The translations under genes were made by a program, and so were the position numbers. From the NCBI GenBank assembly GCA_900469345.1, contig UBWZ01000015.1, positions 62,001 to 126,000 on the forward strand: 64,000 nucleotides of DNA. The letters run 5' to 3'. Each line of letters begins with the position of its first letter. Within the stretch, counting starts at the first letter, position 1. This DNA comes from Hyphomicrobiales bacterium (GTDB lineage Bacteria; Pseudomonadota; Alphaproteobacteria; Rhizobiales; Rhizobiaceae). A model generated the notes under the pieces. That model did not search any database. It saw only the letters and a program-made list of their open reading frames with translations, and was not told the DNA's origin. This document shows positions 1 through 64,000 of the stretch, piece by piece.

Positions 1-54
1 GATCCGGCGACGATCTCGGCGCGCCGCCGCCTGTCCTCCATCCTGTTTTCGTGA
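1..54 (+). CDS. C-terminal tail of a YbbN/thioredoxin-like co-chaperone (partial)
   Basis: Only the last 17 codons of a gene entering from the left edge are present, ending in TGA. The residues DPATISARRRLSSILFS resemble the end of the alphaproteobacterial YbbN proteins, a thioredoxin fold followed by TPR-like repeats. Such a gene commonly lies just before a LON-domain gene, as here. No catalytic part is visible, so the name rests on this short tail and on context. Confidence 0.5.
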   Translation, partial: DPATISARRRLSSILFS

Positions 55-159
55 TCCGGGTTTATCGCCCGGATAACCTTGCGTTCTTCGCCCGTCGCCC
101 CACATACTCCGAGAGGCAGAAAAGCCGAACTGGAATGGGGTCTGGGAGGTGTCGGACCG

Positions 160-837
160 ATGCATGTGGGAAACGCCCGGTATCTGAAAAGGGAAGATCT
201 CCCGGAAAATGCGCCCGTTTTTCCGCTGACGGGAGCGTTGCTGCTTCCGGGCGGACAGCTGCCGCTCAATATCTTCGAGCCCCGTTATCTTGCGATGTTC
301 GACGCGGCGCTGGCGGGTAACCGGATGCTCGGCGTGGTGCAGCCATCACTGACCGAAAACCCGGATCAGCAGGACGCCTCGCGGCCGGCGCTCGCACCGG
401 TCGGCTGCATAGGCCGCATCACGTCCTTTGCCGAAACCGGTGACGGCCGCTACATCGCTTCCATCAGCGGCGTGTGCCGGATCCGTCTCATGGAAGAGCT
501 GGGCGCCGGGCACCCCTACCGCACGTTCAAGATCGCGCCTTTCCTGTCGGATCTGTCCGAAGAAGACGACGAGGGATCGGTCAATCGCCAGGAGCTGCTG
601 CGCGTGTTCCGCGCCTATCTCGATGCGAACAAGCTGGAGGCCGACTGGGAAAGCGTCGAGCGGGCAGGCAACCGCACACTCGTCAATTCACTGTCGATGA
701 TGTCGCCGTTCGGTCCCGCGGAAAAGCAGGCGCTGCTCGAGGCTCCGGACCTGAAAACCCGGGCCGATACGCTGGTGGCTATCACCGAAATCTTCCTGGC
801 TCGCGGCGCAAACGACGCCGAGACCATCCTGCAATAG
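160..837 (+). CDS. LON substrate-binding domain protein
   Basis: A 225-residue stand-alone version of the N-terminal substrate-binding domain of Lon protease. There is no AAA+ or protease domain, so it is not itself a protease. The family hallmark is seen near the N-terminus, where [20 protein letters not shown] is followed by RYLAMFD. The start at 160 is chosen because GGGAGG lies about ten bases upstream; the frame is open further upstream, but that extension is arginine-rich and has no ribosome site. It follows the YbbN-like gene and precedes a Trm112 gene by 10 bases, so the three are probably one operon. The cellular role of these proteins is not established; protein quality control is a guess. 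Confidence 0.9.
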
Positions 838-847
838 CGGGCCGACC

Positions 848-1036
848 ATGGACGAGAGGCTGCACAACGTCGATCCGAAGCTGCTCGATCTTCTCGTCTG
901 CCCCCTCACCAAGGGGCGGCTGTCGCTCAACCGCGAGCGGAACGAGCTCGTATCCGAAAGCGCGCGGCTTGCCTACCCGATCCGCGACGGCATCCCGATC
1001 ATGCTTGTCTCCGAGGCCCGCAAGATCGAGGACTAG
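848..1036 (+). CDS. Trm112 family protein
   Basis: A 62-residue protein of the Trm112/YcaR family. Members are small partners that activate methyltransferases in eukaryotes and archaea; the bacterial role is less clear. The family signature is visible as [17 protein letters not shown] near residue 9 and as [12 protein letters not shown] towards the end. Only one cysteine is present, so the four-cysteine zinc site of the eukaryotic protein is absent, as is usual in proteobacteria. It starts 10 bases after the LON-domain gene and is probably co-transcribed with it. Confidence 0.9.
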
Positions 1037-1039
1037 GAC

Positions 1040-1070
1040 CGGGAGAGGCTGCCGATCCAGATCTCTCCCG
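1040..1070. terminator. Hairpin between convergent genes
   Basis: Perfect 8-base inverted repeat CGGGAGAG (1040-1047) and CTCTCCCG (1063-1070) with a 15-base loop, between the convergent Trm112 and hydroxylase genes. No long T-run follows on either strand, so termination is inferred from position and stem only. Confidence 0.4.
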
Positions 1071-1078
1071 ACACAGCT

Positions 1079-2293
1079 TCAGATCGACTGTCCGGCGAGA
1101 AGCCTCGGCGCGTCGTCTGCCGCCTTTCCTGCCGCCTGATCGATAAAGAAGCTCTTCAGCTTCGGCATCCGCTCGACGAGGCCAAGGCCGAAATCCCGGG
1201 CGACGCGCAGCGGCGTGATGTCGTTCGAAAACAGCCGGTTGAGCACGTCCGTGGTGACGCCCATGCGGAAGGTGTCGAAGCGCCGCCATGTCTGGTAGCG
1301 TTCCAGCACGTTGAGGGCACCGATATCGAGGCCGAGCCGGTCGGCTTCCACGACGGTTTCTGCCAGCGCTGCGACATCCTTGAAACCGAGGTTGAGACCC
1401 TGGCCCGAAATCGGATGAATGCCGTGCGCGGCGTCGCCCGCCAGGGCAAGGCGCGGCGCGACAAAGGCGCGGGCGAGCGTCAGGCCGAGCTGAAAGGCGC
1501 GCTTAGAGCCGACGACGCGAAGCTCGCCGAGCTTGTTGCCGAAGCGGCGCTGCAGTTCCTCCTCGAATACCAGGTCGTCGGACGCCACCAGCCGGTCGGC
1601 ATCGGCGGTGCGCTCCGTCCAGACGAGCGAGGAGCGGTTGTCGGTGAGCGGCAGGATGGCAAACGGGCCGGAGGGCAGAAAGTGCTCCTCCGCCACGCCC
1701 TCATGGGGGCGCTCATGCGCCACGGTGGTGACGATGCCGGACTGGCCATAATCCCAGGTGACGGTGCGGATGCCGGCGAGATCGCGCAGTTTCGAGCGCA
1801 CGCCGTCACAGGCGACCAGCAACCGCGTCTCGATCGTCGAGCCGTCGGACAGGGTAACGAGCGAACGGGTCGTGCCGGTCTCGAAGGCGGCGGCCGACAG
1901 TCCGTGGCGGATCGTGATGCCAAGGCGATCGGCAGCACCGCGCAGGGCACGCACCATGTCGACGTTCATCACCATATGGGCGAAGGGCTGTCCTTCCTCC
2001 GCCTCGCCGCCGAAGGTGAGGAAGACCGGGCGGACGGGGTCGGCGGTGCGGCTATCGGTGACGATCATGCGGTTGATGGGCTGGGCGCCCGCCGCGATTT
2101 CGTCCCAGACGCCGAGAATGCCGAGCATCCGGCTCGCCGCGGCGATGATCGCCGAGGCGCGCTCGTCGCGCTCCCAGATCCCTGCAGGTGCGGCTTCGAC
2201 GACCTCCACCTGCAGATGCGGGGCGGCCTGCTTGACGGCGACCGCAGCCGCCAGTCCTACATAGCCGCCCCCTACAACCAGCATATCCAGCAT
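1079..2293 (-). CDS. UbiH/UbiF/COQ6-type FAD-dependent hydroxylase
   Basis: A 404-residue flavin monooxygenase of the UbiH/COQ6 family, which adds hydroxyl groups to the ubiquinone ring at the inner membrane. The dinucleotide-binding motif GGGYVGLAAA is at residues 8-17. The mid-protein DG motif (ACDGVRSKLRDLAG) and the late FAD-ribityl motif GDAAHGIHPISGQGLNLGF are intact, and the length is typical. The start is supported by GGGAG nine bases upstream. It is convergent with Trm112 and divergent from tesB. Which ring position it acts on cannot be told from sequence alone, so no symbol is given. Confidence 0.9.
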   Translation of the reverse strand: MLDMLVVGGGYVGLAAAVAVKQAAPHLQVEVVEAAPAGIWERDERASAIIAAASRMLGILGVWDEIAAGAQPINRMIVTDSRTADPVRPVFLTFGGEAEEGQPFAHMVMNVDMVRALRGAADRLGITIRHGLSAAAFETGTTRSLVTLSDGSTIETRLLVACDGVRSKLRDLAGIRTVTWDYGQSGIVTTVAHERPHEGVAEEHFLPSGPFAILPLTDNRSSLVWTERTADADRLVASDDLVFEEELQRRFGNKLGELRVVGSKRAFQLGLTLARAFVAPRLALAGDAAHGIHPISGQGLNLGFKDVAALAETVVEADRLGLDIGALNVLERYQTWRRFDTFRMGVTTDVLNRLFSNDITPLRVARDFGLGLVERMPKLKSFFIDQAAGKAADDAPRLLAGQSI

Positions 2294-2380
2294 TTGGCTA
2301 AGCTCCCGTGAGGCTTGAGAATGTCAGGTCACCCATATAGAGCATCAGGCAACCGCTTCCTATTACCGGAGTTCGTCATA

Positions 2381-3268
2381 ATGTCGCGCCCGACCGTTTC
2401 CCCGACACCCATGGACGACCTGCTGGCGACGCTCGACCTCGAGAAGATCGAGGAAAACATCTATCGCGGCACCAGCCCGAAGGATGGCTGGCAGCGGGTG
2501 TTTGGCGGGCAGGTGGTGGCCCAGGCGCTGGTCGCGGCGCAGCGGACGGTCGAGGACGACCGCTTCGTCCACTCGCTGCATGCCTATTTCGTCCGGCCCG
2601 GCGACCCTTCCGTCCCCATTCTCTACGAGGTCGAGCGGATCCGCGACGGATCGAGCTTTGCCACGCGCCAGGTTCTCGCCATCCAGCACGGCAAGGCGAT
2701 CTTCACCCTGTCGGCCTCGTTCCAGGTGGACGAGGGGGGCTACGACCACCAGATCCTCATGCCGGAGGTCACCGATCCGGAAAAGCTGATGGGCGAGCGC
2801 GAATTCAAGGCCGCTTTCCTCGAGCAGGCACCCGAGGCGGTGCGGCGCTACTGGATGCGCGAGCGCCCGATCGAGGTGCGCCCGACATCGCTTCTGCACT
2901 ATCTTACCCGGGACAAGCTGGAGCCGCGGCAGGACGTCTGGGTGCGGGCGCTGGGACCGGTGCCGGCCGACCGCCAGACCCAGGCGGCGGTGCTTGCCTA
3001 CATCTCCGACATGACCCTCCTCGACGCCTCGCTCTATCCGCACGGGACGTCGATCTTCGATCCGTCGCTGCAGGCGGCAAGCCTCGACCACGCCATGTGG
3101 TTCCACAGGCCGGTGGATTTCAGCGACTGGCTTCTCTACAGCCAGGACAGCCCGAGCGCCTGCGGCGCCCGCGGGATGACGCGCGGCACGCTCTATTCCC
3201 GCTCGGGACACCTGATCGCGTCCGTCGCGCAGGAGGGGCTGATTCGTAAAAAGGCAAATGACCGTTAA
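2381..3268 (+). CDS. tesB: Acyl-CoA thioesterase II (TesB)
   Basis: A 295-residue double-hotdog thioesterase that hydrolyses medium- and long-chain acyl-CoA to free acid and CoA. The opening LEKIEENIYRG, the stretch RVFGGQVVAQAL and the arginine-rich PFFVRPGD-like segment near residues 70-80 match E. coli TesB. The C-terminal hotdog carries the conserved aspartate in YISDMTLLDASL. The start at 2381 has CCGGAG at a good distance; an in-frame ATG at 2411 is the alternative and would remove ten residues. A factor-independent terminator follows. Confidence 0.95.
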   Translation: MSRPTVSPTPMDDLLATLDLEKIEENIYRGTSPKDGWQRVFGGQVVAQALVAAQRTVEDDRFVHSLHAYFVRPGDPSVPILYEVERIRDGSSFATRQVLAIQHGKAIFTLSASFQVDEGGYDHQILMPEVTDPEKLMGEREFKAAFLEQAPEAVRRYWMRERPIEVRPTSLLHYLTRDKLEPRQDVWVRALGPVPADRQTQAAVLAYISDMTLLDASLYPHGTSIFDPSLQAASLDHAMWFHRPVDFSDWLLYSQDSPSACGARGMTRGTLYSRSGHLIASVAQEGLIRKKANDR

Positions 3269-3311
3269 TTGAGCAAAATTTCAGAATTGCACTTAATTTG
3301 TTCAGAAATTG

Positions 3312-3333
3312 CGGGCCGATGTGCCCGTTTTTT
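3312..3333 (+). terminator. Terminator after tesB
   Basis: Stem CGGGC/GCCCG (3312-3316 with 3323-3327), a 6-base loop, then six Ts. It separates tesB from the glnK control region. Confidence 0.75.
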
Positions 3334-3387
3334 CATTTATTGCGAATAAACTCTTTGTTTACAGTCGGTTGCATGGCCGATTGAATC

Positions 3388-3825
<438 letters not shown>

Positions 3826-3853
3826 GCACGGCTGACAGGGGAGTTTTCAAGCT

Positions 3854-5278
3854 ATGCAATTTACAAAACCATCTGCTCTGGGACGGGTTGGCGCGGCTGC
3901 CGCGGCACTGCTCGCGCCCGTTGCCGCCTTTGCGCAGGACGCTGCCGCACCGGCTGCCGCGGCTGCAGCTCCGGCAATGACCATGGACAAGGGCGACAAC
4001 ACCTGGATGATGGTGTCCACCGTCCTGGTGCTGTTCATGACCATTCCCGGCCTTGCGCTTTTCTACGGCGGTCTCGTCCGCGCCAAGAACATGCTCTCCG
4101 TGCTGATGCAGGTCTTCATGATCACCTGCGTCGTGATGATCATCTGGGTGACCTACGGCTACTCGCTGGCCTTTACCGATGGCGGTTCGATGAACCTGTT
4201 CGTCGGCGGCCTGTCCAAGATGTTCCTCGCCGGCGTCGACACGACGACGCTCGCCGAAAGCTTCACCAAGGGCGTCGCCATCCCCGAGCTGACCTTCGTC
4301 TGCTTCCAGATGACCTTCGCCTGCATCACGCCCGCCCTGATCGTCGGCGCCTTTGCCGAACGCATCAAGTTCTCGGCGGTCATGCTGTTCGTCGTCCTGT
4401 GGGTGACCTTCATCTACTTCCCGATGGCCCACATGGTCTGGTTCTGGGGCGGCCCGAGCGCCTATACCGGTCCGACCGGCCTGATCTTCTCCTACGGCGC
4501 CATCGACTTTGCCGGCGGCACCGTGGTGCACATCAATGCCGGTATCGCAGGTCTCGTCGGCGCGATCATGCTCGGCAAGCGCACCGGCTACAAGAAGGAC
4601 ATCATGGCACCCCACTCCATGACGCTGACCATGGTCGGCGCCTCCATGCTGTGGGTCGGCTGGTTCGGCTTTAACGCCGGCTCGAACCTCGAAGCCAACT
4701 CCTACGCCTCGCTCGCGATGATCAACACCTTCGTTGCAACGGCCGCGGCCGCTGTTTCCTGGTGCCTGGTCGAGAACTTCTCGCGCGGCAAGGCTTCGAT
4801 GCTCGGTGCAGCATCGGGTGCGGTTGCCGGCCTCGTTGCCGTGACGCCCGCCGCCGGCTTTGCCGGACCGATGGGCTCGATCGTGCTTGGCCTGATCGTC
4901 TCGCCGGTCTGCTACTTCTTCGTCGACGTCGTGAAGAACAAGTTCAACTACGACGACTCGCTTGACGTCTTCGGCGTACACTGCGTCGGCGGCATCATCG
5001 GTGCGATCGGCACCGGCATCCTCGTCAACCCGGCCCTCGGCGGCGCCGGCATCGTCGATTACTCGACCCCGGACTTCGCCGCGACCTATGCCGGCACGGC
5101 AACCCAGGTCTGGGCGCAGCTGAAGGGCGTCCTGACGACGCTGCTGTGGTCGGGCATCGGCTCGGCGATCCTCTACAAGGTCGTCGACCTGATCGTCGGC
5201 CTGCGCGTCACGGTGGAATCCGAGCGCGAGGGTCTCGATCTGTCGACCCACGGCGAAGCTGCCTACCACTCGTCCTGA
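3854..5278 (+). CDS. amtB: Ammonium transporter AmtB
   Basis: A 474-residue inner-membrane ammonium channel of the Amt/Rh family. An alanine-rich signal peptide (about residues 1-27) and a short Ala/Pro linker precede eleven predicted membrane spans. The pore histidines are seen in GGTVVHINAGIAG (about residue 226) and VFGVHCVGG (about residue 376). The signature FAGGTVVHINAG and the early GLALFYGGLVR are intact. Its cytoplasmic face is expected to be blocked by GlnK, encoded just upstream in the same operon. A strong hairpin terminator follows. Confidence 0.97.
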   Translation: MQFTKPSALGRVGAAAAALLAPVAAFAQDAAAPAAAAAAPAMTMDKGDNTWMMVSTVLVLFMTIPGLALFYGGLVRAKNMLSVLMQVFMITCVVMIIWVTYGYSLAFTDGGSMNLFVGGLSKMFLAGVDTTTLAESFTKGVAIPELTFVCFQMTFACITPALIVGAFAERIKFSAVMLFVVLWVTFIYFPMAHMVWFWGGPSAYTGPTGLIFSYGAIDFAGGTVVHINAGIAGLVGAIMLGKRTGYKKDIMAPHSMTLTMVGASMLWVGWFGFNAGSNLEANSYASLAMINTFVATAAAAVSWCLVENFSRGKASMLGAASGAVAGLVAVTPAAGFAGPMGSIVLGLIVSPVCYFFVDVVKNKFNYDDSLDVFGVHCVGGIIGAIGTGILVNPALGGAGIVDYSTPDFAATYAGTATQVWAQLKGVLTTLLWSGIGSAILYKVVDLIVGLRVTVESEREGLDLSTHGEAAYHSS

Positions 5279-5325
5279 GGCTGGCCGCCGGTCCTCAGGG
5301 CCCGGCTCGCTCCTCTTCCAAGATA

Positions 5326-5353
5326 AAAACCCGGGGTTCACGCCCCGGGTTTT
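5326..5353 (+). terminator. Terminator after amtB
   Basis: Perfect 11-base stem AAAACCCGGGG (5326-5336) with CCCCGGGTTTT (5343-5353), loop TTCACG. Ts inside the right arm serve as the release run. Confidence 0.85.
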
Positions 5354-5384
5354 GCGTTTTGCGAAGCTTTGCGGCCCCGCGTGG

Positions 5385-5400
5385 TTAAAGACGTATTAAC
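5385..5400 (+). promoter_or_regulatory. Full CtrA-type box upstream of ftsK
   Basis: TTAA (5385-5388), seven bases, TTAAC (5396-5400) exactly matches the alphaproteobacterial CtrA consensus TTAA-N7-TTAAC. It lies 95 bases before the chosen ftsK start and downstream of the amtB terminator, a sensible place for promoter control. A CcrM-type GATTC site follows at 5453-5457. Binding is inferred from sequence only. Confidence 0.65.
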
Positions 5401-5494
5401 CATCTGCACGGTAGCTTTCCCTTTGACGTGCGTGAGCAACCGGCACTTGCCGATTCGCGCGCAAGATTGCGTTTCAGGAACGGCGGGCAGACAG

Positions 5495-8200
5495 ATGGGC
5501 AGAAGCAGTTCGGCGGCAATGGCACACCATTCCACCCGTCTCGCACTCACGGCCTTCCTTTGGCGGCAGGCGATGGCGCTGGCGGGCTTTGCCGTGTTCG
5601 TGGCACTGGCGCTCGCGGTCGCAGCGCTCGCCACCTGGAATGTGGCCGACCCGAGCCTTTCCTACGCCACCGACAATCCCCCGGCCAATATCCTTGGCCA
5701 CTCCGGGGCGATCTTTGCCGACCTGATGATGCAGTTCCTGGGGCTCGCCAGCGTGTTTGCGCTGCTGCCCGTGCTTGCCCTATCGCTGGCGCTGATTGCC
5801 GGCCGCCGCTACGACCGCATCCCGGCGCGGCTGGCCGCCTGGGGCGGCGGCACGCTGCTCGCCTCGGCCACGCTCGGCTGCTTCCCCGCGCCCCATACCT
5901 GGCCCATCCCGAACGGCATCGGCGGCGTGATCGGCGACATGATCCTGCGCTTCCCGGCGCTGTTCGTCGGCGCCTATCCGACCGGCATGGTCGCCATGGT
6001 GCTCGGCTGCATCTTCACCATCCCCTGCGCCTGGCTGATGCTGTTTGCCTCGGGCCTCGTCGGCGAAGCCTTCGCGGACGAATCCGAGGATGACGAAAAG
6101 CCGGTCGCCGCCGTCCAGACCCGCTCGCGGCGCGACGAGGCCGAGGAAGAAGACGACGAGGACGGCCTGCTTGCCCGCCTGTCCAACCTGCTTGCCTTCG
6201 GGGCGATCACCCACCACTGGTACATCGCCCAGGCCCGCCTGCGGCGGCTTGCCGGAATCAAGCCGAAGGCGCGGATCGGCTTCGACCAGCCCTACGACTT
6301 CAACGACGACGAATTCGGCACGCTGAACGAACCGGTGCGGCCAAAGTCGGCGGCCGCTACTGCCGGCCGCCGCACCGAGCCCTCGCTCGACGGCCCGCCT
6401 GTGCCGCCTGCGGCGTCACGCCGTGTCGTTTCGACGCCGCCGGCTGGCGCCCGTGATTTCGACGACGACGACCCACCCTTCGACATGGACGATACGCCCC
6501 GCCCGGCCGGCATCCTGTCCGATGACGACGAGGACGACGACGCGCCGTTCATCACCTCGCGTGCGCCGCAGCCTGCCGGTGGCGCCCGCAGCCAGCCGCG
6601 GGTGACGCCTGCCGCCGCCCCGCCCAAGCCCAGCACCCGAACCTCCCGCGAGGCGCAGACGTCGCTTCTGTCTTCGGACGGTTTCCAGCTGCCGCCGATC
6701 CACCTGCTTGCCGAGCCCAAGGCGGTGGCGCGCGACGCCTCGCTGTCGGCCGATGCGCTGGAGCAGAATGCCCGCATGCTGGAAGGCGTGCTGGAAGATT
6801 TCGGCGTCAAGGGCGAGATCATCCATGTCCGCCCGGGTCCGGTCGTTACCCTCTACGAACTCGAGCCGGCGCCCGGCATCAAGTCGTCGCGGGTCATCGG
6901 CCTTGCCGACGACATCGCCCGCTCGATGAGCGCGATCGCGGCGCGCGTCGCCGTCGTCCCGGGGCGCAACGCGATCGGCATCGAACTGCCGAACCGCACG
7001 CGCGAGACCGTCTACCTGCGCGAGATGATCGGTTCGAAGGATTTCGAGGGCAGCAAGGCCAAGCTCGCCATGGCGCTCGGCAAGACGATCGGCGGCGAAC
7101 CCGTCGTCGCAGACCTCGCCAAGATGCCGCATTTGCTGGTCGCCGGTACGACCGGCTCGGGCAAGTCGGTCGCCATCAACACGATGATCCTGTCGCTGCT
7201 CTACCGCTACACGCCGGAGAAGTGCCGGCTGATCATGATCGATCCGAAGATGCTCGAACTGTCCGTCTATGACGGCATTCCGCACCTGCTGTCGCCCGTC
7301 GTCACCGACCCCAAGAAGGCGGTGGTGGCGCTGAAGTGGACCGTGCGGGAGATGGAAGAGCGCTACAAGAAGATGTCGAAGATCGGCGTGCGCAACATCG
7401 ACGGCTTCAACAGCCGTGTGGAGCAGGCGATCGAGCGCGGCGAGGTGCTGACCCGCACGGTGCAGACCGGCTTCGACCGGCAGACCGGCGAGGCGGTCTA
7501 CGAGACGGAAGAGTTCGATCTCCAGCCGATCCCCTACATCGTCGTCATCATCGACGAAATGGCCGACCTGATGATGGTCGCCGGCAAGGACATCGAAGGC
7601 GCCGTGCAGCGGCTGGCGCAGATGGCCCGTGCGGCCGGCATCCATGTGATCATGGCGACGCAGCGGCCTTCGGTCGACGTCATCACCGGCACGATCAAGG
7701 CCAACTTCCCGACCCGCATCTCCTTCCAGGTGACGTCGAAGATCGACAGCCGCACCATCCTCGGCGAACAGGGGGCGGAACAGCTGCTCGGCATGGGCGA
7801 CATGCTCTACATGGCGGGCGGCGGTCGCATCCAGCGCGTCCACGGCCCGTTCGTCTCGGATATCGAGGTCGAGGAGATCGTCGCCTACTTGAAAACTCAA
7901 GGGTCACCCCAATATCTCGAAGCGATCACGGCCGACGAGGACGAGGATGGCGAGGGTTCCGGACCGACGGGAACCGCCAACCTTTCGGAATCGGACGACC
8001 CCTACGACCAGGCGGTGGCGATCGTTCTGCGCGACGGCAAGGCATCCACGTCCTATGTTCAACGCAGGCTCGGCATCGGTTACAATCGCGCCGCCTCGCT
8101 GATCGAGCGGATGGAAAAGGAAGGCCTGATCGGGCCGGCCAACCATGCGGGCAAGCGCGAGATCCTGGTGCCGACCGAGGCGGATGTGCTCGATCGATAG
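5495..8200 (+). CDS. ftsK: DNA translocase FtsK
   Basis: A 901-residue septal DNA pump that clears and aligns chromosome termini during division. The N-terminus holds several membrane spans (about residues 20-190). A long acidic, proline-rich linker follows (about 190-400) with runs of Asp and Glu. The motor domain has Walker A GTTGSGKS (about 551-558) and Walker [12 protein letters not shown] (about 681-690). The C-terminal winged-helix gamma domain ([21 protein letters not shown]), which reads KOPS sites, is complete. The start at 5495 matches the family N-terminus; the frame is open upstream. A CtrA box precedes it. Confidence 0.95.
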
Positions 8201-8274
8201 GGGTAGCCGCGGTTGGCCGAGGTGGTCATCAAGGCGCCGCGTTTGGCGGCCAAGAAGCAGGGAAGGAGACCAGA

Positions 8275-8922
8275 ATGAAGAGCGACAAATCCACCCTTTT
8301 CCCTGCCATGGGGCGTCGGCAGTTCTCGATCGGCCTCGCCGGTCTGGCGGCCGCTTCGCTGATGCCGGGTCTCAGCCTCGCCCAAGGCGCGGATAATGCC
8401 GCTGCGCAGAAGATTGCCGATCACTTTTCTTCGGTGAAGACGATGATGGGCGAATTCGTGCAGTTCGGGCCACGCGGCGAGCAGACCGGCGGCAAGTTCT
8501 TTATCGAGCGGCCCGGCAAGCTGCGCTTCAACTTCGAGGATCCCTCGCCGGTGCGCGTCATCGCCGACGGCAACAACGTCGCGATCGGCAACATGAAGCT
8601 GAAGACCTGGGATCTCTATCCGTTGTCGAAGACGCCGCTGAGCCTGCTGCTGTCGTCCAAGATCGACCTCAGCAACCAGACGGTGCGCAACGTCAAGCAG
8701 GAAACCGATCTCACCACGATCGTGCTCGGCAACAAGAGCGTGTTCGGCGATTCGACCATCACCATGATGTTCGACAGCAAGACGTTCGACCTGCGCCAGT
8801 GGACGATCACCGATGCCCAGAACAAGGACACCTCGGTGATGGTCTACAATGTCCGCGAGGGCGTCAGCCTCGACGAGAAGGTGTTCGCCATTCCCTACGA
8901 AGACATCCGCAAGCCGGGCTGA
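8275..8922 (+). CDS. lolA: LolA-type outer-membrane lipoprotein carrier
   Basis: A 215-residue periplasmic carrier that shuttles lipoproteins from the LolCDE transporter to the outer membrane. An N-terminal signal with RRQFSIGLAGLAAASL and cleavage near LAQG is seen; the twin arginine could direct it to Tat, although the Sec route is equally possible. The fold features GKFFIERPGKLRFNFEDPSP and the late QWTITDAQN match the LolA family. GGAAGGAGA precedes the start. It lies 74 bases after ftsK in the same direction, a common rhizobial pairing, and may be co-transcribed. Confidence 0.9.
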   Translation: MKSDKSTLFPAMGRRQFSIGLAGLAAASLMPGLSLAQGADNAAAQKIADHFSSVKTMMGEFVQFGPRGEQTGGKFFIERPGKLRFNFEDPSPVRVIADGNNVAIGNMKLKTWDLYPLSKTPLSLLLSSKIDLSNQTVRNVKQETDLTTIVLGNKSVFGDSTITMMFDSKTFDLRQWTITDAQNKDTSVMVYNVREGVSLDEKVFAIPYEDIRKPG

Positions 8923-9020
8923 TGCGGCGCCCGGCCACCAAACCGGTGCCGGGTGTCGGATTTCGGCTTCTCATGCCGGGCCAAATTGCCTAAACCTCGG
9001 CGCATCAGCCGAGGTTCAGC

Positions 9021-9821
9021 ATGACATTTTCGATCACGACGTGGAACATCAACTCCGTTCGCCTGCGCATGCCGATCGTCGAGCAGTTCCTCGTCCGCCA
9101 CAAGCCGGACATCCTGTGCCTGCAGGAAATCAAGTGCCAGGAGCACGAGTTTCCGCTGCAGCCCCTCAAGGATCTCGGCTACCAGCACATCATCATTCAC
9201 GGCCAGAAGGGCTATCACGGGGTGGCGATCGCCTCGAAAGTGCCGCTGCTGGAAGATCACCGGCAGAATTTCTGCAATGTCGGCGATGCCCGCCATATCT
9301 CGGCAATCTTCGAGCGCGGAGCGCGGCGCATCCGCCTGCACAATTTCTATGTGCCGGCCGGCGGCGACGAGCCCGACCGCAGCATCAACCCGAAATTCGG
9401 CCACAAGCTGGATTTCGTCGAGGAGATGAAGAGCCTGAAGGCCGACATGCCGGGCGTCTCCTCCATCCTGGTCGGCGATCTCAACATCGCGCCGCTGGAG
9501 AGCGACGTCTGGAGCCACAAGCAGCTGCTGAAGATCGTCAGCCACACGCCGGTCGAGACCGACGGCATGAAGGAGATCATCGCCAAGGGTGGCTGGCTGG
9601 ACCTGATGCGCCACCACACGCCGGAACCGGAAAAGATCTACACCTGGTGGAGCTACCGGGCCAAGGACTGGGAGGCGGCGGACCGCGGCCGGCGGCTCGA
9701 CCACATCTGGTCATCTCCCGAACTCGGCCCCTTCCTCGACCGCATCGACGTCTTGAAGGAAGCGCGCGGCTGGAACCAGCCGTCCGACCACGTGCCGGTC
9801 ACGGCGGTGTTCAGGTTCTAG
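9021..9821 (+). CDS. xthA: Exodeoxyribonuclease III (XthA)
   Basis: A 266-residue metal-dependent nuclease of the endonuclease/exonuclease/phosphatase family that acts in base-excision repair as AP endonuclease and 3'-exonuclease. Motifs in order: TWNINSVRLR at the N-terminus, LCLQEIKC with the metal-binding glutamate, FYVPAGGD, GDLNIAP with the catalytic Asp/Asn, RLDHIW, and SDHVPV at the end with the catalytic Asp-His pair. All are intact and the length is typical. It is convergent with the gene downstream. Confidence 0.96.
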   Translation: MTFSITTWNINSVRLRMPIVEQFLVRHKPDILCLQEIKCQEHEFPLQPLKDLGYQHIIIHGQKGYHGVAIASKVPLLEDHRQNFCNVGDARHISAIFERGARRIRLHNFYVPAGGDEPDRSINPKFGHKLDFVEEMKSLKADMPGVSSILVGDLNIAPLESDVWSHKQLLKIVSHTPVETDGMKEIIAKGGWLDLMRHHTPEPEKIYTWWSYRAKDWEAADRGRRLDHIWSSPELGPFLDRIDVLKEARGWNQPSDHVPVTAVFRF

Positions 9822-9840
9822 AGCGGCTTGCCGCCAGCAC

Positions 9841-10296
9841 TTACCGGAATCGGTAGCCCATGGCGGCTGCGGCTTTTGCTAGGTTGGAGATGTTGTCGCG
9901 GATGCGGCTTTCGATCAGGTGGCCGACCTGAGGGTATTCCTCGAGCAGGCGCTGGAAGAGGCCGCGGCTGATCTTCAGGACTTCGGACTCTTCGGTGGCA
10001 ATCGCCGTGAACTTACGCTCGACCATGGTGACAAGCGCGAGCTCCGACAGGAGCGTGCCGGGTCCCACCGTCTTTTCGACCCGGACACCGCCGTCGCGAC
10101 CGGTGACGTAGAGCTCGAACTGCCCGCGGGTGACGATGAAGGCGGCCTCGGCCGGCGACCGCTCGCGAAACAGTTCCTGACCCGCCCCGACCGGGCGACG
10201 TTCGGCGCCAAAGGCGATCAGGCGCAACTGGTCGCCGTCCAGCTCCTTGAAGAGCGGGACCTGCGACAGGAGCCTGATATCGTCGTTGAGCGCCAT
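9841..10296 (-). CDS. Cyclic nucleotide-binding domain protein
   Basis: A 151-residue protein made of one cyclic-nucleotide-binding beta-roll and no DNA-binding domain, so it is not a Crp-type transcription factor. The opening LLSQVPLFKELDGDQLRLIAF and the central GPGTLLSELALVTM follow the fold, but the phosphate-binding cassette is only partly recognisable, so ligand binding is uncertain. It lies 9 bases downstream of the CenR-like regulator gene and is almost certainly co-transcribed with it, an arrangement also known in Brucella and other Rhizobiales. Confidence 0.85.
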   Translation of the reverse strand: MALNDDIRLLSQVPLFKELDGDQLRLIAFGAERRPVGAGQELFRERSPAEAAFIVTRGQFELYVTGRDGGVRVEKTVGPGTLLSELALVTMVERKFTAIATEESEVLKISRGLFQRLLEEYPQVGHLIESRIRDNISNLAKAAAAMGYRFR

Positions 10297-10305
10297 GAGC
10301 CTGAC

Positions 10306-10986
10306 TTACGGTACGATTTTGTAGCCACCGTTTTCCGTGACGAGAATTTCGGCGCTGGACGGATCGCGCTCGATCTTCTGGCGGAGGCGGTAGACATGGG
10401 TTTCGAGCGTGTGGGTAGTGACGCCGGAATTATAGCCCCAGACTTCTTCCAGGAGGATATCCCGCGTGACCACCTTCTGGCCCGCGCGATAGAGGTAGCG
10501 GATGATTGCCGCTTCCTTTTCCGTCAGGCGGATCTTCTTGCCGTCGTCGGTGGTCAGCAGCTTCTGGCTCGGCTTGAAGATGTAGGGGCCGACGGTGAAG
10601 GTCGCGTCCTCGCTCTGCTCGAACTGGCGCAACTGGGCGCGAATGCGGGCGAGCAGGACGGCGAAGCGGAAGGGCTTGGTGACGTAGTCGTTGGCGCCGG
10701 CTTCCAGCCCGAGAACGGTGTCGGCATCGGTGTCATGACCGGTCAGCATGATGATCGGTGCCTTGAAGCCGTTCTTGCGCATCAGCTTGACCGCTTCGCG
10801 GCCGTCCATGTCCGGCAGGCCGACGTCCATGATCAACAGATCCACCTGGGCGCTCTTGGCCGTCTGCATGGCCTTTGCGGCATTGGGTTCCTGGAGGATC
10901 GAAAACTCGTCGTAGAACAGCAGTTGCTCCACCAGCGTCTCGCGCAGGTCTTCGTCGTCATCCACCAGGAGTATCGTACGCGCCAT
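10306..10986 (-). CDS. cenR: OmpR-type response regulator, CenR/OtpR-like
   Basis: A 226-residue response regulator. The receiver domain (about 1-115) has the acidic pocket DDDED, the phosphorylated aspartate in LLIMDVGLPDMDG and the lysine in VTKPFR. The C-terminal winged helix (about 130-226) has HTLETHVYRLRQKIE. Sequence and its cyclic-nucleotide-domain neighbour resemble CenR of Caulobacter and Sinorhizobium and OtpR of Brucella, essential regulators of envelope integrity. No histidine kinase is adjacent, as is usual for CenR. ATG at 10986 gives the expected MARTILLVDDDEDLRE start. The symbol is by resemblance. Confidence 0.8.
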   Translation of the reverse strand: MARTILLVDDDEDLRETLVEQLLFYDEFSILQEPNAAKAMQTAKSAQVDLLIMDVGLPDMDGREAVKLMRKNGFKAPIIMLTGHDTDADTVLGLEAGANDYVTKPFRFAVLLARIRAQLRQFEQSEDATFTVGPYIFKPSQKLLTTDDGKKIRLTEKEAAIIRYLYRAGQKVVTRDILLEEVWGYNSGVTTHTLETHVYRLRQKIERDPSSAEILVTENGGYKIVP

Positions 10987-11087
10987 GCCGTCTTCGCCTT
11001 TCTTCTGTCCGGTTTCCCGAGCCAAATCCTCGCCAGCCTCTGGAGGCCGGCGCAGTCTTCGATCACCTGTCTACAACATGGGCCGGG

Positions 11088-11102
11088 AATCCGAAACGGA
11101 TT
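11088..11102. promoter_or_regulatory. 15-base palindrome between cenR-like gene and L,D-transpeptidase
   Basis: AATCCG-AAA-CGGATT (11088-11102) is a perfect inverted repeat in the 239-base divergent region. It lies about 100 bases from the regulator start and 124 bases from the transpeptidase start. It is a candidate operator, but no regulator is proven. Nothing else is recognisable in this region. Confidence 0.35.
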
Positions 11103-11225
11103 TCGGCGACGGGTCATGTGCAGCGCGCTGTCCTCAAACCCCGCCTTTGCGATTGCGGCGCCTGGACTTCCATCGTGCTATGCAATCAAACAAACTCACA
11201 CTCAAAGCAAAACCATGTGAGACCC

Positions 11226-11774
11226 ATGCCGCATTCCCGTGACCGAAACGTGAAGGGTACCCCTGTCGTCACCGTCAGGACGGCGCCGCGCGACCGCTGC
11301 CGGGCGATCGTCAGCATCGGCGGCATCCGCGTGCCGGCGGCGCTCGGCCGCTCCGGCACCTCCGCCTTCAAGCGGGAAGGGGATGGCGCAACGCCGATCG
11401 CCGAGATGCAGCTGCTCAACGGTTTCACGCGGGCCGAGCGGGTCAGCCTGCCGCCGACGCGGCTGAGGATCGCGCGCATCGCCAAGAACATGCTCTGGTG
11501 CGACGAGCCGCAGCATCCGGCCTATAACCGGCTGGTGCGGGCGCCCTTCAGGCCAAGCCACGAGGAGATGGCGCGGGCGGACGGGCTCTACGACGTCTGC
11601 CTGGTGCTCGACTGGAACATCACCTCGCGCAAGCGCTATGGCGGTTCGGCAATCTTCTTCCACCTCGCCAAGCCCGGATACGAGCCGACCGCCGGCTGCA
11701 TCGCGGTCAGCCTGCGCGACATGAAGCGGCTGTTGCCGTTCTTTAAAAAGAGAACGCGGGTACGGGTCGTCTAG
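11226..11774 (+). CDS. L,D-transpeptidase family protein (YkuD domain)
   Basis: A 182-residue protein with the YkuD catalytic block near its C-terminus: the histidine in IFFHLAKPGYEP, then TAGCIAVS with the presumed nucleophilic cysteine. Such enzymes make 3-3 peptidoglycan cross-links or attach proteins to the wall. The protein keeps the order His then Gly-Cys but replaces the common SHGC by TAGC, as in a known subgroup. No clear signal peptide is visible from ATG 11226. It is divergent from the CenR-like envelope regulator. Confidence 0.85.
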   Translation: MPHSRDRNVKGTPVVTVRTAPRDRCRAIVSIGGIRVPAALGRSGTSAFKREGDGATPIAEMQLLNGFTRAERVSLPPTRLRIARIAKNMLWCDEPQHPAYNRLVRAPFRPSHEEMARADGLYDVCLVLDWNITSRKRYGGSAIFFHLAKPGYEPTAGCIAVSLRDMKRLLPFFKKRTRVRVV

Positions 11775-11775
11775 T

Positions 11776-12606
11776 CTATCGGCCGATGGCGATCGCGCCG
11801 GCGGCCACGATGAGCCCGGCGACGATCCGCCTCGGCGTCAGCGTTTCGCCGAGAAACAGCCGGCCGATGATCATCGCGACGACAACGCTCGTTTCGCGGA
11901 TGGCGGTGATGGGTCCGGCGGGTCCCATCGAGTAGGCGACGATGACGGCGCCATAAGCGATCAGCACGAAGATGCCGGCCAGCAACGATTTGCGGGCCTC
12001 GCGCTCTCTGATGTCGATGCGCAGGCGGCCGCGCATCAGTGTATAGGCGACGATCAGTAGCATGCCATAGGTGAACAGCACCCAGGCGGCATAGGCGCCC
12101 GGATCGGCAAAGGCGCGAACCCCGATGGAATCAACGGTCGCGTAGGTGGCGATGATCAGGCCGGTCAGCAGTGCCCACAGGATCGACGCGGTCGGGGCGC
12201 GCTGGCTGCCGGTCGACAGGCTCATGATACCGAATGCGACCAGCAGGACGCCGAGGATCTGGCCGAGACTGAGCATCTGTCCCATCACCAGAAAGCCGCC
12301 GAGCGAGACCAGAAGCGGCACGGAGCCGCGCACGATCGGGTAGACCTGCCCCAGATCGCCCTGTCGGTAGGCAAACACGAGAAAGATGCTGTAGGCGACC
12401 TGCAGCAGCGCCGAGGCGAGGATAAAGCCGAAGCCTGCGGCCGTCGGCCATGGAAACCACAGCATGACCGGGAGGGCGGCAACGATGCCGGTGATGCCCA
12501 TCACGCTGATCGACCAAAGCCTGTCGGCGCCCGAGCGGAGGAAGGCATTCCAGCTGGCATGCATGACGGCGGCGGTGAGCGCCAGCGCGATGACGGTCGG
12601 GCCCAT
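11776..12606 (-). CDS. DMT-superfamily transporter (EamA family)
   Basis: A 276-residue inner-membrane protein with about ten hydrophobic spans arranged as two EamA repeats. The first half carries the conserved WNAFLRSG loop. The second half ends with GRLFLGETLTPRRIVAGLIVAAG, the usual EamA finish. Substrates of this superfamily range from amino acids to nucleotide sugars and cannot be read from sequence. It is convergent with the L,D-transpeptidase gene, only one base apart, with no visible terminator between them. Confidence 0.88.
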   Translation of the reverse strand: MGPTVIALALTAAVMHASWNAFLRSGADRLWSISVMGITGIVAALPVMLWFPWPTAAGFGFILASALLQVAYSIFLVFAYRQGDLGQVYPIVRGSVPLLVSLGGFLVMGQMLSLGQILGVLLVAFGIMSLSTGSQRAPTASILWALLTGLIIATYATVDSIGVRAFADPGAYAAWVLFTYGMLLIVAYTLMRGRLRIDIREREARKSLLAGIFVLIAYGAVIVAYSMGPAGPITAIRETSVVVAMIIGRLFLGETLTPRRIVAGLIVAAGAIAIGR

Positions 12607-12741
12607 GGCGTTGCGGTCCTTGAAAGCGCGCGGCAGAGACGGGAAAGGCAGGCGGGAGAGACACTCTCAAACGCACCGTAGTGAGGCTTTGCGAGTGGTC
12701 AAACGTGTTTTTCTGAACGGTGCATGAGCGCGGTTCATCGC

Positions 12742-12780
12742 AAAAAAAAAGCCGCCGGATGCTGTCGCATCGGGCGGCTT
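12742..12780 (-). terminator. Terminator after leuC
   Basis: Read on the minus strand: AAGCCGCC, a loop, GGCGGC, then nine Ts (the plus-strand A-run at 12742-12750). It lies 28 bases past the leuC stop. Confidence 0.85.
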
Positions 12781-12808
12781 CGGTTATCGGGCTCGAAAAG
12801 CCTTCAGA

Positions 12809-14218
12809 CTACTTCCAATCGCGGATGTCGACGAAGTGGCCGGCGATCGCGGCTGCGGCGGCCATGGCCGGCGAGACCAGATGGGTGCGGCCCTTGTAGC
12901 CCTGGCGACCCTCGAAGTTGCGGTTCGAGGTGGAGGCGCAGCGCTCGCCCGGCTTCAGTCGGTCGTCGTTCATGGCCAGGCACATGGAGCAGCCCGGCTC
13001 GCGCCATTCGAAGCCGGCGTCCTTGAAGATCCTGTCGAGGCCTTCGGCTTCCGCCTGTTCCTTGACGATGCCGGAGCCCGGCACGATCATCGCCGAGACG
13101 GTCGATGCGACGGTGCGGCCCTCGACCACCTTGGCGGCCGCCCGCAGGTCTTCGATGCGGCCGTTGGTGCAGGAGCCGATAAAGACACGGTCGATGGCGA
13201 TGTCGGTGATCTTGGTGCCCGGCTGCAGACCCATGTAGTCGAGCGCGCGCCACTTGGAGGTGCGCTTGTTTTCGTCCTGGATGTCGTCCGGGTTAGGAAC
13301 GCTGCCTTCGACCGAGATGACGTCCTCGGGCGACGAGCCCCAGGAGACGATCGGCGGCAGGTTGGCGGCATCGAGCACCACGACCTTGTCGAAGTGCGCG
13401 CCTTCGTCCGTGTTCAGCGTCTTCCAGTAGTCGAGCGCCATGTCCCAGGCGGCGCCCTTGGGCGCGCGTGGCTTGTCCTTGATGTAGGCGAAGGTGGTTT
13501 CATCGGGCGCGATCAGGCCGGCGCGGGCGCCGCCTTCGATCGTCATGTTGCAGATCGTCATGCGACCTTCCATCGACAGCGAGCGGATCGCCTCGCCAGC
13601 GAACTCGATGACGTGGCCGGTGCCGCCGGCGGTGCCGATCTCGCCGATGATGGCGAGGATGATGTCCTTGGCGGTGACGCCCGGCGGCAGCTGGCCGTCG
13701 ACGCGCACCAGCATGTTCTTGGCCTTTTTCTGGACCAGCGTCTGGGTGGCCAGCACGTGCTCCACTTCGGAGGTGCCGATGCCGTGCGCCAGCGCGCCGA
13801 AGGCGCCATGGGTGGACGTGTGGCTGTCGCCGCAGACGATGGTCATGCCGGGCAGGGTAAAGCCCTGTTCGGGGCCGACGATGTGGACGATGCCCTGGCG
13901 GACATCCTTCTCCGAGTAGTATTCGACGCCGAAGTCATGGGCGTTCTGGGCGAGCGCCTCGACCTGGATGCGGCTTTCCTCGTTCTTGATGCCATCGTAG
14001 CGGTCCATCGTCGTCGGCACGTTGTGGTCGACCACGGCCAGCGTCTTCTGCGGCGCGCGGACCTTACGGCCGGCAAGCCTCAGGCCCTCGAAGGCCTGGG
14101 GGCTCGTCACCTCGTGAACGAGATGGCGATCGATGTAGAGAAGACAGGTTTCGTTTTCGTCCTGGCTGACGATGTGGTCGTCCCAGATCTTGTCGTACAG
14201 GGTGCGGGGTGCGCTCAT
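12809..14218 (-). CDS. leuC: 3-isopropylmalate dehydratase large subunit (LeuC)
   Basis: A 469-residue [4Fe-4S] enzyme of the aconitase superfamily. With LeuD it isomerises 2- to 3-isopropylmalate in leucine synthesis. Cluster cysteines are seen in GSCTNGR (about residue 347) and in [10 protein letters not shown] (about 409 and 412). The substrate motif [21 protein letters not shown] is complete. leuD is not in the window, so the two subunits are encoded apart, as is common in rhizobia. A candidate small reading frame and a hairpin lie in its 5' leader. Confidence 0.97.
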
Positions 14219-14257
14219 GGCTGCTATCCGTAAAGATGGTGGATTGGGAGATGGGGT

Positions 14258-14278
14258 GCGGCAGTCAGGGCCTGCCGC
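14258..14278 (-). promoter_or_regulatory. Hairpin in the leuC leader
   Basis: Perfect 7-base stem GCGGCAG/CTGCCGC (14258-14264 with 14272-14278) and a 7-base loop, 40 bases ahead of the leuC start and just after the stop of the candidate small reading frame. No T-run follows, so it is not a simple terminator. Confidence 0.45.
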
Positions 14279-14290
14279 GGCTGAACGGGT

Positions 14291-14407
14291 TCAGCGAAGT
14301 CGGTCGCAGAGCGCCCCGGAGACACGCGCGAAAAAACGTGCCGGCAGACGCTTGTGGTCCTGCAGCACGATGACTTCGTTCACGAGGCATCCGAATTTCG
14401 ATCCCAT
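14291..14407 (-). CDS. Candidate 38-residue protein or leader peptide upstream of leuC
   Basis: ATG at 14407 (minus strand) opens 38 codons to TGA at 14291, with AGGA five bases upstream. The peptide begins MGSKFGCLVNEVIVLQDHK and ends SGALCDRLR; it has few leucines, so it is not a classical leucine attenuator peptide. About three quarters of third positions are G or C, as in the neighbouring real genes. It lies between a plausible promoter and leuC, and the hairpin follows its stop. Translation is inferred; I do not recognise a family. Confidence 0.4.
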   Translation of the reverse strand: MGSKFGCLVNEVIVLQDHKRLPARFFARVSGALCDRLR

Positions 14408-14413
14408 GCCGTT

Positions 14414-14442
14414 CCTATATCAGTGTTCGTCGAGACCGGCAA
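14414..14442 (-). promoter_or_regulatory. Candidate promoter for the leuC transcript
   Basis: On the minus strand TTGCCG (14442-14437) and TATAGG (14419-14414) are separated by 17 bases. It sits just upstream of the small reading frame, about 200 bases before leuC. Confidence 0.4.
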
Positions 14443-14453
14443 TTGCCCAGATC

Positions 14454-14471
14454 GTGTCGCAACGCTGTCAT
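14454..14471 (+). promoter_or_regulatory. Pho-box-like site upstream of ppk2
   Basis: GTGTCGC-AACG-CTGTCAT matches the PhoB consensus CTGTCAT-N4-CTGTCAT at 11 of 14 positions, with the TGTC core kept in both halves and exact 11-base spacing. It ends 53 bases before the ppk2 start. A clear -10 element is not evident. Confidence 0.45.
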
Positions 14472-14524
14472 AAAGCCTTTGCCGAAACATGCTTCATCTG
14501 GAAACAGCAACGGAGAAACCTGAA

Positions 14525-15439
14525 ATGTCCGAACCTATCGAAGACCAGCTTTCCCGCATCAAGGCGGAAATCGCCGACAGCTTCGACGAAGAGCTGGAGC
14601 TGCAGATAGAGGAGGACCGGCTGGAAGAGCTGGTCGCCGAGGGCATGTCGGAGCCCGCCGAGACGACGATCGACCGGCGCATCTATTTCCGCGAGCTGTT
14701 CCGCCTGCAGCACGAGCTGGTGCGGCTGCAGGACTGGGTTCAGTACAAGAAGCTGAAGGTGGTCATTCTCTTCGAGGGACGGGATTCGGCTGGCAAGGGT
14801 GGCGCCATCAAGCGCGTCACGCAGCGTCTCAACCCGCGCGTCGCCCGCGTCGTGGCGCTGCCGGCGCCGACCGAGCGCGAGAAGAACCAGTGGTATTTCC
14901 AGCGCTATGTGCCGCATCTGCCGACCGCCGGGGAACTGGTGATGTTCGACCGCTCCTGGTACAACCGGGCCGGCGTCGAGCGGGTCATGGGCTTTTGCAC
15001 GCCGGACGAGGTCGAGGGGTTCTTTCGCGACGTGCCGGAATTCGAGCGCATGCTGGTGCGCTCCGGGATCATCCTTCTGAAATACTGGTTCTCGATCACC
15101 GACGACGAGCAGGAGTTCCGCTTCAAGATGCGTATCCACGATCCGCTGAAGCAGTGGAAGCTCTCCCCCATGGATCTCGAAAGCCGCATCCACTGGGAGG
15201 AGTACACCAAGGCCAAGGAGGAGATGCTGCAGCGGACGCATATTCCGGAAGCGCCCTGGTGGGTGGTGCACGCGGTGGACAAGAAGAAGGCGCGGCTCAA
15301 CATGATCACCCACCTGCTTGGGCAGATCCCCTACGAGACCGTGCCGAAGGAGCCCATCGTGCTTCCCGAGCGCGTCCGCAACGAGGACTATATCCGCCAC
15401 CCGGTGCCGCCGGAGATGCATGTGCCAGAAATCTACTGA
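14525..15439 (+). CDS. ppk2: Polyphosphate kinase 2
   Basis: A 304-residue single-domain PPK2. It transfers phosphate between polyphosphate and nucleoside diphosphates, usually running towards ADP or GDP phosphorylation. Walker A EGRDSAGKGG is at about residues 84-93 and the lid/Walker B region MFDRSWYNRAGVERV follows. Both arginine-rich segments are intact. ATG 14525 has GGAG nine bases upstream; an in-frame ATG at 14489 lacks such a site. It is divergent from leuC and has a Pho-box-like site upstream. PPK2 subclass is not decided. Confidence 0.93.
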   Translation: MSEPIEDQLSRIKAEIADSFDEELELQIEEDRLEELVAEGMSEPAETTIDRRIYFRELFRLQHELVRLQDWVQYKKLKVVILFEGRDSAGKGGAIKRVTQRLNPRVARVVALPAPTEREKNQWYFQRYVPHLPTAGELVMFDRSWYNRAGVERVMGFCTPDEVEGFFRDVPEFERMLVRSGIILLKYWFSITDDEQEFRFKMRIHDPLKQWKLSPMDLESRIHWEEYTKAKEEMLQRTHIPEAPWWVVHAVDKKKARLNMITHLLGQIPYETVPKEPIVLPERVRNEDYIRHPVPPEMHVPEIY

Positions 15440-15481
15440 CGGCGGGACGCCCGCCCCGCGCGCCATGCGGCCGGCCGAAGC

Positions 15482-15510
15482 TTGACTTTTGCGGGCGCTT
15501 CCTGTTTAAG
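15482..15510 (+). promoter_or_regulatory. Candidate sigma-70 promoter of the ffh leader
   Basis: TTGACT (15482-15487) and TTTAAG (15505-15510) are 17 bases apart. Transcription would begin near 15517 and run through a structured leader of nearly 200 bases before ffh. Confidence 0.55.
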
Positions 15511-15515
15511 CGCCG

Positions 15516-15627
15516 CAATCTGCTGACAAGTCCGAGAACTTCGAAGCCGCCGACCGGGACCCGACAAGGTATAAAGAGATCCCGGAGGTCAACACCCGAC
15601 AGCGCGCTGCGCCCTCGGGTGCTTTTT
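15516..15627 (+). ncRNA. Structured ffh leader or terminated small RNA
   Basis: Downstream of the promoter, a CCGGGA...TCCCGG stem (from about 15554) is followed by CACCCGA (15593-15599) pairing with TCGGGTG (15615-15621), then CTTTTT ending at 15627. This looks like a factor-independent terminator about 110 bases after the start, still 85 bases ahead of the ffh start codon. It could be an attenuator or the 3' end of a separate small RNA. The conserved 4.5S SRP RNA tetraloop region is not present, so it is not ffs. Confidence 0.45.
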
Positions 15628-15712
15628 GGCTTTGCGCGCTTCGAGCCTTGTTTTTGTCGCGGAAGGACCCGACGTTTTGGGGCGAGCCCCGAAACGCGAG
15701 AAGGATGAAACG

Positions 15713-17290
15713 ATGTTTGAGAGCCTCCAGGACCGTCTTGGTTCCATTCTGAATGGACTGACTGGCCGTGGCGCATTGAGCGAAGCGGATGTGACCGCCG
15801 CTCTGCGCGAGGTTCGCCGTGCCCTTTTGGAAGCCGACGTGTCGCTCGAGGTCGTCCGCTCGTTCACCGACAAGGTTCGCGAGAAGGCGGTCGGTGCCGA
15901 GGTCGTGAAATCGATCAAGCCCGGCCAGATGGTCGTCAAGATCGTCCATGACGAGCTCGTCGAAATGCTTGGCTCCGAAAGCGTCGGCATCGACCTTCGG
16001 GCAGCGGCGCCGGTGGTGATCATGATGGTCGGCCTGCAGGGCTCCGGCAAGACGACTACCACGGGCAAGATCGCCAAGCGGCTGACCGACCGCGAAAAGA
16101 AGAAGGTTCTGATGGCGTCGCTCGATACGCGACGCCCGGCCGCCCAGGAACAGCTGCGCCAGCTCGGCGTGCAGACGGGCGTCGACACGCTGCCGATCAT
16201 CGCCGGCCAGTCGCCGACCGATATCGCCGCACGCGCCGTGCAGGCGGCCCGCCTCGGCGGCCATGACGTGGTCATTCTCGATACCGCCGGCCGTACCCAT
16301 ATCGACGAGCCGCTGATGCAGGAAATGGCGGAGATCAAGCGGAAGTCCAATCCGCATGAGATCCTGCTCGTCGCCGATAGCCTGACCGGCCAGGACGCCG
16401 TCAATCTCGCCCGCAATTTCGACGAGCGCGTCGGCATTACCGGCCTCGTGCTGACCCGCATGGACGGCGACGGCCGCGGTGGCGCCGCCCTTTCCATGCG
16501 CGCCGTCACCGGCAAGCCGATCAAGCTCATCGGCGTTGGCGAAAAGATGACGGAGGTGGAGGAATTCCATCCCCGCCGCATCGCCGATCGGATCCTCGGC
16601 ATGGGCGACATCGTGTCGCTCGTGGAAAAGGCCGCCGAAAACATCGACGCGGAAAAAGCCGCGGCGATGGCCAAGAAGATGCAGTCGGGCAAGTTCGACC
16701 TGAACGACCTCGCCGACCAGCTGCGGCAGATGAAGTCGCTCGGCGGCATGGGCGGGATCATGGGCATGATGCCCGGCATGGCCGGCATGAAGGACAAGCT
16801 CGCCGCCTCCGGCATGAGCGACAAGGTCTTCGACCGGCAGCTGGCGATCATCTCGTCGATGACCAAGGCGGAGCGCGCCAACCCCGACATGCTCAAGCAT
16901 TCCCGCAAGAAGCGCATCGCGGCCGGTTCCGGTTCGGACGCGGCGGAAATCAACAAGCTTCTGAAAATGCACCGCCAGATGGCCGACATGATGAAAATGA
17001 TGGGCGGCAAGGGCAAGGGCGGCATGATGAAGCAGATGATGGGCGGCCTTGCCGGCAAGATGGGTCTTGGCGGCATGGGCGGCGGAATGGGCGGCATGCC
17101 CGACCTGTCCAAGCTCGATCCGAAGCAGCTCGAAGCCCTCCAGAAGCAGGCTGAAGCCGCGGGCCTGAAGCCCGGCTCGATGCCCGGCATGGGCGGCGGA
17201 ATGCCGGGCCTCGGCGGCAAGCTTCCGGGGCTTCCGGGTCTTGGCGGTGGCGGCTTCCCGGGTCTTCCCGGCATGCCGAAGAAGAAGTGA
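15713..17290 (+). CDS. ffh: Signal recognition particle protein Ffh
   Basis: A 525-residue SRP54 GTPase that binds signal sequences and 4.5S RNA and hands ribosomes to FtsY at the membrane. The N domain covers about residues 1-95. The G domain has GLQGSGKTTTTGK (from about 107), DTAGR and TRMDGDGRGGA. The M domain (about 300-430) is followed by an unusually long Gly/Met-rich tail (about 430-525) with repeated GGMGG and PGLPG units, longer than in E. coli (453 residues). ATG 15713 gives the canonical MFESLQDRL start. Confidence 0.97.
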   Translation: MFESLQDRLGSILNGLTGRGALSEADVTAALREVRRALLEADVSLEVVRSFTDKVREKAVGAEVVKSIKPGQMVVKIVHDELVEMLGSESVGIDLRAAAPVVIMMVGLQGSGKTTTTGKIAKRLTDREKKKVLMASLDTRRPAAQEQLRQLGVQTGVDTLPIIAGQSPTDIAARAVQAARLGGHDVVILDTAGRTHIDEPLMQEMAEIKRKSNPHEILLVADSLTGQDAVNLARNFDERVGITGLVLTRMDGDGRGGAALSMRAVTGKPIKLIGVGEKMTEVEEFHPRRIADRILGMGDIVSLVEKAAENIDAEKAAAMAKKMQSGKFDLNDLADQLRQMKSLGGMGGIMGMMPGMAGMKDKLAASGMSDKVFDRQLAIISSMTKAERANPDMLKHSRKKRIAAGSGSDAAEINKLLKMHRQMADMMKMMGGKGKGGMMKQMMGGLAGKMGLGGMGGGMGGMPDLSKLDPKQLEALQKQAEAAGLKPGSMPGMGGGMPGLGGKLPGLPGLGGGGFPGLPGMPKKK

Positions 17291-17302
17291 TGGAGAAGGT
17301 TC

Positions 17303-17620
17303 GTGGTTGATCCGGAAGTCAAGGCTCGCCTTGCGAGCTACCGCCAGTCGATCGACAACATCGACGCGGCGCTCGTGCACATGCTGGCGGAACGTTTTCG
17401 CTGCACCAAGGAAGTGGGCATCCTGAAGGCCCAGTTCGAATTGCCGCCGGCCGACCCGGCGCGCGAGGAATACCAGATCGAGCGCCTCCGCCACCTGGCG
17501 AAGGATGCCCGTCTGGATCCGGATTTCGCCGAGAAGTTCCTGAACTTCGTCATCAAGGAAGTCATCCGGCATCATGAAGCCATCGCCGCCGAACATGGCG
17601 GTGCGAAGGAAACAGCATAA
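17303..17620 (+). CDS. Chorismate mutase, AroQ class
   Basis: A 105-residue all-helical monofunctional chorismate mutase that converts chorismate to prephenate for Phe and Tyr synthesis. Seen are the N-terminal RQSIDNIDAALVHMLAERF with the active-site arginine, then TKEVGILKAQ with the lysine, and the C-terminal FLNFVIKEVIRHH helix. The GTG start has GGAGAAGG upstream. It is only 12 bases after ffh and 78 bases before rpsP, the usual rhizobial position. Confidence 0.92.
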   Translation: MVDPEVKARLASYRQSIDNIDAALVHMLAERFRCTKEVGILKAQFELPPADPAREEYQIERLRHLAKDARLDPDFAEKFLNFVIKEVIRHHEAIAAEHGGAKETA

Positions 17621-17623
17621 CCC

Positions 17624-17642
17624 GAGCCGCCGCCGGCGGCTC
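17624..17642 (+). promoter_or_regulatory. Hairpins in the rpsP leader
   Basis: GAGCCGCC-GCC-GGCGGCTC is a perfect 8-base stem with a 3-base loop immediately after the chorismate mutase gene, and CCACCG-GA-CGGTGG follows shortly. With no T-run these look like processing or regulatory structures rather than a terminator. Confidence 0.4.
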
Positions 17643-17698
17643 TTGTCAGAACCCGGACCACCGGACGGTGGCCCATACAGACCCAAGGAGAGAAACCA

Positions 17699-18064
17699 AT
17701 GTCCCTGAAGATTCGTCTTGCCCGCGGCGGCTCCAAGAAGCGCCCTTACTACACCGTCGTCGTTGCAGACGCCCGCAGCCCGCGTGACGGCCGCTTCCTC
17801 GAAAAGCTCGGTTCGTGGAACCCGATGCTGCCGAAGGACGATGCCAAGCGCGTCGAACTGAACGAAGAGCGCATCAAGCACTGGATCGCCAACGGCGCCC
17901 AGCCGACCGACCGCGTCCTGCGCTTCCTGGCCGACGCCAACATCGCGACCCGCGACGTCAAGAACAACCCGGACAAGGCAAAGCCCGGCAAGAAGGCCCA
18001 GGAGCGCGCCGCCGAGCGTGCCCAGAAGGCCACCGAAGCTGCCGAAGCCACGACTGCCGAATAA
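17699..18064 (+). CDS. rpsP: 30S ribosomal protein S16
   Basis: A 121-residue S16 protein of the small subunit body. The opening [20 protein letters not shown] and the following [13 protein letters not shown] are diagnostic. The last 35 or so residues form a Lys/Ala/Glu-rich tail ([16 protein letters not shown]) not found in E. coli S16 (82 residues) but usual in alphaproteobacteria. AAGGAGAG precedes the start. It heads the rpsP-rimM-trmD block and is followed by a strong hairpin. Confidence 0.98.
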
Positions 18065-18078
18065 GTCGAAGTGACTTT

Positions 18079-18116
18079 GCAAAACGGGCGGTGCGGCGAC
18101 GCATCGCCCGTTTTGC
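18079..18116. terminator. Strong hairpin between rpsP and rimM
   Basis: GCAAAACGGGCG (18079-18090) pairs perfectly with CGCCCGTTTTGC (18105-18116), and the inner GTGCG-GCGA-CGCAT extends the stem to 17 pairs. Four Ts lie in the right arm. It probably reduces read-through from rpsP into rimM and trmD, setting higher output for the ribosomal protein. Confidence 0.75.
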
Positions 18117-18173
18117 TGTTTCCAACGCCTCTGAAACGCTCTAAATGATGCCGAAAGCAACTGGGACCCGCGC

Positions 18174-18740
18174 ATGAGCAAGCTCAAGAACCCCGTTCTC
18201 ATGGCGACGATCGGTGCCGCCCAGGGACTGAGGGGGGAAGTGCGTGTCCGCGCCTATACCGCCGACGGCACAGCGCTTGGCGATTATGGCCACCTGCATG
18301 CAGAAGACGGGCGCGTCTTTGAAATCCTGGAATTGCGCGAGGCGAAGACCGTCGTGATCGTGCGCTTCCGCGGCATCAACGACCGCACCGCGGCCGAGGC
18401 GTTGGCAGGGCTCGAGCTCTTCATCGAGCGCGACAACCTGCCCGACGACGAACTGGACGACGACGAATTCTACTATGCCGATCTCGAGGGGCTGGATGCG
18501 GTCGATCCGGAGGGCAAGAGCTACGGGACGGTGAGCGGCGTGTTCGACTTCGGCGCCGGCGACCTCCTGGAGCTGAAGGGGCCCGGACGGCGCCCGGCGC
18601 TCATTCCCTTCTCCGAAGCCGCCGTGCTGGAGATCGACCTCGAAAACGGGCGCATCGTGATCGACCCGATGGCTGCCGGCCTGCTCGACGACGAGGGCGA
18701 GAACGGCCTGTCTCCCGATGGCCCGACGGACCCGAAATGA
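18174..18740 (+). CDS. rimM: Ribosome maturation factor RimM
   Basis: A 188-residue assembly factor for the 30S head that binds S19. The N-terminal RimM domain shows [20 protein letters not shown]. The PRC-barrel half starts near [16 protein letters not shown] and includes [13 protein letters not shown]. An acidic tail ends the protein. Its stop overlaps the trmD start (ATGA), so the two are translationally coupled. It follows rpsP after a strong hairpin. Confidence 0.95.
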
Positions 18741-19426
18741 GCCTTCCGATCTACCGTGCCACCGTTCTCACGCTCTATCCGGACATGTTTCCGGGTCATC
18801 TCGGCCAGTCTCTCGCCGGCAAGGCGATGGAGCGCGGCGACTGGAGCCTCGAGACGGTGCAGATCCGCGATTTCGCGACCGACCGTCACCGGACCGTCGA
18901 CGATACGCCGGCCGGCGGCGGTGCCGGCATGGTGCTGAAGCCCGATGTGCTTGCCCGGGCAATCGATTCCGTCGCGTCCGACCCGCGCCCGCGCCTCTTG
19001 ATGAGCCCACGCGGCCGGCCGCTGACGCAGAAGCGGGTACGCGAACTGGCGGAAGGCGAGGGCGTCGTCATCGTCTGCGGACGCTTCGAGGGCGTCGACC
19101 AGCGGGTGATCGACGGGCGAGAGCTCGAGGAAGTCTCGATCGGCGACTACATCCTGTCCGGCGGCGAGCCGGCCGCGCTGACGCTGCTCGACGCGGTGGT
19201 GCGGGTTCTCCCGGGCGTGATGGGCAATGCCGTGTCCGGGATCAACGAAAGTTTCGAGCACGGGCTGCTGGAGCATCCGCACTACACACGCCCGCAAGTG
19301 TTCGAAGGGGCAGAGATCCCGGCCGTGCTGACATCCGGCAATCATGGCGCGATCGAGCACTGGCGGGTCCAGGAAGCGCTGCGCCTGACGCAGGCGCGGC
19401 GGCCGGATCTGCTCGACCGCGACTGA
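18737..19426 (+). CDS. trmD: tRNA (guanine-N1)-methyltransferase TrmD
   Basis: A 229-residue SPOUT-class knotted methyltransferase that makes m1G37 in tRNAs with G36, preventing +1 frameshifting. Motifs in order: [12 protein letters not shown] near the start, [29 protein letters not shown] in the knot, and [15 protein letters not shown]. The C-terminal helical domain with HYTRP is complete. It starts inside the rimM stop codon. Confidence 0.97.
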
Positions 19427-19456
19427 CCAGGGACGTCCGCAGGCGTTCGCTCGATC

Positions 19457-20203
19457 TTACACCGTGACGAAATAATAGACGGTCAGCGCCGCCCCGACGG
19501 CAACCACGCACCAGCGCAGGACGGCTTGCGGCGCGCGCCGCGCCACCCACACGCCGCAATATCCGCCCAGCGCCCCGGCGGGGATCATCACCAGGGCCTG
19601 CGGCCAGGCGACCACGCCGCCGCTGATGAAGACGATGATGGCGACCGCCGCGATCAGGGTCGCGAAGAGGTTCTTCATGGCGTTGAGATGGTGGTAGGAG
19701 CCGCCGGTCGTCAGCCCCAGCACCGCCAGCATCATGATGCCCATGCCGGCGCCGAAGAAGCCGCCATAGATGGCGTTGAGGAACTGCGCGATGGCGCTGA
19801 GAACGGACCTGTCGCCGGGTTCGGCGGTCGTCTTCGGCTTCAGCGACGGACCGGCCGCGAAGATGATGGTGGCGGCGGCCAGCAGCCACGGCACGAGGGC
19901 GCGGAAGGAGGGGTTGTCGAGAGACAGCAGGATCAGCGAACCGGCAAGCGCGCCGAACACCGAGACGATGCCGAGCACGAGGACGCCCCGCCAGTGCTGC
20001 GCGATCTCCCTGCGGTAGGCGAGCGTCGAGGTGACATAGCCGGGAAACTGCACGATCGACGATGTGGCGTTGGCCGCGATCGGCGGCAGTCCGGCCAGCG
20101 TCATGGCGCCGAAGGTGAGGAAGGTGCCGCCGCCGGCAATCGCATTCACCGCGCCGGACAGGAAGCCTGCCGCCGCCAGAAGCACGATCATGGTGATCGT
20201 CAT
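19457..20203 (-). CDS. TauE/SafE family sulfite exporter-like permease
   Basis: A 248-residue inner-membrane protein with about eight spans of the TauE/SafE family, implicated in export of sulfite, sulfoacetate or other organic anions. The two family repeats are recognisable: AAGFLSGAVNAIAGGGTFL near the N-terminus and YGGFFGAGMGIMMLAVLG in the middle. The start at 20203 is supported by GGGAGAGATA directly upstream. It lies on the opposite strand between trmD and rplS, genes that form one operon in many bacteria. The substrate is unknown. Confidence 0.88.
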   Translation of the reverse strand: MTITMIVLLAAAGFLSGAVNAIAGGGTFLTFGAMTLAGLPPIAANATSSIVQFPGYVTSTLAYRREIAQHWRGVLVLGIVSVFGALAGSLILLSLDNPSFRALVPWLLAAATIIFAAGPSLKPKTTAEPGDRSVLSAIAQFLNAIYGGFFGAGMGIMMLAVLGLTTGGSYHHLNAMKNLFATLIAAVAIIVFISGGVVAWPQALVMIPAGALGGYCGVWVARRAPQAVLRWCVVAVGAALTVYYFVTV

Positions 20204-20470
20204 TATCTCTCTCCCGTCTTGACGCGCTCTCATAGCTTCGGCACTGCTGCCGATGCAAGCGGACAGCGCTTCCCGACCGCGCCACAAAAATGCGGCGGAC
20301 GGGATGACAAGCGGCGGTCTTTCGTGTATTTGCGCAGCCGGCACTGGGACACGATCCCGTCCACCAGCAAGAAAGAATGGCGAATCCGCTCTGCCTGTGG
20401 CTGGTCCCGAGGTTGAACCGAAGGACTATCGAGCGCTCTGGCTGTTTCAGAAGAACGAAGGTTTGAAACG
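20204..20470. other. Divergent region and leader of rplS
   Basis: 267 bases between the TauE/SafE start and rplS. A 73-codon open frame overlaps it, but it has no ribosome site or recognisable family. No terminator or clear operator is seen. The rplS transcript must start here, because trmD is cut off by the antisense gene. Confidence 0.4.
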
Positions 20471-21016
20471 ATGAATATCATTCAGCAGCTTGAGGCCGAA
20501 CAGGTCGCCAAGATCGAAGCCAAGCGCAAGCTTCCCGACTTTTCCCCGGGCGACACCGTCCGCGTCAACGTTCGCGTGACGGAAGGTACCCGTACCCGCG
20601 TACAGGCCTATGAAGGCGTGTGCATCGCCCGCTCCGGCGGCGGCCTCAACGAAAGCTTCACCGTTCGCAAGATCTCCTACGGCGAAGGTGTCGAGCGCGT
20701 ATTCCCGGTCTGCTCGCCGATGGTCGAAGGCGTCGAAATCGTTCGCCGCGGTAAGGTCCGCCGCGCCAAGCTGTACTACCTGCGCGACCTGCGCGGCAAG
20801 GCTGCCCGTATCGTCGAGAACACCAACACCCGCGCCCGCAAGTTGAACGACGCCGAGCGCCAGGCCGTTGCCGAGGAAAAGGCACGCATCGAAGCCGAGA
20901 AGGTTGCCGCTGCCCAGGCTCTGGCCGCCGAAAAGGCTGCTGCCGAAGCTGCAGAAGCCAAGGCTGCTGCAGAAGCCGCTGAAGCTGCAAAGGCTGCGGA
21001 AGCCTCCGCAGAATAA
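20471..21016 (+). CDS. rplS: 50S ribosomal protein L19
   Basis: A 181-residue L19, at the 30S-50S interface. The core (about 1-120) shows [22 protein letters not shown]-type opening, then [13 protein letters not shown], and [20 protein letters not shown]. The last 55 or so residues form an Ala/Glu/Lys coiled-coil tail absent from E. coli L19 (115 residues). Synthesis does not depend on the rpsP operon here because an antisense gene separates them. A terminator follows. Confidence 0.97.
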
Positions 21017-21041
21017 GAATTTCCGTTTACGGATTGAAAAA

Positions 21042-21066
21042 GGCGGCCCGCGTGGCCGCCTTTTTT
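21042..21066 (+). terminator. Terminator after rplS
   Basis: Stem GGCGGCC/GGCCGCC (21042-21048 with 21054-21060), 5-base loop, six Ts at 21061-21066. Confidence 0.88.
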
Positions 21067-21100
21067 GTTGCGCGCTGACCGGCTTGCCAGCGCCCCTGTG

Positions 21101-22423
21101 TCAGGGCCGGCGCGACCCCGGTGCGGAGCGAGGCTCGGCCACCGGCGCATTGGCAATGGTCTTCCTTGCGAGGATCTGCCCGACCAGGATCACCAGTACC
21201 CCGGCGATCGCCAGGCAGGCGGCGAGAAAGAACATCGGATAGGTATTGCTGTTGGTGCGGTCATGGATCCACGGCACGACGTTCTGGGCGACGAAGCCGC
21301 CGAGATTGCCGACCGAGTTGATGGCTGCGAGGCCCGCTGCTGCGCCTGCACCCTTGAGGAAGCGAGAGGGCAGGCTCCAGAACACCGGCTGGCCGGCAAA
21401 GATACCGGCCGCAGCGACGCACAGGAAGGCAAACTGCAGCACCGGCGCGGTGACCAGCACGGACATAGACAGGCAGATGGCACCGACAAAGGCCGGCACG
21501 ACGATGTAGGGCGTCTTGTTCTCGGTCTTGTCGGCAGCAGCCGGGACCATCCAGAGGGCGGCCGCCACGACGATCCACGGCAGGATGTTGATGAAGCCGT
21601 TGACCGTGTTGGAGACGCCGAAGCCCTTGACGATGGTCGGCAGCCAGTAGCTCAGCCCGTAGGCGGCGAGCGGAAAGCCCACATAGCAGACGGCCATCAG
21701 CATCACGGTCGGATTGATCAGCGCCTTGAAGCCGTTGTCGGAATGCTGGTCCATGCCGGAATTCTCACGCGCCAGCCGGTCCGCCAGCCAGCGCTTTTCC
21801 TCGTCGGTCAGGAACTTCGCCTTTTCCGGCGTGTCGTCGAGGTAGAAGAGGGTGACGATGCCGGCGATCACCGCCGGAACACCGGTCGCCAGGAACACCC
21901 ATTCCCAGCCGGCAAGGCCGAGCATGCCGTCCAGATCGAGCAGCGATCCGCCGATCGGCGCACCGATCGCATTGGCGATGGCGCTGAAGATCATGAACAG
22001 GCCCACCATGCGGCCGCGGTAATCCTTGGGGAACCACAGCGTCAGAAGGTAGAGCACGCCCGGAAAGAAGCCGGCCTCGGCGACACCCAGCAGAAAGCGC
22101 AGGATGTAGAACATGGTGGCATTCTGGGTGAAGGCGAGGCCGATCGTCACCAGGCCCCAGGAGATCATGATGCGGGCGAACCAGCGGCTGGCGCCGAAGC
22201 GTTCGAGAAACAGGTTGCTCGGCACCTCGAACAGGAAGTAGCCGATGAAGAACAGCGAGGCACCGAGGCCATAGGCATATTCGCTCATGTTGAGCGCGCC
22301 GACCATCTGCAGCTTGGCGAAGCTGACATTCTGCCGGTCTATATAGGCGATGAGATAGAGGATGCCGAGGAAGGGCATCATTCGCCAGGTGATCTTGGAA
22401 ATCAGTTTTTGCTCGGAAACCAT
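21101..22423 (-). CDS. MFS transporter, anion:cation symporter family
   Basis: A 440-residue, 12-span major facilitator. The N-terminal YLIAYIDRQNVSFAKLQM is typical of the ACS family of organic anion importers (tartrate, galactonate, phthalate-type substrates), as are FFPGVLYLLTLWFP and RMVGLFM. The start at 22423 is preferred because GGGAGG lies six bases upstream; the ATG at 22429 directly abuts that site. No catabolic gene is adjacent, so the substrate cannot be inferred. It is divergent from the heme oxygenase gene. Confidence 0.88.
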   Translation of the reverse strand: MVSEQKLISKITWRMMPFLGILYLIAYIDRQNVSFAKLQMVGALNMSEYAYGLGASLFFIGYFLFEVPSNLFLERFGASRWFARIMISWGLVTIGLAFTQNATMFYILRFLLGVAEAGFFPGVLYLLTLWFPKDYRGRMVGLFMIFSAIANAIGAPIGGSLLDLDGMLGLAGWEWVFLATGVPAVIAGIVTLFYLDDTPEKAKFLTDEEKRWLADRLARENSGMDQHSDNGFKALINPTVMLMAVCYVGFPLAAYGLSYWLPTIVKGFGVSNTVNGFINILPWIVVAAALWMVPAAADKTENKTPYIVVPAFVGAICLSMSVLVTAPVLQFAFLCVAAAGIFAGQPVFWSLPSRFLKGAGAAAGLAAINSVGNLGGFVAQNVVPWIHDRTNSNTYPMFFLAACLAIAGVLVILVGQILARKTIANAPVAEPRSAPGSRRP

Positions 22424-22557
22424 ACGCATCCTCCCGGCCCGGGGGCCATGCCTTCAAACTTGAGAGGGGAATTAGGTTTTCAACCGGTGCCGGCAAGGAC
22501 CAGGCGGCGCAACGGCCGACGCAAATGGGGTTTGACAGCGGTGCCGGCAGGTCCGAT

Positions 22558-23157
22558 ATGTCTCTGATCATGGATATCGACCAGAAAACCAAGAACCAGA
22601 CCCGGATCCAGCGTCTGAAGGGGCTTACCGACGGCACTCACCGGCAGCTTGATCAGCGCATCATGAGCGCCGACCCGTTCGGGAGCCGCGACCGCTATGC
22701 GCTGTTCCTGCAGGTCCAGCACCAGTTCCATGCGGATGTCGCGCCGCTCTATGCCCGCGCCGATCTCAACGCCCTGCTGCCCGGGCTTGCCGACCGATGC
22801 CGGCTCGAGGCACTGCGCCACGACCTGTTCGACCTTCGCGGGGTGGAGGCGGGCCGCCTTCAGGGTGGCGTGGGCACGCTCGACGTGGCGCAGGCGCTGG
22901 GCTGGGTCTACGTCGCCGAGGGCTCCAATCTCGGCGCCGCGTTCCTCCTGAAGGAAGCCGAAAAGATCGGCCTGTCGGAGGAGTTCGGTGCCCGCCATCT
23001 CGCCGGCCACCCGGCCGGACGCGGCCTGCACTGGCGCAATTTCGTGGCCGCCGTCAACGCGCTGCCCCTGTCGGAGGCCGACGAAAGGCTCGCGGCGGAG
23101 GGCGCAAAAGCGGCGTTCCGGCGCGTTCACGCGCTGGTCGACGATATCTTCAGCTGA
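22558..23157 (+). CDS. Biliverdin-producing heme oxygenase family protein
   Basis: A 199-residue helical protein of the canonical heme oxygenase family, which opens heme to biliverdin, CO and iron. The proximal ligand is presumably His28 in DGTHRQLD. The distal helix region YVAEGSNLGAAFLLKEA fits the glycine-rich distal motif, with Ala in place of one Gly. The start at 22558 has GGCAGG upstream; 22525 is an alternative. No bacteriophytochrome or heme-uptake gene is adjacent, unlike many bphO or hmuO genes, so the role could be iron release or pigment supply to a distant gene. Confidence 0.78.
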   Translation: MSLIMDIDQKTKNQTRIQRLKGLTDGTHRQLDQRIMSADPFGSRDRYALFLQVQHQFHADVAPLYARADLNALLPGLADRCRLEALRHDLFDLRGVEAGRLQGGVGTLDVAQALGWVYVAEGSNLGAAFLLKEAEKIGLSEEFGARHLAGHPAGRGLHWRNFVAAVNALPLSEADERLAAEGAKAAFRRVHALVDDIFS

Positions 23158-23374
23158 TCTCCGCGACGTTTGCCGCGTGCCGACGCATGGCGGCCGGAAC
23201 CTCAGGTCAGGCCCGAGGATGCGCAGGCGAGGGGATGCCCGGACATCCGGGGCTGGAGAACGGTGCAGCTGCGGCCGCACTGGTATTTTCTCCCCGTTTC
23301 GGCCATATACGCCCTGAGGCCCCGGGACACGCGCGGGCAGAGGCGGGCAGGGGCTCGCCCAACGGATGATCGCC

Positions 23375-24292
23375 ATGGCAGAGCAGGTCGAATTTGCAAA
23401 GATGAACGGACTTGGCAACAAGATCCTGGTCGTCGACATGCGCGGCCGCAAGGACAGGGTGACGCCCGAGGCGGCAATCGCGCTCAATGCCGATCCGGCG
23501 ACCCAGTTCGACCAGATCATGGCGGTCCACGATCCGAAGCTCCAGGGCACCGACGCCTTTATCGACATCCTCAATTGCGACGGCTCCAAGGCGCAGGCCT
23601 GCGGCAACGGCACGCGCTGCGTGGTGCAGGCGCTTGCCGCCGAAACCGGGAGAAAGAGCTTCACCTTCCAGACGGTGGCCGGCATTCTCAATGCGCAGGA
23701 ACACGAGGACGGCACGATCTCGGTGGATATGGGCAAGCCCGTGTTCGCCTGGGACCGGATCCCGCTGGCGGAGGAATTCTACGACACCAGCCGCATCGAG
23801 CTGCAGATCGGTCCGATCGACGCGCCGGTGCTGCATTCGCCCTCGGTCATGTCGATGGGCAATCCGCATGCTATCTTCTGGGTCGATCGCGACCCGATGG
23901 AGTTCGATCTCGACCGCTTCGGTCCGCTGCTCGAAAACCACCCGATGTTTCCGGAAAAGGCCAATATCACGCTGGCGCAGGTGACGTCGGACGCATCGCT
24001 GCGCACGCGCACCTGGGAGCGCGGCGCGGGGCTGACGCTAGCCTGCGGATCGGCGGCCTGCGCTGCCGCCGTGTCCGCCGCCCGCACCGGCCGTACCGGA
24101 CGGACGGTGACGATCGACGTCGCCTCGTCGCCCAGCCGCCAGCCGCTGACCATCGACTGGCGCGAGAACGACCACGTCGTGATGACCGGGCCGGCCGAAT
24201 GGGAATGGTCCGGCATGCTCGATCCGGTCACGGGCGCTTTTGCGCGCAGCGACGAGGCCGCAGAGGGCGATCAGGGAGTACGCGCAGGGTGA
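23375..24292 (+). CDS. dapF: Diaminopimelate epimerase
   Basis: A 305-residue cofactor-free racemase converting LL- to meso-diaminopimelate for lysine and peptidoglycan. The two catalytic cysteines are seen in ACGNGTRC (Cys76) and LACGSAACA (Cys224). The opening [15 protein letters not shown] is canonical. The stop overlaps the mtaB start as GTGA, giving translational coupling; dapF-mtaB-ftsY is a conserved rhizobial order. ATG at 23366 is a possible alternative start three codons upstream. Confidence 0.97.
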
Positions 24293-25575
24293 GCGGCGTC
24301 GAGGTCATCACCTTCGGCTGCCGGCTCAACACCTACGAGTCGGAAGTGATGCGCGCCGAAGCCGAAAAGGCGGGCCTCAACAATGCCGTGCTCGTCAACA
24401 CCTGTGCGGTGACCGGCGAAGCGGTGCGGCAGGCCCGGCAGGCGATCCGCCGGGCGCGGCGCGACAACCCGCATGCGCGCATCATCGTCACCGGCTGCGC
24501 CGCCCAGACGGAGAGCCAGACCTTTGCCGAGATGCCGGAAGTGGATGCCGTGCTCGGCAACGAGGAGAAGCTGTCGAGCGCGTCTTACCGGGCGCTGCCG
24601 GATTTCGGCGTTGCGGCGGAAGAAAAGCTGCGCGTCAACGACATCATGAGCGTGCGCGCCACGGCGCCGCAGATGGTGAAGCATATCGACGGGCATGTGC
24701 GCGCCTTCATCCAGGTGCAGAACGGCTGCGACCACCGCTGCACCTTCTGCATCATTCCCTATGGCCGCGGCAATTCGCGGTCCGTGCCGATGGGCGCCGT
24801 GGTCGAGCAGGCCCGCAAACTGGTGCAGGGCGGCTATCGCGAGATCGTGCTGACCGGCGTCGATGCGACGAGCTATGGCGCCGACCTGCCCGGCCAGCCG
24901 TCGCTCGGATATCTCGCCAAAACCCTGCTGAAGCAGGTGCCGGAGATCCTCAGGCTGCGGTTGTCGTCGATCGACGGGATCGAGGCCGACCGGCATCTGT
25001 GGGACCTGATCGCCGACGAGCCGCGTTTCATGCCGCATCTGCATCTGTCGCTGCAGCATGGCGACGACATGATCCTGAAGCGCATGAAGCGGCGCCACAG
25101 CCGCGCCGAGGCGCTTGCCTTTACAGAGCAGGCCCGGCGGCTGCGGCCCGAGATCGCCTTCGGCGCCGACATGATCGCCGGGTTCCCGACCGAAACGGAC
25201 GCGATGGCCGAGAATGCCGCGACGCTTGCGGAAGAAGCCGGTATCTCCTTCCTGCATGTGTTTCCCTACAGCCCGCGGCCGGGCACGCCTGCCGCCCGCA
25301 TGCCGCAGGTCGACCGGGGTCTCGTCAAGCAGCGTGCCGCCCGGCTGCGCGCCCGCGGCGAGGCGCTCCACGCAAACCATCTCGAACGGATGGTCGGCAG
25401 CGAGCAGACCGTCATCGTCGAGATGAACGGAATGGCGCATACGGAAAACTTTTCGCTGGTTGCCGCTCCCGGGCTTGTTCCCAGGCAGGTCCAGCGCGTT
25501 ATCATTACTGGCCATAACGGCAAGCACCTCGAGATGCGGGTCTTGTCCGCCTCTGCGGCCCCTCGAGCGGCATAA
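24289..25575 (+). CDS. mtaB: tRNA (t6A37) methylthiotransferase MtaB
   Basis: A 428-residue radical-SAM enzyme that converts t6A37 to ms2t6A in tRNAs. The N-terminal methylthiotransferase domain has cysteines in FGCRLN, NTCAVT and TGCAA for its auxiliary cluster. The radical-SAM motif is CDHRCTFC (Cys147, 151, 154). A TRAM-like C-terminal segment follows ([17 protein letters not shown]). The GTG start overlaps the dapF stop; the frame is open far upstream, but only as a shadow of dapF. Confidence 0.95.
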
Positions 25576-25588
25576 GAACGGATTGTTC

Positions 25589-26959
25589 ATGGCACTGAGT
25601 TTTATCAAGCGCGTTTTCACCTTCGGCGATGTGCCGGCGGACCAGGACGGACAGTCCGGCCACCATCCCGAGACGGCTCCTGCCGTCCAGGCCGAGCTCG
25701 AGCCCAAGCCCCGCCACGAGGAACTGCCGGTCGCGCCGGTTGATCCGGTCGCCCCGCTCGAGATCGAGACCGCCGGCGGACCGGCTGCCGATCTGGCCAT
25801 CAAGAGTGACGCGGACGAGGCTGCTGCCCTGCTGCCAGGCGCCGAGGACACCTCGGAGCTCGGCGTCGTTCCGCTGTCGCTGCTGGAGGCCGAGGCTGCG
25901 GCGGGAACGCTTGATGCGGATACTAAGCTACAGGATAGCGTCTCCGAAGCGACTGCCCCCCAAACCGTCCCGGTGCTTCCCAAGGGATTTTCGACCGCCC
26001 GCTCGGAACCGGAGACCGTCACCATCGTGCCGCCGGCGCCGCTGTCGTGGTTCCAGCGGCTGCGAGCGGGGCTTGCCCGGACATCGTCGCAGCTGACGGG
26101 TCAGATCGCCGCGCTGTTTACCAAGCGCAAGCTGGACGACGAGACGCTGGAAGAGCTCGAGGACCTGCTGATCCAGGCGGATCTCGGCGTCGAGACGGCG
26201 ATGCGCATTACCGGCGCCCTGTCATCGGAACGCTACGGCAAGGACGTGTCGGGCGAGGACGTGTCGCGCATCATGGCGGGCGAAATCACCAAGGTGCTCG
26301 CCCCCGTCGCCAAGCCGCTGGCGCTCGATCTCAATCACAAGCCGCATGTGATCCTGGTCGTCGGCGTCAACGGCACCGGCAAGACGACGACGATCGGCAA
26401 GCTGGCGGCCAAGCTTTCGGGCGCCGGGCTGAAGGTGATGCTGGCTGCCGGCGATACGTTCCGTGCGGCGGCGATCGAGCAGCTGAAGATCTGGGCCGAC
26501 CGCACCGGCTCGCAATTCATCGGCACCAAGCTCGGGGCGGATGCCGCCGGTCTCGCCTATGATGCCTTCGAGCAGGCGCGGGCCAACAAGTCCGACGTGC
26601 TGATCATCGACACGGCCGGCCGGTTGCAGAACCGCGCCGAGCTGATGGCGGAACTCGAAAAGATCGTGCGGGTGCTCGGCAAGCTCGATCCGGACGCGCC
26701 GCACACGGTGCTGCAGACGCTCGACGCGACGACCGGCCAGAATGCGCTCAACCAGGTGGAGATCTTCCGCAACGTTGCGGGCGTCAGCGGGCTGATCATG
26801 ACCAAGCTCGACGGCACGGCGCGCGGCGGCATCCTGGTGGCGATCGCCGCCAAGCACAAGCTTCCCGTCTACTTCGTCGGCGTCGGCGAGGGTGTCGACG
26901 ATCTCGAAGCCTTCGAGGCCGAGGATTTCGCCCAGGCCATTGCAGGCCTGGCACATTGA
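25589..26959 (+). CDS. ftsY: Signal recognition particle receptor FtsY
   Basis: A 456-residue membrane-associated GTPase that receives SRP-ribosome complexes. The N-terminal acidic A region (about 1-140) is rich in Glu, Pro and Ala. The N domain follows (about 150-245). The G domain has GVNGTGKTTTIGK (about 259-271), DTAGRLQN and TKLDGTARGG. It starts 13 bases after mtaB. Its partner Ffh is encoded 9 kb upstream in the same window. Confidence 0.97.
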   Translation: MALSFIKRVFTFGDVPADQDGQSGHHPETAPAVQAELEPKPRHEELPVAPVDPVAPLEIETAGGPAADLAIKSDADEAAALLPGAEDTSELGVVPLSLLEAEAAAGTLDADTKLQDSVSEATAPQTVPVLPKGFSTARSEPETVTIVPPAPLSWFQRLRAGLARTSSQLTGQIAALFTKRKLDDETLEELEDLLIQADLGVETAMRITGALSSERYGKDVSGEDVSRIMAGEITKVLAPVAKPLALDLNHKPHVILVVGVNGTGKTTTIGKLAAKLSGAGLKVMLAAGDTFRAAAIEQLKIWADRTGSQFIGTKLGADAAGLAYDAFEQARANKSDVLIIDTAGRLQNRAELMAELEKIVRVLGKLDPDAPHTVLQTLDATTGQNALNQVEIFRNVAGVSGLIMTKLDGTARGGILVAIAAKHKLPVYFVGVGEGVDDLEAFEAEDFAQAIAGLAH

Positions 26960-27019
26960 TGACAGAGACAAACGGGTCGGCCTCGGCCATTCTTTAACAG
27001 CCTGATCAAGTTGGATACC

Positions 27020-27670
27020 ATGCAGAGCATCGAAAGCGACGTCACGCCGACCAAGGCAGAAAAACAGCATCCGATGCTGAAGCTCGCTTTGGAGCTTGGT
27101 CCGCTTCTGGTCTTCTTTTTCGGAAACCTTCGGGGCGAGTGGCTGGTCGAAAAGATCCCGGCGCTGGCGGCGGTCGGCGGGCCGCTGTTCGTTGCCACGG
27201 CGCTGTTCATGGCCGCGACGGTCGCATCGCTGGTCATCTCCAAGATCGTCTTCCACCACCTGCCGGTCATGCCGCTCGTGTCGGGCGCCGTGGTGCTGAT
27301 CTTCGGGTCGCTGTCGATCTGGCTGCAGGACGAGACCTTCATCAAGATGAAGCCGACCATCGTCAACACGCTGTTCGGAGCGACGCTTCTGATCGGCCTT
27401 TTGTTCGGCCGGTCGCTGCTCGGCTATGTCTTCAACGCCGCCTTCCAGCTGGACGACGCGGGCTGGAAAAAGCTGACGCTCCGCTGGGGCCTGTTCTTCC
27501 TGGTGCTGGCGGTCCTCAACGAGGTTGTCTGGCGCAATTTCTCCGATGCCGCCTGGGTCAACTTCAAGGTCTGGGGCACGATGCCGATCACCATCCTGTT
27601 CACGCTGTCGCAGATGCCGCTGATCATGCGCCACACGATTTCGGAGCAGACGCCCGAGACCGACAAGTGA
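27020..27670 (+). CDS. Septation protein A / YciB (IspZ) family
   Basis: A 216-residue inner-membrane protein with about six spans, family YciB/IspZ, implicated in septation and envelope synthesis. The family opening [17 protein letters not shown] and the central [20 protein letters not shown] are clear, as is [23 protein letters not shown] codon lies nine bases upstream in frame, but ATG 27020 is the simpler start; the ribosome site is weak. It follows ftsY by 60 bases and its stop overlaps the next start as GTGA. Confidence 0.92.
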
Positions 27671-28254
27671 CGGCCGCGGCTGCAACCGCGACCCGCAGCA
27701 GCGGCCGGGTCTGGCTGCTCGTTGCGCTCGGCATTCTGGTGGCGCAGATCGTCATCCTCCATCTTATGGGGCGCCTCTGGATCTGCGAGTGCGGCACTGT
27801 CAAACTGTTCGAACCGGTGGTCAATTCGCCCGGCAATTCGCAGCATCTGGCGGACTGGTACACGCCGTCGCACATTATCCACGGCTTCCTGTTTTTCGGC
27901 CTCGGCTGGCTGATCCTGCGGCGTGCGCCACTGTCGGCGCGGTTGTCGCTCGCCGTCGTGATCGAGGCAGCTTGGGAGATCGCCGAGAATTCGCCGATCG
28001 TGATCGACCGCTACCGGACCACCACGATGGCGCTCGGCTATTCGGGCGACAGCATCATCAATTCGGGCATGGATACGGTGTTCATGGCGCTCGGCTTCCT
28101 CGCCGCCTCGCGCCTGCCGGTCTGGGCAACGGTCGCGATCGCGATCTTTTTCGAGCTGTTTACCGGCTGGCTGATCCGCGACAACCTCACCCTCAACGTG
28201 CTGATGCTCATCTGGCCGGTCGAGGCAATCAAGACCTGGCAGGGCGGCGCCTAG
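27667..28254 (+). CDS. DUF2585 (UPF0314) family membrane protein
   Basis: A 195-residue inner-membrane protein with about five spans. It resembles the conserved alphaproteobacterial family DUF2585, of unknown function. Visible conserved features are [13 protein letters not shown] with two cysteines after the first span, the polar [18 protein letters not shown], and [13 protein letters not shown]. The GTG start overlaps the stop of the YciB/IspZ gene, so the two are coupled and may act together in the envelope. It is convergent with ccmG, overlapping it by four bases. Confidence 0.85.
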
Positions 28255-28856
28255 CTTTTGGCGCCACTCGCCTTTTCGATCGCCGGCATCAGATCGCCGC
28301 TGATGCTGCGCTCGTCGAAAGGCCCGACCCGCTTGTAGAGGATGGTGCCGTCGGGGCCGACGAGATAGCTTTCCGGAATGCCGTAGACACCCCAGTCGAT
28401 CGCCGCCTTGCCGCTCGGATCGGTGCCGATCGCGGCGTAAGGGTTGCCCAGTTCGCCGAGAAAGCGCAGCGCGTTGTCGGTCTTGTCCTTGTAGTTGATG
28501 CCGACGACGGTGATCCGGCTGTCCCTCGCCAGCTCCTTGAGGAGCGGATGCTCCTGGCGGCAGGGCACGCACCAGGAGGCAAACACGTTGACGAGCGTCA
28601 GCTTGCCCGCGATCGCCTGGCTGGTCAGCGCTGCGACGTTGGCGCCTTCGAGCGGCGGCAGGGCGAGCGTCGGTGCCTTCTTGCCGATCAGGGCCGAGGG
28701 AATGGCGGAGACGTCGCGGCCGTTGACGTCCTGGTCGTAGAGCATCTTGCCGGCAATGCCCGCAAACCCGAGAAAGACCGCCAGCGGAATGATGGCCAGC
28801 ACGTAGCGGGAGGCGCCGCTGCGCCGTGCGGCATGGTCGTCGCTGCTGTCGCTCAC
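28251..28856 (-). CDS. ccmG: Cytochrome c maturation thiol-disulfide protein CcmG (CycY/DsbE)
   Basis: A 201-residue periplasmic thioredoxin-like reductant of the cytochrome c maturation system, anchored by one N-terminal span (about residues 18-36). The active site is WCVPC (Cys96, Cys99). The cis-proline region [11 protein letters not shown] is present. The GTG start overlaps the ccmD stop. It is the last gene of the ccm group and is convergent with the DUF2585 gene. It keeps apocytochrome CxxCH cysteines reduced for heme attachment. Confidence 0.94.
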
Positions 28857-29050
28857 GCCGTGGTCTCCCCGCCCATCTCGTCCGGCGTCTCGGGCGCGGG
28901 CCGGGACGACCGCCGGCGGAACCCCGAGGCTTCGAGTTCGGCCAGTTCCTGGCGCCGGGCCCGGCCGTCGAGCCAGACCCAGGCGATCAGACAGAGGGTC
29001 ATGACGCCGGCAACGCCGTAGGAGGTGAAGACATAGAATGCGTATTTCAT
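28853..29050 (-). CDS. ccmD: Heme exporter protein D (CcmD)
   Basis: A 65-residue small membrane protein with one span (YVFTSYGVAGVMTLCLIAWVW) followed by a charged cytoplasmic tail starting LDGRARRQELAELEA. CcmD stabilises CcmE with the CcmABC complex and helps release holo-CcmE. It overlaps ccmC upstream (ATGA) and ccmG downstream (GTGA), so all three are translationally coupled. Confidence 0.92.
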   Translation of the reverse strand: MKYAFYVFTSYGVAGVMTLCLIAWVWLDGRARRQELAELEASGFRRRSSRPAPETPDEMGGETTA

Positions 29051-29814
29051 GCGGCGTCCCCGCGGCTTGCGATGCGGGCCGACATGCGGCGCTGGGCCGC
29101 GACCCGTCGGCGCAGGATCTCGTTGCGCATCGCCAGAAGATGCAGCGTGAAGAACAGCAGCGTGAAGGCGAGCGCCATGACCAGCAGCGGGCGCAGGAAC
29201 TCCGGATCGATGGTCGGGCCGTCGAGCCGCAGGACGCTCGATTTCTGGTGCAGCGTGTTCCACCATTCGACCGAGAACTTGATGATCGGGATGTTGACGA
29301 AGCCGACGAGGATCAGCACGGCGGCGACCCGGGCCGCGCGGGAGGGATCGTCGATCGCCCGGTTGAGCGCAATCAGGCCGAGATACATCAGGAACAGGAT
29401 GAAGACCGAGGTCAGCCGAGCGTCGCCCCAGGTCCACCAGGTGCCCCACATCGGCTTGCCCCACAGCGAACCAGTGATCAGCGCGAGCAGCGTAAATGCA
29501 GCGCCGAGCGGGGCGGCCGCCTTGTGGCTGACGTCGGCGAGCGGATGGCGCCAGACCAGCGTGCCGATCGCCGACAGCGCCATGATCGTGTAGCACATCA
29601 TGGCGAGCCAGGCGGCGGGCACATGGACGTACATGATGCGGACGGTATCGCCCTGCTGGTAGTCGCCTTCCGTCTTGAAGCTCAGATAGAGCCCGACCGC
29701 AAAGAGGAGCGCGGTGATCGCCGCCAGCCACGGCACCAGGCGCGCGACGAGCGCCATGAATCGGGTCGGGTTGGCAAGGTCGCTGAGTTTGGTGATCGCG
29801 AGACTTTCGGTCAT
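29047..29814 (-). CDS. ccmC: Heme exporter protein C (CcmC)
   Basis: A 255-residue inner-membrane protein with six spans that loads heme onto CcmE. The tryptophan-rich periplasmic motif MWGTWWTWGDARLTS is complete, and the flanking histidines (MYVHVPAAW and WRHPLADVSH) are present. It lies 43 bases downstream of ccmB and overlaps ccmD. Confidence 0.96.
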   Translation of the reverse strand: MTESLAITKLSDLANPTRFMALVARLVPWLAAITALLFAVGLYLSFKTEGDYQQGDTVRIMYVHVPAAWLAMMCYTIMALSAIGTLVWRHPLADVSHKAAAPLGAAFTLLALITGSLWGKPMWGTWWTWGDARLTSVFILFLMYLGLIALNRAIDDPSRAARVAAVLILVGFVNIPIIKFSVEWWNTLHQKSSVLRLDGPTIDPEFLRPLLVMALAFTLLFFTLHLLAMRNEILRRRVAAQRRMSARIASRGDAA

Positions 29815-29857
29815 GCAGGTCTTCTAAATGGGTGTGGCGCCGTCCGGTTGACCTTAG

Positions 29858-30517
29858 TCAATCGTCCGCATTTCTCAAAGCCAATGCTGCCCCAAGCGGG
29901 CCGAGCACGGCAAAAAACATCGTGATGGCGATCAGGATCAGGAAGGGCGGCAGGAACGGCGCCGGTTCCTCGACGGCGGCATAGGCGGCGCTGACGCCGA
30001 AGATCAGCACCGGAATGGCGAGCGGCAGGACGAGGATCGAGACCAGCAAACCGCCGCGCGGCAGGGCGACGGCCACCGCCGCGCCGACCGCGCCGATAAA
30101 GGTGAGCGCCGGCGTGCCGACCAGCAATGTCGCCATGGTGGCGCCGATCGCCACCTCGTCCATGTTCATGAACAGGCCGAGCAGCGGCGAGGCGATGACA
30201 AGCGGCAGGCCATGGCCGAGCCAGTGAGCCAGGCATTTGATGAGCACGGTGAGCACCAGCGGATGCTCCTGCATTAGCATCAGATCGAGCGACCCGTCCT
30301 CGCGGTCGGTCTGGAACATGCGGTCGAGACCGAGCAGGGACGACAGCAGGGCGCCGATCCAGACGATGGCCGGTCCGATGCGGGCAAGCAGGTTGAGGTC
30401 GGGCCCGACGCCGAAGGGAATGACGGCGACGACCGCGGTGAAGAACAGGACGCCGATCAGCGCCCCGCCGCCAGCCCGCACGGAAAGCTTCAGATCGCGG
30501 GAGAGGAGGGCGATCAT
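29858..30517 (-). CDS. ccmB: Heme exporter protein B (CcmB)
   Basis: A 219-residue ABC-type permease subunit with six spans. Family features are LLSLLGLDRMFQTDREDGSLDL-type cytoplasmic loop near residues 60-80, GHGLPLVIASPLLGL, and LLVGTPALTFIGAVGAA. With CcmA it frees holo-CcmE from CcmCD in an ATP-dependent step. In most bacteria ccmA and ccmB touch; here 391 bases of repeat-bearing DNA separate them. Confidence 0.95.
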   Translation of the reverse strand: MIALLSRDLKLSVRAGGGALIGVLFFTAVVAVIPFGVGPDLNLLARIGPAIVWIGALLSSLLGLDRMFQTDREDGSLDLMLMQEHPLVLTVLIKCLAHWLGHGLPLVIASPLLGLFMNMDEVAIGATMATLLVGTPALTFIGAVGAAVAVALPRGGLLVSILVLPLAIPVLIFGVSAAYAAVEEPAPFLPPFLILIAITMFFAVLGPLGAALALRNADD

Positions 30518-30577
30518 ATGACGAGGCCTCTTTGTCGGGAGGGGTTGGGCCTCAGACGGCGGAGGCCGGGGCCGTGG

Positions 30578-30600
30578 ATCCTCGGGTCAAGCCCGAGGAT
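30578..30600. repeat. Dispersed palindrome ATCCTCGGG-N5-CCCGAGGAT
   Basis: A perfect 9-base inverted repeat with loop TCAAG. On the other strand it reads as the frequent rhizobial intergenic phrase that translates to LDPRIHG. It lies between ccmB and ccmA. Confidence 0.7.
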
Positions 30601-30664
30601 GACGACGGAGGGGTGGAGGATGACGACGGGGTGGAGGATGACGGAGGAGGGGTGGATGACGGTG
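30595..30664. repeat. Short degenerate tandem repeats
   Basis: Units beginning GAGGATGACG and ending GGGGTG occur at 30595-30615, 30616-30633 and 30634-30654, with a partial fourth copy at 30655-30664. Unit lengths are 21, 18 and 21 bases. The first unit starts inside the right arm of the preceding palindrome, suggesting it grew by slippage from that end. Confidence 0.75.
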
Positions 30665-30686
30665 CGCTCGAGGGTGTGGGGCGCAC

Positions 30687-30889
30687 CCCCCTCTGCCCTG
30701 CCGGGCATCTCCCCCTCAAGGGGGGAGATCGGCCAGACGGTCAGGCGTCGTTCCCCATCGGAGGCAAATGCGGCCGCCGAGCTTGCGCTCAAGATCATTT
30801 CGGCAGCCGGGTAGGTTGCTTGGACGTGAAACGGCGCTCCCATCCGATCTCCCCCCTTGAGGGGGAGATGCCCGGCAGGGCAGAGGGGG
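30687..30889. repeat. RIME-like element with 46-base perfect inverted arms
   Basis: The 46 bases at 30687-30732 recur exactly as the reverse complement at 30844-30889, around a 111-base centre. Each arm is itself hairpin-forming (ATCTCCCCC-TCAA-GGGGGGAGAT). The arm sequence matches what I know of rhizobial intergenic mosaic elements. It carries no gene and sits between ccmB and ccmA. Identical arms suggest recent insertion or gene conversion. Confidence 0.8.
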
Positions 30890-30908
30890 ATGTTGCTGGA
30901 GGTGATAC

Positions 30909-31550
30909 TCACCACATCGCCTCCACCGCGCCGGCAAAGCCGGTCATCTTCAGTTCCTCGGCAGTCTCCAGTCCGAGCGGCTGGTGGGTTGCCGCCATGA
31001 CCATGCCACCCAAGGCGAGATGCTGCCTGATCAGGCCGGTAAAGACGCCTTCGGCGGACCGGTCGAGCGCTGCCGTCGGTTCGTCCAGCAGCCAGACGGG
31101 GCGGTGGCTCACCATCAGCTTGGCAAAGGCCATGCGGCGCTGCTGCCCGGCCGAGAGGTAGCCGAAGGGCAGGTGCACGATGTCGCCGAGCCCGACCGCC
31201 TCGGCGGCGTCCAGCGCCGAAAGGCCGCGGCCGCCGGCATCGCCGAGGAAACGCTGCCAGAAGACGAGGTTCTCGCGCACCGAAAGCTCCGGCTTCATCG
31301 CATTTCGGTGGCCGAGATAGTGGCAGGCTTCCGCCGCCCGCATGCCGGCCTCGCCGCCCGGCTTATCGAGGGAGACGCGGCCGGTCTCGGGACGCAACAG
31401 GCCGGCCACGACGCGCAGCAAGGTGGACTTGCCGGAGCCGTTGCGTCCCGTCACCACGAGGGCCTTGCCTGCCTCTATCGTGAACGAAAGATCGGCGAAC
31501 AGCAGGTCCTCTCCGCGCCGGGCGCTCAGATGTTCGGCTGACAGCCGCAT
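30909..31550 (-). CDS. ccmA: Heme exporter ATP-binding protein CcmA
   Basis: A 213-residue ABC ATPase of the cytochrome c maturation system. Walker A is GRNGSGKSTLL (about residues 36-46), the signature is LSAGQQRRMAFAKL, and Walker B is PVWLLDEPTAALD. The start lies 268 bases from the divergent acnA start. It is the first gene of the leftward ccm group, but a 391-base repeat-bearing gap follows before ccmB, so coupling to the rest may be weakened. Confidence 0.95.
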   Translation of the reverse strand: MRLSAEHLSARRGEDLLFADLSFTIEAGKALVVTGRNGSGKSTLLRVVAGLLRPETGRVSLDKPGGEAGMRAAEACHYLGHRNAMKPELSVRENLVFWQRFLGDAGGRGLSALDAAEAVGLGDIVHLPFGYLSAGQQRRMAFAKLMVSHRPVWLLDEPTAALDRSAEGVFTGLIRQHLALGGMVMAATHQPLGLETAEELKMTGFAGAVEAMW

Positions 31551-31627
31551 GCCGGACCCTTCATTATGATTTTAATCATCTCGATACCAAAAATTCGAGA
31601 CGGCGGTTCATTTCGTCTGGAACGCTT

Positions 31628-31644
31628 CTTAGAAATTATCTATA
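31628..31644. promoter_or_regulatory. Irr/ICE-like motif between ccmA and acnA
   Basis: CTTAGAA-ATT-ATCTATA matches the iron control element TTTAGAA-N3-TTCTAAA at 11 of 14 positions. It lies in the 268-base divergent region. Irr-controlled acnA and ccm genes are expected in Rhizobiales. A separate AT-rich palindrome ATGATT-TT-AATCAT lies at 31566-31579. Both are sequence resemblances only. Confidence 0.4.
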
Positions 31645-31818
31645 AGCTCTGCAACCACGCCAGCGGCCGGCGTGATTTCCATATAGCGCCGAACTTGAAG
31701 ACCAAAATCTTCTCGTGCGGACAGCGGAAATGGTCGCACCCGCATCCTGATGTGCATGAAGTGCATAGGCGTCCGCACGCGCGTGTAGGCTCTTACATAT
31801 CAGCGGGGTTATCTTTCC

Positions 31819-34512
31819 GTGGCTAAATCTATCGACAGCTTCAATTGTCGTTCCGTCCTGACTGTAGGCGGCAAGGACTATGTTTACTACAGCCTGCCCA
31901 AGGCCGAACAGAACGGTCTTGCGGGCGTTTCCAAGCTTCCCTTCTCGATGAAGGTGCTGCTCGAGAACCTTCTCCGCTTCGAAGACGGCAAGTCCGTCAC
32001 CAAGGAACAGATCCTGTCGGTCGCGGCATGGCTGACCAACAAGGGTCAGGCCGAGGCCGAAATCGCCTATCGCCCGGCCCGCGTGCTGATGCAGGATTTT
32101 ACCGGCGTTCCGGCCGTGGTCGACCTTGCCGCCATGCGTGACGGCATCAAGGCGCTCGGCGGCGACCCGGAAAAGATCAACCCGCTCGTTCCGGTCGACC
32201 TCGTGATCGACCACTCGGTGATCGTTGACGAATTTGGCACGCCGACTGCATTTGCGAAGAACGTCGAGCTCGAATACGAGCGTAACGGCGAGCGCTACCG
32301 CTTCCTGAAGTGGGGCCAGCAGGCGTTCAAGAACTTCCGCGTCGTGCCGCCCGGCACCGGCATCTGTCACCAGGTCAACCTCGAATATCTCGGCCAGACG
32401 GTCTGGACCAACGAGGAAGACGGCGAAACCGTCGCCTATCCCGACACCTGCGTCGGTACCGATTCGCACACCACGATGATCAACGGCCTCGGCGTCCTGG
32501 GCTGGGGCGTGGGCGGCATCGAGGCCGAAGCGTCGATGCTCGGCCAGCCCGTGTCGATGCTTCTGCCGGAAGTGATCGGCTTCAAGCTGACCGGCAAGCT
32601 CAAGGAAGGCGTCACCGCGACCGACCTGGTGCTGACCGTCGTGCAGATGCTGCGCAAGAAGGGCGTGGTGTCGAAGTTCGTCGAATTCTTCGGCCCGGGC
32701 ATGGACAACATGCCGCTCGCAGACCGTGCGACGATCGGCAACATGGGTCCGGAATACGGCGCGACCTGCGGCTTCTTTCCGGTCGACGGCGAAACCATCA
32801 ACTACCTGACCATGTCGGGCCGCACACTGGAGCGGATCGCGCTGGTGGAAGCCTATTCGAAGGCCCAGGGGATGTGGCGCGAGGGCGACGGCGCCGATCT
32901 CGTCTTCACCGACACGCTCGAACTCGATCTCGGCGACGTCGTTCCGTCGATGGCCGGCCCGAAGCGTCCGGAAGGCCGCATCGCGCTCGAAAACATCGCC
33001 TCCGGCTTTGCCGGTTCGCTCGACACCGAGTACAAGAAGCCCGGCCAGCTTGCCAACCGCTATGCGGTCGAAGGCACCGACTTCGATCTGGGTCATGGCG
33101 ATGTGGCGATTGCCGCCATCACGTCGTGCACCAACACGTCCAACCCTTCGGTGCTGATCGCTGCCGGGCTTCTCGCCCGCAACGCGGTCGCCAAGGGCCT
33201 GAAGACCAAGCCATGGGTGAAGACCTCGCTGGCGCCCGGATCGCAGGTTGTCGGCGAGTACCTCGCCAAGTCCGGCCTGCAGGGTTCGCTCGATTCGCTC
33301 GGCTTCAACCTCGTCGGCTTCGGCTGCACGACCTGCATCGGCAACTCCGGCCCGCTGCCGGCGCCGATCTCGAAGACGATCAACGACAAGGGCCTGATCG
33401 CCGCCGGCGTGCTTTCCGGCAACCGCAACTTCGAAGGCCGCATCTCGCCGGACGTCCAGGCAAACTATCTCGCCTCGCCGCCGCTCGTCGTCGCCTATGC
33501 ACTCGCCGGCAGCGTCCAGAAGGACCTGACGACGGAACCGCTCGGCGAAGACCAGAACGGCAATCCGGTGTTCCTCAAGGACATCTGGCCGACCTCGCAC
33601 GAAGTGCAGGAATTCATCCTGAAATATGTCACGCGCGAACTCTACGAGAGCAAGTATGCGGACGTGTTCAAGGGTGACGAGCACTGGCAGGCCGTGCAGA
33701 TCCCGCCGGGCCAGACCTATGCCTGGGACAACAACTCGACCTACGTGCAGAACCCGCCCTATTTCGTGGGCATGGGCAAGACAGGCACCGGCCTCAAGGA
33801 CATCAAGGGCGCCCGCGTTCTTGGCCTGTTCGGCGACAAGATCACCACCGACCACATTTCTCCGGCCGGTTCGATCAAGGCGGCTTCGCCTGCCGGCGCC
33901 TACCTGACGGGTCACGGGGTCGGCGTTGCCGACTTCAACCAGTACGGCACGCGGCGCGGCAATCATGAAGTGATGATGCGCGGCACGTTCGCCAACATCC
34001 GCATCCGCAACTACATGCTCGGCCCGAACGGCAAGGAGGGTGGCTACACCTTCCACTATCCGTCTAAGGAAGAGATGTCGATCTACGACGCCGCCATGAA
34101 GTACAAGGACGAGGGCGTTCCGCTCGTCATCTTCGCGGGCGTGGAATACGGCAATGGCTCGTCGCGTGACTGGGCCGCGAAGGGCACCAACCTTCTCGGC
34201 GTCAAGGCGGTCATCGCCCAGTCGTTCGAGCGTATCCACCGGTCCAACCTCGTCGGCATGGGCATCGTCCCGTTCGTCTTCGAGGAAGGCACGACGTGGC
34301 AGAGCCTCGACCTCAAGGGCGACGAAACCGTCTCCATCGAGGGACTCGAAGGGGACATCAAGCCGCGCGAGTGGAAGATTGCCCGGATCACCTACGGCGA
34401 CGGCTCGGTGAAGGAGGTCAACATCCTCTGCCGCATCGATACGCTGGACGAGGTGACCTACATGAACAATGGCGGCATCCTGCAGACCGTTCTGCGCGAT
34501 CTGGCAGCCTGA
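31819..34512 (+). CDS. acnA: Aconitate hydratase A
   Basis: An 897-residue [4Fe-4S] enzyme that interconverts citrate and isocitrate in the TCA cycle; in some bacteria the iron-free form also binds mRNA. Cluster cysteines are in SCTNTSNPS (about residue 437) and GCTTCIGNSGPLP (about 503 and 506). Substrate motifs TDSHTTMINGLGVLGWGVGG and GNGSSRDWAAKG are intact. The GTG start gives MAKSIDSFNCR. The protein is full length for the IRP1/AcnA class. It is divergent from ccmA. Confidence 0.97.
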   Translation: MAKSIDSFNCRSVLTVGGKDYVYYSLPKAEQNGLAGVSKLPFSMKVLLENLLRFEDGKSVTKEQILSVAAWLTNKGQAEAEIAYRPARVLMQDFTGVPAVVDLAAMRDGIKALGGDPEKINPLVPVDLVIDHSVIVDEFGTPTAFAKNVELEYERNGERYRFLKWGQQAFKNFRVVPPGTGICHQVNLEYLGQTVWTNEEDGETVAYPDTCVGTDSHTTMINGLGVLGWGVGGIEAEASMLGQPVSMLLPEVIGFKLTGKLKEGVTATDLVLTVVQMLRKKGVVSKFVEFFGPGMDNMPLADRATIGNMGPEYGATCGFFPVDGETINYLTMSGRTLERIALVEAYSKAQGMWREGDGADLVFTDTLELDLGDVVPSMAGPKRPEGRIALENIASGFAGSLDTEYKKPGQLANRYAVEGTDFDLGHGDVAIAAITSCTNTSNPSVLIAAGLLARNAVAKGLKTKPWVKTSLAPGSQVVGEYLAKSGLQGSLDSLGFNLVGFGCTTCIGNSGPLPAPISKTINDKGLIAAGVLSGNRNFEGRISPDVQANYLASPPLVVAYALAGSVQKDLTTEPLGEDQNGNPVFLKDIWPTSHEVQEFILKYVTRELYESKYADVFKGDEHWQAVQIPPGQTYAWDNNSTYVQNPPYFVGMGKTGTGLKDIKGARVLGLFGDKITTDHISPAGSIKAASPAGAYLTGHGVGVADFNQYGTRRGNHEVMMRGTFANIRIRNYMLGPNGKEGGYTFHYPSKEEMSIYDAAMKYKDEGVPLVIFAGVEYGNGSSRDWAAKGTNLLGVKAVIAQSFERIHRSNLVGMGIVPFVFEEGTTWQSLDLKGDETVSIEGLEGDIKPREWKIARITYGDGSVKEVNILCRIDTLDEVTYMNNGGILQTVLRDLAA

Positions 34513-34524
34513 TCTTTGCTTCGT

Positions 34525-34553
34525 GCGCCGGTCGGGAATTCTCCGGCCGGCGC
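34525..34553 (+). terminator. Weak hairpin after acnA
   Basis: GCGCCGG (34525-34531) pairs with CCGGCGC (34547-34553) around a 15-base loop, 12 bases past the acnA stop. There is no T-run, so termination is uncertain. Nothing else is recognised before 34798. Confidence 0.35.
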
Positions 34554-34798
34554 CCGTTGCACAGAGATTGGCCTGCTCTCCGAACATGCCGTGGCGACCA
34601 CTCCGTCGGCCGCCGCGGATGCTTGTTTCACGCCGCCAAGGCGATCGTCACGGCTGGCTGAAATCCGATCAAATATCCGGTCCTCACCCCTTCGTTACTT
34701 CCGCTTGAACCTCGAGCCTGATTACCTCTGGGCGACCGAGTGTTCCATCGTCTCCGATGCGCGCTCGTTGCAACAGAATGTCGTCAAAGGTCCGCCCA

Positions 34799-35548
34799 AT
34801 GCCATGTCCTAACCGCTTCCTCGTCTTGCTTGCCAGCCTGCTCGCCGCCGGCGGTGCGATGGCGGGCGACGTGCGCGAGCCGAAGGGTGTCGTCGAGCTG
34901 TTCACCTCGCAGGGCTGTTCCTCGTGCCCGCCGGCGGACGCAACGCTCGGTCAGCTGGTTGCCCAGGGCGACGTGGTGGCGCTGTCCTATCATGTCGACT
35001 ACTGGAACTATCTGGGCTGGGCGGATACGCTGAGTTCGAAGGAAAATACCGCGCGCCAATACGGCTATGCCAAGACGATGGGGCGCAGCGGCGTCTACAC
35101 CCCGCAGGCGGTTATCAACGGCCGCGACCATGTCAAGGGTGCCGATCTTGCGGCGATCAACGGCAAGATCGAGGGCCTGAAGCAGAGCGGACAGGGGCTT
35201 GATGTGCCGGTGACGGCTGCCATGCTGGGCGACGAGATCGAAATCGATATCGGCGAAGGCAAGGGCCAGGCGGATGTCGTGGTCGCCTATTTCACCAAGC
35301 GCGAACAGATCGAAGTCACCAAGGGTGAAAATACCGGCAAGACCATGGATTACTGGCACAGCGTCTACGACGTGCAGTCGGTCGGGATGTGGAACGGCAA
35401 GAGCGTCAAGCTGACGCTTCCCGGCAAGTTCATGGGACGGTCCAAGAAGGACGGCTGTGCGATCCTGCTGCAGTCGTCCGGTCCGAACGGCGAGCCGGGC
35501 GCCATTCTCGGCGCGACCGTGCTGATGGTCGGGCAGAAAAAGAGCTAA
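34799..35548 (+). CDS. DUF1223 family thioredoxin-like exported protein
   Basis: A 249-residue protein with a signal peptide (about residues 1-22, cleavage after AMAG). A CxxC site lies in LFTSQGCSSCPPAD (Cys40, Cys43), followed by VALSYHVDYWNYLGW. This is the conserved DUF1223 family, a thioredoxin-fold group whose function is unknown; a periplasmic redox role is inferred from the CxxC and signal. ATG 34799 has AAAGG eight bases upstream; in-frame ATG codons at 34757 and 34778 would spoil the signal peptide. Confidence 0.88.
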   Translation: MPCPNRFLVLLASLLAAGGAMAGDVREPKGVVELFTSQGCSSCPPADATLGQLVAQGDVVALSYHVDYWNYLGWADTLSSKENTARQYGYAKTMGRSGVYTPQAVINGRDHVKGADLAAINGKIEGLKQSGQGLDVPVTAAMLGDEIEIDIGEGKGQADVVVAYFTKREQIEVTKGENTGKTMDYWHSVYDVQSVGMWNGKSVKLTLPGKFMGRSKKDGCAILLQSSGPNGEPGAILGATVLMVGQKKS

Positions 35549-35849
35549 GGCTCACGGTCCCGCAAACATCTTCTCGAGTGCGGCCGGCAAAACTCTTCTC
35601 AAGTGGGGGGGGGTGCTGGAGATCCGGCCCGCGCATTGGGGGGCTGGGGGTAAGGGTCAATGCGGCGGACCGGACCATATGGCGCGAAATCTGCGCCAAC
35701 CAACATCGATAATATCGACGAGAAATCGGGCGCCCTTTTGTCCGAAATCGGGCAAGATTAAAAACTTCTCCAGGCGGCTCGGCGGCTTGCATTTTGCGGT
35801 TGGTCGGGCACACTGTCACAGAACCGACATTGATGATTGGGAGCTTTTA
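35549..35849. other. 301-base gene-free stretch with short repeats
   Basis: Contains two imperfect copies of a CTTCTC-AGTG phrase about 33 bases apart (near 35568 and 35595), a run of nine Gs, the hairpin GGCGC-N7-GCGCC (35681-35697), the palindrome CGATA-A-TATCG, and two copies of AAATCGGGC about 25 bases apart. It resembles decayed rhizobial intergenic repeat material. No coding frame is supported here. Confidence 0.5.
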
Positions 35850-36239
35850 TTGTCCGATCAGCCTGATTTGCCCGGCCGCGCGCGATCGCAGGACGCAGCC
35901 GTTGTCGTCAGCCTCAACGACTATCGAGAAAACCGAGACCCGGCACCGGTGACGTTCCACCGGCGAGAGCTGGACGCCATCCTCAAGATCTACGGTCGCA
36001 TGGTGGGCGAGGGCGAGTGGAAGGACTACGCCATCGACCATCTGAAGGACCGGGCGGTGTTTTCGATCTTCAAGCGATCCGGCGAAATGCCGCTGTTTCG
36101 CGTGGAAAAGAACCCGAAGCTTGCCGGCAAGCAGGGCGCCTACAGCGTCGTCAACACGGATGGCCGGATCCTGAAACGCGGCCAGGAGCTGCCACAGGTG
36201 CTCAAGGTATTCGACAAGGCGCTGAAGGTGATTGACTAG
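35850..36239 (+). CDS. DUF2794 family protein
   Basis: A 129-residue soluble protein of the DUF2794 family, conserved in alphaproteobacteria and of unknown function. Conserved blocks are VSLNDYRENRDPAPVTFHR, ELDAILKIYGRMVGEGEWKDY and EKNPKLAGKQGAYSVVNTDG. The start is taken as TTG 35850 because GGGAG lies seven bases upstream and the family begins at this point with a Ser/Thr-Asp-Gln opening. The frame is open upstream, but that part is repeat-like. It is convergent with the acetyltransferase gene. Confidence 0.85.
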   Translation: MSDQPDLPGRARSQDAAVVVSLNDYRENRDPAPVTFHRRELDAILKIYGRMVGEGEWKDYAIDHLKDRAVFSIFKRSGEMPLFRVEKNPKLAGKQGAYSVVNTDGRILKRGQELPQVLKVFDKALKVID

Positions 36240-36240
36240 C

Positions 36241-36825
36241 CTAGCCGGCGAACATGGTGCCGGGATAGGCATGCATGTCGGGGTCGGTGGTCGTGCCTTC
36301 CCCCAGTGCGATCTGCATGATCACCGTATCCAGCCACCGGCCATGCTTGAACCCGGTGCCCTTCAGGGTGCCGGTCATCTGGAAGCCGAGGCTTGCATGC
36401 AGTGCGACAGAGGCGGGGCTGGCACCGCCGATGACGGCTGTCATCTGCCGGAAGCCGAGGTTCTCGCAGCGTGCCAGGAGCTCTCGCAGCAAGGCCGTGC
36501 CGATGCCACGGCCGCGGGCCTCCGGCGCCAGATAGATCGAATCCTCGACCAGCCACCGGTAGGCGGGCCGCGTCCGGAAGGCGGAGGCGTAGGCGTAGCC
36601 GATGAGGCTGCCGTCGTCGGTGCAGGCGGCGATGAAGGGATAGCCCTTGGCGCAGATTGCCTCGAACCGTGCGGCCATTTCCGCTTCGTCCGGCGGTACG
36701 ATTTCGTAGCTTGCCGTGCCGTCGAGGACGGCATCCCGGTAGATCGCCGCGATGGCCGGAATATTGCTCAGGAGGGCGTCTCGGAGGTGGAAGAACATGG
36801 TCTGGCACCGCGGCTGGTGATGCAT
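36241..36825 (-). CDS. GNAT N-acetyltransferase, phosphinothricin-acetyltransferase-like
   Basis: A 194-residue acetyl-CoA-dependent N-acetyltransferase. The acetyl-CoA loop reads LAPEARGRGIGTALL, and the PAT-type features GYAYASAFRTRPAYRW, VEDSIYL and ASLGFQMTGTLKGTGFKHGRW are present. PAT-like enzymes act on phosphinothricin or methionine sulfone, but the true substrate is unknown. The start at 36825 is chosen because GGAGGT lies seven bases upstream; an internal ATG at 36798 has no such site. Confidence 0.85.
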   Translation of the reverse strand: MHHQPRCQTMFFHLRDALLSNIPAIAAIYRDAVLDGTASYEIVPPDEAEMAARFEAICAKGYPFIAACTDDGSLIGYAYASAFRTRPAYRWLVEDSIYLAPEARGRGIGTALLRELLARCENLGFRQMTAVIGGASPASVALHASLGFQMTGTLKGTGFKHGRWLDTVIMQIALGEGTTTDPDMHAYPGTMFAG

Positions 36826-36868
36826 TGAGCTCACCTCCGTCGTAGAACCCGACTGCCAAGCGGGCAAC

Positions 36869-36896
36869 AAAAAAGGCGGCCCGGAGGCCGCCTTTT
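36869..36896 (-). terminator. Terminator after the BI-1/YbhL gene
   Basis: Stem AAAAGGCGGCC/GGCCGCCTTTT (36871-36881 with 36886-36896), 4-base loop, with a run of six Ts on the minus strand from the A-run at 36869-36874. Confidence 0.85.
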
Positions 36897-36913
36897 CATC
36901 GAGATCCTGCCGA

Positions 36914-37660
36914 TCAGTTGTTGCGGTTGCCCATGAACTGCAGCAGGAACGCGAACAGGTTGATGAAGTCCAGGTACAGCGTCAGGGCGCCGAGGATGGC
37001 CTTGCGGCCCATGACGGCGACGTCGTCCGCTTCCATGTACATTTCCTTGATCTTCTGCGTGTCATAGGCGGTCAGGCCTGCGAAGAGCAGGACACCGATC
37101 ACCGAGACGGCGAAGGCCAATGCCGACGAGGCCAGGAAGATGTTGACCACGGAGGCGATGATCAGGCCGAACAGGCCCATGATCAGGAACGAGCCCATGG
37201 CGGTCAGGTCACGCTTGGTCGTGTAGCCGTAGAGCGAAAGCGCGCCGAACGAGGCGGCGGTGACGAAGAACGTCTGGACGATGCTCTGGCCGGTATAGAC
37301 CAGGAAGATCGACGACAGCGACAGGCCCATCAGAGCCGCATAGACCCAGAAGGTCGTCTGCGCGGCAGCGACGCTCATCCGGTTGATGCGGAAGCTCAGG
37401 AAGAACACGACGCCGAGCGGCGCCAGCATCACGACCCAGCGCAGCGGGCTGCGGAACAGCACCTGACCGAACTCAGTCAGCTGTCCGTCCTGGACGGCAA
37501 TCTGCCAGGTGACGAAGGCGGCGATACCGGTGATCGCCAGGCCAAGCGCCATCAGATTGTAGACCTTGAGCATGTAGGTGCGCAGGCCCTGGTCGATCAG
37601 GGCACCAGACTGGGAGCGGCCCCAGGCTGCCCTGTTCGGTGAATTGTTGTAGTCAGCCAT
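36914..37660 (-). CDS. Bax inhibitor-1 / YbhL family membrane protein
   Basis: A 248-residue inner-membrane protein with seven predicted spans, of the BI-1 family (YbhL, YccA). Features are the first span YNLMALGLAITGIAAFVTW, SLSSIFLVYTGQSIVQTFF, and the C-terminal AYDTQKIKEMYMEADD followed by LYLDFINLFAFLLQF. The paired aspartates near the C-terminus fit the family's proposed pH-sensitive cation channel, though bacterial function is unsettled. ATG 37660 is preceded by GAGGA. A structured leader lies upstream. Confidence 0.93.
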   Translation of the reverse strand: MADYNNSPNRAAWGRSQSGALIDQGLRTYMLKVYNLMALGLAITGIAAFVTWQIAVQDGQLTEFGQVLFRSPLRWVVMLAPLGVVFFLSFRINRMSVAAAQTTFWVYAALMGLSLSSIFLVYTGQSIVQTFFVTAASFGALSLYGYTTKRDLTAMGSFLIMGLFGLIIASVVNIFLASSALAFAVSVIGVLLFAGLTAYDTQKIKEMYMEADDVAVMGRKAILGALTLYLDFINLFAFLLQFMGNRNN

Positions 37661-37673
37661 TGGTTTCCTCATG

Positions 37674-37740
37674 AGCTCCGGAAGTTTCACGGTGTCGGGC
37701 CTCCTTGATCGAGACCCAGGCGCCGCTGCGGAGCTACAGC
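37674..37740 (-). ncRNA. Candidate ybhL leader RNA
   Basis: On the minus strand, GGGTCTC (37717-37711) pairs with GAGGCCC (37703-37697) around a 7-base loop. An outer AGCTCCG (37735-37729) pairs perfectly with CGGAGCT (37680-37674), which ends 13 bases before the ATG and just ahead of the GAGGA ribosome site. A leader motif named ybhL has been described for this gene in alphaproteobacteria. The nested helices and position fit, but I could not run a covariance search. Confidence 0.6.
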
Positions 37741-37879
37741 TAGCCTGCCTCAAATATGAGGCGATAATACCCGACATACAAGACCGGGCATGGGGAAAAG
37801 CGAAAGTCTGCGGTTAGGGTAAACGATGCCGCGGACAGTGGTTTTCAAGCCCGCGGAGCGTTTCCCGCCGCTTCTAAGA

Positions 37880-40420
37880 TCAGAGCTCCCTCAGAACCGG
37901 TCCGGCCTTCTGGCCAAGGATCCTCCAGGTGCCGGCAAGCCCGATGCCGACCGTCAGCACCAGCGCGATCGCGAGCGTCAGCAGGGCGACGTCCGGCAGG
38001 AACGTGGACTGCAGTTTCATGATCCGGCTGATGACAAACCAGGTCGACAGCGAGCCGGCGGCGAGGGCAAACAGCGCCGTAGCCGCTCCGAGGATCACGT
38101 ATTCGTAGCTGAAGGCGCGGATCAGCATGCCGCGGGTGGCGCCGAGCGTCTTCAGGACGACGGCATCGTGGGTGCGCGCCCGGTTTCCGGCGGCGAGCGC
38201 GCCGGCCAGGACCAGGACCGAGGCGATCAGTGCGACGGCGGCCGCCGCGCGGATGGCTGTTGCCAGCTGGCCGATCAGATGGTCGACCATGTCGATCGCA
38301 TCCTTGACGCGGACGCTGGTGATCGTCGGATAAGCGTTGGTGACGGCGCGCAGGACAGCCGCCTCCTGCTGCGGCGTGGCGGCCGGATCGCTGAGCGTCG
38401 CCAGCCAGGCGTGCGGTGCGCCGCGGAAGGTGTTGGGCGAAAACACCATGACGAAGTTGATCGACAGGGACCTCCATTCCACCTTGCGCAGGTTGGCGAT
38501 CTTCGCGGTGATGTTGCGGCCAAGCACGTTGACGGTGACGGTGTCGCCGATCTTGAGGCCGAGTTCACCCGCTTCCTCCGCCGAGAAGGAGACGAGCGGC
38601 TCGCCCGCATAGTCGGCCGGCCACCAGCTGCCCTCCACCAGCGAGGAGTTCTCGGGCAGCGTTTCCTCGTAGGTGATGCCGCGGTCGCCGCGCAGGACCC
38701 AGCGGCCGGCGGCGGGCACGTTCAACTGCGTTACGTCCTTGCCGTTGAAAGCGAGGATGCGGCCACGCAGCATCGGGGCCTCGGTCACCACGCCCTGCGG
38801 CAATTGCTGCTTCAGGACATTGACGAAGCCTTCACGTTCGGAGCCCTGGATGTCAACGAAGAAGAAGTTTGGCGCCTTTTCGGCAATGTTGCCGGTCAGC
38901 TGGCGCCGCATGTTGCCGTCGATCAGGGCGATGGTGACCAGCAGGGCAAGGCCGAGGCCGAGCGACAGGACCACCGAGGGCGTCAGTGCACCGGGTCGAT
39001 GGATGTTGCCGATCGCCAGCCTCAGGGCCGGAGAGTTCACCCGCGGACTTCTGCGCGCCAGGGCGGCGATCAGCACGGCCACCAGCCGCAAGGCGACGAA
39101 GGCGCCGGCGACGGCGGCAAGGAAGATCGCGGCGAGATACCGGTCTTCGGCCGAGAGGACGGCGAGCGCGCAGAGAAGCGCCAGCGCCGCGCCGGCCGCG
39201 AGAAGGTAGGGCCATGACGGAAGGCGCCGCGACTCGAAGCCCTGTTCGCGAAAGAGAGCGGTGGCCGGCACTTCCCGGGCATGTCCGAGCGGAAGAACGG
39301 CAAAGGCGAAGGTGATGATGACCCCGAACACCGCCGCAAGCAAAAGCGCGGAAGGGAAGAGGGCGAGATCCTTGGGAACGGGCAGAACCCCGTCCAGGAA
39401 GTGGAGGGCGATGAGCGGCGTCACGGCGCCGATCAGGATACCGATCGCGGTGCCCGCCAGGCCCAGCAGCATGATCTGGATGAGGTAGATCTGGGTGACG
39501 ACGGCGGCCGGCGCACCGAGGCACTTGAAGGTGGCGATCGTCGTGCGCTTGGCATCCAGGAAGGCGCGCACCGCATTGGCGACGCCGACCCCGCCGACGA
39601 TCAGCGCCGTCAGTCCGACCAGCGTCAGGAACTGGGCGAAGCGATCGACATTTTCCGTCAGCGACGGTGCTGCCCGGTCGCTGGTACGGATCGACCAGCC
39701 GGCGCTCGGAAACTGCCTGTTGGCGCGGTCGGTGAGGGTGCCGCGGATGGCAGGATCGTCGAGCCTGATCTTGTAGGCGTGCTCCACCAGGCTGCCGGTG
39801 GTGATCAGGCCGGAGGCATCAAGGGCGTCGCGGCTGATCAGCAGGCGTGGCGCAAACCCGAACCCGTCGGAGACCGCATCCGGCTCGCGCGTCACCGTGC
39901 CGGTGATCACCAGGGTGGCATTGCCGAGCAGAAGCCGGTCCCCGGGTTTCAGGCCCATCCGGTCCGCGAGGAGAGGGGCGGCCAGTGCGCCGAAGGCATC
40001 GCCCCGTCTGGCGGTGAGCTCGGCTGCAGGCGAGGCGGGTTCGGTCTGCAGCGTGCCGTAGAGCGGATAGCCGCTGTCGACGGCCTTTACCTCGACCAGT
40101 GCCTGGTCGCTGCCGTCCGGCTTGCGGGCCATGGAGCGAAGGCCGGTGGTGACGGAGACGGTGCCGAGACCCTTGAGGAAGGTCTGCTCCTCGGCGGAGG
40201 CCTCCCGGTTGTTCAGCTCGAACCTTATGTCGCCGGCCAGCAGTTCCTGGCCCTGGCCGGCGATCGCCGAGGTGATGGCGCGCGACACGGAGTTGACCGC
40301 ACCGATCGCGCCGGTGCCAAGAGCGATGCAGGCGAGGAAGATGTAGAAGCCCCTGAGGCCGCCGCGCATTTCGCGCAGCGCGAGCCGGAAGGAAATCGGC
40401 AGGCGGTGGAGCGCCGTCAT
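37880..40420 (-). CDS. FtsX-like ABC transporter permease (YbbP-like)
   Basis: An 846-residue inner-membrane protein with two FtsX/MacB-type modules. One N-terminal span (about 20-42), a large periplasmic domain, a cluster of spans around residues 260-480, a second periplasmic domain, and a final group of spans (about 715-835) are seen. Its start overlaps the stop of the ATPase gene (ATGA). With that ATPase and the divergent TesA-like esterase it reproduces the E. coli tesA-ybbA-ybbP arrangement. Such exporters are thought to move lipid-linked or hydrophobic substrates; the actual cargo is unknown. Confidence 0.9.
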   Translation of the reverse strand: MTALHRLPISFRLALREMRGGLRGFYIFLACIALGTGAIGAVNSVSRAITSAIAGQGQELLAGDIRFELNNREASAEEQTFLKGLGTVSVTTGLRSMARKPDGSDQALVEVKAVDSGYPLYGTLQTEPASPAAELTARRGDAFGALAAPLLADRMGLKPGDRLLLGNATLVITGTVTREPDAVSDGFGFAPRLLISRDALDASGLITTGSLVEHAYKIRLDDPAIRGTLTDRANRQFPSAGWSIRTSDRAAPSLTENVDRFAQFLTLVGLTALIVGGVGVANAVRAFLDAKRTTIATFKCLGAPAAVVTQIYLIQIMLLGLAGTAIGILIGAVTPLIALHFLDGVLPVPKDLALFPSALLLAAVFGVIITFAFAVLPLGHAREVPATALFREQGFESRRLPSWPYLLAAGAALALLCALAVLSAEDRYLAAIFLAAVAGAFVALRLVAVLIAALARRSPRVNSPALRLAIGNIHRPGALTPSVVLSLGLGLALLVTIALIDGNMRRQLTGNIAEKAPNFFFVDIQGSEREGFVNVLKQQLPQGVVTEAPMLRGRILAFNGKDVTQLNVPAAGRWVLRGDRGITYEETLPENSSLVEGSWWPADYAGEPLVSFSAEEAGELGLKIGDTVTVNVLGRNITAKIANLRKVEWRSLSINFVMVFSPNTFRGAPHAWLATLSDPAATPQQEAAVLRAVTNAYPTITSVRVKDAIDMVDHLIGQLATAIRAAAAVALIASVLVLAGALAAGNRARTHDAVVLKTLGATRGMLIRAFSYEYVILGAATALFALAAGSLSTWFVISRIMKLQSTFLPDVALLTLAIALVLTVGIGLAGTWRILGQKAGPVLREL

Positions 40421-41127
40421 GCGGAGACAACCTGCGGCGTGTGTCCGGAGAGGCCGTCATCGACGATCTGGCCGGAGCGCACCCGGATCTGGCGTGAGCA
40501 GCGGGAGGCGAGCGAGGTGTCGTGGGTGACGAGCAGCATGGTCATGCCGCGCTCCGCCTGTTTGGCGAAGAGAAGATCGGCGATCTGGCGGCCGGTTTCC
40601 GTGTCGAGGTTGCCGGTCGGCTCGTCGGCGATCAGCACGGCCGGCGAGGGGGCAAGCGCACGGGCGATGGCGACGCGCTGCTGCTCGCCGCCCGACAGCT
40701 GGCCGGGGTAATGCTCCAGGCGCTCGCCCAGACCGACCGCGGTCAGCTCGCGGCGGGCTATGTCGAAGGCATTGGCGACATTGGCGAGTTCGAGCGGAAC
40801 CGCGACGTTCTCGAGCGCCGTCATGTTGGCGATCAGGTGAAAGGACTGGAAGACGATGCCGATGTTCTTGCCGCGGAAATCGGCGAGCGCGTCTTCCGAC
40901 AGCGTGTGCAGGGCGGTGTCGGCGATGACGATCTCGCCGCCGTCGAGGCGCTCGAGGCCGGCGAGCACCATCAGCAGCGTCGATTTGCCCGAGCCCGAGG
41001 GGCCGATGATGCCGACGGACGCACCCGCCTCGATGTCGAGGTCGATGCCCTTCAGCACGTGGACCCTGGCGGCTGCGGTGCCGAGGGTCAAATCGGCCTT
41101 CTTCAACGTGATGATGGTTTCAGTCAA
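40417..41127 (-). CDS. ABC transporter ATP-binding protein (YbbA-like)
   Basis: A 236-residue ATPase of the MacB/LolD type. Walker A is GPSGSGKSTLL, the Q-loop lies in GIVFQSFHLI, the signature is LSGGEQQRVAIARAL, and Walker B is VLIADEPTGNLD. The start is taken as TTG 41127, giving LTETIITLKKADLTLG, with AGGACG about nine bases upstream; no suitable ATG exists nearby and the open frame beyond is a shadow. It partners the permease encoded next, and is divergent from the TesA-like gene 66 bases away. Confidence 0.92.
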   Translation of the reverse strand: MTETIITLKKADLTLGTAAARVHVLKGIDLDIEAGASVGIIGPSGSGKSTLLMVLAGLERLDGGEIVIADTALHTLSEDALADFRGKNIGIVFQSFHLIANMTALENVAVPLELANVANAFDIARRELTAVGLGERLEHYPGQLSGGEQQRVAIARALAPSPAVLIADEPTGNLDTETGRQIADLLFAKQAERGMTMLLVTHDTSLASRCSRQIRVRSGQIVDDGLSGHTPQVVSA

Positions 41128-41193
41128 AACGAAGCGTCCTATATAGCGGTATTCATGCGGCACTGCGGTAAGGGCAGATCTAGGAGACAGACC

Positions 41194-41862
41194 ATGCGTT
41201 TTAAAGCAAGCCTGCTTCACTTCATCGTCATGTCGGGCCTGACGCTCGGCGCCATTGGCGTCTCCGGCGTCTCTGGAGCCTGGGCGCAGGACAAGACGGT
41301 GCAGCTGGTGGGCTTCGGCGACAGCCTGATGGCCGGATACCAGCTCGCGCCGACCGAATCCTACACGGCAAAGCTGGAGGCCGCGCTCAAGGCAAAGGGC
41401 CGCGCGGTCGTCGTGACCAATGCCGGCGTGTCGGGCGACACCAGCACGGGCGGGCTGTCGCGCATCGACTGGTCCGTTCCGGACGGCACCGACGGGGTGA
41501 TCCTCGAGCTTGGCGCCAATGACGCGCTGCGGGGGATTTCCCCGGAGCAGACGGAAAAGAGCCTCGACACCACGCTTGCCCGGCTCAAAGAGCGGGGCAT
41601 TCCGGTTCTGCTGATGGGCATGCTGGCGCCGCCCAACATGGGCGCGGACTACGCGGCGCGGTTCAATCCGATCTACAAGCGGCTCGCCGAAAAGTACGGC
41701 GTCCCGCTCTATCCGTTCTTCCTGGACGGGGTCGCCTCGGTTGCCGGCCTGCAGCTCGAGGATGGCATGCATCCCAATCCGAAGGGCGTGGATATGATGG
41801 TCGAACGGTCGCTGCCTGCCGTGGAAAGCTTCCTGGGGGACATCGAGAAGCGCGCAAAATAA
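41194..41862 (+). CDS. Periplasmic SGNH-hydrolase, TesA-like arylesterase
   Basis: A 222-residue exported esterase with a signal peptide (about 1-31, ending AWAQ). SGNH blocks: GDSLMAGY with Ser44, the glycine in NAGVSGDTS, GANDALRG with the asparagine, and DGMHPNPKG with the Asp-His pair. This fits the TesA multifunctional thioesterase/lysophospholipase/arylesterase family. AGGAGA precedes ATG 41194. The divergent YbbAP-like transporter is its usual neighbour. Confidence 0.92.
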   Translation: MRFKASLLHFIVMSGLTLGAIGVSGVSGAWAQDKTVQLVGFGDSLMAGYQLAPTESYTAKLEAALKAKGRAVVVTNAGVSGDTSTGGLSRIDWSVPDGTDGVILELGANDALRGISPEQTEKSLDTTLARLKERGIPVLLMGMLAPPNMGADYAARFNPIYKRLAEKYGVPLYPFFLDGVASVAGLQLEDGMHPNPKGVDMMVERSLPAVESFLGDIEKRAK

Positions 41863-41928
41863 GGTCTTGCCAGGAAACTCGTTGCATGTTCCGCTGTTAG
41901 CGTCTGCAATAGATTCGAGGAGGTCCCT

Positions 41929-42519
41929 ATGCCGAGACTTTTCACCGCCCTCGAAATTCCGCGCAATCTGGCTCTGAGCCTGTCTCTTTTGCGCGGCGGT
42001 CTGCCCGGCGCGCGCTGGATCGACGTCGAAAACTATCACATCACCCTGCGCTTCATCGGTGATGTCGACGGACGGACGGCAGACGAGCTGGTGGACCGGC
42101 TGGACCGCATAGACCGCCCCGAATTGCCGCTTTCTCTCAATGGCATCGGTTCCTTCGGGTCGAAGAAGCCGCACTCGATCTGGGCAGGCGTGGCGCCGAC
42201 CGCTGAGCTTTCCGCCCTGCAGGGGGAGATCGAGCGCATCTGCCAGCGGATCGGCCTGCCACCGGATCCGCGCAAGTTCATGCCGCATGTGACGCTGGCC
42301 CGGCTGAAGAACTGCCGGCTCGACGACGTGGTGCATTATCTCTCCGGGCGCGGCAATTTTCATACGGCGGCGTTCACGGCACCGCGCTTCGTGCTGATGT
42401 CCTCGAAGGAATCGGTCGGCGGAGGCCCCTATCTCACGGAAGAGATCTTTCCGCTCCGGGAGGTCAGCTTCAGCTCGGCCTATGACGGCGAGCATGAAAC
42501 GGCCAAGAGCTTCTACTGA
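41929..42519 (+). CDS. thpR: RNA 2',3'-cyclic phosphodiesterase (ThpR)
   Basis: A 196-residue 2H phosphoesterase. The two catalytic motifs are HITLRFIG (about residue 38) and HVTLARLK (about residue 122). The opening RLFTALEIP is typical. It opens 2',3'-cyclic phosphates to 2'-phosphates in vitro; the physiological RNA is not known. GAGGAGG precedes the start. It heads a run of three short same-strand genes (thpR, phhB, ykvA-like) with close spacing. Confidence 0.93.
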   Translation: MPRLFTALEIPRNLALSLSLLRGGLPGARWIDVENYHITLRFIGDVDGRTADELVDRLDRIDRPELPLSLNGIGSFGSKKPHSIWAGVAPTAELSALQGEIERICQRIGLPPDPRKFMPHVTLARLKNCRLDDVVHYLSGRGNFHTAAFTAPRFVLMSSKESVGGGPYLTEEIFPLREVSFSSAYDGEHETAKSFY

Positions 42520-42531
42520 CGGACCGGCGGC

Positions 42532-42834
42532 ATGGCCTACCAGGTTCTCGATCCCGCAGCCGTCGAGAGCGAACTCGCAAGGCTGGACGGCTGGGTGCTG
42601 AGCCGTGACGGCACGGCCATTCAGCGTGAGTTCGTGTTCCGGACGTTTGTCGACGCTTTCGCGTTCATGACACGCTGCGCGTTCGTCTGCGAAAAGCTCG
42701 ACCACCATCCGGACTGGTCCAACAGCTACGCGAAAGTGCATGTGAGCCTGACCACCCATGTGGCCCACCGGCTGACCGATCGTGACTTCGCATTGGCGCG
42801 CGCCATGGACCAGGCGTTCCAGGGCGGCAATTGA
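42532..42834 (+). CDS. phhB: 4a-hydroxytetrahydrobiopterin dehydratase
   Basis: A 100-residue pterin-4a-carbinolamine dehydratase, which regenerates dihydrobiopterin after aromatic amino-acid hydroxylation. The catalytic histidines lie in CEKLDHHPDWSNSYAKVHVSLTTH; the motif [EKH]-x2-HHPDW is intact. Length is typical. It starts 12 bases after thpR. No phenylalanine hydroxylase gene is in the window. Confidence 0.93.
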   Translation: MAYQVLDPAAVESELARLDGWVLSRDGTAIQREFVFRTFVDAFAFMTRCAFVCEKLDHHPDWSNSYAKVHVSLTTHVAHRLTDRDFALARAMDQAFQGGN

Positions 42835-42887
42835 ACTTCAGGCGTCTACACCCATATGGAAACCGGCTGTTCATAGGGAGAGCGACC

Positions 42888-43286
42888 ATGGATGACGTTA
42901 AAATCGGCGAGATTCTGCTGCCGGGCGATGATGCGACCCAGGCAAAGCGCGAGCAGAAGGTGCGCGCCCGCTTCTGGCCGACGCTCAAGAAGGCCGTGCG
43001 GCACGTGCCGTTCAGCCGCGACCTGGTGGCCGCCTACTACTGCGCGCTCGACCCCAAGACGCCGACCCGCGTGCGGGGACTTCTTCTTGCAGCGCTCGCC
43101 TATTTCGTAATGCCCTTCGATGCCGTGCCGGACATCTTCGCCTTTGTCGGCTACACGGACGATATCGCGGTGCTGGCGACGGCGCTGCGCATCATCCAGG
43201 GGCACATCAACGATCACCATTATGATGCGGCCGATGCGGCGCTCGCCGATCAGGCCGATCTGCAGCCGGCGCCCAACGCGCAGTAG
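42888..43286 (+). CDS. YkvA family protein (DUF1232)
   Basis: A 132-residue protein with one short hydrophobic DUF1232 segment, LLLAALAYFVMPFDAVPDIF followed by GYTDDIAVLATAL, the family signature with its conserved acidic residues. It is probably membrane-associated. Function is unknown. ATG 42888 follows GGGAGA at good spacing. It lies 53 bases after phhB. Confidence 0.9.
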   Translation: MDDVKIGEILLPGDDATQAKREQKVRARFWPTLKKAVRHVPFSRDLVAAYYCALDPKTPTRVRGLLLAALAYFVMPFDAVPDIFAFVGYTDDIAVLATALRIIQGHINDHHYDAADAALADQADLQPAPNAQ

Positions 43287-43674
43287 GCTTCAGCGCCGTC
43301 CCGTTGCGTGACGGCATGCCGGGTCGCGGCTGCCACGCGCCGCACAGCGCGGCTGCGAGGCCCGGTTTCACGGTAACGTGCACACTTGCGCTTCCGCAAG
43401 TTCCCGGCCCCCGAGCGCTGCGGACAGGACAGCTTCGGATCGGACAAACTCTCGCCCAAATCCTTGTGTCACTGGTGCAGATGCCGGGTGATCGGCGACG
43501 GATCGATGATCCCTCGCCGAGAGCCGGCTGACAGACTTGGAGACATGGGTGGCATGCCGGTTAAGGCGTTGACGCTTTGGTAACCAGAATTAAGTCAATA
43601 TGAACCTATCCTTGACGACGCCTGACAAGGCTTGCCCGACCGGGCACCTCACATACCAAAACCGGCAGGAGACC
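43287..43674. other. 388-base gap before the IalB-like gene
   Basis: Holds a hairpin ACTTGCG-CTTC-CGCAAGT (43384-43401) that could end the upstream transcript, and a TTGACG hexamer (43569-43574) that may be a -35 element for ialB, without a convincing -10. Short open frames here lack ribosome sites and family resemblance, so no gene is called. Confidence 0.4.
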
Positions 43675-44232
43675 ATGTCTGTAAGAACGATCGCGACCGC
43701 ATCGGCCCTCATTTTGGCGAGCGCCGGTCTGGCACAGGCCCAAGCGGCAAAAACCACAGCCCAGGCAAAGCCGCAGCAGACCCAGGCCGCGGCACCCGCC
43801 CCCACCCGCATCCAGCAATTCAAAGCCTGGGGCGCCTATTCCTACAAGGCGGGCGCCAGCAACGTCTGCTACGTGCTGTCCGTTCCGACTACCAAGGAAC
43901 CGGCGAGCGTCGACCATGGCGACATTTTCTTCATCGTCTCGCAGCGTCCGGGCCAGAACATCTCCTACGAGCCGCAGGCGATGATGGGCTATACCATGCA
44001 GGCCAATTCCAAGGTCACCGTGACGATCGACAACAAGAACTTCACGATGTTCACCAAGGACAGGGCCGCCTGGGTCGAGAACGCGGCGGAAGAGCCGGCG
44101 CTCGTCGCCGCCATGAAGACCGGTCACAACATGACCGTCAACGCCGTCTCGGGCCGCGGCACGAAGACCAATTACGCCTACAACCTGCAGGGTGTTTCGG
44201 CTGCCCTGAAGCAGATCGAAACCTGCAAGTAG
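43675..44232 (+). CDS. Invasion-associated locus B (IalB) family protein
   Basis: A 185-residue exported protein with a signal peptide (about 1-22, ending AQA) and a Gln/Ala/Pro-rich linker. The IalB fold features are NVCYVLSVPTTKEP, GDIFFIVSQRPGQN and the terminal KQIETCK, giving two cysteines likely to form a disulfide. IalB aids erythrocyte entry in Bartonella; in rhizobia the family is common and its role is unclear, probably envelope-related. GGAGA precedes ATG 43675. A terminator follows. Confidence 0.9.
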   Translation: MSVRTIATASALILASAGLAQAQAAKTTAQAKPQQTQAAAPAPTRIQQFKAWGAYSYKAGASNVCYVLSVPTTKEPASVDHGDIFFIVSQRPGQNISYEPQAMMGYTMQANSKVTVTIDNKNFTMFTKDRAAWVENAAEEPALVAAMKTGHNMTVNAVSGRGTKTNYAYNLQGVSAALKQIETCK

Positions 44233-44255
44233 CAGGTTTGCCACCGCAGTGCCGA

Positions 44256-44280
44256 GGGCTGGTCGATGACCGGCCCTTTT
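44256..44280 (+). terminator. Terminator after the IalB-like gene
   Basis: GGGCTGGTC (44256-44264) pairs with GACCGGCCC (44268-44276) including one G-U pair, 3-base loop, then TTTTGCTTTT. Confidence 0.8.
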
Positions 44281-44440
44281 GCTTTTGGCCGGTAGTGACG
44301 CGGCGACATTTTGATGATAAAGCCTGCCGGCAAAGGCTTGGCGCGAGGCGCCGATCGAGCCGATCGTGATTTCACACAAGACATGCCCGACCGCGGTGCG
44401 CCACGCGCACGATGGACGCATGCTCGAATGGGATGAAAAA

Positions 44441-45682
44441 ATGTCTGTTATCGAGGCCACGGCGCCTGTTGCCGTCAAGACCCCTCTCGTTGCCAATCCG
44501 GACCTGTTCAGCGCCAAGCCGTCGCTGATCGGGCTGACGCGCGAAGACATGGCGACCGCACTCAAGGCAAAGGGCGTTTCGGACAAGCAGGTCCGCATGC
44601 GGGTCAGCCAGCTGTGGCACTGGCTCTACATTCGCGGCGTCTCCGATTTCGATGCCATGACCAATGTCGCCAAGGACATGCGCGAAATGCTCAAGCAGCA
44701 TTTCACCATCGCCCGTCCGGAGATCGTCGAGGAACAGATTTCCAACGACGGCACCCGCAAGTGGCTGCTGCGTTTTCCGCCGCGCGGCGCCGGCCGCCCG
44801 GTCGAAGTGGAAACCGTCTACATCCCCGAAGCCGGCCGCGGCACGCTGTGCATCTCCAGCCAGGTCGGCTGTTCGCTGACCTGTTCCTTTTGCCACACCG
44901 GCACGCAGAAGCTTGTCCGCAACCTCACGGCGGAAGAAATTCTGGCCCAGCTGCTGCTGGCGCGTGACCGGCTGGGCGATTTTCCAGATCGCGAAGCGCC
45001 GCACGGGACGATCATGCCGGCCGAAGGCCGCAAGGTTTCCAACATCGTGATGATGGGCATGGGCGAGCCGCTCTACAATTTCGACAGCGTCAAGACGGCG
45101 CTGCTGATCGCCACCGACGGCGACGGGCTTTCGCTCTCGCGGCGCCGCGTGACGCTGTCGACCTCGGGCGTGGTGCCGGAGATCTTCCGAACCGGCGACG
45201 AGATCGGCGTGATGCTGGCGATTTCGCTGCATGCGGTGCGCGACGAGCTGCGCGACATGCTGGTGCCGATCAACAAGAAGTATCCGCTCAAGGAGCTGAT
45301 CGAAGCCTGCCGCAATTATCCGGGCGTCTCCAATGCCCGCCGCATCACGTTCGAATACGTGATGCTGAAGGACGTCAATGACAGCCTTGAGGATGCCAAG
45401 GCGCTGATCAAGCTGCTGAAGGGCGTTCCAGCCAAGATCAATCTCATTCCGTTCAATCCGTGGCCGGGCACCAACTACCAGTGCTCTGACTGGGAGACGA
45501 TCGAGAAATTCGCCGACTTCATCAACCAGGCAGGTTATGCCTCGCCGATCCGCACGCCGCGCGGCCGCGACATCCTCGCCGCCTGCGGCCAGCTGAAGTC
45601 GGAATCGGAGCGCATGCGCAAGACCGAGCGCATGGCCTTCGAGGCGATGATGATCGCCGGCCACGGCGAGGACGACGACTGA
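44441..45682 (+). CDS. rlmN: Dual-specificity 23S rRNA / tRNA adenine-C2 methyltransferase RlmN
   Basis: A 413-residue radical-SAM enzyme that methylates A2503 of 23S rRNA and A37 of some tRNAs. The cluster motif is CSLTCSFC (Cys144, 148, 151), and the second catalytic cysteine is in [11 protein letters not shown] (about residue 383). [10 protein letters not shown] and [12 protein letters not shown] are family motifs. ATG 44441 follows GGGATGAAAAA; upstream in-frame ATGs add an unconserved, positively charged extension. It stands alone. Confidence 0.95.
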
Positions 45683-45735
45683 TTTCGAATTGGCGGTCGG
45701 GCCAGAGCTCAAGCGTCTCGTCCAGCTTCCATTTC

Positions 45736-45766
45736 CAGTCCACAGGCTATCCACAGGCTATACACA
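45736..45766. repeat. Three DnaA-box-like 9-mers at 11-base spacing
   Basis: CAGTCCACA (45736), CTATCCACA (45747) and CTATACACA (45758) are spaced exactly 11 bases apart, the first two each followed by GG. The last two differ from TTATCCACA or TTATACACA at one base. All lie on the same face of the helix. Function is not known. Confidence 0.5.
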
Positions 45767-45923
45767 TCAAGACACAGGCATAGTGGGGATTCACGGCGCA
45801 TGGGCTCATGTCGGGTACCGGCATCGGGCGCCGCCGACCCGCGCGCAAGATGAATGAGAGAGCGTTCCTGGCGCGGTGATTTTCCTGCTATGATCGCTCC
45901 GATCTAAAAAGTTCGGCAGCCCA

Positions 45924-45949
45924 TGTCGATTGGAGACGTTCCGTTCGTC
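45924..45949 (+). promoter_or_regulatory. ECF-type promoter upstream of the DGPF-sigma pair
   Basis: TGTCGA (45924-45929) and CGTC (45946-45949) are separated by 16 bases, the layout of ECF-sigma promoters and close to the TGTCGA-type -35 reported for ECF42 targets. It lies 67 bases before the DGPF start, so the sigma factor may activate its own operon. Confidence 0.5.
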
Positions 45950-46015
45950 ATCCCTGTGCAGCCGGAGGTACCGGCCTGCCCGGACACTTGTCCGGCACAC
46001 AAGAGGATAGCGAAG

Positions 46016-46372
46016 ATGAAATACATCGCACTGATCTACATGGACCCTGCCAAAAGCCCGCCGCCGGAGTCGCCTGACTTTGGCAAGATGATGAGCGATT
46101 ACGGGATCGCCACGCAGACCTACAAGACGAACGGCGCCTGGATTGCCGGCGAAGCCCTGCAGCCGGTGATGACGGCAACTACGGTGCGGGTCAGGAACGG
46201 CCGGACCGAGACGATGGACGGTCCGTTTGCCGAGACCAAGGAGCATCTCGGCGGACTTTACGTCCTCGACTGCGCGGATCTCGACGAGGCCATACGCTAT
46301 GCGGCGATGATCCCGCATGCGGCCATGGGCAGCGTCGAGGTGCGGCCCATCTGGACGATCGACCGGGCATGA
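46016..46372 (+). CDS. YCII-related DGPF-domain protein
   Basis: A 118-residue dimeric alpha/beta-barrel-like protein of the YCII/DGPF family. The name motif is present in ETMDGPFAETKEHLGGLYVLD, with the catalytic-looking His in the same block; the opening MKYIALIYMD is canonical. DGPF proteins accompany ECF42-type sigma factors and are their usual targets; their biochemical activity is unsettled. ATG 46016 follows AGAGGATAG. Its stop overlaps the sigma factor start as ATGA, so the two are coupled. Confidence 0.9.
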   Translation: MKYIALIYMDPAKSPPPESPDFGKMMSDYGIATQTYKTNGAWIAGEALQPVMTATTVRVRNGRTETMDGPFAETKEHLGGLYVLDCADLDEAIRYAAMIPHAAMGSVEVRPIWTIDRA

Positions 46373-47622
46373 GTGGGGACGGGGAGATGGTTCCCGTCGC
46401 CGAGGCGATCGAGCAGATCGCCCGGCACGACCGGGGCCGTCTCCTCTCCAGCCTCGTCGGGTCGCTCAGGGATTTCCAGCTTGCCGAGGACAGCCTGCAG
46501 GACGCGTTCGAGTCCGCGCTTGTTCACTGGGGCCGCAACGGTCTTCCCGCCTCTGCGCATGGCTGGCTGATGCAGGTCGCCCGCCGCAAGGCTATCGACC
46601 GGCTGCGGCGCTCGTCCAGCCTTCGGGCAAAGTCCGACGAGATCGCCTATCTCGCGGAGCAGGAGAACCGAACCGCTGCCGACGACGATCCGGATCCGAT
46701 CGGCGACGAACGCCTCAAGCTGATCTTTGCCTGTTGCCATCCGGCGCTGGACGCCAAGACCTGTGTTGCGCTGACGCTGCGTTCCGTCTGCGGGCTTCGG
46801 ACGGAGGAGATTGCGTCGGCCTATCTCGACAGCCACGAGGCCATGGCCCAGCGTCTGGTGCGTGCCCGCCACAAGATCGCCAAGGCCGGCATTGCCTACG
46901 CAGTGCCCGGGCCCGATGGCTGGGCAGCACGGCTGGAGACGGTGCTTGCCTCCGTCTACCTGATCTTCAACGAGGGATATGCCTCGCAGGGCAGCCAGCA
47001 CATTCGCGTCGATCTCTGCGAGGAGGCGCTGCGGCTCGGACGGCTGCTGGTGGCGCTGCGACCGGACGAGCCCGAGATCGAGGGGCTGCTGGCGCTGATG
47101 CTGCTGCACCATGCACGCCGGGCGGCACGCCTTGGCAAGGCCGGCGAGATCCTGACGCTCGAGGCGCAGGATCGCAGCCTCTGGGATCGCGCCGGAATCG
47201 CGGAGGGTGCGGCTCTCGTCGAACAGGCGCTGCGGCGGGGCCGGCCCGGCCCCTATCAGTTGCAGGCGGCGATCATCGCGGTGCATGCGGATGCGGCGAG
47301 CTTTGCCGAAACCAACTGGATGGAGATCGTCTGCCTCTACGACGAGCTTGCCCGCACCGGGGGCAATCCCGTCTACGAACTCAACCGCATCGTGGCGCTT
47401 TCCTACGTGGAGGGACCGGCCGCCGCGCTCGCGCGGCTCGAGCCGATCGCCATGGCGCTTTTGCAATACCAGCCGTTTCATGCGGTGCAGGCCGACCTGC
47501 TTTCGCGGCTGGGTCAGGCCGGCGCGGCAGCGGTCGCCTATCGCCGGGCCATCGACCTGTCGCAATCTGCGGCGGAAAGGCTGTTTCTGCAGCAGCGGCT
47601 CGAGGCGCTCGCCGGTGTTTAG
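46369..47622 (+). CDS. ECF sigma factor with C-terminal TPR extension (ECF42-like)
   Basis: A 417-residue extracytoplasmic-function sigma factor. Region 2 (about 10-85) has FQLAEDSLQDAFESAL and HGWLMQVARRKAIDRLRR. Region 4 (about 110-165) has LTLRSVCGLRTEEIASAYL. The remaining 240 residues form a TPR-like extension (IFNEGYASQGSQHIRVDLCEEA, LLALMLLHHARRAAR) that in ECF42 proteins is needed for activity and replaces an anti-sigma factor. No anti-sigma gene is adjacent. It overlaps the DGPF gene and is convergent with a LysE gene. Confidence 0.92.
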   Translation: MSGDGEMVPVAEAIEQIARHDRGRLLSSLVGSLRDFQLAEDSLQDAFESALVHWGRNGLPASAHGWLMQVARRKAIDRLRRSSSLRAKSDEIAYLAEQENRTAADDDPDPIGDERLKLIFACCHPALDAKTCVALTLRSVCGLRTEEIASAYLDSHEAMAQRLVRARHKIAKAGIAYAVPGPDGWAARLETVLASVYLIFNEGYASQGSQHIRVDLCEEALRLGRLLVALRPDEPEIEGLLALMLLHHARRAARLGKAGEILTLEAQDRSLWDRAGIAEGAALVEQALRRGRPGPYQLQAAIIAVHADAASFAETNWMEIVCLYDELARTGGNPVYELNRIVALSYVEGPAAALARLEPIAMALLQYQPFHAVQADLLSRLGQAGAAAVAYRRAIDLSQSAAERLFLQQRLEALAGV

Positions 47623-47631
47623 GAGGGCCTT

Positions 47632-48273
47632 TTACCGCGCCTGCGTCAGCAGGATCTTGGCGGCAAACACCGAGAACACGCCGGCAATCGTGTAGTCGAG
47701 CCCGCGCAGCACCTGCCGGTTCGCCTGCAGCCATGACGAGAGCCGGTGCGCAGCCAAAACGGCAATGATGTTGACCGGCATGCCGACCACAATGAAATAC
47801 AAGCCGAGGAAGACCAGCTTGCCGGTGACGTGCGGGTCGGTTGCCGTGACGAACTGCGGCAGGAAGGTCATGAAGAAGATGATGACCTTGGGATTGAGTA
47901 TGTTGACCCAGAAGCCGACGGACATGTTGGCGAGCGGGCTGCTCCTCGTCGCGTCGACCTTCTGAACCGAGAGGCTCGAGCCGAAGCGGATCGCCTGCAG
48001 AGCCAGCCAGAGAAGATAGGCGGCCCCGCCGGTCTTCAGGATGAAGAAGGCGGTGGGCGAGGCGGTGATCAGCGCGGAAATGCCGAAGGCGACCAGAAGC
48101 GTGTGGCAGACGACACCGAAGCTCGTGCCGAGAACGACCCACATCGCAGGACCGCGGCCCTGGCCAAGCGCCCGGCTGATGGACAGGGTCATGTCCGGTC
48201 CGGGCGTCAGGGCGAGCAGCAGCGCTGCCGCGGTGAAGGTCAGAAGCGTGGCAAGGCTCGGGACGAAATCCAT
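47632..48273 (-). CDS. LysE/RhtB family translocator
   Basis: A 213-residue inner-membrane exporter with about six spans. The N-terminal LALTPGPDMTLSISRALGQGR is the family signature, followed by GTSFGVVCHTLLVAFGIS and GGAAYLLWLALQAIR. Family members export basic amino acids, homoserine, threonine or related compounds; the substrate here is unknown. It is convergent with the ECF sigma gene, ten bases apart. No LysG-type regulator is adjacent. Confidence 0.9.
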   Translation of the reverse strand: MDFVPSLATLLTFTAAALLLALTPGPDMTLSISRALGQGRGPAMWVVLGTSFGVVCHTLLVAFGISALITASPTAFFILKTGGAAYLLWLALQAIRFGSSLSVQKVDATRSSPLANMSVGFWVNILNPKVIIFFMTFLPQFVTATDPHVTGKLVFLGLYFIVVGMPVNIIAVLAAHRLSSWLQANRQVLRGLDYTIAGVFSVFAAKILLTQAR

Positions 48274-48451
48274 GGACGTGCTCGACTGGCTAGATCAGAT
48301 GCTTCTGATCTAGCCGGGATCGAGCTCCATGCCAATCCGCCGCCGTAAAGCGTGTTGCGATCTTTCACAGTCGGTCGCCCTGCACGCTTTATGTTTCTGC
48401 ATGATCGCATGTCGGTGTCGCACAACCGCTGCATGCTTAGCGCGACATACC

Positions 48452-49309
48452 CTAGCGGCGGCTGATGAACTGCTTCGATGCGTCGGCGTGGTCCGGATGC
48501 CAGCGCGACAGGGGAGGCCGGTTCTCGACGATATCGTGAACCGCCCAGATCATCCGCCGTTCGTCGGTGGCCCGGTCGACATCATTGTCGGGGCACAGGA
48601 TGTAAAAGTCGCCGCGCGCCAGACTTTGCATCATAAAGTCGACGGTCTGTTCCGGCGTCCAGGCGGCAGCCGGCTTTTCGGTGCGGTCGCCCTTGGTCAG
48701 CCCGGTGTAGACGAAGCCGGGGATCAGCAGATGGGCCGAAACCTTGCACTCCGCGGTGTTGCGCAATTCGTGCTGGAGCGCTTCGGTGAAGGCTTTGACG
48801 CCCGCCTTGGCGACGTTGTAGGCCGGATCGCCGGGCGGCGTGGTGATGCCCTGCTTGGAGCCGGTATTGATGATCAGCGCCGGCTCGCCATGGGCGATCA
48901 TGGCCGGGCCGAAGATGCGGCTGCCGTTGACGACACCCATCAGGTTGACGCCGAGCACGTTATCCCAATTCGCCTGGGGCCCGAACAGGCTGCTGCCGGG
49001 CTGGATGCCGGCGTTGTTCATCAGCACATGGATGCGGCCGAAACGCTGGATGACGGCGCGTTCGAGCGCTGCGATCTCGTCGGGCTTCGAGACATCGGTG
49101 CCGATCGCCGCGACGTCCTGCTCGCCGTCTTCGGCAAGAGCCGACACTTCGCGGCAGGCTGCGGCAAGGTTTTCGCCTTCCAGATCGGCCAGAACGACGG
49201 ACAGGCCGAGCTGCGCAAAGTGCTTGGCTGCGGCAAGGCCGATGCCGGAGGCGGCGCCGGTGACGACGGCGACATTGTCCTTTTTCAGAGCGGGATGAGC
49301 GATGGTCAT
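48452..49309 (-). CDS. Short-chain dehydrogenase/reductase family oxidoreductase
   Basis: A 285-residue classical SDR. The cofactor motif TGAASGIG is at residues 17-24, NNAG follows near 95, and the catalytic Ser and YxxxK are in NTGSKQG and AYNVAKAG (about 163-168). The aspartate in VVLADLEGE at the end of strand 2 suggests NAD rather than NADP. The C-terminal 50 residues, ending ADASKQFISRR, are longer than the core. The substrate is unknown. GAGGAG precedes the start. Confidence 0.88.
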   Translation of the reverse strand: MTIAHPALKKDNVAVVTGAASGIGLAAAKHFAQLGLSVVLADLEGENLAAACREVSALAEDGEQDVAAIGTDVSKPDEIAALERAVIQRFGRIHVLMNNAGIQPGSSLFGPQANWDNVLGVNLMGVVNGSRIFGPAMIAHGEPALIINTGSKQGITTPPGDPAYNVAKAGVKAFTEALQHELRNTAECKVSAHLLIPGFVYTGLTKGDRTEKPAAAWTPEQTVDFMMQSLARGDFYILCPDNDVDRATDERRMIWAVHDIVENRPPLSRWHPDHADASKQFISRR

Positions 49310-49349
49310 GGGAACTCCTCTAAGACGCTGCTGTTCAAAGGTCCTGCGG

Positions 49350-49365
49350 GATATGGTACCCTATC
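49350..49365. promoter_or_regulatory. Palindrome ahead of parDE
   Basis: GATA-T-GGTACC-C-TATC is a near-perfect inverted repeat centred on GGTACC, 43 bases before the antitoxin start. ParD antitoxins normally repress their own operon by binding such repeats. It overlaps the divergent SDR promoter. Confidence 0.45.
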
Positions 49366-49377
49366 AAGACCTGTCAA
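49350..49377 (-). promoter_or_regulatory. Candidate promoter of the SDR gene
   Basis: On the minus strand TTGACA (49377-49372) and CATATC (49355-49350) are 16 bases apart, upstream of the SDR start. The -10 half overlaps the palindrome ahead of parDE. Confidence 0.45.
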
Positions 49378-49407
49378 CGTGGCGGGTGTGCGACAAGGAG
49401 CAGGCGG

Positions 49408-49656
49408 ATGAACACGATCGCCTCGATCACCCTGGATGAGGAACTGGCCGAGTTTGTCCAGAAGAAGCTGGACGACGGGCGTTACGGCTCTGCGAGCGAC
49501 GTCATCGAGGAGGCGCTGCGGCTTTTAAAGCAAAGCGAAGAGGATTCGCTCGCCGCCATTCGTGCCGCCATCGAGGAGGGCGAGGCCTCCGGGGAACCGC
49601 AGCCATTCGACGCCGATGAATTTCTGAAAGAAATGCATCGCAAACATGTCCGGTGA
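49408..49656 (+). CDS. parD: ParD-type antitoxin
   Basis: An 82-residue antitoxin with an N-terminal ribbon-helix-helix (SITLDEELAEFVQKKLDDGRY, then GSASDVIEEALRLL) that binds operator DNA, and an acidic C-terminus (EPQPFDADEFLKEMH) expected to wrap the toxin. AAGGAG precedes the start. Its last 11 bases overlap the toxin gene, the usual coupling that keeps antitoxin in excess. It belongs to type II toxin-antitoxin systems. Confidence 0.92.
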   Translation: MNTIASITLDEELAEFVQKKLDDGRYGSASDVIEEALRLLKQSEEDSLAAIRAAIEEGEASGEPQPFDADEFLKEMHRKHVR

Positions 49657-49948
49657 GGCGAAACGCTACAAACTTGCGCCGCGTGCAAGAGGAGACCTTG
49701 CTGAGATCTGGCGATACACCTTCGAAACCTGGTCTCGTGCACAAGCGGACGCCTATTACGGCGACATCATCACTACGCTGGAAGCGCTTGCGAGCGGTCG
49801 CAAGCGCGGGAAGTCGATCGACAACATTCGTCCAGGATTTCTGAGCTGCCCTTGCGGCTCGCACTGGATCGTCTACCGACCGATTGGTACGCAGTTCCTG
49901 ATCGTCCGCATCCTGCACCAGAGGATGAACCTGTCGCGCCACCTCTGA
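49646..49948 (+). CDS. parE: ParE-type toxin
   Basis: A 100-residue RelE/ParE-superfamily toxin. Features are [20 protein letters not shown] at the N-terminus, [22 protein letters not shown] in the middle and [15 protein letters not shown] at the end. ParE toxins typically poison DNA gyrase. It starts inside the antitoxin gene. No truncation is visible, so the module looks functional. It ends 110 bases before argG. Confidence 0.92.
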
Positions 49949-50058
49949 TCATCCCCACCCCGCTTCCCCTTGCGTGGCTTGGCAAACTCGCTAAAAGTGC
50001 CGCAACCCCAAGAGCCGGCGCTGATGCGCCCCCACCCGCAGACGGACCTGTAACAGAC

Positions 50059-51282
50059 ATGGCACTTCCGAAAGACGTAAAGAAAGTCGTCCTCGCCTAT
50101 TCCGGCGGCCTCGATACCTCGATCATCCTGAAATGGCTGCAGACCGAACTGGGCGCCGAAGTCGTGACCTTCACCGCCGATCTCGGCCAGGGCGAAGAGC
50201 TGGAGCCGGCCCGCAAGAAGGCCGAGATGCTCGGCATCAAGGAAATCTACATCGAGGACGTGCGCGAGGAGTTCGTGCGCGATTTCGTGTTCCCGATGTT
50301 CCGCGCCAATGCCGTCTACGAAGGCGTCTATCTGCTCGGCACCTCGATCGCGCGACCGCTGATCTCCAAGCACCTGATCGAGATCGCCCGCAAGACGGGC
50401 GCCGACGCGATCGCGCACGGCGCGACCGGCAAGGGCAACGACCAGGTCCGTTTCGAGCTTTCGGCCTATGCGCTCAACCCGGACATCAAGGTCATCGCAC
50501 CCTGGCGCGACTGGAGCTTCAAGAGCCGCACCGATCTGCTGAAGTTCGCCGAGGAAAACCAGATCCCGGTTGCCAAGGACAAGATGGGCGAAGCGCCGTT
50601 CTCGGTCGACGCCAACCTGCTGCACTCCTCCTCCGAGGGCAAGGTTCTGGAAGATCCGGCCGTCGAGGCGCCGGAATACGTGCACATGCGCACCATTTCG
50701 CCGGAAGCGGCACCCGACAAGGCGACGGTCATCAAGGTCGGCTTCCGCAAGGGCGATGCCTGCTCGATCAACGGCGTCGAAATGTCGCCCGCGACGCTTC
50801 TGGCCGAGCTCAACGCTTATGGCCGCGACAACGGCATCGGCCGTCTCGATCTCGTCGAAAACCGCTATGTCGGCATGAAGAGCCGCGGCGTCTACGAAAC
50901 GCCCGGCGGCACCATCCTGCTTGCTGCACACCGTGCGATCGAAAGCATCACGCTCGACCGGGGTGCTGCGCATCTCAAGGACGAACTGATGCCGCGCTAT
51001 GCGGAGCTCATCTATTTCGGCTTCTGGTTCTCGCCCGAGCGCGAGATGCTGCAGGCGGCCATCGACCGGAGCCAGGAGCATGTGGAAGGCGAAGTGACGC
51101 TGAAGCTCTACAAGGGCAATGTCATGGTGATCGGCCGCGAAAGCGAGAAGTCGCTTTACTCGGACAAGCTGGTCACCTTCGAGGACGACCAGGGCGCCTA
51201 CGACCAGAAGGATGCGGCCGGCTTCATCAAGCTCAACGCGCTGCGCCTGCGCACGCTCGCCAAGCGCAATCTGTCGAAGTAA
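50059..51282 (+). CDS. argG: Argininosuccinate synthase
   Basis: A 407-residue enzyme joining citrulline and aspartate with ATP to make argininosuccinate in arginine synthesis. The ATP loop AYSGGLDTS is at residues 13-21. [14 protein letters not shown] and [19 protein letters not shown] are family motifs. ATG 50059 gives the canonical [16 protein letters not shown] weak promoter (TTGCGT-N16-TAAAAG) lies at 49970-49997, overlapping nothing coding. A terminator follows. Confidence 0.97.
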
Positions 51283-51300
51283 GGTTTTTTCGAAACGTCG

Positions 51301-51334
51301 AGGCCCGCTTTCCAACAGGAGGGCGGGCCTTTTT
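51301..51334 (+). terminator. Terminator after argG
   Basis: AGGCCCGC (51301-51308) pairs with GCGGGCCT (51323-51330), followed by TTTTT. Confidence 0.82.
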
Positions 51335-51363
51335 CTATTCTGTTTTTATTCTGAAGGTCGGTT

Positions 51364-51936
51364 CTATTCCGCCGACCGGCGCCGTTCCGCTGTTTTGGCC
51401 GGCGCGGCTTTCTTCGTGTCCGTCCCATCAGTGCCCGGCTGCGCGCCCTGACTGGTCGCCTGAAGACCGGCCGTCAGCAACCGCAGGCCCTCCGTCAGGC
51501 GCTCGCGGTGTTCCGGATCGATGCCCTGCATTGCCCGGTCGACCACATCGCCGACTTCGGCGCGGATGGCGGCAAGGATCTCGGTCGAGGCGGGCGTCAG
51601 AGTGATGCGCTTGGCACGGCGGTCGGCAGCGCAGGGCTGCCGCTCGACAAGTCCCAGGCCCTGCAGCCGATCGAGATAGGCGCACAGCGTCATCGGCTCG
51701 ACCCCCATGCGGGCTGCAATGTCGAGCTGGCGGCTTCCGTCGGTCGCCGCGATGCTGACGAGTGCGCGGGCCTCGCCCGGCGTCAGGCCAAGCCCGGCGC
51801 CCGCGACGCGTTTCTCGAAAGCAGTGCGCAGCAGGCGCGCGGCATCGCCGATCAGGAAGGCGAGATCGCTGGTTTCAGGCGGGTGAGCGGGCGTCGGGTC
51901 GGAATGGGTCATGGCCGCGGGGGTACCCTTTTTCAT
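51364..51936 (-). CDS. MarR family transcriptional regulator
   Basis: A 190-residue winged-helix regulator. The core shows GLTPGEARALVSIA, the recognition region QLDIAARMGVEPMTLCAYLDRLQGLGLVER-like helix-wing, and DRRAKRITLTPAS. An N-terminal Pro-rich stretch and a C-terminal Ala/Lys-rich tail extend the fold. MarR proteins usually sense small aromatic ligands or oxidants. ATG 51912 is an alternative start, eight codons in. It is divergent from the M3 peptidase gene; its target is unknown. Confidence 0.88.
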   Translation of the reverse strand: MKKGTPAAMTHSDPTPAHPPETSDLAFLIGDAARLLRTAFEKRVAGAGLGLTPGEARALVSIAATDGSRQLDIAARMGVEPMTLCAYLDRLQGLGLVERQPCAADRRAKRITLTPASTEILAAIRAEVGDVVDRAMQGIDPEHRERLTEGLRLLTAGLQATSQGAQPGTDGTDTKKAAPAKTAERRRSAE

Positions 51937-52088
51937 TCACAGGCGGAATTGAATTCGGCGTGTGCGCAACGTCATCAACAGCCTGGCCACGTCTCGACAG
52001 ATCGAGATCGAATGCCCATGTTGGGGTAGATGCAGTTCGCCGCTGCTTGTTCCCATCCATCCGGACCATTCTTTCGAAAGGCTCAATC

Positions 52089-54176
52089 ATGGCACATCCC
52101 CCCTTCAATCCTGCTCTTGTCGAATGGCGCGGACATCACGGGCTGCCGCAGTTCGACGCGGTGAAGGACGAGGATTTTGCGGCCGGATTCGAGGCAGCGC
52201 TCAGCGCCCACGACGCGGAGATCGATGCGATCGCCAACAATGCCGAGGCGCCGGACTTCGACAACACGGTCGTCGCCCTGGAGATCGCCGGCGACGAGCT
52301 GTCGCGCGTTTCCGCGCTGTTCTGGGGCAAGGCGGGCGCCCATACGAACGAGGCAATCCAGGCACTGGAGCGCGACATCGCACCTAAGATGTCGCGTCAC
52401 TATTCCAGGATCGGCATGAACGCGGCGCTGTTTGCCCGGATCGACCAGTTGTGGGAGACGCGGAAGTCGCTCGACCTCAGTGTCGAGCAGGAGCGCGTGC
52501 TGGAGCGCCACTGGAAGGGTTTCGTGCGAGCAGGCGCAAAGCTGCCGAAGGACGACCAGGAGCGGCTGGCGCAAATCAACGAGCGGCTGGCGGGCCTTGG
52601 CGCAAGTTTCGGCCAGAACGTGCTGGGTGACGAAAAGGCGTGGTCGCTGAAGCTGAGCGACGAGGCCGATCTCGACGGCCTTCCGCCATTCCTGATCGAT
52701 GCCATGCAGTCGGCGGCGCGCGAACGCGGCGAGGACGGTGGCGCCATGGTGACGCTGTCGCGGTCGATCATCGAACCGTTCCTGACGTTTTCGACCCGAC
52801 GGGAACTGCGCGAGCAGGCTTTCCAAGCCTGGGTTGCCCGCGGCGCCAATGGCGGCGAACGCGACAATCTGGAGATCGTGCGCGAAACGCTGGCCTTGCG
52901 GGCCGAGAAAGCAAAGCTGCTGGGCTATGAGACGTTTGCAGCCTTCAAGCTCGACAACACCATGGCCAAGACGCCGGAAACCGTAAACGGCCTGCTGCAC
53001 AGTGTCTGGGACAAGGCGCGCAGGAAGGCCCTGGAGGAAGAGGCGAGCCTTGCCGGCCTGATTGCCGAAGAGGGCGCGAACCATCCGGTGATGCCCTGGG
53101 ACTGGCGCCACTATTCCGAAAAGCTGCGCCAGCGGATGTTCGACTTCTCCGAGTCGGAGCTCAAGCCCTACCTGCAGCTCGAAAAGGTGATCCAGGCCTG
53201 CTTCGACGTCGCGGGGCGGCTGTTCGGGATCACGGTCAAGGAAGTCAACGATGTGCCGGTCTACCATCCCGATGTGCGGGTGTTCGAGATCCGCGACGAA
53301 GCGGGTGGGCTGAAGGCGCTGTTTCTCGGCGACTATTTTGCCCGCTCCTCGAAGCGGTCCGGCGCCTGGATGAGTTCCTTCCAGTCGCAGCACAAGCTGC
53401 CGCTGAAGAAAGGCACCAAGGGCGAGCTGCCGATCATCTACAATGTGTGCAATTTCGCCAAGCCGGCCGCGGGCAAGCCTGCGCTGCTGTCGCTCGACGA
53501 CGCGCGCACGCTGTTCCACGAGTTCGGCCACGGCCTGCACGGCATGCTGTCGGACGTCACCTATCCGTCCGTCGCCGGGACCAGCGTGTCACGCGATTTC
53601 GTCGAACTCCCGTCGCAGCTCTACGAACACTGGCTGACGGTGCCGGAGATCCTGACCACCTATGCCGTCCACTATGAGACCGGCGAGCCGATGCCGAAGG
53701 CACTGCTCGACAAGGTGCTGGCGGCCCGGACCTTCAATTCCGGTTTCAACACGGTGGAGTTCACCTCCTCGGCGCTGGTCGACATGGCCTTTCACACGCG
53801 TCCGCCGGCGGACAAGCCGATGGAGGTGCAGGAGGCGGTGCTGCAGGAACTCGGCCTGCCGCAGTCGATCGTCATGCGCCACGCCACGCCGCATTTCCAG
53901 CACGTGTTTTCCGGCGACGGATATTCCGCCGGCTACTACTCCTACATGTGGTCGGAGGTGCTGGATGCCGACGCTTTTGCGGCCTTCGAGGAAACCGGCA
54001 ACGCCTTCGATCCGGTCATGGCCCGCAAGCTGAAAAACAACATCTACGCGGTCGGCGGCTCGATCGATCCGGAAGACACCTACAAGGCCTTCCGCGGAAA
54101 GCTTCCCGATCCCGGTGCCATGCTGAAGAAAAAGGGGCTCGCCATGGCGGAGCAACTGGCCGGCAGCGACGCCTGA
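52089..54176 (+). CDS. M3 family metallopeptidase (oligopeptidase A / Dcp type)
   Basis: A 695-residue cytosolic zinc peptidase that degrades short peptides. The zinc motif HEFGH lies at about residues 477-481, preceded by LLSLDDARTLF; the downstream glutamate region is GTSVSRDFVELPSQLYEHW. The C-terminal YYSYMWSEVLDADAFAAFE is typical. Length fits PrlC/Dcp. ATG 52089 has AAAGG upstream; the frame is open further upstream but arginine-rich. It is divergent from the MarR gene. Confidence 0.94.
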   Translation: MAHPPFNPALVEWRGHHGLPQFDAVKDEDFAAGFEAALSAHDAEIDAIANNAEAPDFDNTVVALEIAGDELSRVSALFWGKAGAHTNEAIQALERDIAPKMSRHYSRIGMNAALFARIDQLWETRKSLDLSVEQERVLERHWKGFVRAGAKLPKDDQERLAQINERLAGLGASFGQNVLGDEKAWSLKLSDEADLDGLPPFLIDAMQSAARERGEDGGAMVTLSRSIIEPFLTFSTRRELREQAFQAWVARGANGGERDNLEIVRETLALRAEKAKLLGYETFAAFKLDNTMAKTPETVNGLLHSVWDKARRKALEEEASLAGLIAEEGANHPVMPWDWRHYSEKLRQRMFDFSESELKPYLQLEKVIQACFDVAGRLFGITVKEVNDVPVYHPDVRVFEIRDEAGGLKALFLGDYFARSSKRSGAWMSSFQSQHKLPLKKGTKGELPIIYNVCNFAKPAAGKPALLSLDDARTLFHEFGHGLHGMLSDVTYPSVAGTSVSRDFVELPSQLYEHWLTVPEILTTYAVHYETGEPMPKALLDKVLAARTFNSGFNTVEFTSSALVDMAFHTRPPADKPMEVQEAVLQELGLPQSIVMRHATPHFQHVFSGDGYSAGYYSYMWSEVLDADAFAAFEETGNAFDPVMARKLKNNIYAVGGSIDPEDTYKAFRGKLPDPGAMLKKKGLAMAEQLAGSDA

Positions 54177-54300
54177 CCCGAAAGCGCGGCGCGGCGACCC
54201 TGGCTGCAGGGCGCGGCGCGGCCGTCGCCGATGATAGATAAGGAAGCCTGCATCCGAACGGCGCGATGCGGGCTGTCGGCGTGCATCGTCGCACGCCCCC

Positions 54301-54316
54301 TTTCGCAAATGCGAAA
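54301..54316. promoter_or_regulatory. 16-base palindrome upstream of typA
   Basis: TTTCGCA-AA-TGCGAAA is a perfect 7-2-7 inverted repeat 74 bases before the typA start. It could be an operator or a leader hairpin. Confidence 0.35.
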
Positions 54317-54389
54317 AAGCAGGTAAGAGGCCGCCAAGCGAATTCGGCGCCTCCCAAGTATTGCGCCTCAAACCTTAGAGATCTTTACC

Positions 54390-56213
54390 ATGAAAATGCG
54401 AAACATCGCGATCATCGCACACGTCGACCATGGGAAAACGACCCTTGTCGACGAGATTCTGAAGCAGTCGGGTTCCTTCCGCGAAAATCAGCGCACCGTC
54501 GAGCGCATGATGGACAGCAACGATCTCGAAAAAGAACGCGGCATCACCATTCTCGCCAAGGCGACCTCGATCGAGTGGAAGGGTGTCCGCATCAACATCG
54601 TCGACACCCCCGGCCACGCCGACTTCGGTGGCGAAGTCGAGCGCATCCTGTCGATGGTCGATGGCGCGATCGTTCTGGTCGACTCGTCAGAAGGCCCGAT
54701 GCCGCAGACCAAGTTCGTGGTCTCCAAGGCTTTGAAGGTCGGCCTTCGCCCGATCGTCGCGATCAACAAGATCGACCGTCCTGACGGCCGCCACGAAGAA
54801 GTCATCAACGAGGTCTTCGACCTGTTCGCAAACCTCGATGCGACCGACGAGCAGCTCGACTTCCCGATCCTCTACGGTTCGGGTCGCGACGGCTGGATGA
54901 ACGTCGCTCCGGAAGGCCCCAAGGACCAGGGTCTCGCACCGCTGCTGGACCTGGTGCTGGAACACGTTCCCGAGCCGAGCGTCGGCGACGAAGACGGCGC
55001 CTTCCGTATGATCGGCACGCTTCTCGAAGCCAACCCCTTCCTCGGCCGCGTCATCACCGGCCGCATCCATTCCGGCTCGATCAAGCCGAACCAGTCGGTC
55101 AAGGTGCTGAGCCAGGACGGCAAGGTCGTCGAAACCGGCCGCATTTCCAAGATCCTCGCTTTCCGCGGCATCGAGCGGACCGCCATCGACGAAGCCCATG
55201 CGGGCGACATCGTGGCGATTGCCGGCCTGTCCAAGGGCACGGTTGCCGACACGTTCTGCGATCCGTCCGTCACGGAAGCGCTGGCAGCCCAGCCGATCGA
55301 CCCGCCGACCGTCACCATGTCCTTCCTCGTCAACGACAGCCCGCTTGCCGGCACCGAAGGTGACAAGGTCACCTCGCGCGTCATCCGCGACCGCCTGTTC
55401 AAGGAAGCCGAAGGCAACGTCGCGCTGAAGATCGAGGAATCGGAAGGCAAGGATTCGTTCTACGTGTCCGGCCGTGGCGAACTTCAGCTTGCCGTTCTGA
55501 TCGAGACCATGCGTCGCGAAGGTTTCGAGCTTGCCGTATCGCGTCCGCGCGTCGTCATGCACAAGGACGAGAACGACAACGTCATGGAGCCGATCGAAGA
55601 AGTCGTGATCGACGTCGACGAAGAGCATTCCGGCGTGGTCGTGCAGAAGATGTCCGAGCGCAAGGCCGAACTGGTCGAGCTTCGCCCGTCCGGCGGCAGC
55701 CGCGTTCGCCTGAAGTTCTTCGCACCGACGCGTGGCCTGATCGGCTACCAGTCCGAGCTTCTGACCGACACGCGCGGCACGGCGATCATGAACCGCCTGT
55801 TCCACGACTATCAGCCCTACAAGGGCGAGATCGGCGGCCGCACCAACGGCGTGCTGCTGTCGAACCAGTCCGGCGAAGCCGTCGCCTATGCGATGTTCAA
55901 CCTCGAAGACCGCGGCCCGATGATCATCGAGCCGGGCGAAAAGGTCTACGCCGGCATGATCATCGGCATCCACAGCCGGGACAACGACCTGGAAGTGAAC
56001 GTGCTGAAGGGCAAGCAGCTCACCAACATCCGTTCGGCCGGCAAGGACGAAGCCGTCCGCCTGACGCCGCCGATCCGCATGACGCTCGACCGCGCTCTGT
56101 CGTGGATCCAGGACGACGAACTGATGGAAGTGACGCCGAAGAACATTCGTCTCCGCAAGACCTATCTCGACGCCAACGACCGCAAGCGGTTCGGCAAGGC
56201 GAAGATCGCCTGA
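54390..56213 (+). CDS. typA: Translational GTPase TypA/BipA
   Basis: A 607-residue ribosome-binding GTPase needed for 50S assembly and stress or cold adaptation. The G domain has [10 protein letters not shown] (about residues 11-20), [16 protein letters not shown] and NKIDRPD. The EF-G-like domains II, III and V follow, and the TypA-specific C-terminal domain ends with [22 protein letters not shown] 54390 gives [15 protein letters not shown]; 54396 is an alternative two codons in. A palindrome precedes it and a terminator follows. Confidence 0.96.
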
Positions 56214-56244
56214 GCCAACCACGGCTTCAACCGGTCGACATCCG

Positions 56245-56271
56245 ACCCCGGCAGAGATGCCGGGGTTTTTT
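56245..56271 (+). terminator. Terminator after typA
   Basis: ACCCCGGCA (56245-56253) pairs with TGCCGGGGT (56258-56266), loop GAGA, run of six Ts. Confidence 0.9.
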
Positions 56272-56304
56272 GTTGGCTGCGGGCGGCGGATCTTGTCGTT
56301 CCGG

Positions 56305-56320
56305 TTAAGTTTGAGTTAAC
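56305..56320 (+). promoter_or_regulatory. Full CtrA-type box upstream of a GNAT gene
   Basis: TTAA (56305-56308), seven bases, TTAAC (56316-56320) is an exact TTAA-N7-TTAAC match. It lies 95 bases before the GNAT start and after the typA terminator, so it is placed to control a new transcript. Confidence 0.6.
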
Positions 56321-56415
56321 GTCCGGCTGTCGTCCACAGGAGAAGTCTGTGGGCAATCCGGAGGGATCGGCAATCGGTCTGGTGGAGGGCCCACGGCAGG
56401 ACCTAAAGTCACGTT

Positions 56416-56922
56416 ATGAAGACGTTGTCGATCGATGTCCGGCGGGCCGAACCGCAAGATGCCCGCGCCATTTCGATGGCGCACCGGGAATCCTGGAGCC
56501 ATGCCTATGCCGGGATGATCCCGCACAAACCGCTGACCCAGATGCTGGAGCGGCGCGGCGAAGGCTGGTGGCGCAAGGCGGCCGATGGTCCCGCGACGCT
56601 TCTCGTCCTCGACGTGGCGGGCGTGGTCGCCGGCTATGCGACGATCGGGCTCAACAGGGCCCGGGCGCTGCCCCAGGACGGCGAAATCTACGAGATCTAC
56701 CTGCGCCCGGAATACCAGGGTATCGGCCTTGGCCGGCGGCTGTTCGGCGAGGGGCGGCGGCTGCTGAAGTCGCTCGGCTGCGAGGGTCTCGTGGTCTGGT
56801 GCCTCGAAGACAGCGAACATGCCATGCACTTCTTCCGGCGCCACGGCGGCGAGGACGCGGCCGAGGGCATGGAGGATTTCGGTGGAACGAACCTCAGGAA
56901 GATCGGCTTCGTCTGGCGCTGA
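56416..56922 (+). CDS. GNAT family N-acetyltransferase
   Basis: A 168-residue acetyltransferase with DVRRAEPQDARAISMAHRES at the start, the acetyl-CoA loop LRPEYQGIGLGRRLFGEGRR (about 95-114) and the late motif VVWCLEDSEHAMHFFRRHGG. The acceptor is unknown. The ribosome site is weak. It stands between a CtrA-type box and ppa, 125 bases upstream of ppa, and could be cell-cycle controlled if the box is real. Confidence 0.87.
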   Translation: MKTLSIDVRRAEPQDARAISMAHRESWSHAYAGMIPHKPLTQMLERRGEGWWRKAADGPATLLVLDVAGVVAGYATIGLNRARALPQDGEIYEIYLRPEYQGIGLGRRLFGEGRRLLKSLGCEGLVVWCLEDSEHAMHFFRRHGGEDAAEGMEDFGGTNLRKIGFVWR

Positions 56923-57047
56923 CGCTGAGCGCGCCTGCGGTCGCTTCACCCCGGTCGATACCCGCCCTGATGCCGAAGGCGTGTTGCCTTGACGGGTAAA
57001 TCCCGCTATCGACGCAGGAACCTCAGTGAACCTTATCGGGGAAAAGA

Positions 57048-57587
57048 ATGCGTATCGATGCAATTTCCGTAGGCAAGAATCCGCCTGAAGACGTCAACGT
57101 CATCGTTGAAGTGCCGGTTGGCGGACAGCCGATCAAGTACGAGATGGACAAGGAAGCCGGCGCCCTCGTCGTCGACCGTTTCCTCTACACGCCGATGACC
57201 TATCCGGGCAATTACGGCTTCGTACCCCATACGCTTTCGGAAGACGGCGACCCGATCGACGTGCTGATCTGCAATACGCGTCCGCTGGTGCCGGGCTGCG
57301 TCATCAACGTGCGCCCGATCGGCGTGATGGTGATGGAAGACGACGGCGGCAAGGACGAGAAGATCATCGCGGTGCCGGTTCCCAAGCTGACCCAGCGCTA
57401 CGACAAGATCAAGAACTACACCGACATGCCGGAGATCACGCTCAAGCAGATCGAGCACTTCTTTACGCACTACAAGGATCTGGAACCCGGCAAGTGGGTC
57501 AAGATCGAAGGCTGGAAGGATGTGGACGTCGCCAAAAAGATGATCGTCCAGGCCATCGAGCGCTTCAACGCCACCAAGGACAAGTAG
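57048..57587 (+). CDS. ppa: Inorganic pyrophosphatase
   Basis: A 179-residue soluble family I pyrophosphatase that hydrolyses PPi and pulls biosynthetic reactions forward. The signature DGDPIDVLI has the metal aspartates at residues 66, 68 and 71. [17 protein letters not shown] and the lysine-rich [15 protein letters not shown] region are intact. GGGGAAAAGA precedes the start. Length matches the E. coli enzyme. A terminator follows. Confidence 0.97.
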
Positions 57588-57621
57588 GCTGGCCGCTTCC
57601 TGAAGCCCAGCCGGACCCCTC

Positions 57622-57658
57622 AATCCTTCGGATCGCTCTCGATGCGGAGGATTTTTTT
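57622..57658 (+). terminator. Terminator after ppa
   Basis: AATCCTTCG (57622-57630) pairs with CGGAGGATT (57645-57653) with one G-U pair, followed by a T-run to 57658. Confidence 0.75.
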
Positions 57659-57795
57659 ATGGGCGAACGGGTCGGGGCGCGAAGGCTCAGGCCAGCGCCT
57701 CACGCCGGCACCTCATGCTCGCATGCGGATACCCCGCCCGGACGGATCCCGGCGGGGCTCACGAACCTGCCTGTCTCACCGGCGTCAGGCGAGGC

Positions 57796-58086
57796 TCAGG
57801 CGACCAACGGGTAGAGGCTCGTCCACATCAGCGAACGCAGGAAGAAGATGATCAGCAGCACGATGATGGGGGACAGGTCGATGCCGCCCAGGTCCGGCAT
57901 GATCCTGCGGATCGGGCGCAGGACCGGCTCGGTAACGTTGAACAGAAAACGACCGACCGCATCGACGAACTGGTTTCGCGAGTTGATGACGTTGAAGGCG
58001 TAGAGCCATGAAAAAATGGCGCTTGCGATCAGCACCCAAGTATAAAGGTTCAAGGCCAGGTCAATGGTCTGAAACAGGGCGAGCAT
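57796..58086 (-). CDS. YggT family membrane protein
   Basis: A 96-residue inner-membrane protein with two spans separated by a short amphipathic loop. The family motif [26 protein letters not shown]-type region (about 50-75) is clear, with the conserved PxRR and DLSP. YggT/YlmG proteins are linked to osmotic tolerance and cell division, but their action is unknown. GGAGACG precedes the start. It is convergent with ppa and divergent from the MFS gene. Confidence 0.92.
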
Positions 58087-58220
58087 TCACGTCTCCATTT
58101 CGTTGTTGACAGACATGTAGACATTGGGGAACTAACGGGCAAGTGCCGCATCCGGCGTCATTGCAGCATGTTTAACGACGGCGGGCCGAAGCCTTGGCCA
58201 GCCTCGTCGAAAGAGCCTCC

Positions 58221-59459
58221 ATGTCCCTTCCCAGCCCGGGCGATCGCTTCGCTGCCTTCCGGCATGCCGCTTATACGCGTTTCTTCCTCGCCCGATTCTT
58301 TTCTGCCTTCGCGATCCAGATCATCAGCGTTTCGGTCGGCTGGCAGATGTACGACGAGACCCGCAATCCACTCTATCTCGGGCTGATCGGCCTCTTCCAG
58401 TTCCTGCCGTCGCTGTTGCTGATCCTGGTCACCGGCACCGTGGCCGACCGCTACAACCGGCGCATGATCGTCGCCGTCTGCATGGTGGTCGGCGGGCTCT
58501 GCTGTGCGGCGCTATTGGGCCTCACCATCGCGCAGGCGTTTTCGCCGCTGCCGGTGTTCTGCATCCTCGTCGTGTTCGGCATCGAGCGCGCCTTCATGGG
58601 GCCGGCCGTCCAGTCGCTGGCGCCTAACCTCGTTCCGACCGAGGATCTCGCCAATGCGGTGGCATGGAACTCGTCGTCCTGGCAGACCGCATCCATCCTC
58701 GGCCCGGTCGTTGGCGGGCTTCTCTACGGCCTCAGTGCCACCTCCGCCTATACGGTCGCCTTTCTGCTGATGGTCGTCTCCGGCATCCTGGTGTTCATGA
58801 TCCCGAAGCCGGCACAGCGCTCGTCGGCGGAAAAGGTAAGCTGGGAGCAGATCCTTGCCGGCTTCCGCTTCATCCGCCACGAGACGGTGGTGCTCGGGGC
58901 GATCTCGCTCGACCTGTTCGCCGTGCTTCTCGGCGGCGCCGTCGCCCTGATGCCGATCTTCGCGCGGGATGTGCTCGAGCTCGGGCCATGGGGCCTCGGA
59001 CTGTTGCGCGCCGGACCGGGCTTCGGCGCCATCGCGGTGGCGGTCTGGCTTGCCTTCCATCCGATCCGGCACCGGGCCGGGCTTGCGATGTTCGCCGGCG
59101 TCGGCCTGTTCGGCCTCGGAACGCTGATCTTCGGCCTGTCGACGACGCCCTGGCTGTCGATCGCGGCGCTGATGCTGATGGGTGCCTCGGACATGATCTC
59201 CGTCTATGTGCGCGAAACCCTGATCGCGCTCTGGACGCCGGACGAGGTGCGCGGCCGCGTCAATGCCGTCAACATGGTGTTCGTGGGAGCGTCCAACGAA
59301 CTCGGCGAGTTTCGCGCCGGCACCATGGCTTCGGTGTTCGGCGCCGTGCCGGCGGTCGTCATCGGCGGTGTCGGGACGCTGGCCGTGGCGGTGATCTGGG
59401 CTCTAGGCTTTGCGAAGCTGCGGCGGATCGACAGCCTGGCTGCGCCCGAGCGGGGCTGA
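58221..59459 (+). CDS. MFS transporter, EntS-like
   Basis: A 412-residue, 12-span major facilitator of the drug/siderophore exporter type (EntS/MFS_3). Features are ARFFSAFAIQIISVSVGWQMYD in the first span, TVADRYNRRMIVAVCMVVGG in loop 2-3 and DMISVYVRETLIALWTPDEVRGRV in the second half. No siderophore genes are near, so the substrate is open. ATG 58221 is chosen; a TTG nine codons upstream is possible. It is convergent with the amidotransferase gene. Confidence 0.88.
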   Translation: MSLPSPGDRFAAFRHAAYTRFFLARFFSAFAIQIISVSVGWQMYDETRNPLYLGLIGLFQFLPSLLLILVTGTVADRYNRRMIVAVCMVVGGLCCAALLGLTIAQAFSPLPVFCILVVFGIERAFMGPAVQSLAPNLVPTEDLANAVAWNSSSWQTASILGPVVGGLLYGLSATSAYTVAFLLMVVSGILVFMIPKPAQRSSAEKVSWEQILAGFRFIRHETVVLGAISLDLFAVLLGGAVALMPIFARDVLELGPWGLGLLRAGPGFGAIAVAVWLAFHPIRHRAGLAMFAGVGLFGLGTLIFGLSTTPWLSIAALMLMGASDMISVYVRETLIALWTPDEVRGRVNAVNMVFVGASNELGEFRAGTMASVFGAVPAVVIGGVGTLAVAVIWALGFAKLRRIDSLAAPERG

Positions 59460-59471
59460 CCCTTTGCCGGC

Positions 59472-60239
59472 TCAGCCTGGCTGAAGTGCAGACTGACGGT
59501 CCATTGTCCCGGCCTTGGTCCGGTCGCGCCTGCAGAATACCTGGTCGAGAAATCCGGACAGCCATTCCTTGAGCGGCTGGTCGAAGATCATCCGGCCCTC
59601 CAGATGCTGCTGCCCCTTTTGCGCGTTGGGCATCACGAAGCGGTCCTCGCCATGCACCACCCAGCGCTGCATCATGGCGCGGGTCAGCTCCGCGTGAAAC
59701 TGCAGGCCCCAGGCGTTGTCGCCGTAGCGGATCGCCTGGTTGGGGTAGACGTCACCCTCGGCGAGAAGCTTTGCGCCGTGCGGGAGCTCGAAACCTTCGC
59801 GGTGGAAATGGTAGACCATTCTCGGCCATGGCATCAGCAGCCGGCCGTGTTCTGTCGACCGCAGCGGGTACCAGCCGATTTCGGTCAGCCCGTCGCGGTG
59901 GGCCTCGACCTTGCCGCCGAGGTGGCGGACCATCATCTGTGCCCCTAGGCAGATGCCGAGATAGGGCTTGTCTTCCTTCAGCGGGACGCCGATCCAGTCG
60001 ATCTCGTCGCGGATGAAGGGTTCCGGATCGTTGGCGCTCATCGGGCCGCCGAAGATCACCGCGCCCGAATGGTCGGCGAGTGTCGAAGGCAGGCGATCGC
60101 CAAGCACCGGGCGACGGATGTCGAGGGGGAAGCCCTTGTCGAGAAGCATCTGACCGACGCGGCCGGGCGACGACCGTTCCTGGTGCAGCACGACCAGAAC
60201 CGGCAGCCTGTTCTTTTCCCGCAAACCTTGCATCAGCAT
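59472..60239 (-). CDS. Class I glutamine amidotransferase-like protein
   Basis: A 255-residue protein of the GMP-synthase-like GATase 1 superfamily without a synthetase domain. The nucleophile elbow is GICLGAQMM and the His-Glu of the triad are in WGLQFHAELT. Such stand-alone proteins include glutamine or gamma-glutamyl hydrolases; the substrate is unknown. ATG 60239 has GGGAGTAAGGG upstream. It follows the TerB gene by 13 bases, at the end of the leftward hemD-mic60-hemY-terB group. Confidence 0.88.
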   Translation of the reverse strand: MLMQGLREKNRLPVLVVLHQERSSPGRVGQMLLDKGFPLDIRRPVLGDRLPSTLADHSGAVIFGGPMSANDPEPFIRDEIDWIGVPLKEDKPYLGICLGAQMMVRHLGGKVEAHRDGLTEIGWYPLRSTEHGRLLMPWPRMVYHFHREGFELPHGAKLLAEGDVYPNQAIRYGDNAWGLQFHAELTRAMMQRWVVHGEDRFVMPNAQKGQQHLEGRMIFDQPLKEWLSGFLDQVFCRRDRTKAGTMDRQSALQPG

Positions 60240-60252
60240 CAGAACCGAACCC

Positions 60253-60747
60253 TTACTCCCCTCCCGTTTCGCCTCCCACGGCAACTTCTCCACCCACCTG
60301 GGACGCGGCGCGCTGGCGTTGCAGCACACGATCACGCGCCGAAACGCCCAGCAGGTCGGCAATCCGCCAGATCACGTGGTCCTCGATCTCGCTGCGCTCG
60401 CCATCCGCATAGACGATGTCCCAGAGAATGCCGAGCAGTTCGATGCGGTCTTCCTCGTTGACCAGATGCCGCCTGAGATCGGAGGTGAAGCGGTAGTAGT
60501 CAACCGCTTCGCTGCCGGCTTCATGGCCGGCCTCGATCAGCCGCTTGAGGCGATCCTCGCTCAGTTCATAGCGATCGCGCAGGAGATCGCGAAACTTCTG
60601 GCGCTCCTTGTCGGAGATGTTGCCGTCGGCTTCCATGACCTGGAAACAGAGCGCCACGAACGCCACCCTCGGATCGTCCGGGGCAAATTCCTGCGGCTGG
60701 TGTGGCGTGGTGAGCGTATGGAGGAAGGCCTGAATTCGGTCTAACAT
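60253..60747 (-). CDS. TerB family protein
   Basis: A 164-residue helical protein with a TerB/DjlA-like domain (about 25-140). Paired acidic motifs MEADGNISDKERQKFR and VYADGERSEIEDHVIWRIADLLG resemble metal-binding sites of TerB proteins. The name derives from tellurite resistance, but there are no other ter genes here, so that role is not implied. GAGGACAAG precedes the start. It starts 22 bases after the HemY-like gene and is probably in one operon with it. Confidence 0.88.
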   Translation of the reverse strand: MLDRIQAFLHTLTTPHQPQEFAPDDPRVAFVALCFQVMEADGNISDKERQKFRDLLRDRYELSEDRLKRLIEAGHEAGSEAVDYYRFTSDLRRHLVNEEDRIELLGILWDIVYADGERSEIEDHVIWRIADLLGVSARDRVLQRQRAASQVGGEVAVGGETGGE

Positions 60748-60769
60748 CTTGTCCTCAGGCCACCGGACG

Positions 60770-62389
60770 TCAGAAGAGTCGGAGCCTCGTTGCAGATTTC
60801 TCGTCGTGCTTGTCTTTCACGCCAGGATCATCTGGTGCGTTTCCGAAAAAGGGAACGGGGTTATCCTTGTTTTCGGACGGTTTCTGCTCCGGCAACGATG
60901 TATTGGCAGGCATTGGTGGTTTTGCTGCAACAGCCACGTCGCGTGCAACCGGGGTGACCGCGACAGGCGACGCGAAAGCCTCGGCTCCGGTGGCAACCGG
61001 CGTTGCCGCTGCAACCGGCTTTTCAGGTTCGCTGACGACCGGCGGCAGGGTAGCGATGGCGTGCTCCGCCTGCGTCGATCCGTCTTCGACGGGGCCTTCC
61101 ACCTGGCCGAACGGCGCCTTCCATTCGAAGGCATCGATGCGGCCGGTGCGTGGCGAGACCGGGAGCCACCGCTCCGAGACGAAGCCCTCGGCGACCCAGG
61201 CCGGATCGCGGGGCGCGCGCAGAGCCTGCGCCATCCAGTGCCGGATGCGGCCCTGGTCGCCGGTTTCGGCCTCCTCGATATCGGCGAGAAGCAGATAGGC
61301 CGCCTCGCGGGGTTCCATGCGGGCTGCGGCTTCCGCCTTGGCGCGGGCCTTGGCGAGTTCGCGTGCATCGAGCGCCGCCTGGGCGACCGCCAGCAGCGAC
61401 TCGACATTGTTGGGACGCAGCGCTTCCAGCCGGTCCGCCCGCTTCAGCCGGTCGATCGTGCTGTCGCCGCTGCGGGCGCGCACATAGGTCTGGGCAATTT
61501 CGGGATGGGGCTTCAGCTTCCAGACGCCCTCCAGGACGGAGGCGGCCTTGCGCAGGTTGTCCTCGCGCAGATAGCTCTTTGCTGCGACGACGGCTGCCGG
61601 AACCAGATCCTTGGCGAGCTTCAGGGCAGCAAGCGCATCGTCGCGGGCGCTCTTCGGTTCGCCTTCCAGGCGCTCGGATGCCTTCGCCGCGAGGAGCACG
61701 GCCTTCCAGCGATCCGCCTGCGGCTTTTCGATGACGTTTGCCATGCGCTGCTGGTCGAGAAGGCGGATCGCATCGTCCCACCGGCCCGACTGGCTGTGAG
61801 CCTCGAGCGTCGCCTGGGCGGCCCAGGGGAGATAGGGCGCGTGTTCGACCGCGCGCTCGGCGTACTGGCGGGCAGCCTCGTTGGCGCCGAGCCGGCGAGC
61901 CTCCATGTAGAGGCCCCGCAGACCGAGTTCGCGGGTTTCCGGATCGTTCGACATTTCCTCGAACTTCCGGCGCGCATCGTCGTGACGCCCTTCGATCAGA
62001 GATGTCTGGGCTTCCAGAAGATGAATGAGCGGCTCCTGGTCCGCGCTCAGCAGGCCGCGGGTGCGCAGGCTCATCTTGCGGGCGAGGATGGCATTTCCGG
62101 CGCCGGCGGCGATCAGGCCCGTCGACAGGGCCTGGTAGCCGCGATCGCGTTTGCGGGAGCGGAAGTAACGGCGCACGGAGTGCGGCGACGACCAGACGAC
62201 GCCGATGACCCACCAGAGGATCATCACGGCCGCGATCAGGGCGACCACCATCGTCGCCGCGACCATGATGCTGGTCTCGATCAAATGGTCCTGCCAGGTG
62301 ATCGAGATCAGGCCGGGCCGGTCGGCAAGCCAGGAAAAGCCCCAGCCGAGACCGAGGACGACGAGGAGAAAAACAAAAAGTCTGATCAT
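60770..62389 (-). CDS. HemY-domain TPR membrane protein
   Basis: A 539-residue protein with two N-terminal spans (about 1-22 and 40-65) and a HemY_N-type region, followed by TPR-like repeats through about residue 410 (for example GLRGLYMEARRLGANEAARQ). A Pro/Ala/Glu-rich tail ends the protein. This HemY is the protoheme IX synthesis-associated membrane protein of proteobacteria, not the Bacillus protoporphyrinogen oxidase. It lies 14 bases after the Mic60-like gene in the hemD cluster, its usual place in alphaproteobacteria. Confidence 0.9.
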   Translation of the reverse strand: MIRLFVFLLVVLGLGWGFSWLADRPGLISITWQDHLIETSIMVAATMVVALIAAVMILWWVIGVVWSSPHSVRRYFRSRKRDRGYQALSTGLIAAGAGNAILARKMSLRTRGLLSADQEPLIHLLEAQTSLIEGRHDDARRKFEEMSNDPETRELGLRGLYMEARRLGANEAARQYAERAVEHAPYLPWAAQATLEAHSQSGRWDDAIRLLDQQRMANVIEKPQADRWKAVLLAAKASERLEGEPKSARDDALAALKLAKDLVPAAVVAAKSYLREDNLRKAASVLEGVWKLKPHPEIAQTYVRARSGDSTIDRLKRADRLEALRPNNVESLLAVAQAALDARELAKARAKAEAAARMEPREAAYLLLADIEEAETGDQGRIRHWMAQALRAPRDPAWVAEGFVSERWLPVSPRTGRIDAFEWKAPFGQVEGPVEDGSTQAEHAIATLPPVVSEPEKPVAAATPVATGAEAFASPVAVTPVARDVAVAAKPPMPANTSLPEQKPSENKDNPVPFFGNAPDDPGVKDKHDEKSATRLRLF

Positions 62390-62403
62390 CCGGGTTTCAA
62401 TCC

Positions 62404-63780
62404 TCAGCCTTGGGTGCCGGCAACGGCGCGCGTCAGGGTTCCGTTGACCAGATCTTCCACCTGGACGCGGGCATCGAGTTTGCGCTTGAAAGTATCGCCC
62501 GCCGCCTTGGCCGGATCGGGCAGAGCGTTCCATTCCCGCGCAGCGCCGGCGAGATCGCCGTTGCGGACGCTATCTTCGATCCGCGCGATCACCGCGTCGG
62601 GGGTCGACCCTTCCACGTGGCCGACCTGGCGGACCTTGACCACCGACAGCGCGGACGAAAACAGCCGGGCCGCGAAGCTCTGGTTCGGGTCCGGCTGGAC
62701 GGCGGCTTCCAGCATGGCATCGGCTGCGGGGCCGACGTCGCGCTGCAGCTCGGCACGCGACGGCACGCCGGTTCTTGCAAAGTCGCGCAGTTGCGTGGCG
62801 GCCGGGTCATCACCCGCGACATTGGCGAAGGTCTGGAGTTCCGGCTCGAAGGGGCCGCCACGGTCGATCGCCGCCTTCAGTGCGGCGGCGGCGACAGCGC
62901 GGGCCATCTTTTCTTCCGGACCGCGGTCGTTCAGACGGGTTTCGGCTTCGCCCAAGCGGCGGGTCAGGTCGGTGTTGCCGGCGGCCGTCGTCTCCGCGGT
63001 GGAACGCAGGTCCTGGAGCTGCTTGTCGAGGGCTGCAAGACGCTGCTGCATTTCATCCGAGGGGCCGGAATTTTGCGCCTGTTCCTGGGCCTGCTCCAGT
63101 GCCTGGATACGGCCAGCCATCGCAGGATCGCCAGCCGGGCGCTGCTTCAGCACGTCAATTTCCTGGCGCAGCGAGGCGATCTCGGACGAGGTGGCGTCGT
63201 TGCCTTCGTCCGATCCGCGGGTGGCGCCGGGAAGATAGCCGGCATACTGCATGCTGCCGGCAAGAAGCAGCGCGACGATGCCGCCGAAAATACCGGAGGC
63301 CACCAGGGCCGGGACGGAATGGCCGCTGCGCGGTTCGGCCTGCGATCTCGTATCAAACGAGCTTGTCTGCCCGGTGTGAGCCGTCGGCTCGGGTTCGTAA
63401 CTCGACGCTTCGGGTTTCCAGTCGGGCTTCGGTGCCTCGGGCTCAGGTCCGTTGCCTTGGCCGGATCCGAAGACGGCCGTCTCGGGCGTGGTGACCGTTT
63501 CCGTGACGGCGTCGCCGGCGCTTGCCTTCCGCGTGTCTGCCTGCATGTCTGTCGGCGTGTCTGCGGCAGGCTCGAACGGATTGGTCTCGGCGGGCGCTGC
63601 GGCCAGCGGCTCCGTGACGCTTTCGTCGGTGCGCGACGCCGCATCGGCTGCAACGGCCGGTTCGTCGCTGTCATTGCTGCGAACGGGTTCAGCAACCACC
63701 GGCGCTTCCTCGGCCGTCAGGTCGATCGTCACCGGTTTCTTGTCTGCCTTTGATCGGCGGGGTGGTTGTTCCTGTACCAT
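62404..63780 (-). CDS. Mitofilin/Mic60-like membrane protein (COG4223)
   Basis: A 458-residue protein with a disordered acidic N-terminal part (1-155), one span (about 156-182, ALVASGIFGGIVALLLAGS), a coiled coil (about 195-290, EIASLRQEIDVLKQRP) and a C-terminal mitofilin-like domain (about 300-458). Alphaproteobacterial homologues of mitochondrial Mic60 have this layout and lie in heme-synthesis clusters. In phototrophs they help shape intracytoplasmic membranes; the role in rhizobia is open. AGAGGT precedes the start. Confidence 0.88.
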   Translation of the reverse strand: MVQEQPPRRSKADKKPVTIDLTAEEAPVVAEPVRSNDSDEPAVAADAASRTDESVTEPLAAAPAETNPFEPAADTPTDMQADTRKASAGDAVTETVTTPETAVFGSGQGNGPEPEAPKPDWKPEASSYEPEPTAHTGQTSSFDTRSQAEPRSGHSVPALVASGIFGGIVALLLAGSMQYAGYLPGATRGSDEGNDATSSEIASLRQEIDVLKQRPAGDPAMAGRIQALEQAQEQAQNSGPSDEMQQRLAALDKQLQDLRSTAETTAAGNTDLTRRLGEAETRLNDRGPEEKMARAVAAAALKAAIDRGGPFEPELQTFANVAGDDPAATQLRDFARTGVPSRAELQRDVGPAADAMLEAAVQPDPNQSFAARLFSSALSVVKVRQVGHVEGSTPDAVIARIEDSVRNGDLAGAAREWNALPDPAKAAGDTFKRKLDARVQVEDLVNGTLTRAVAGTQG

Positions 63781-63867
63781 CTCGACCTCTTTCGCATCTG
63801 ATCAGAGAAACTAGTGGGCGGCATTGTGGAAAGAAAGGGGCGTCGGTCGTTTTGCAGCGCGGCAGGC

Positions 63868-64000
63868 TCAAAGCAGGGCGAAAAGGCCGTCCTCGTCGGG
63901 CGTGCCCGCCACCCGCACATTGCCGTGAAAACGGCGCGGTACGTGTTCGCGCAGGTTCTCGCCGATGAGAAGGATCGCCATGCCTTCCGGATCAAAACTA
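63868..64000 (-). CDS. hemD: Probable uroporphyrinogen-III synthase, C-terminal part
   Basis: The last 43 residues plus stop of a gene entering from the right edge on the minus strand. The tail VRVAGTPDEDGLFALL and the preceding ENLREHVPRRF fit the poorly conserved end of HemD, which cyclises hydroxymethylbilane. The call rests mainly on position: hemD normally precedes the Mic60-like and HemY-like genes in Rhizobiales. No catalytic part is visible. Confidence 0.55.
   Translation of the reverse strand, partial: SFDPEGMAILLIGENLREHVPRRFHGNVRVAGTPDEDGLFALL

Follow-up and report, generated by a model that had tools for sequence, protein, structure and literature searches.

Palindromic repeats between ccmA and ccmB of Rhizobiaceae lie in a phased open frame and are probably translated linkers

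We found that among 112 gaps of more than 5 nt separating ccmA from ccmB in Rhizobiaceae, 100 are 1 mod 3 in length, and that a single reading frame, -1 relative to ccmA, runs free of stops through 80 of the 90 gaps of at least 100 nt. We conclude that palindromic repeats probably persist in translationally coupled junctions as translated linkers. From the pattern of the sequences we infer that the linker would be translated, that ribosomes would enter and leave it by re-initiation, and that broken coupling or polarity would be the cost avoided.

The window is the whole stretch of DNA that was analysed (64,000 nt, from genome G000). On its minus strand ccmA is followed by a 391-nt gap, counted from the ccmA stop (30909) to the ccmB ATG (30517), and then by ccmB and ccmC (PF01578). 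The first-pass annotation had described a gap of this length holding a 46-base perfect inverted repeat around a 111-base centre, with an adjoining palindrome and short tandem repeats near the arms, and we confirmed each of these features. The 46-base arms are perfect (30687-30732/30844-30889), the palindrome lies at 30578-30600, and the tandem repeats are three copies of an imperfect 26-nt unit (30595-30659). The full arms (30684-30732 and 30844-30892) are 49 nt long, 98% complementary and 111 nt apart; simple arithmetic puts an exact inverted match of 46 nt in a span of 901 bases far outside what chance would give. The linker ORF that reads through the gap begins at a GTG that shares GTGA with the ccmA stop (-4) and ends at a TGA that shares ATGA with the ccmB start (-4); it is also listed as 30514-30915, with 133 aa, when counted from a GTG further upstream. 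The coordinates of the features are collected in Table 1.

Table 1. Genes, linker frame and repeats at the ccmA-ccmB junction of the window.
Feature	Position	Strand	Details
ccmA (ABC ATPase subunit)	30909..31550	-	ORF; PF00005; stop TGA = 30911-30909
ccmB (membrane subunit)	29858..30517	-	ORF; PF03379, E=4e-70; start ATG 30517-30515
Linker ORF	30514..30912	-	132 codons + stop; ORF listing
First arm in transcript (R1, RIME-like)	30844..30892	-	linker-frame reading PLCPAGHLPLKGGD
111-nt centre of element	30733..30843	-	between arms
Second arm	30684..30732	-	linker-frame reading ISPLEGEMPGRAEGG
Three imperfect 26-nt repeats (family D1)	30595..30659	.	spaced 18-21 nt
P4 palindrome and its GACG tail	30578..30604	.	

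We pooled 184 distinct ccmA-ccmB junctions of the family from 230. Five loci without a readable ccmA were left out, as were L270 and, from this pool, the order-level loci L168-L196. The gap was 5 nt or less in 71 junctions (56 at -4, 12 at -1) and longer in 112, so the earlier statement that these genes usually abut is partly true. One of the 184, L268, was set aside for a run of N and was also left out of the Agrobacterium tree; two junctions were kept despite N, L292 at ccm and L328, which is out of phase, at the ligase. Recognisable palindromic repeats of several types were present in 79 of the 112 longer gaps. Two coupled overlaps in a row, NTGA where ccmA ends and ATGA where ccmB begins, yield a gap of 1 mod 3, and this length was found in 81 of the 90 long gaps and 19 of the 22 short ones. 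At the upstream end a start codon (ATG, GTG or TTG) lies across the ccmA stop at -4 in 99 of the 112, and at the downstream end the first stop in the linker frame is the TGA inside the ccmB ATGA in 91 of the 112. For the 90 long gaps dinucleotide shuffles gave an expectation of 20.5 open linker frames. Open counts for the remaining sense frames were 11 and 24, and for the antisense frames 26, 12 and 39.

We sorted the longer gaps by the motif classes defined in this analysis, R1 (the arm family of the window element), R2, R3 and P4. The gap was both in phase and open in 46/52 cases with R1, 9/9 with R2 and 5/6 with R3, as well as in 18/22 short gaps, 8/11 long gaps without a recognised repeat, and 11 of the remaining 12 junctions, which hold mixtures or P4. 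Phasing is not the property of one repeat type. Some of the classes share short similar stretches (an R3-type repeat, L120, and an R1-type repeat, L144, are 85% alike over 40 nt), so we do not claim separate origins for R1, R2, R3 and P4. The genomes are related, and neither the counts nor the p values are independent. We compared 49 disjoint nearest pairs with unequal gap lengths, which reduces the effect of kinship but does not remove it, and found that the lengths differed by a multiple of 3 in 42 (binomial 5e-14).

As a control we used the next junction of the same operon. Among 125 distinct ccmB-ccmC junctions (genus, named and Agrobacterium loci) the genes overlapped in none, and gap lengths of 0, 1 and 2 mod 3 occurred in 26, 34 and 65. 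The three sense frames were open in 39, 52 and 34 of the 125, the last being the equivalent of the linker frame. These gaps are mostly shorter (38-131 nt, with one of 311), which makes them a better control for phase than for openness. Phasing is not common to the next junction of the operon. The 311-nt gap, in L033, holds a MITE-like insert with inverted ends (AGGGTGAGGACT close to one, AGTCCTCACCCT close to the other) at an unphased junction.

A second case was found at an unrelated pair of genes. In a rough test of R1 copies lying between co-directional ORFs, one copy (L323 in genome G009, its junction returned as L324) separated the gene of a ligase-associated exonuclease (TIGR04122) from that of an ATP-dependent DNA ligase of the cisplatin-response type (TIGR04120). 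The gap (1463-1706, 244 nt) is open and is bounded by TTGA and ATGA. We then read this junction across the genus (L324-L380), where 55 of 57 loci were usable and two were cut by contig ends. Eight of the 55 junctions were at -1, one was at +4 and 46 were longer. The longer gaps were 1 mod 3 in 41/46, their linker frame was open in 40 while the other frames were open in 10 and 13, and the linker frame ended in the ligase ATGA in 39/46. Among 23 disjoint pairs, 18 differed by a multiple of 3. Without the discovery genome 40/45 gaps were in phase and 39/45 open, and for long gaps 30/36 were open against 7.6 expected. The linkers at this junction are often built from repeats.

The R1 family is dispersed. 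We found R1 at 9 places in the source genome (26 matches, which we grouped), and a 25-nt arm core with at most 2 mismatches gave 7 matches in that genome, 28-76 in ten relatives and 0 for the reversed-pattern control. R1 appears to resemble RIME, the consensus of which was reportedly published in Osteras 1995. A scan of the genome allowing up to 3 mismatches located the P4 palindrome at 23 sites, against 0 for its reversed-pattern control; the palindrome is often seen as inverted pairs 45-82 nt apart (C11, C19, C24, C29 and C38 of G000), which suggests that paired P4 forms a two-palindrome element. The 111-nt centre has a single occurrence in the source genome. We read the cluster in the window as a resident copy of a RIME-like palindromic repeat that is dispersed in rhizobia and has settled at this junction, together with a second type of palindrome. 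The element was also inspected for the two marks of a MITE, terminal inverted repeats and a target-site duplication: its arms are terminal inverted repeats, and TA was seen by eye on both sides of the element in many relatives, though not in the window. REP or REPIN elements mobilised by a RAYT were considered and rejected: the source genome (one genome, 99.87% complete) has no match to PF01797 (Y1_Tnp), and the control was positive in 6/14.

Dispersal of this kind raises the question of whether these are ordinary intergenic repeats, RIME- or REP-like selfish elements that are tolerated in a spacer and have no role in translation. Occupancy of the junction is indeed patchy. We sampled 57 genomes of the genus, of which 56 were readable, and found 20 tight junctions, 3 short ones and 33 with a gap of more than 60 nt, 25 of the 33 containing R1. 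The comparison for an empty site proposed in the first-pass annotation thus finds tight junctions in relatives, and its test for an old, fixed element, presence throughout the genus, has a divided answer, with R1 arms in 25 of the 56 and a tight junction in 20. A further 60 genomes of the family, drawn from the best matches of 199 searched, gave 59 readable junctions, 31 tight, 7 short and 21 long. Species differ in whether they carry R1, the other palindrome types (R2, R3, P4) or nests of these, and the ccmAB tree of the genus calls for at least 10 changes between filled and open junctions and at least 13 changes of R1 presence. Deletions also occur, since L274 and L275 have near-identical ccmAB (branch 0.0038 changes per column) and gaps of 43 and 202 nt. 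Some properties of R1 itself weigh against the linker reading as well. R1 is poor in stops, with the same frame on the other strand open in 37/53 ccm copies, and in-phase arm spacing is already the commonest elsewhere (36/67 non-ccm pairs among the matches listed for three Agrobacterium genomes), as against 23/24 of the Agrobacterium ccm elements. At 20 other R1 copies, however, only 8/40 readings were open and in phase, compared with 47/53 at ccm. A selfish repeat does not predict a length of 1 mod 3 or a single open frame, nor does it predict a like pattern across repeat types and short gaps free of repeats. We consider this explanation unlikely.

The first-pass annotation had taken the perfect arms as a sign of a recent event. 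Within a named collection, records of Neorhizobium and allied Rhizobium came closest by CcmB. On the ccmAB tree the closest genome is G047 (pairing support 98/45; trio with G016 100/100). There the junction contains the same element, whose arms match those of the window at each of the 45 shared nt, while identity in ccmB is 89%. The centre in G047 is 88% identical to that of the window over 117 nt and was found in G047 only at this junction (2 matches there). Perfect arms were present in 16 of 35 elements, which had been selected for arms of at least 36 nt. Since the same element with identical arms is found in G047 and perfection is common, perfect arms are no mark of youth, and the claim of recency is not supported. 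The arms may be kept alike by gene conversion, template switching or replacement from other copies. In G016 (N. lilium, L033/L112) R1 is at the junction with a centre that is not recognisably related, and searches with the 111-nt centre gave no match in G016 or G029. The 673-nt ccmA-ccmB gap of the nearest relative (L111/L032) contains a partial second tandem copy of flank, arm and centre.

The element centre can be found in either orientation. In Agrobacterium (L257-L293) the R1 centre at ccm occurs both ways round between close species while the arms are near-identical, with 14 centres in one orientation, 12 in the other and no fewer than 7 changes when mapped on the ccmAB tree. The linker frame was open in each of the 24 ccm elements tested from Agrobacterium, whether the centre pointed one way (13) or the opposite way (11). 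We compared 434 pairs overall and found inverted centres in 25 of the 54 with homologous centres; for L261 and L262, whose ccmB genes are 95% identical, the centres are only 76% alike once one is reversed. Repeated inversion in place was examined as a general reading and was weakened by the finding that about half of 20 elements elsewhere have ccm-like centres, which makes replacement or new insertion possible. The reversed centre of L292 is 95% identical to L280 and 89% identical to its sister L287. On these comparisons inversion in place is well supported for L292 only, and replacement is possible elsewhere. The centre of L134 was unique by search, which is weak evidence as the same search missed known homologous centres of G009 and G052.

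We propose the following mechanism for the persistence of repeats as linkers. Where no repeat is present the junction is commonly a start/stop overlap (ATGA), which is the classic arrangement for translational coupling. If 391 nt of untranslated sequence with a 46-bp hairpin were inserted there, this coupling should be lost and the mRNA exposed to Rho-dependent polarity, so that repeats would persist chiefly where they supply a reading frame that links the two genes. A ribosome that finishes ccmA would begin again at the NTG overlapping the stop (NTGA), read through the repeat and unfold its hairpins, terminate at the TGA within ATGA and initiate once more on ccmB. The constraint admits exceptions, as 12/112 ccm gaps and 5/46 ligase gaps are out of phase. 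A Shine-Dalgarno-like 4-mer precedes ccmB in 67/90 long junctions (24.5 expected by shuffling) and in 61/71 tight ones; this fits re-initiation, but it also fits an independent start, so that ccmB might initiate alone.

The hairpins could instead be regulatory, terminating or processing the ccm transcript and thereby setting the ratio of ccmA to ccmB, as the first-pass annotation had suggested. The predicted fold of the transcribed strand of the gap is very stable (-212.7 kcal/mol, z = -9.1), with 0 of 100 shuffles as stable, and RNase III cleavage at a Correia element is reported in a review (PMC10969869). However, no terminator-like site was found in 30400-31100, the junction is tight in 20/56 genomes of the genus, and a translated frame would melt the hairpin. 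The proposal that the hairpins terminate the transcript is not supported, given the lack of such a site and the keeping of the gap as an open reading frame, and we give the regulatory explanation little credence. A search of 30400-31100 for a promoter likewise found none. Rfam matches to the hairpins came from four microRNA models, all scoring far short of the gathering threshold, and were taken as chance matches of shape. Programmed -1 frameshifting at the end of ccmA, in place of re-initiation, could also hold ribosomes in the linker frame, which is the -1 frame relative to ccmA. Re-initiation needs a start codon at the ccmA stop and frameshifting does not; one is present at -4 in 99/112 junctions, and frameshifting is in our judgement slightly less credible again. 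A start codon at -4 is in itself weak evidence, because any base but C before TGA gives one.

To determine how the linkers evolve we counted substitutions by codon position in pairs selected to agree in length and phase. The 11 disjoint pairs of ccm linkers showed 114, 120 and 92 substitutions at positions 1, 2 and 3, compared with 73, 16 and 546 in ccmB of the same pairs, and the 7 closest linker pairs gave 56, 55 and 40. At the ligase junction 6 pairs gave 114, 120 and 118, compared with 30, 17 and 227 in the start of the ligase gene, and the two pairs above 80% identity were still flat at 21, 20 and 22. Since substitutions are flat over the codon positions, it is the open frame that is kept and not a peptide. 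The open frame, overlapping one neighbour with its start and the other with its stop, would also suit a genuine small protein gene of the ccm system, but given flat codon positions, sequences that differ between lineages, no match in a Pfam search with the linker protein of the window and no room for a linker in 71/184 junctions, this is the least probable explanation of all.

It is possible, and we put it forward tentatively, that several palindromic repeat types of Rhizobiaceae colonise coupled operon junctions generally, with translation acting as the filter by which only in-phase, stop-free insertions would last. General phasing was not seen when further R1 copies located between co-directional ORFs were tested roughly with unverified ORFs. 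This counts against such a general habit, unless most of the pairs tested are uncoupled.

Linkers made of repeats have a precedent in the mycobacterial interspersed repetitive unit (MIRU). The proposal of a coupled ORF in MIRU is reportedly that of Supply 1997, cited for it in a review. According to the review PMC12548453, coupling declines with growing distance between stop and start and Rho loads on untranslated RNA, and MIRU is described as a dispersed repeat whose ORF is coupled downstream at -4 and which inserts with little effect on the downstream gene. So far as that description goes, the rhizobial linkers are alike in having an ORF through the repeat and a -4 overlap, with the stop in ATGA in 91/112 at ccmB and 39/46 at the ligase. 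They differ in being from another phylum, in comprising several palindrome types as well as short repeat-free linkers, and in having element centres in both orientations. By this analogy we regard the rhizobial linkers as a MIRU-like solution reached via different repeats in another phylum. Spacings of -4 and -1 are given as those favoured for coupling in PMC12548453 and PMC6728339, and the tight junctions and linker ends seen here resemble the ATGA/TGATG termination-reinitiation arrangement treated there (PMC6728339), except that here the junction is double, with a repeat-built ORF between two real genes.

RIME (Rhizobium-specific intergenic mosaic element) is described in PMC2573895 as a dispersed intergenic repeat of rhizobia with conserved sequence and structure, dozens of copies per genome and no function assigned. 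R1 copies share with that description dispersal in rhizobial genomes, a common sequence and a predicted hairpin, and we call R1 RIME-like; the description there does not mention translation (PMC2573895). Rickettsia palindromic elements (RPE) are kept in frame and form part of the coding sequence, according to PMC10969869 and PMC3733652. RPEs as described lie inside genes and add residues, whereas the rhizobial repeat is a separate frame between two genes, and the linker frame is neither that of ccmA nor that of ccmB. The Chunjie MITE is similar in that a repeat is reportedly located in a Geobacter operon without disturbing it. We found no report of translated RIME linkers in titles and abstracts of the literature, which is weak evidence of absence as most subscription journals lay outside the search.

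Our data suggest that coupling is protected at ccmA-ccmB and not at ccmB-ccmC. The comparative signature of a gap of 1 mod 3, an open -1 frame and flat codon positions could serve to find coupled gene pairs without experiments. The findings also make testable the "intergenic" repeats of unassigned role, which are phased at two junctions and, judging from sequence, probably translated. Some of the short hypothetical ORFs annotated in rhizobia may possibly be coupling linkers rather than proteins. R1 may be adapted to the linker role, readable in either orientation, and such repeats may serve as portable translated linkers in many operons.
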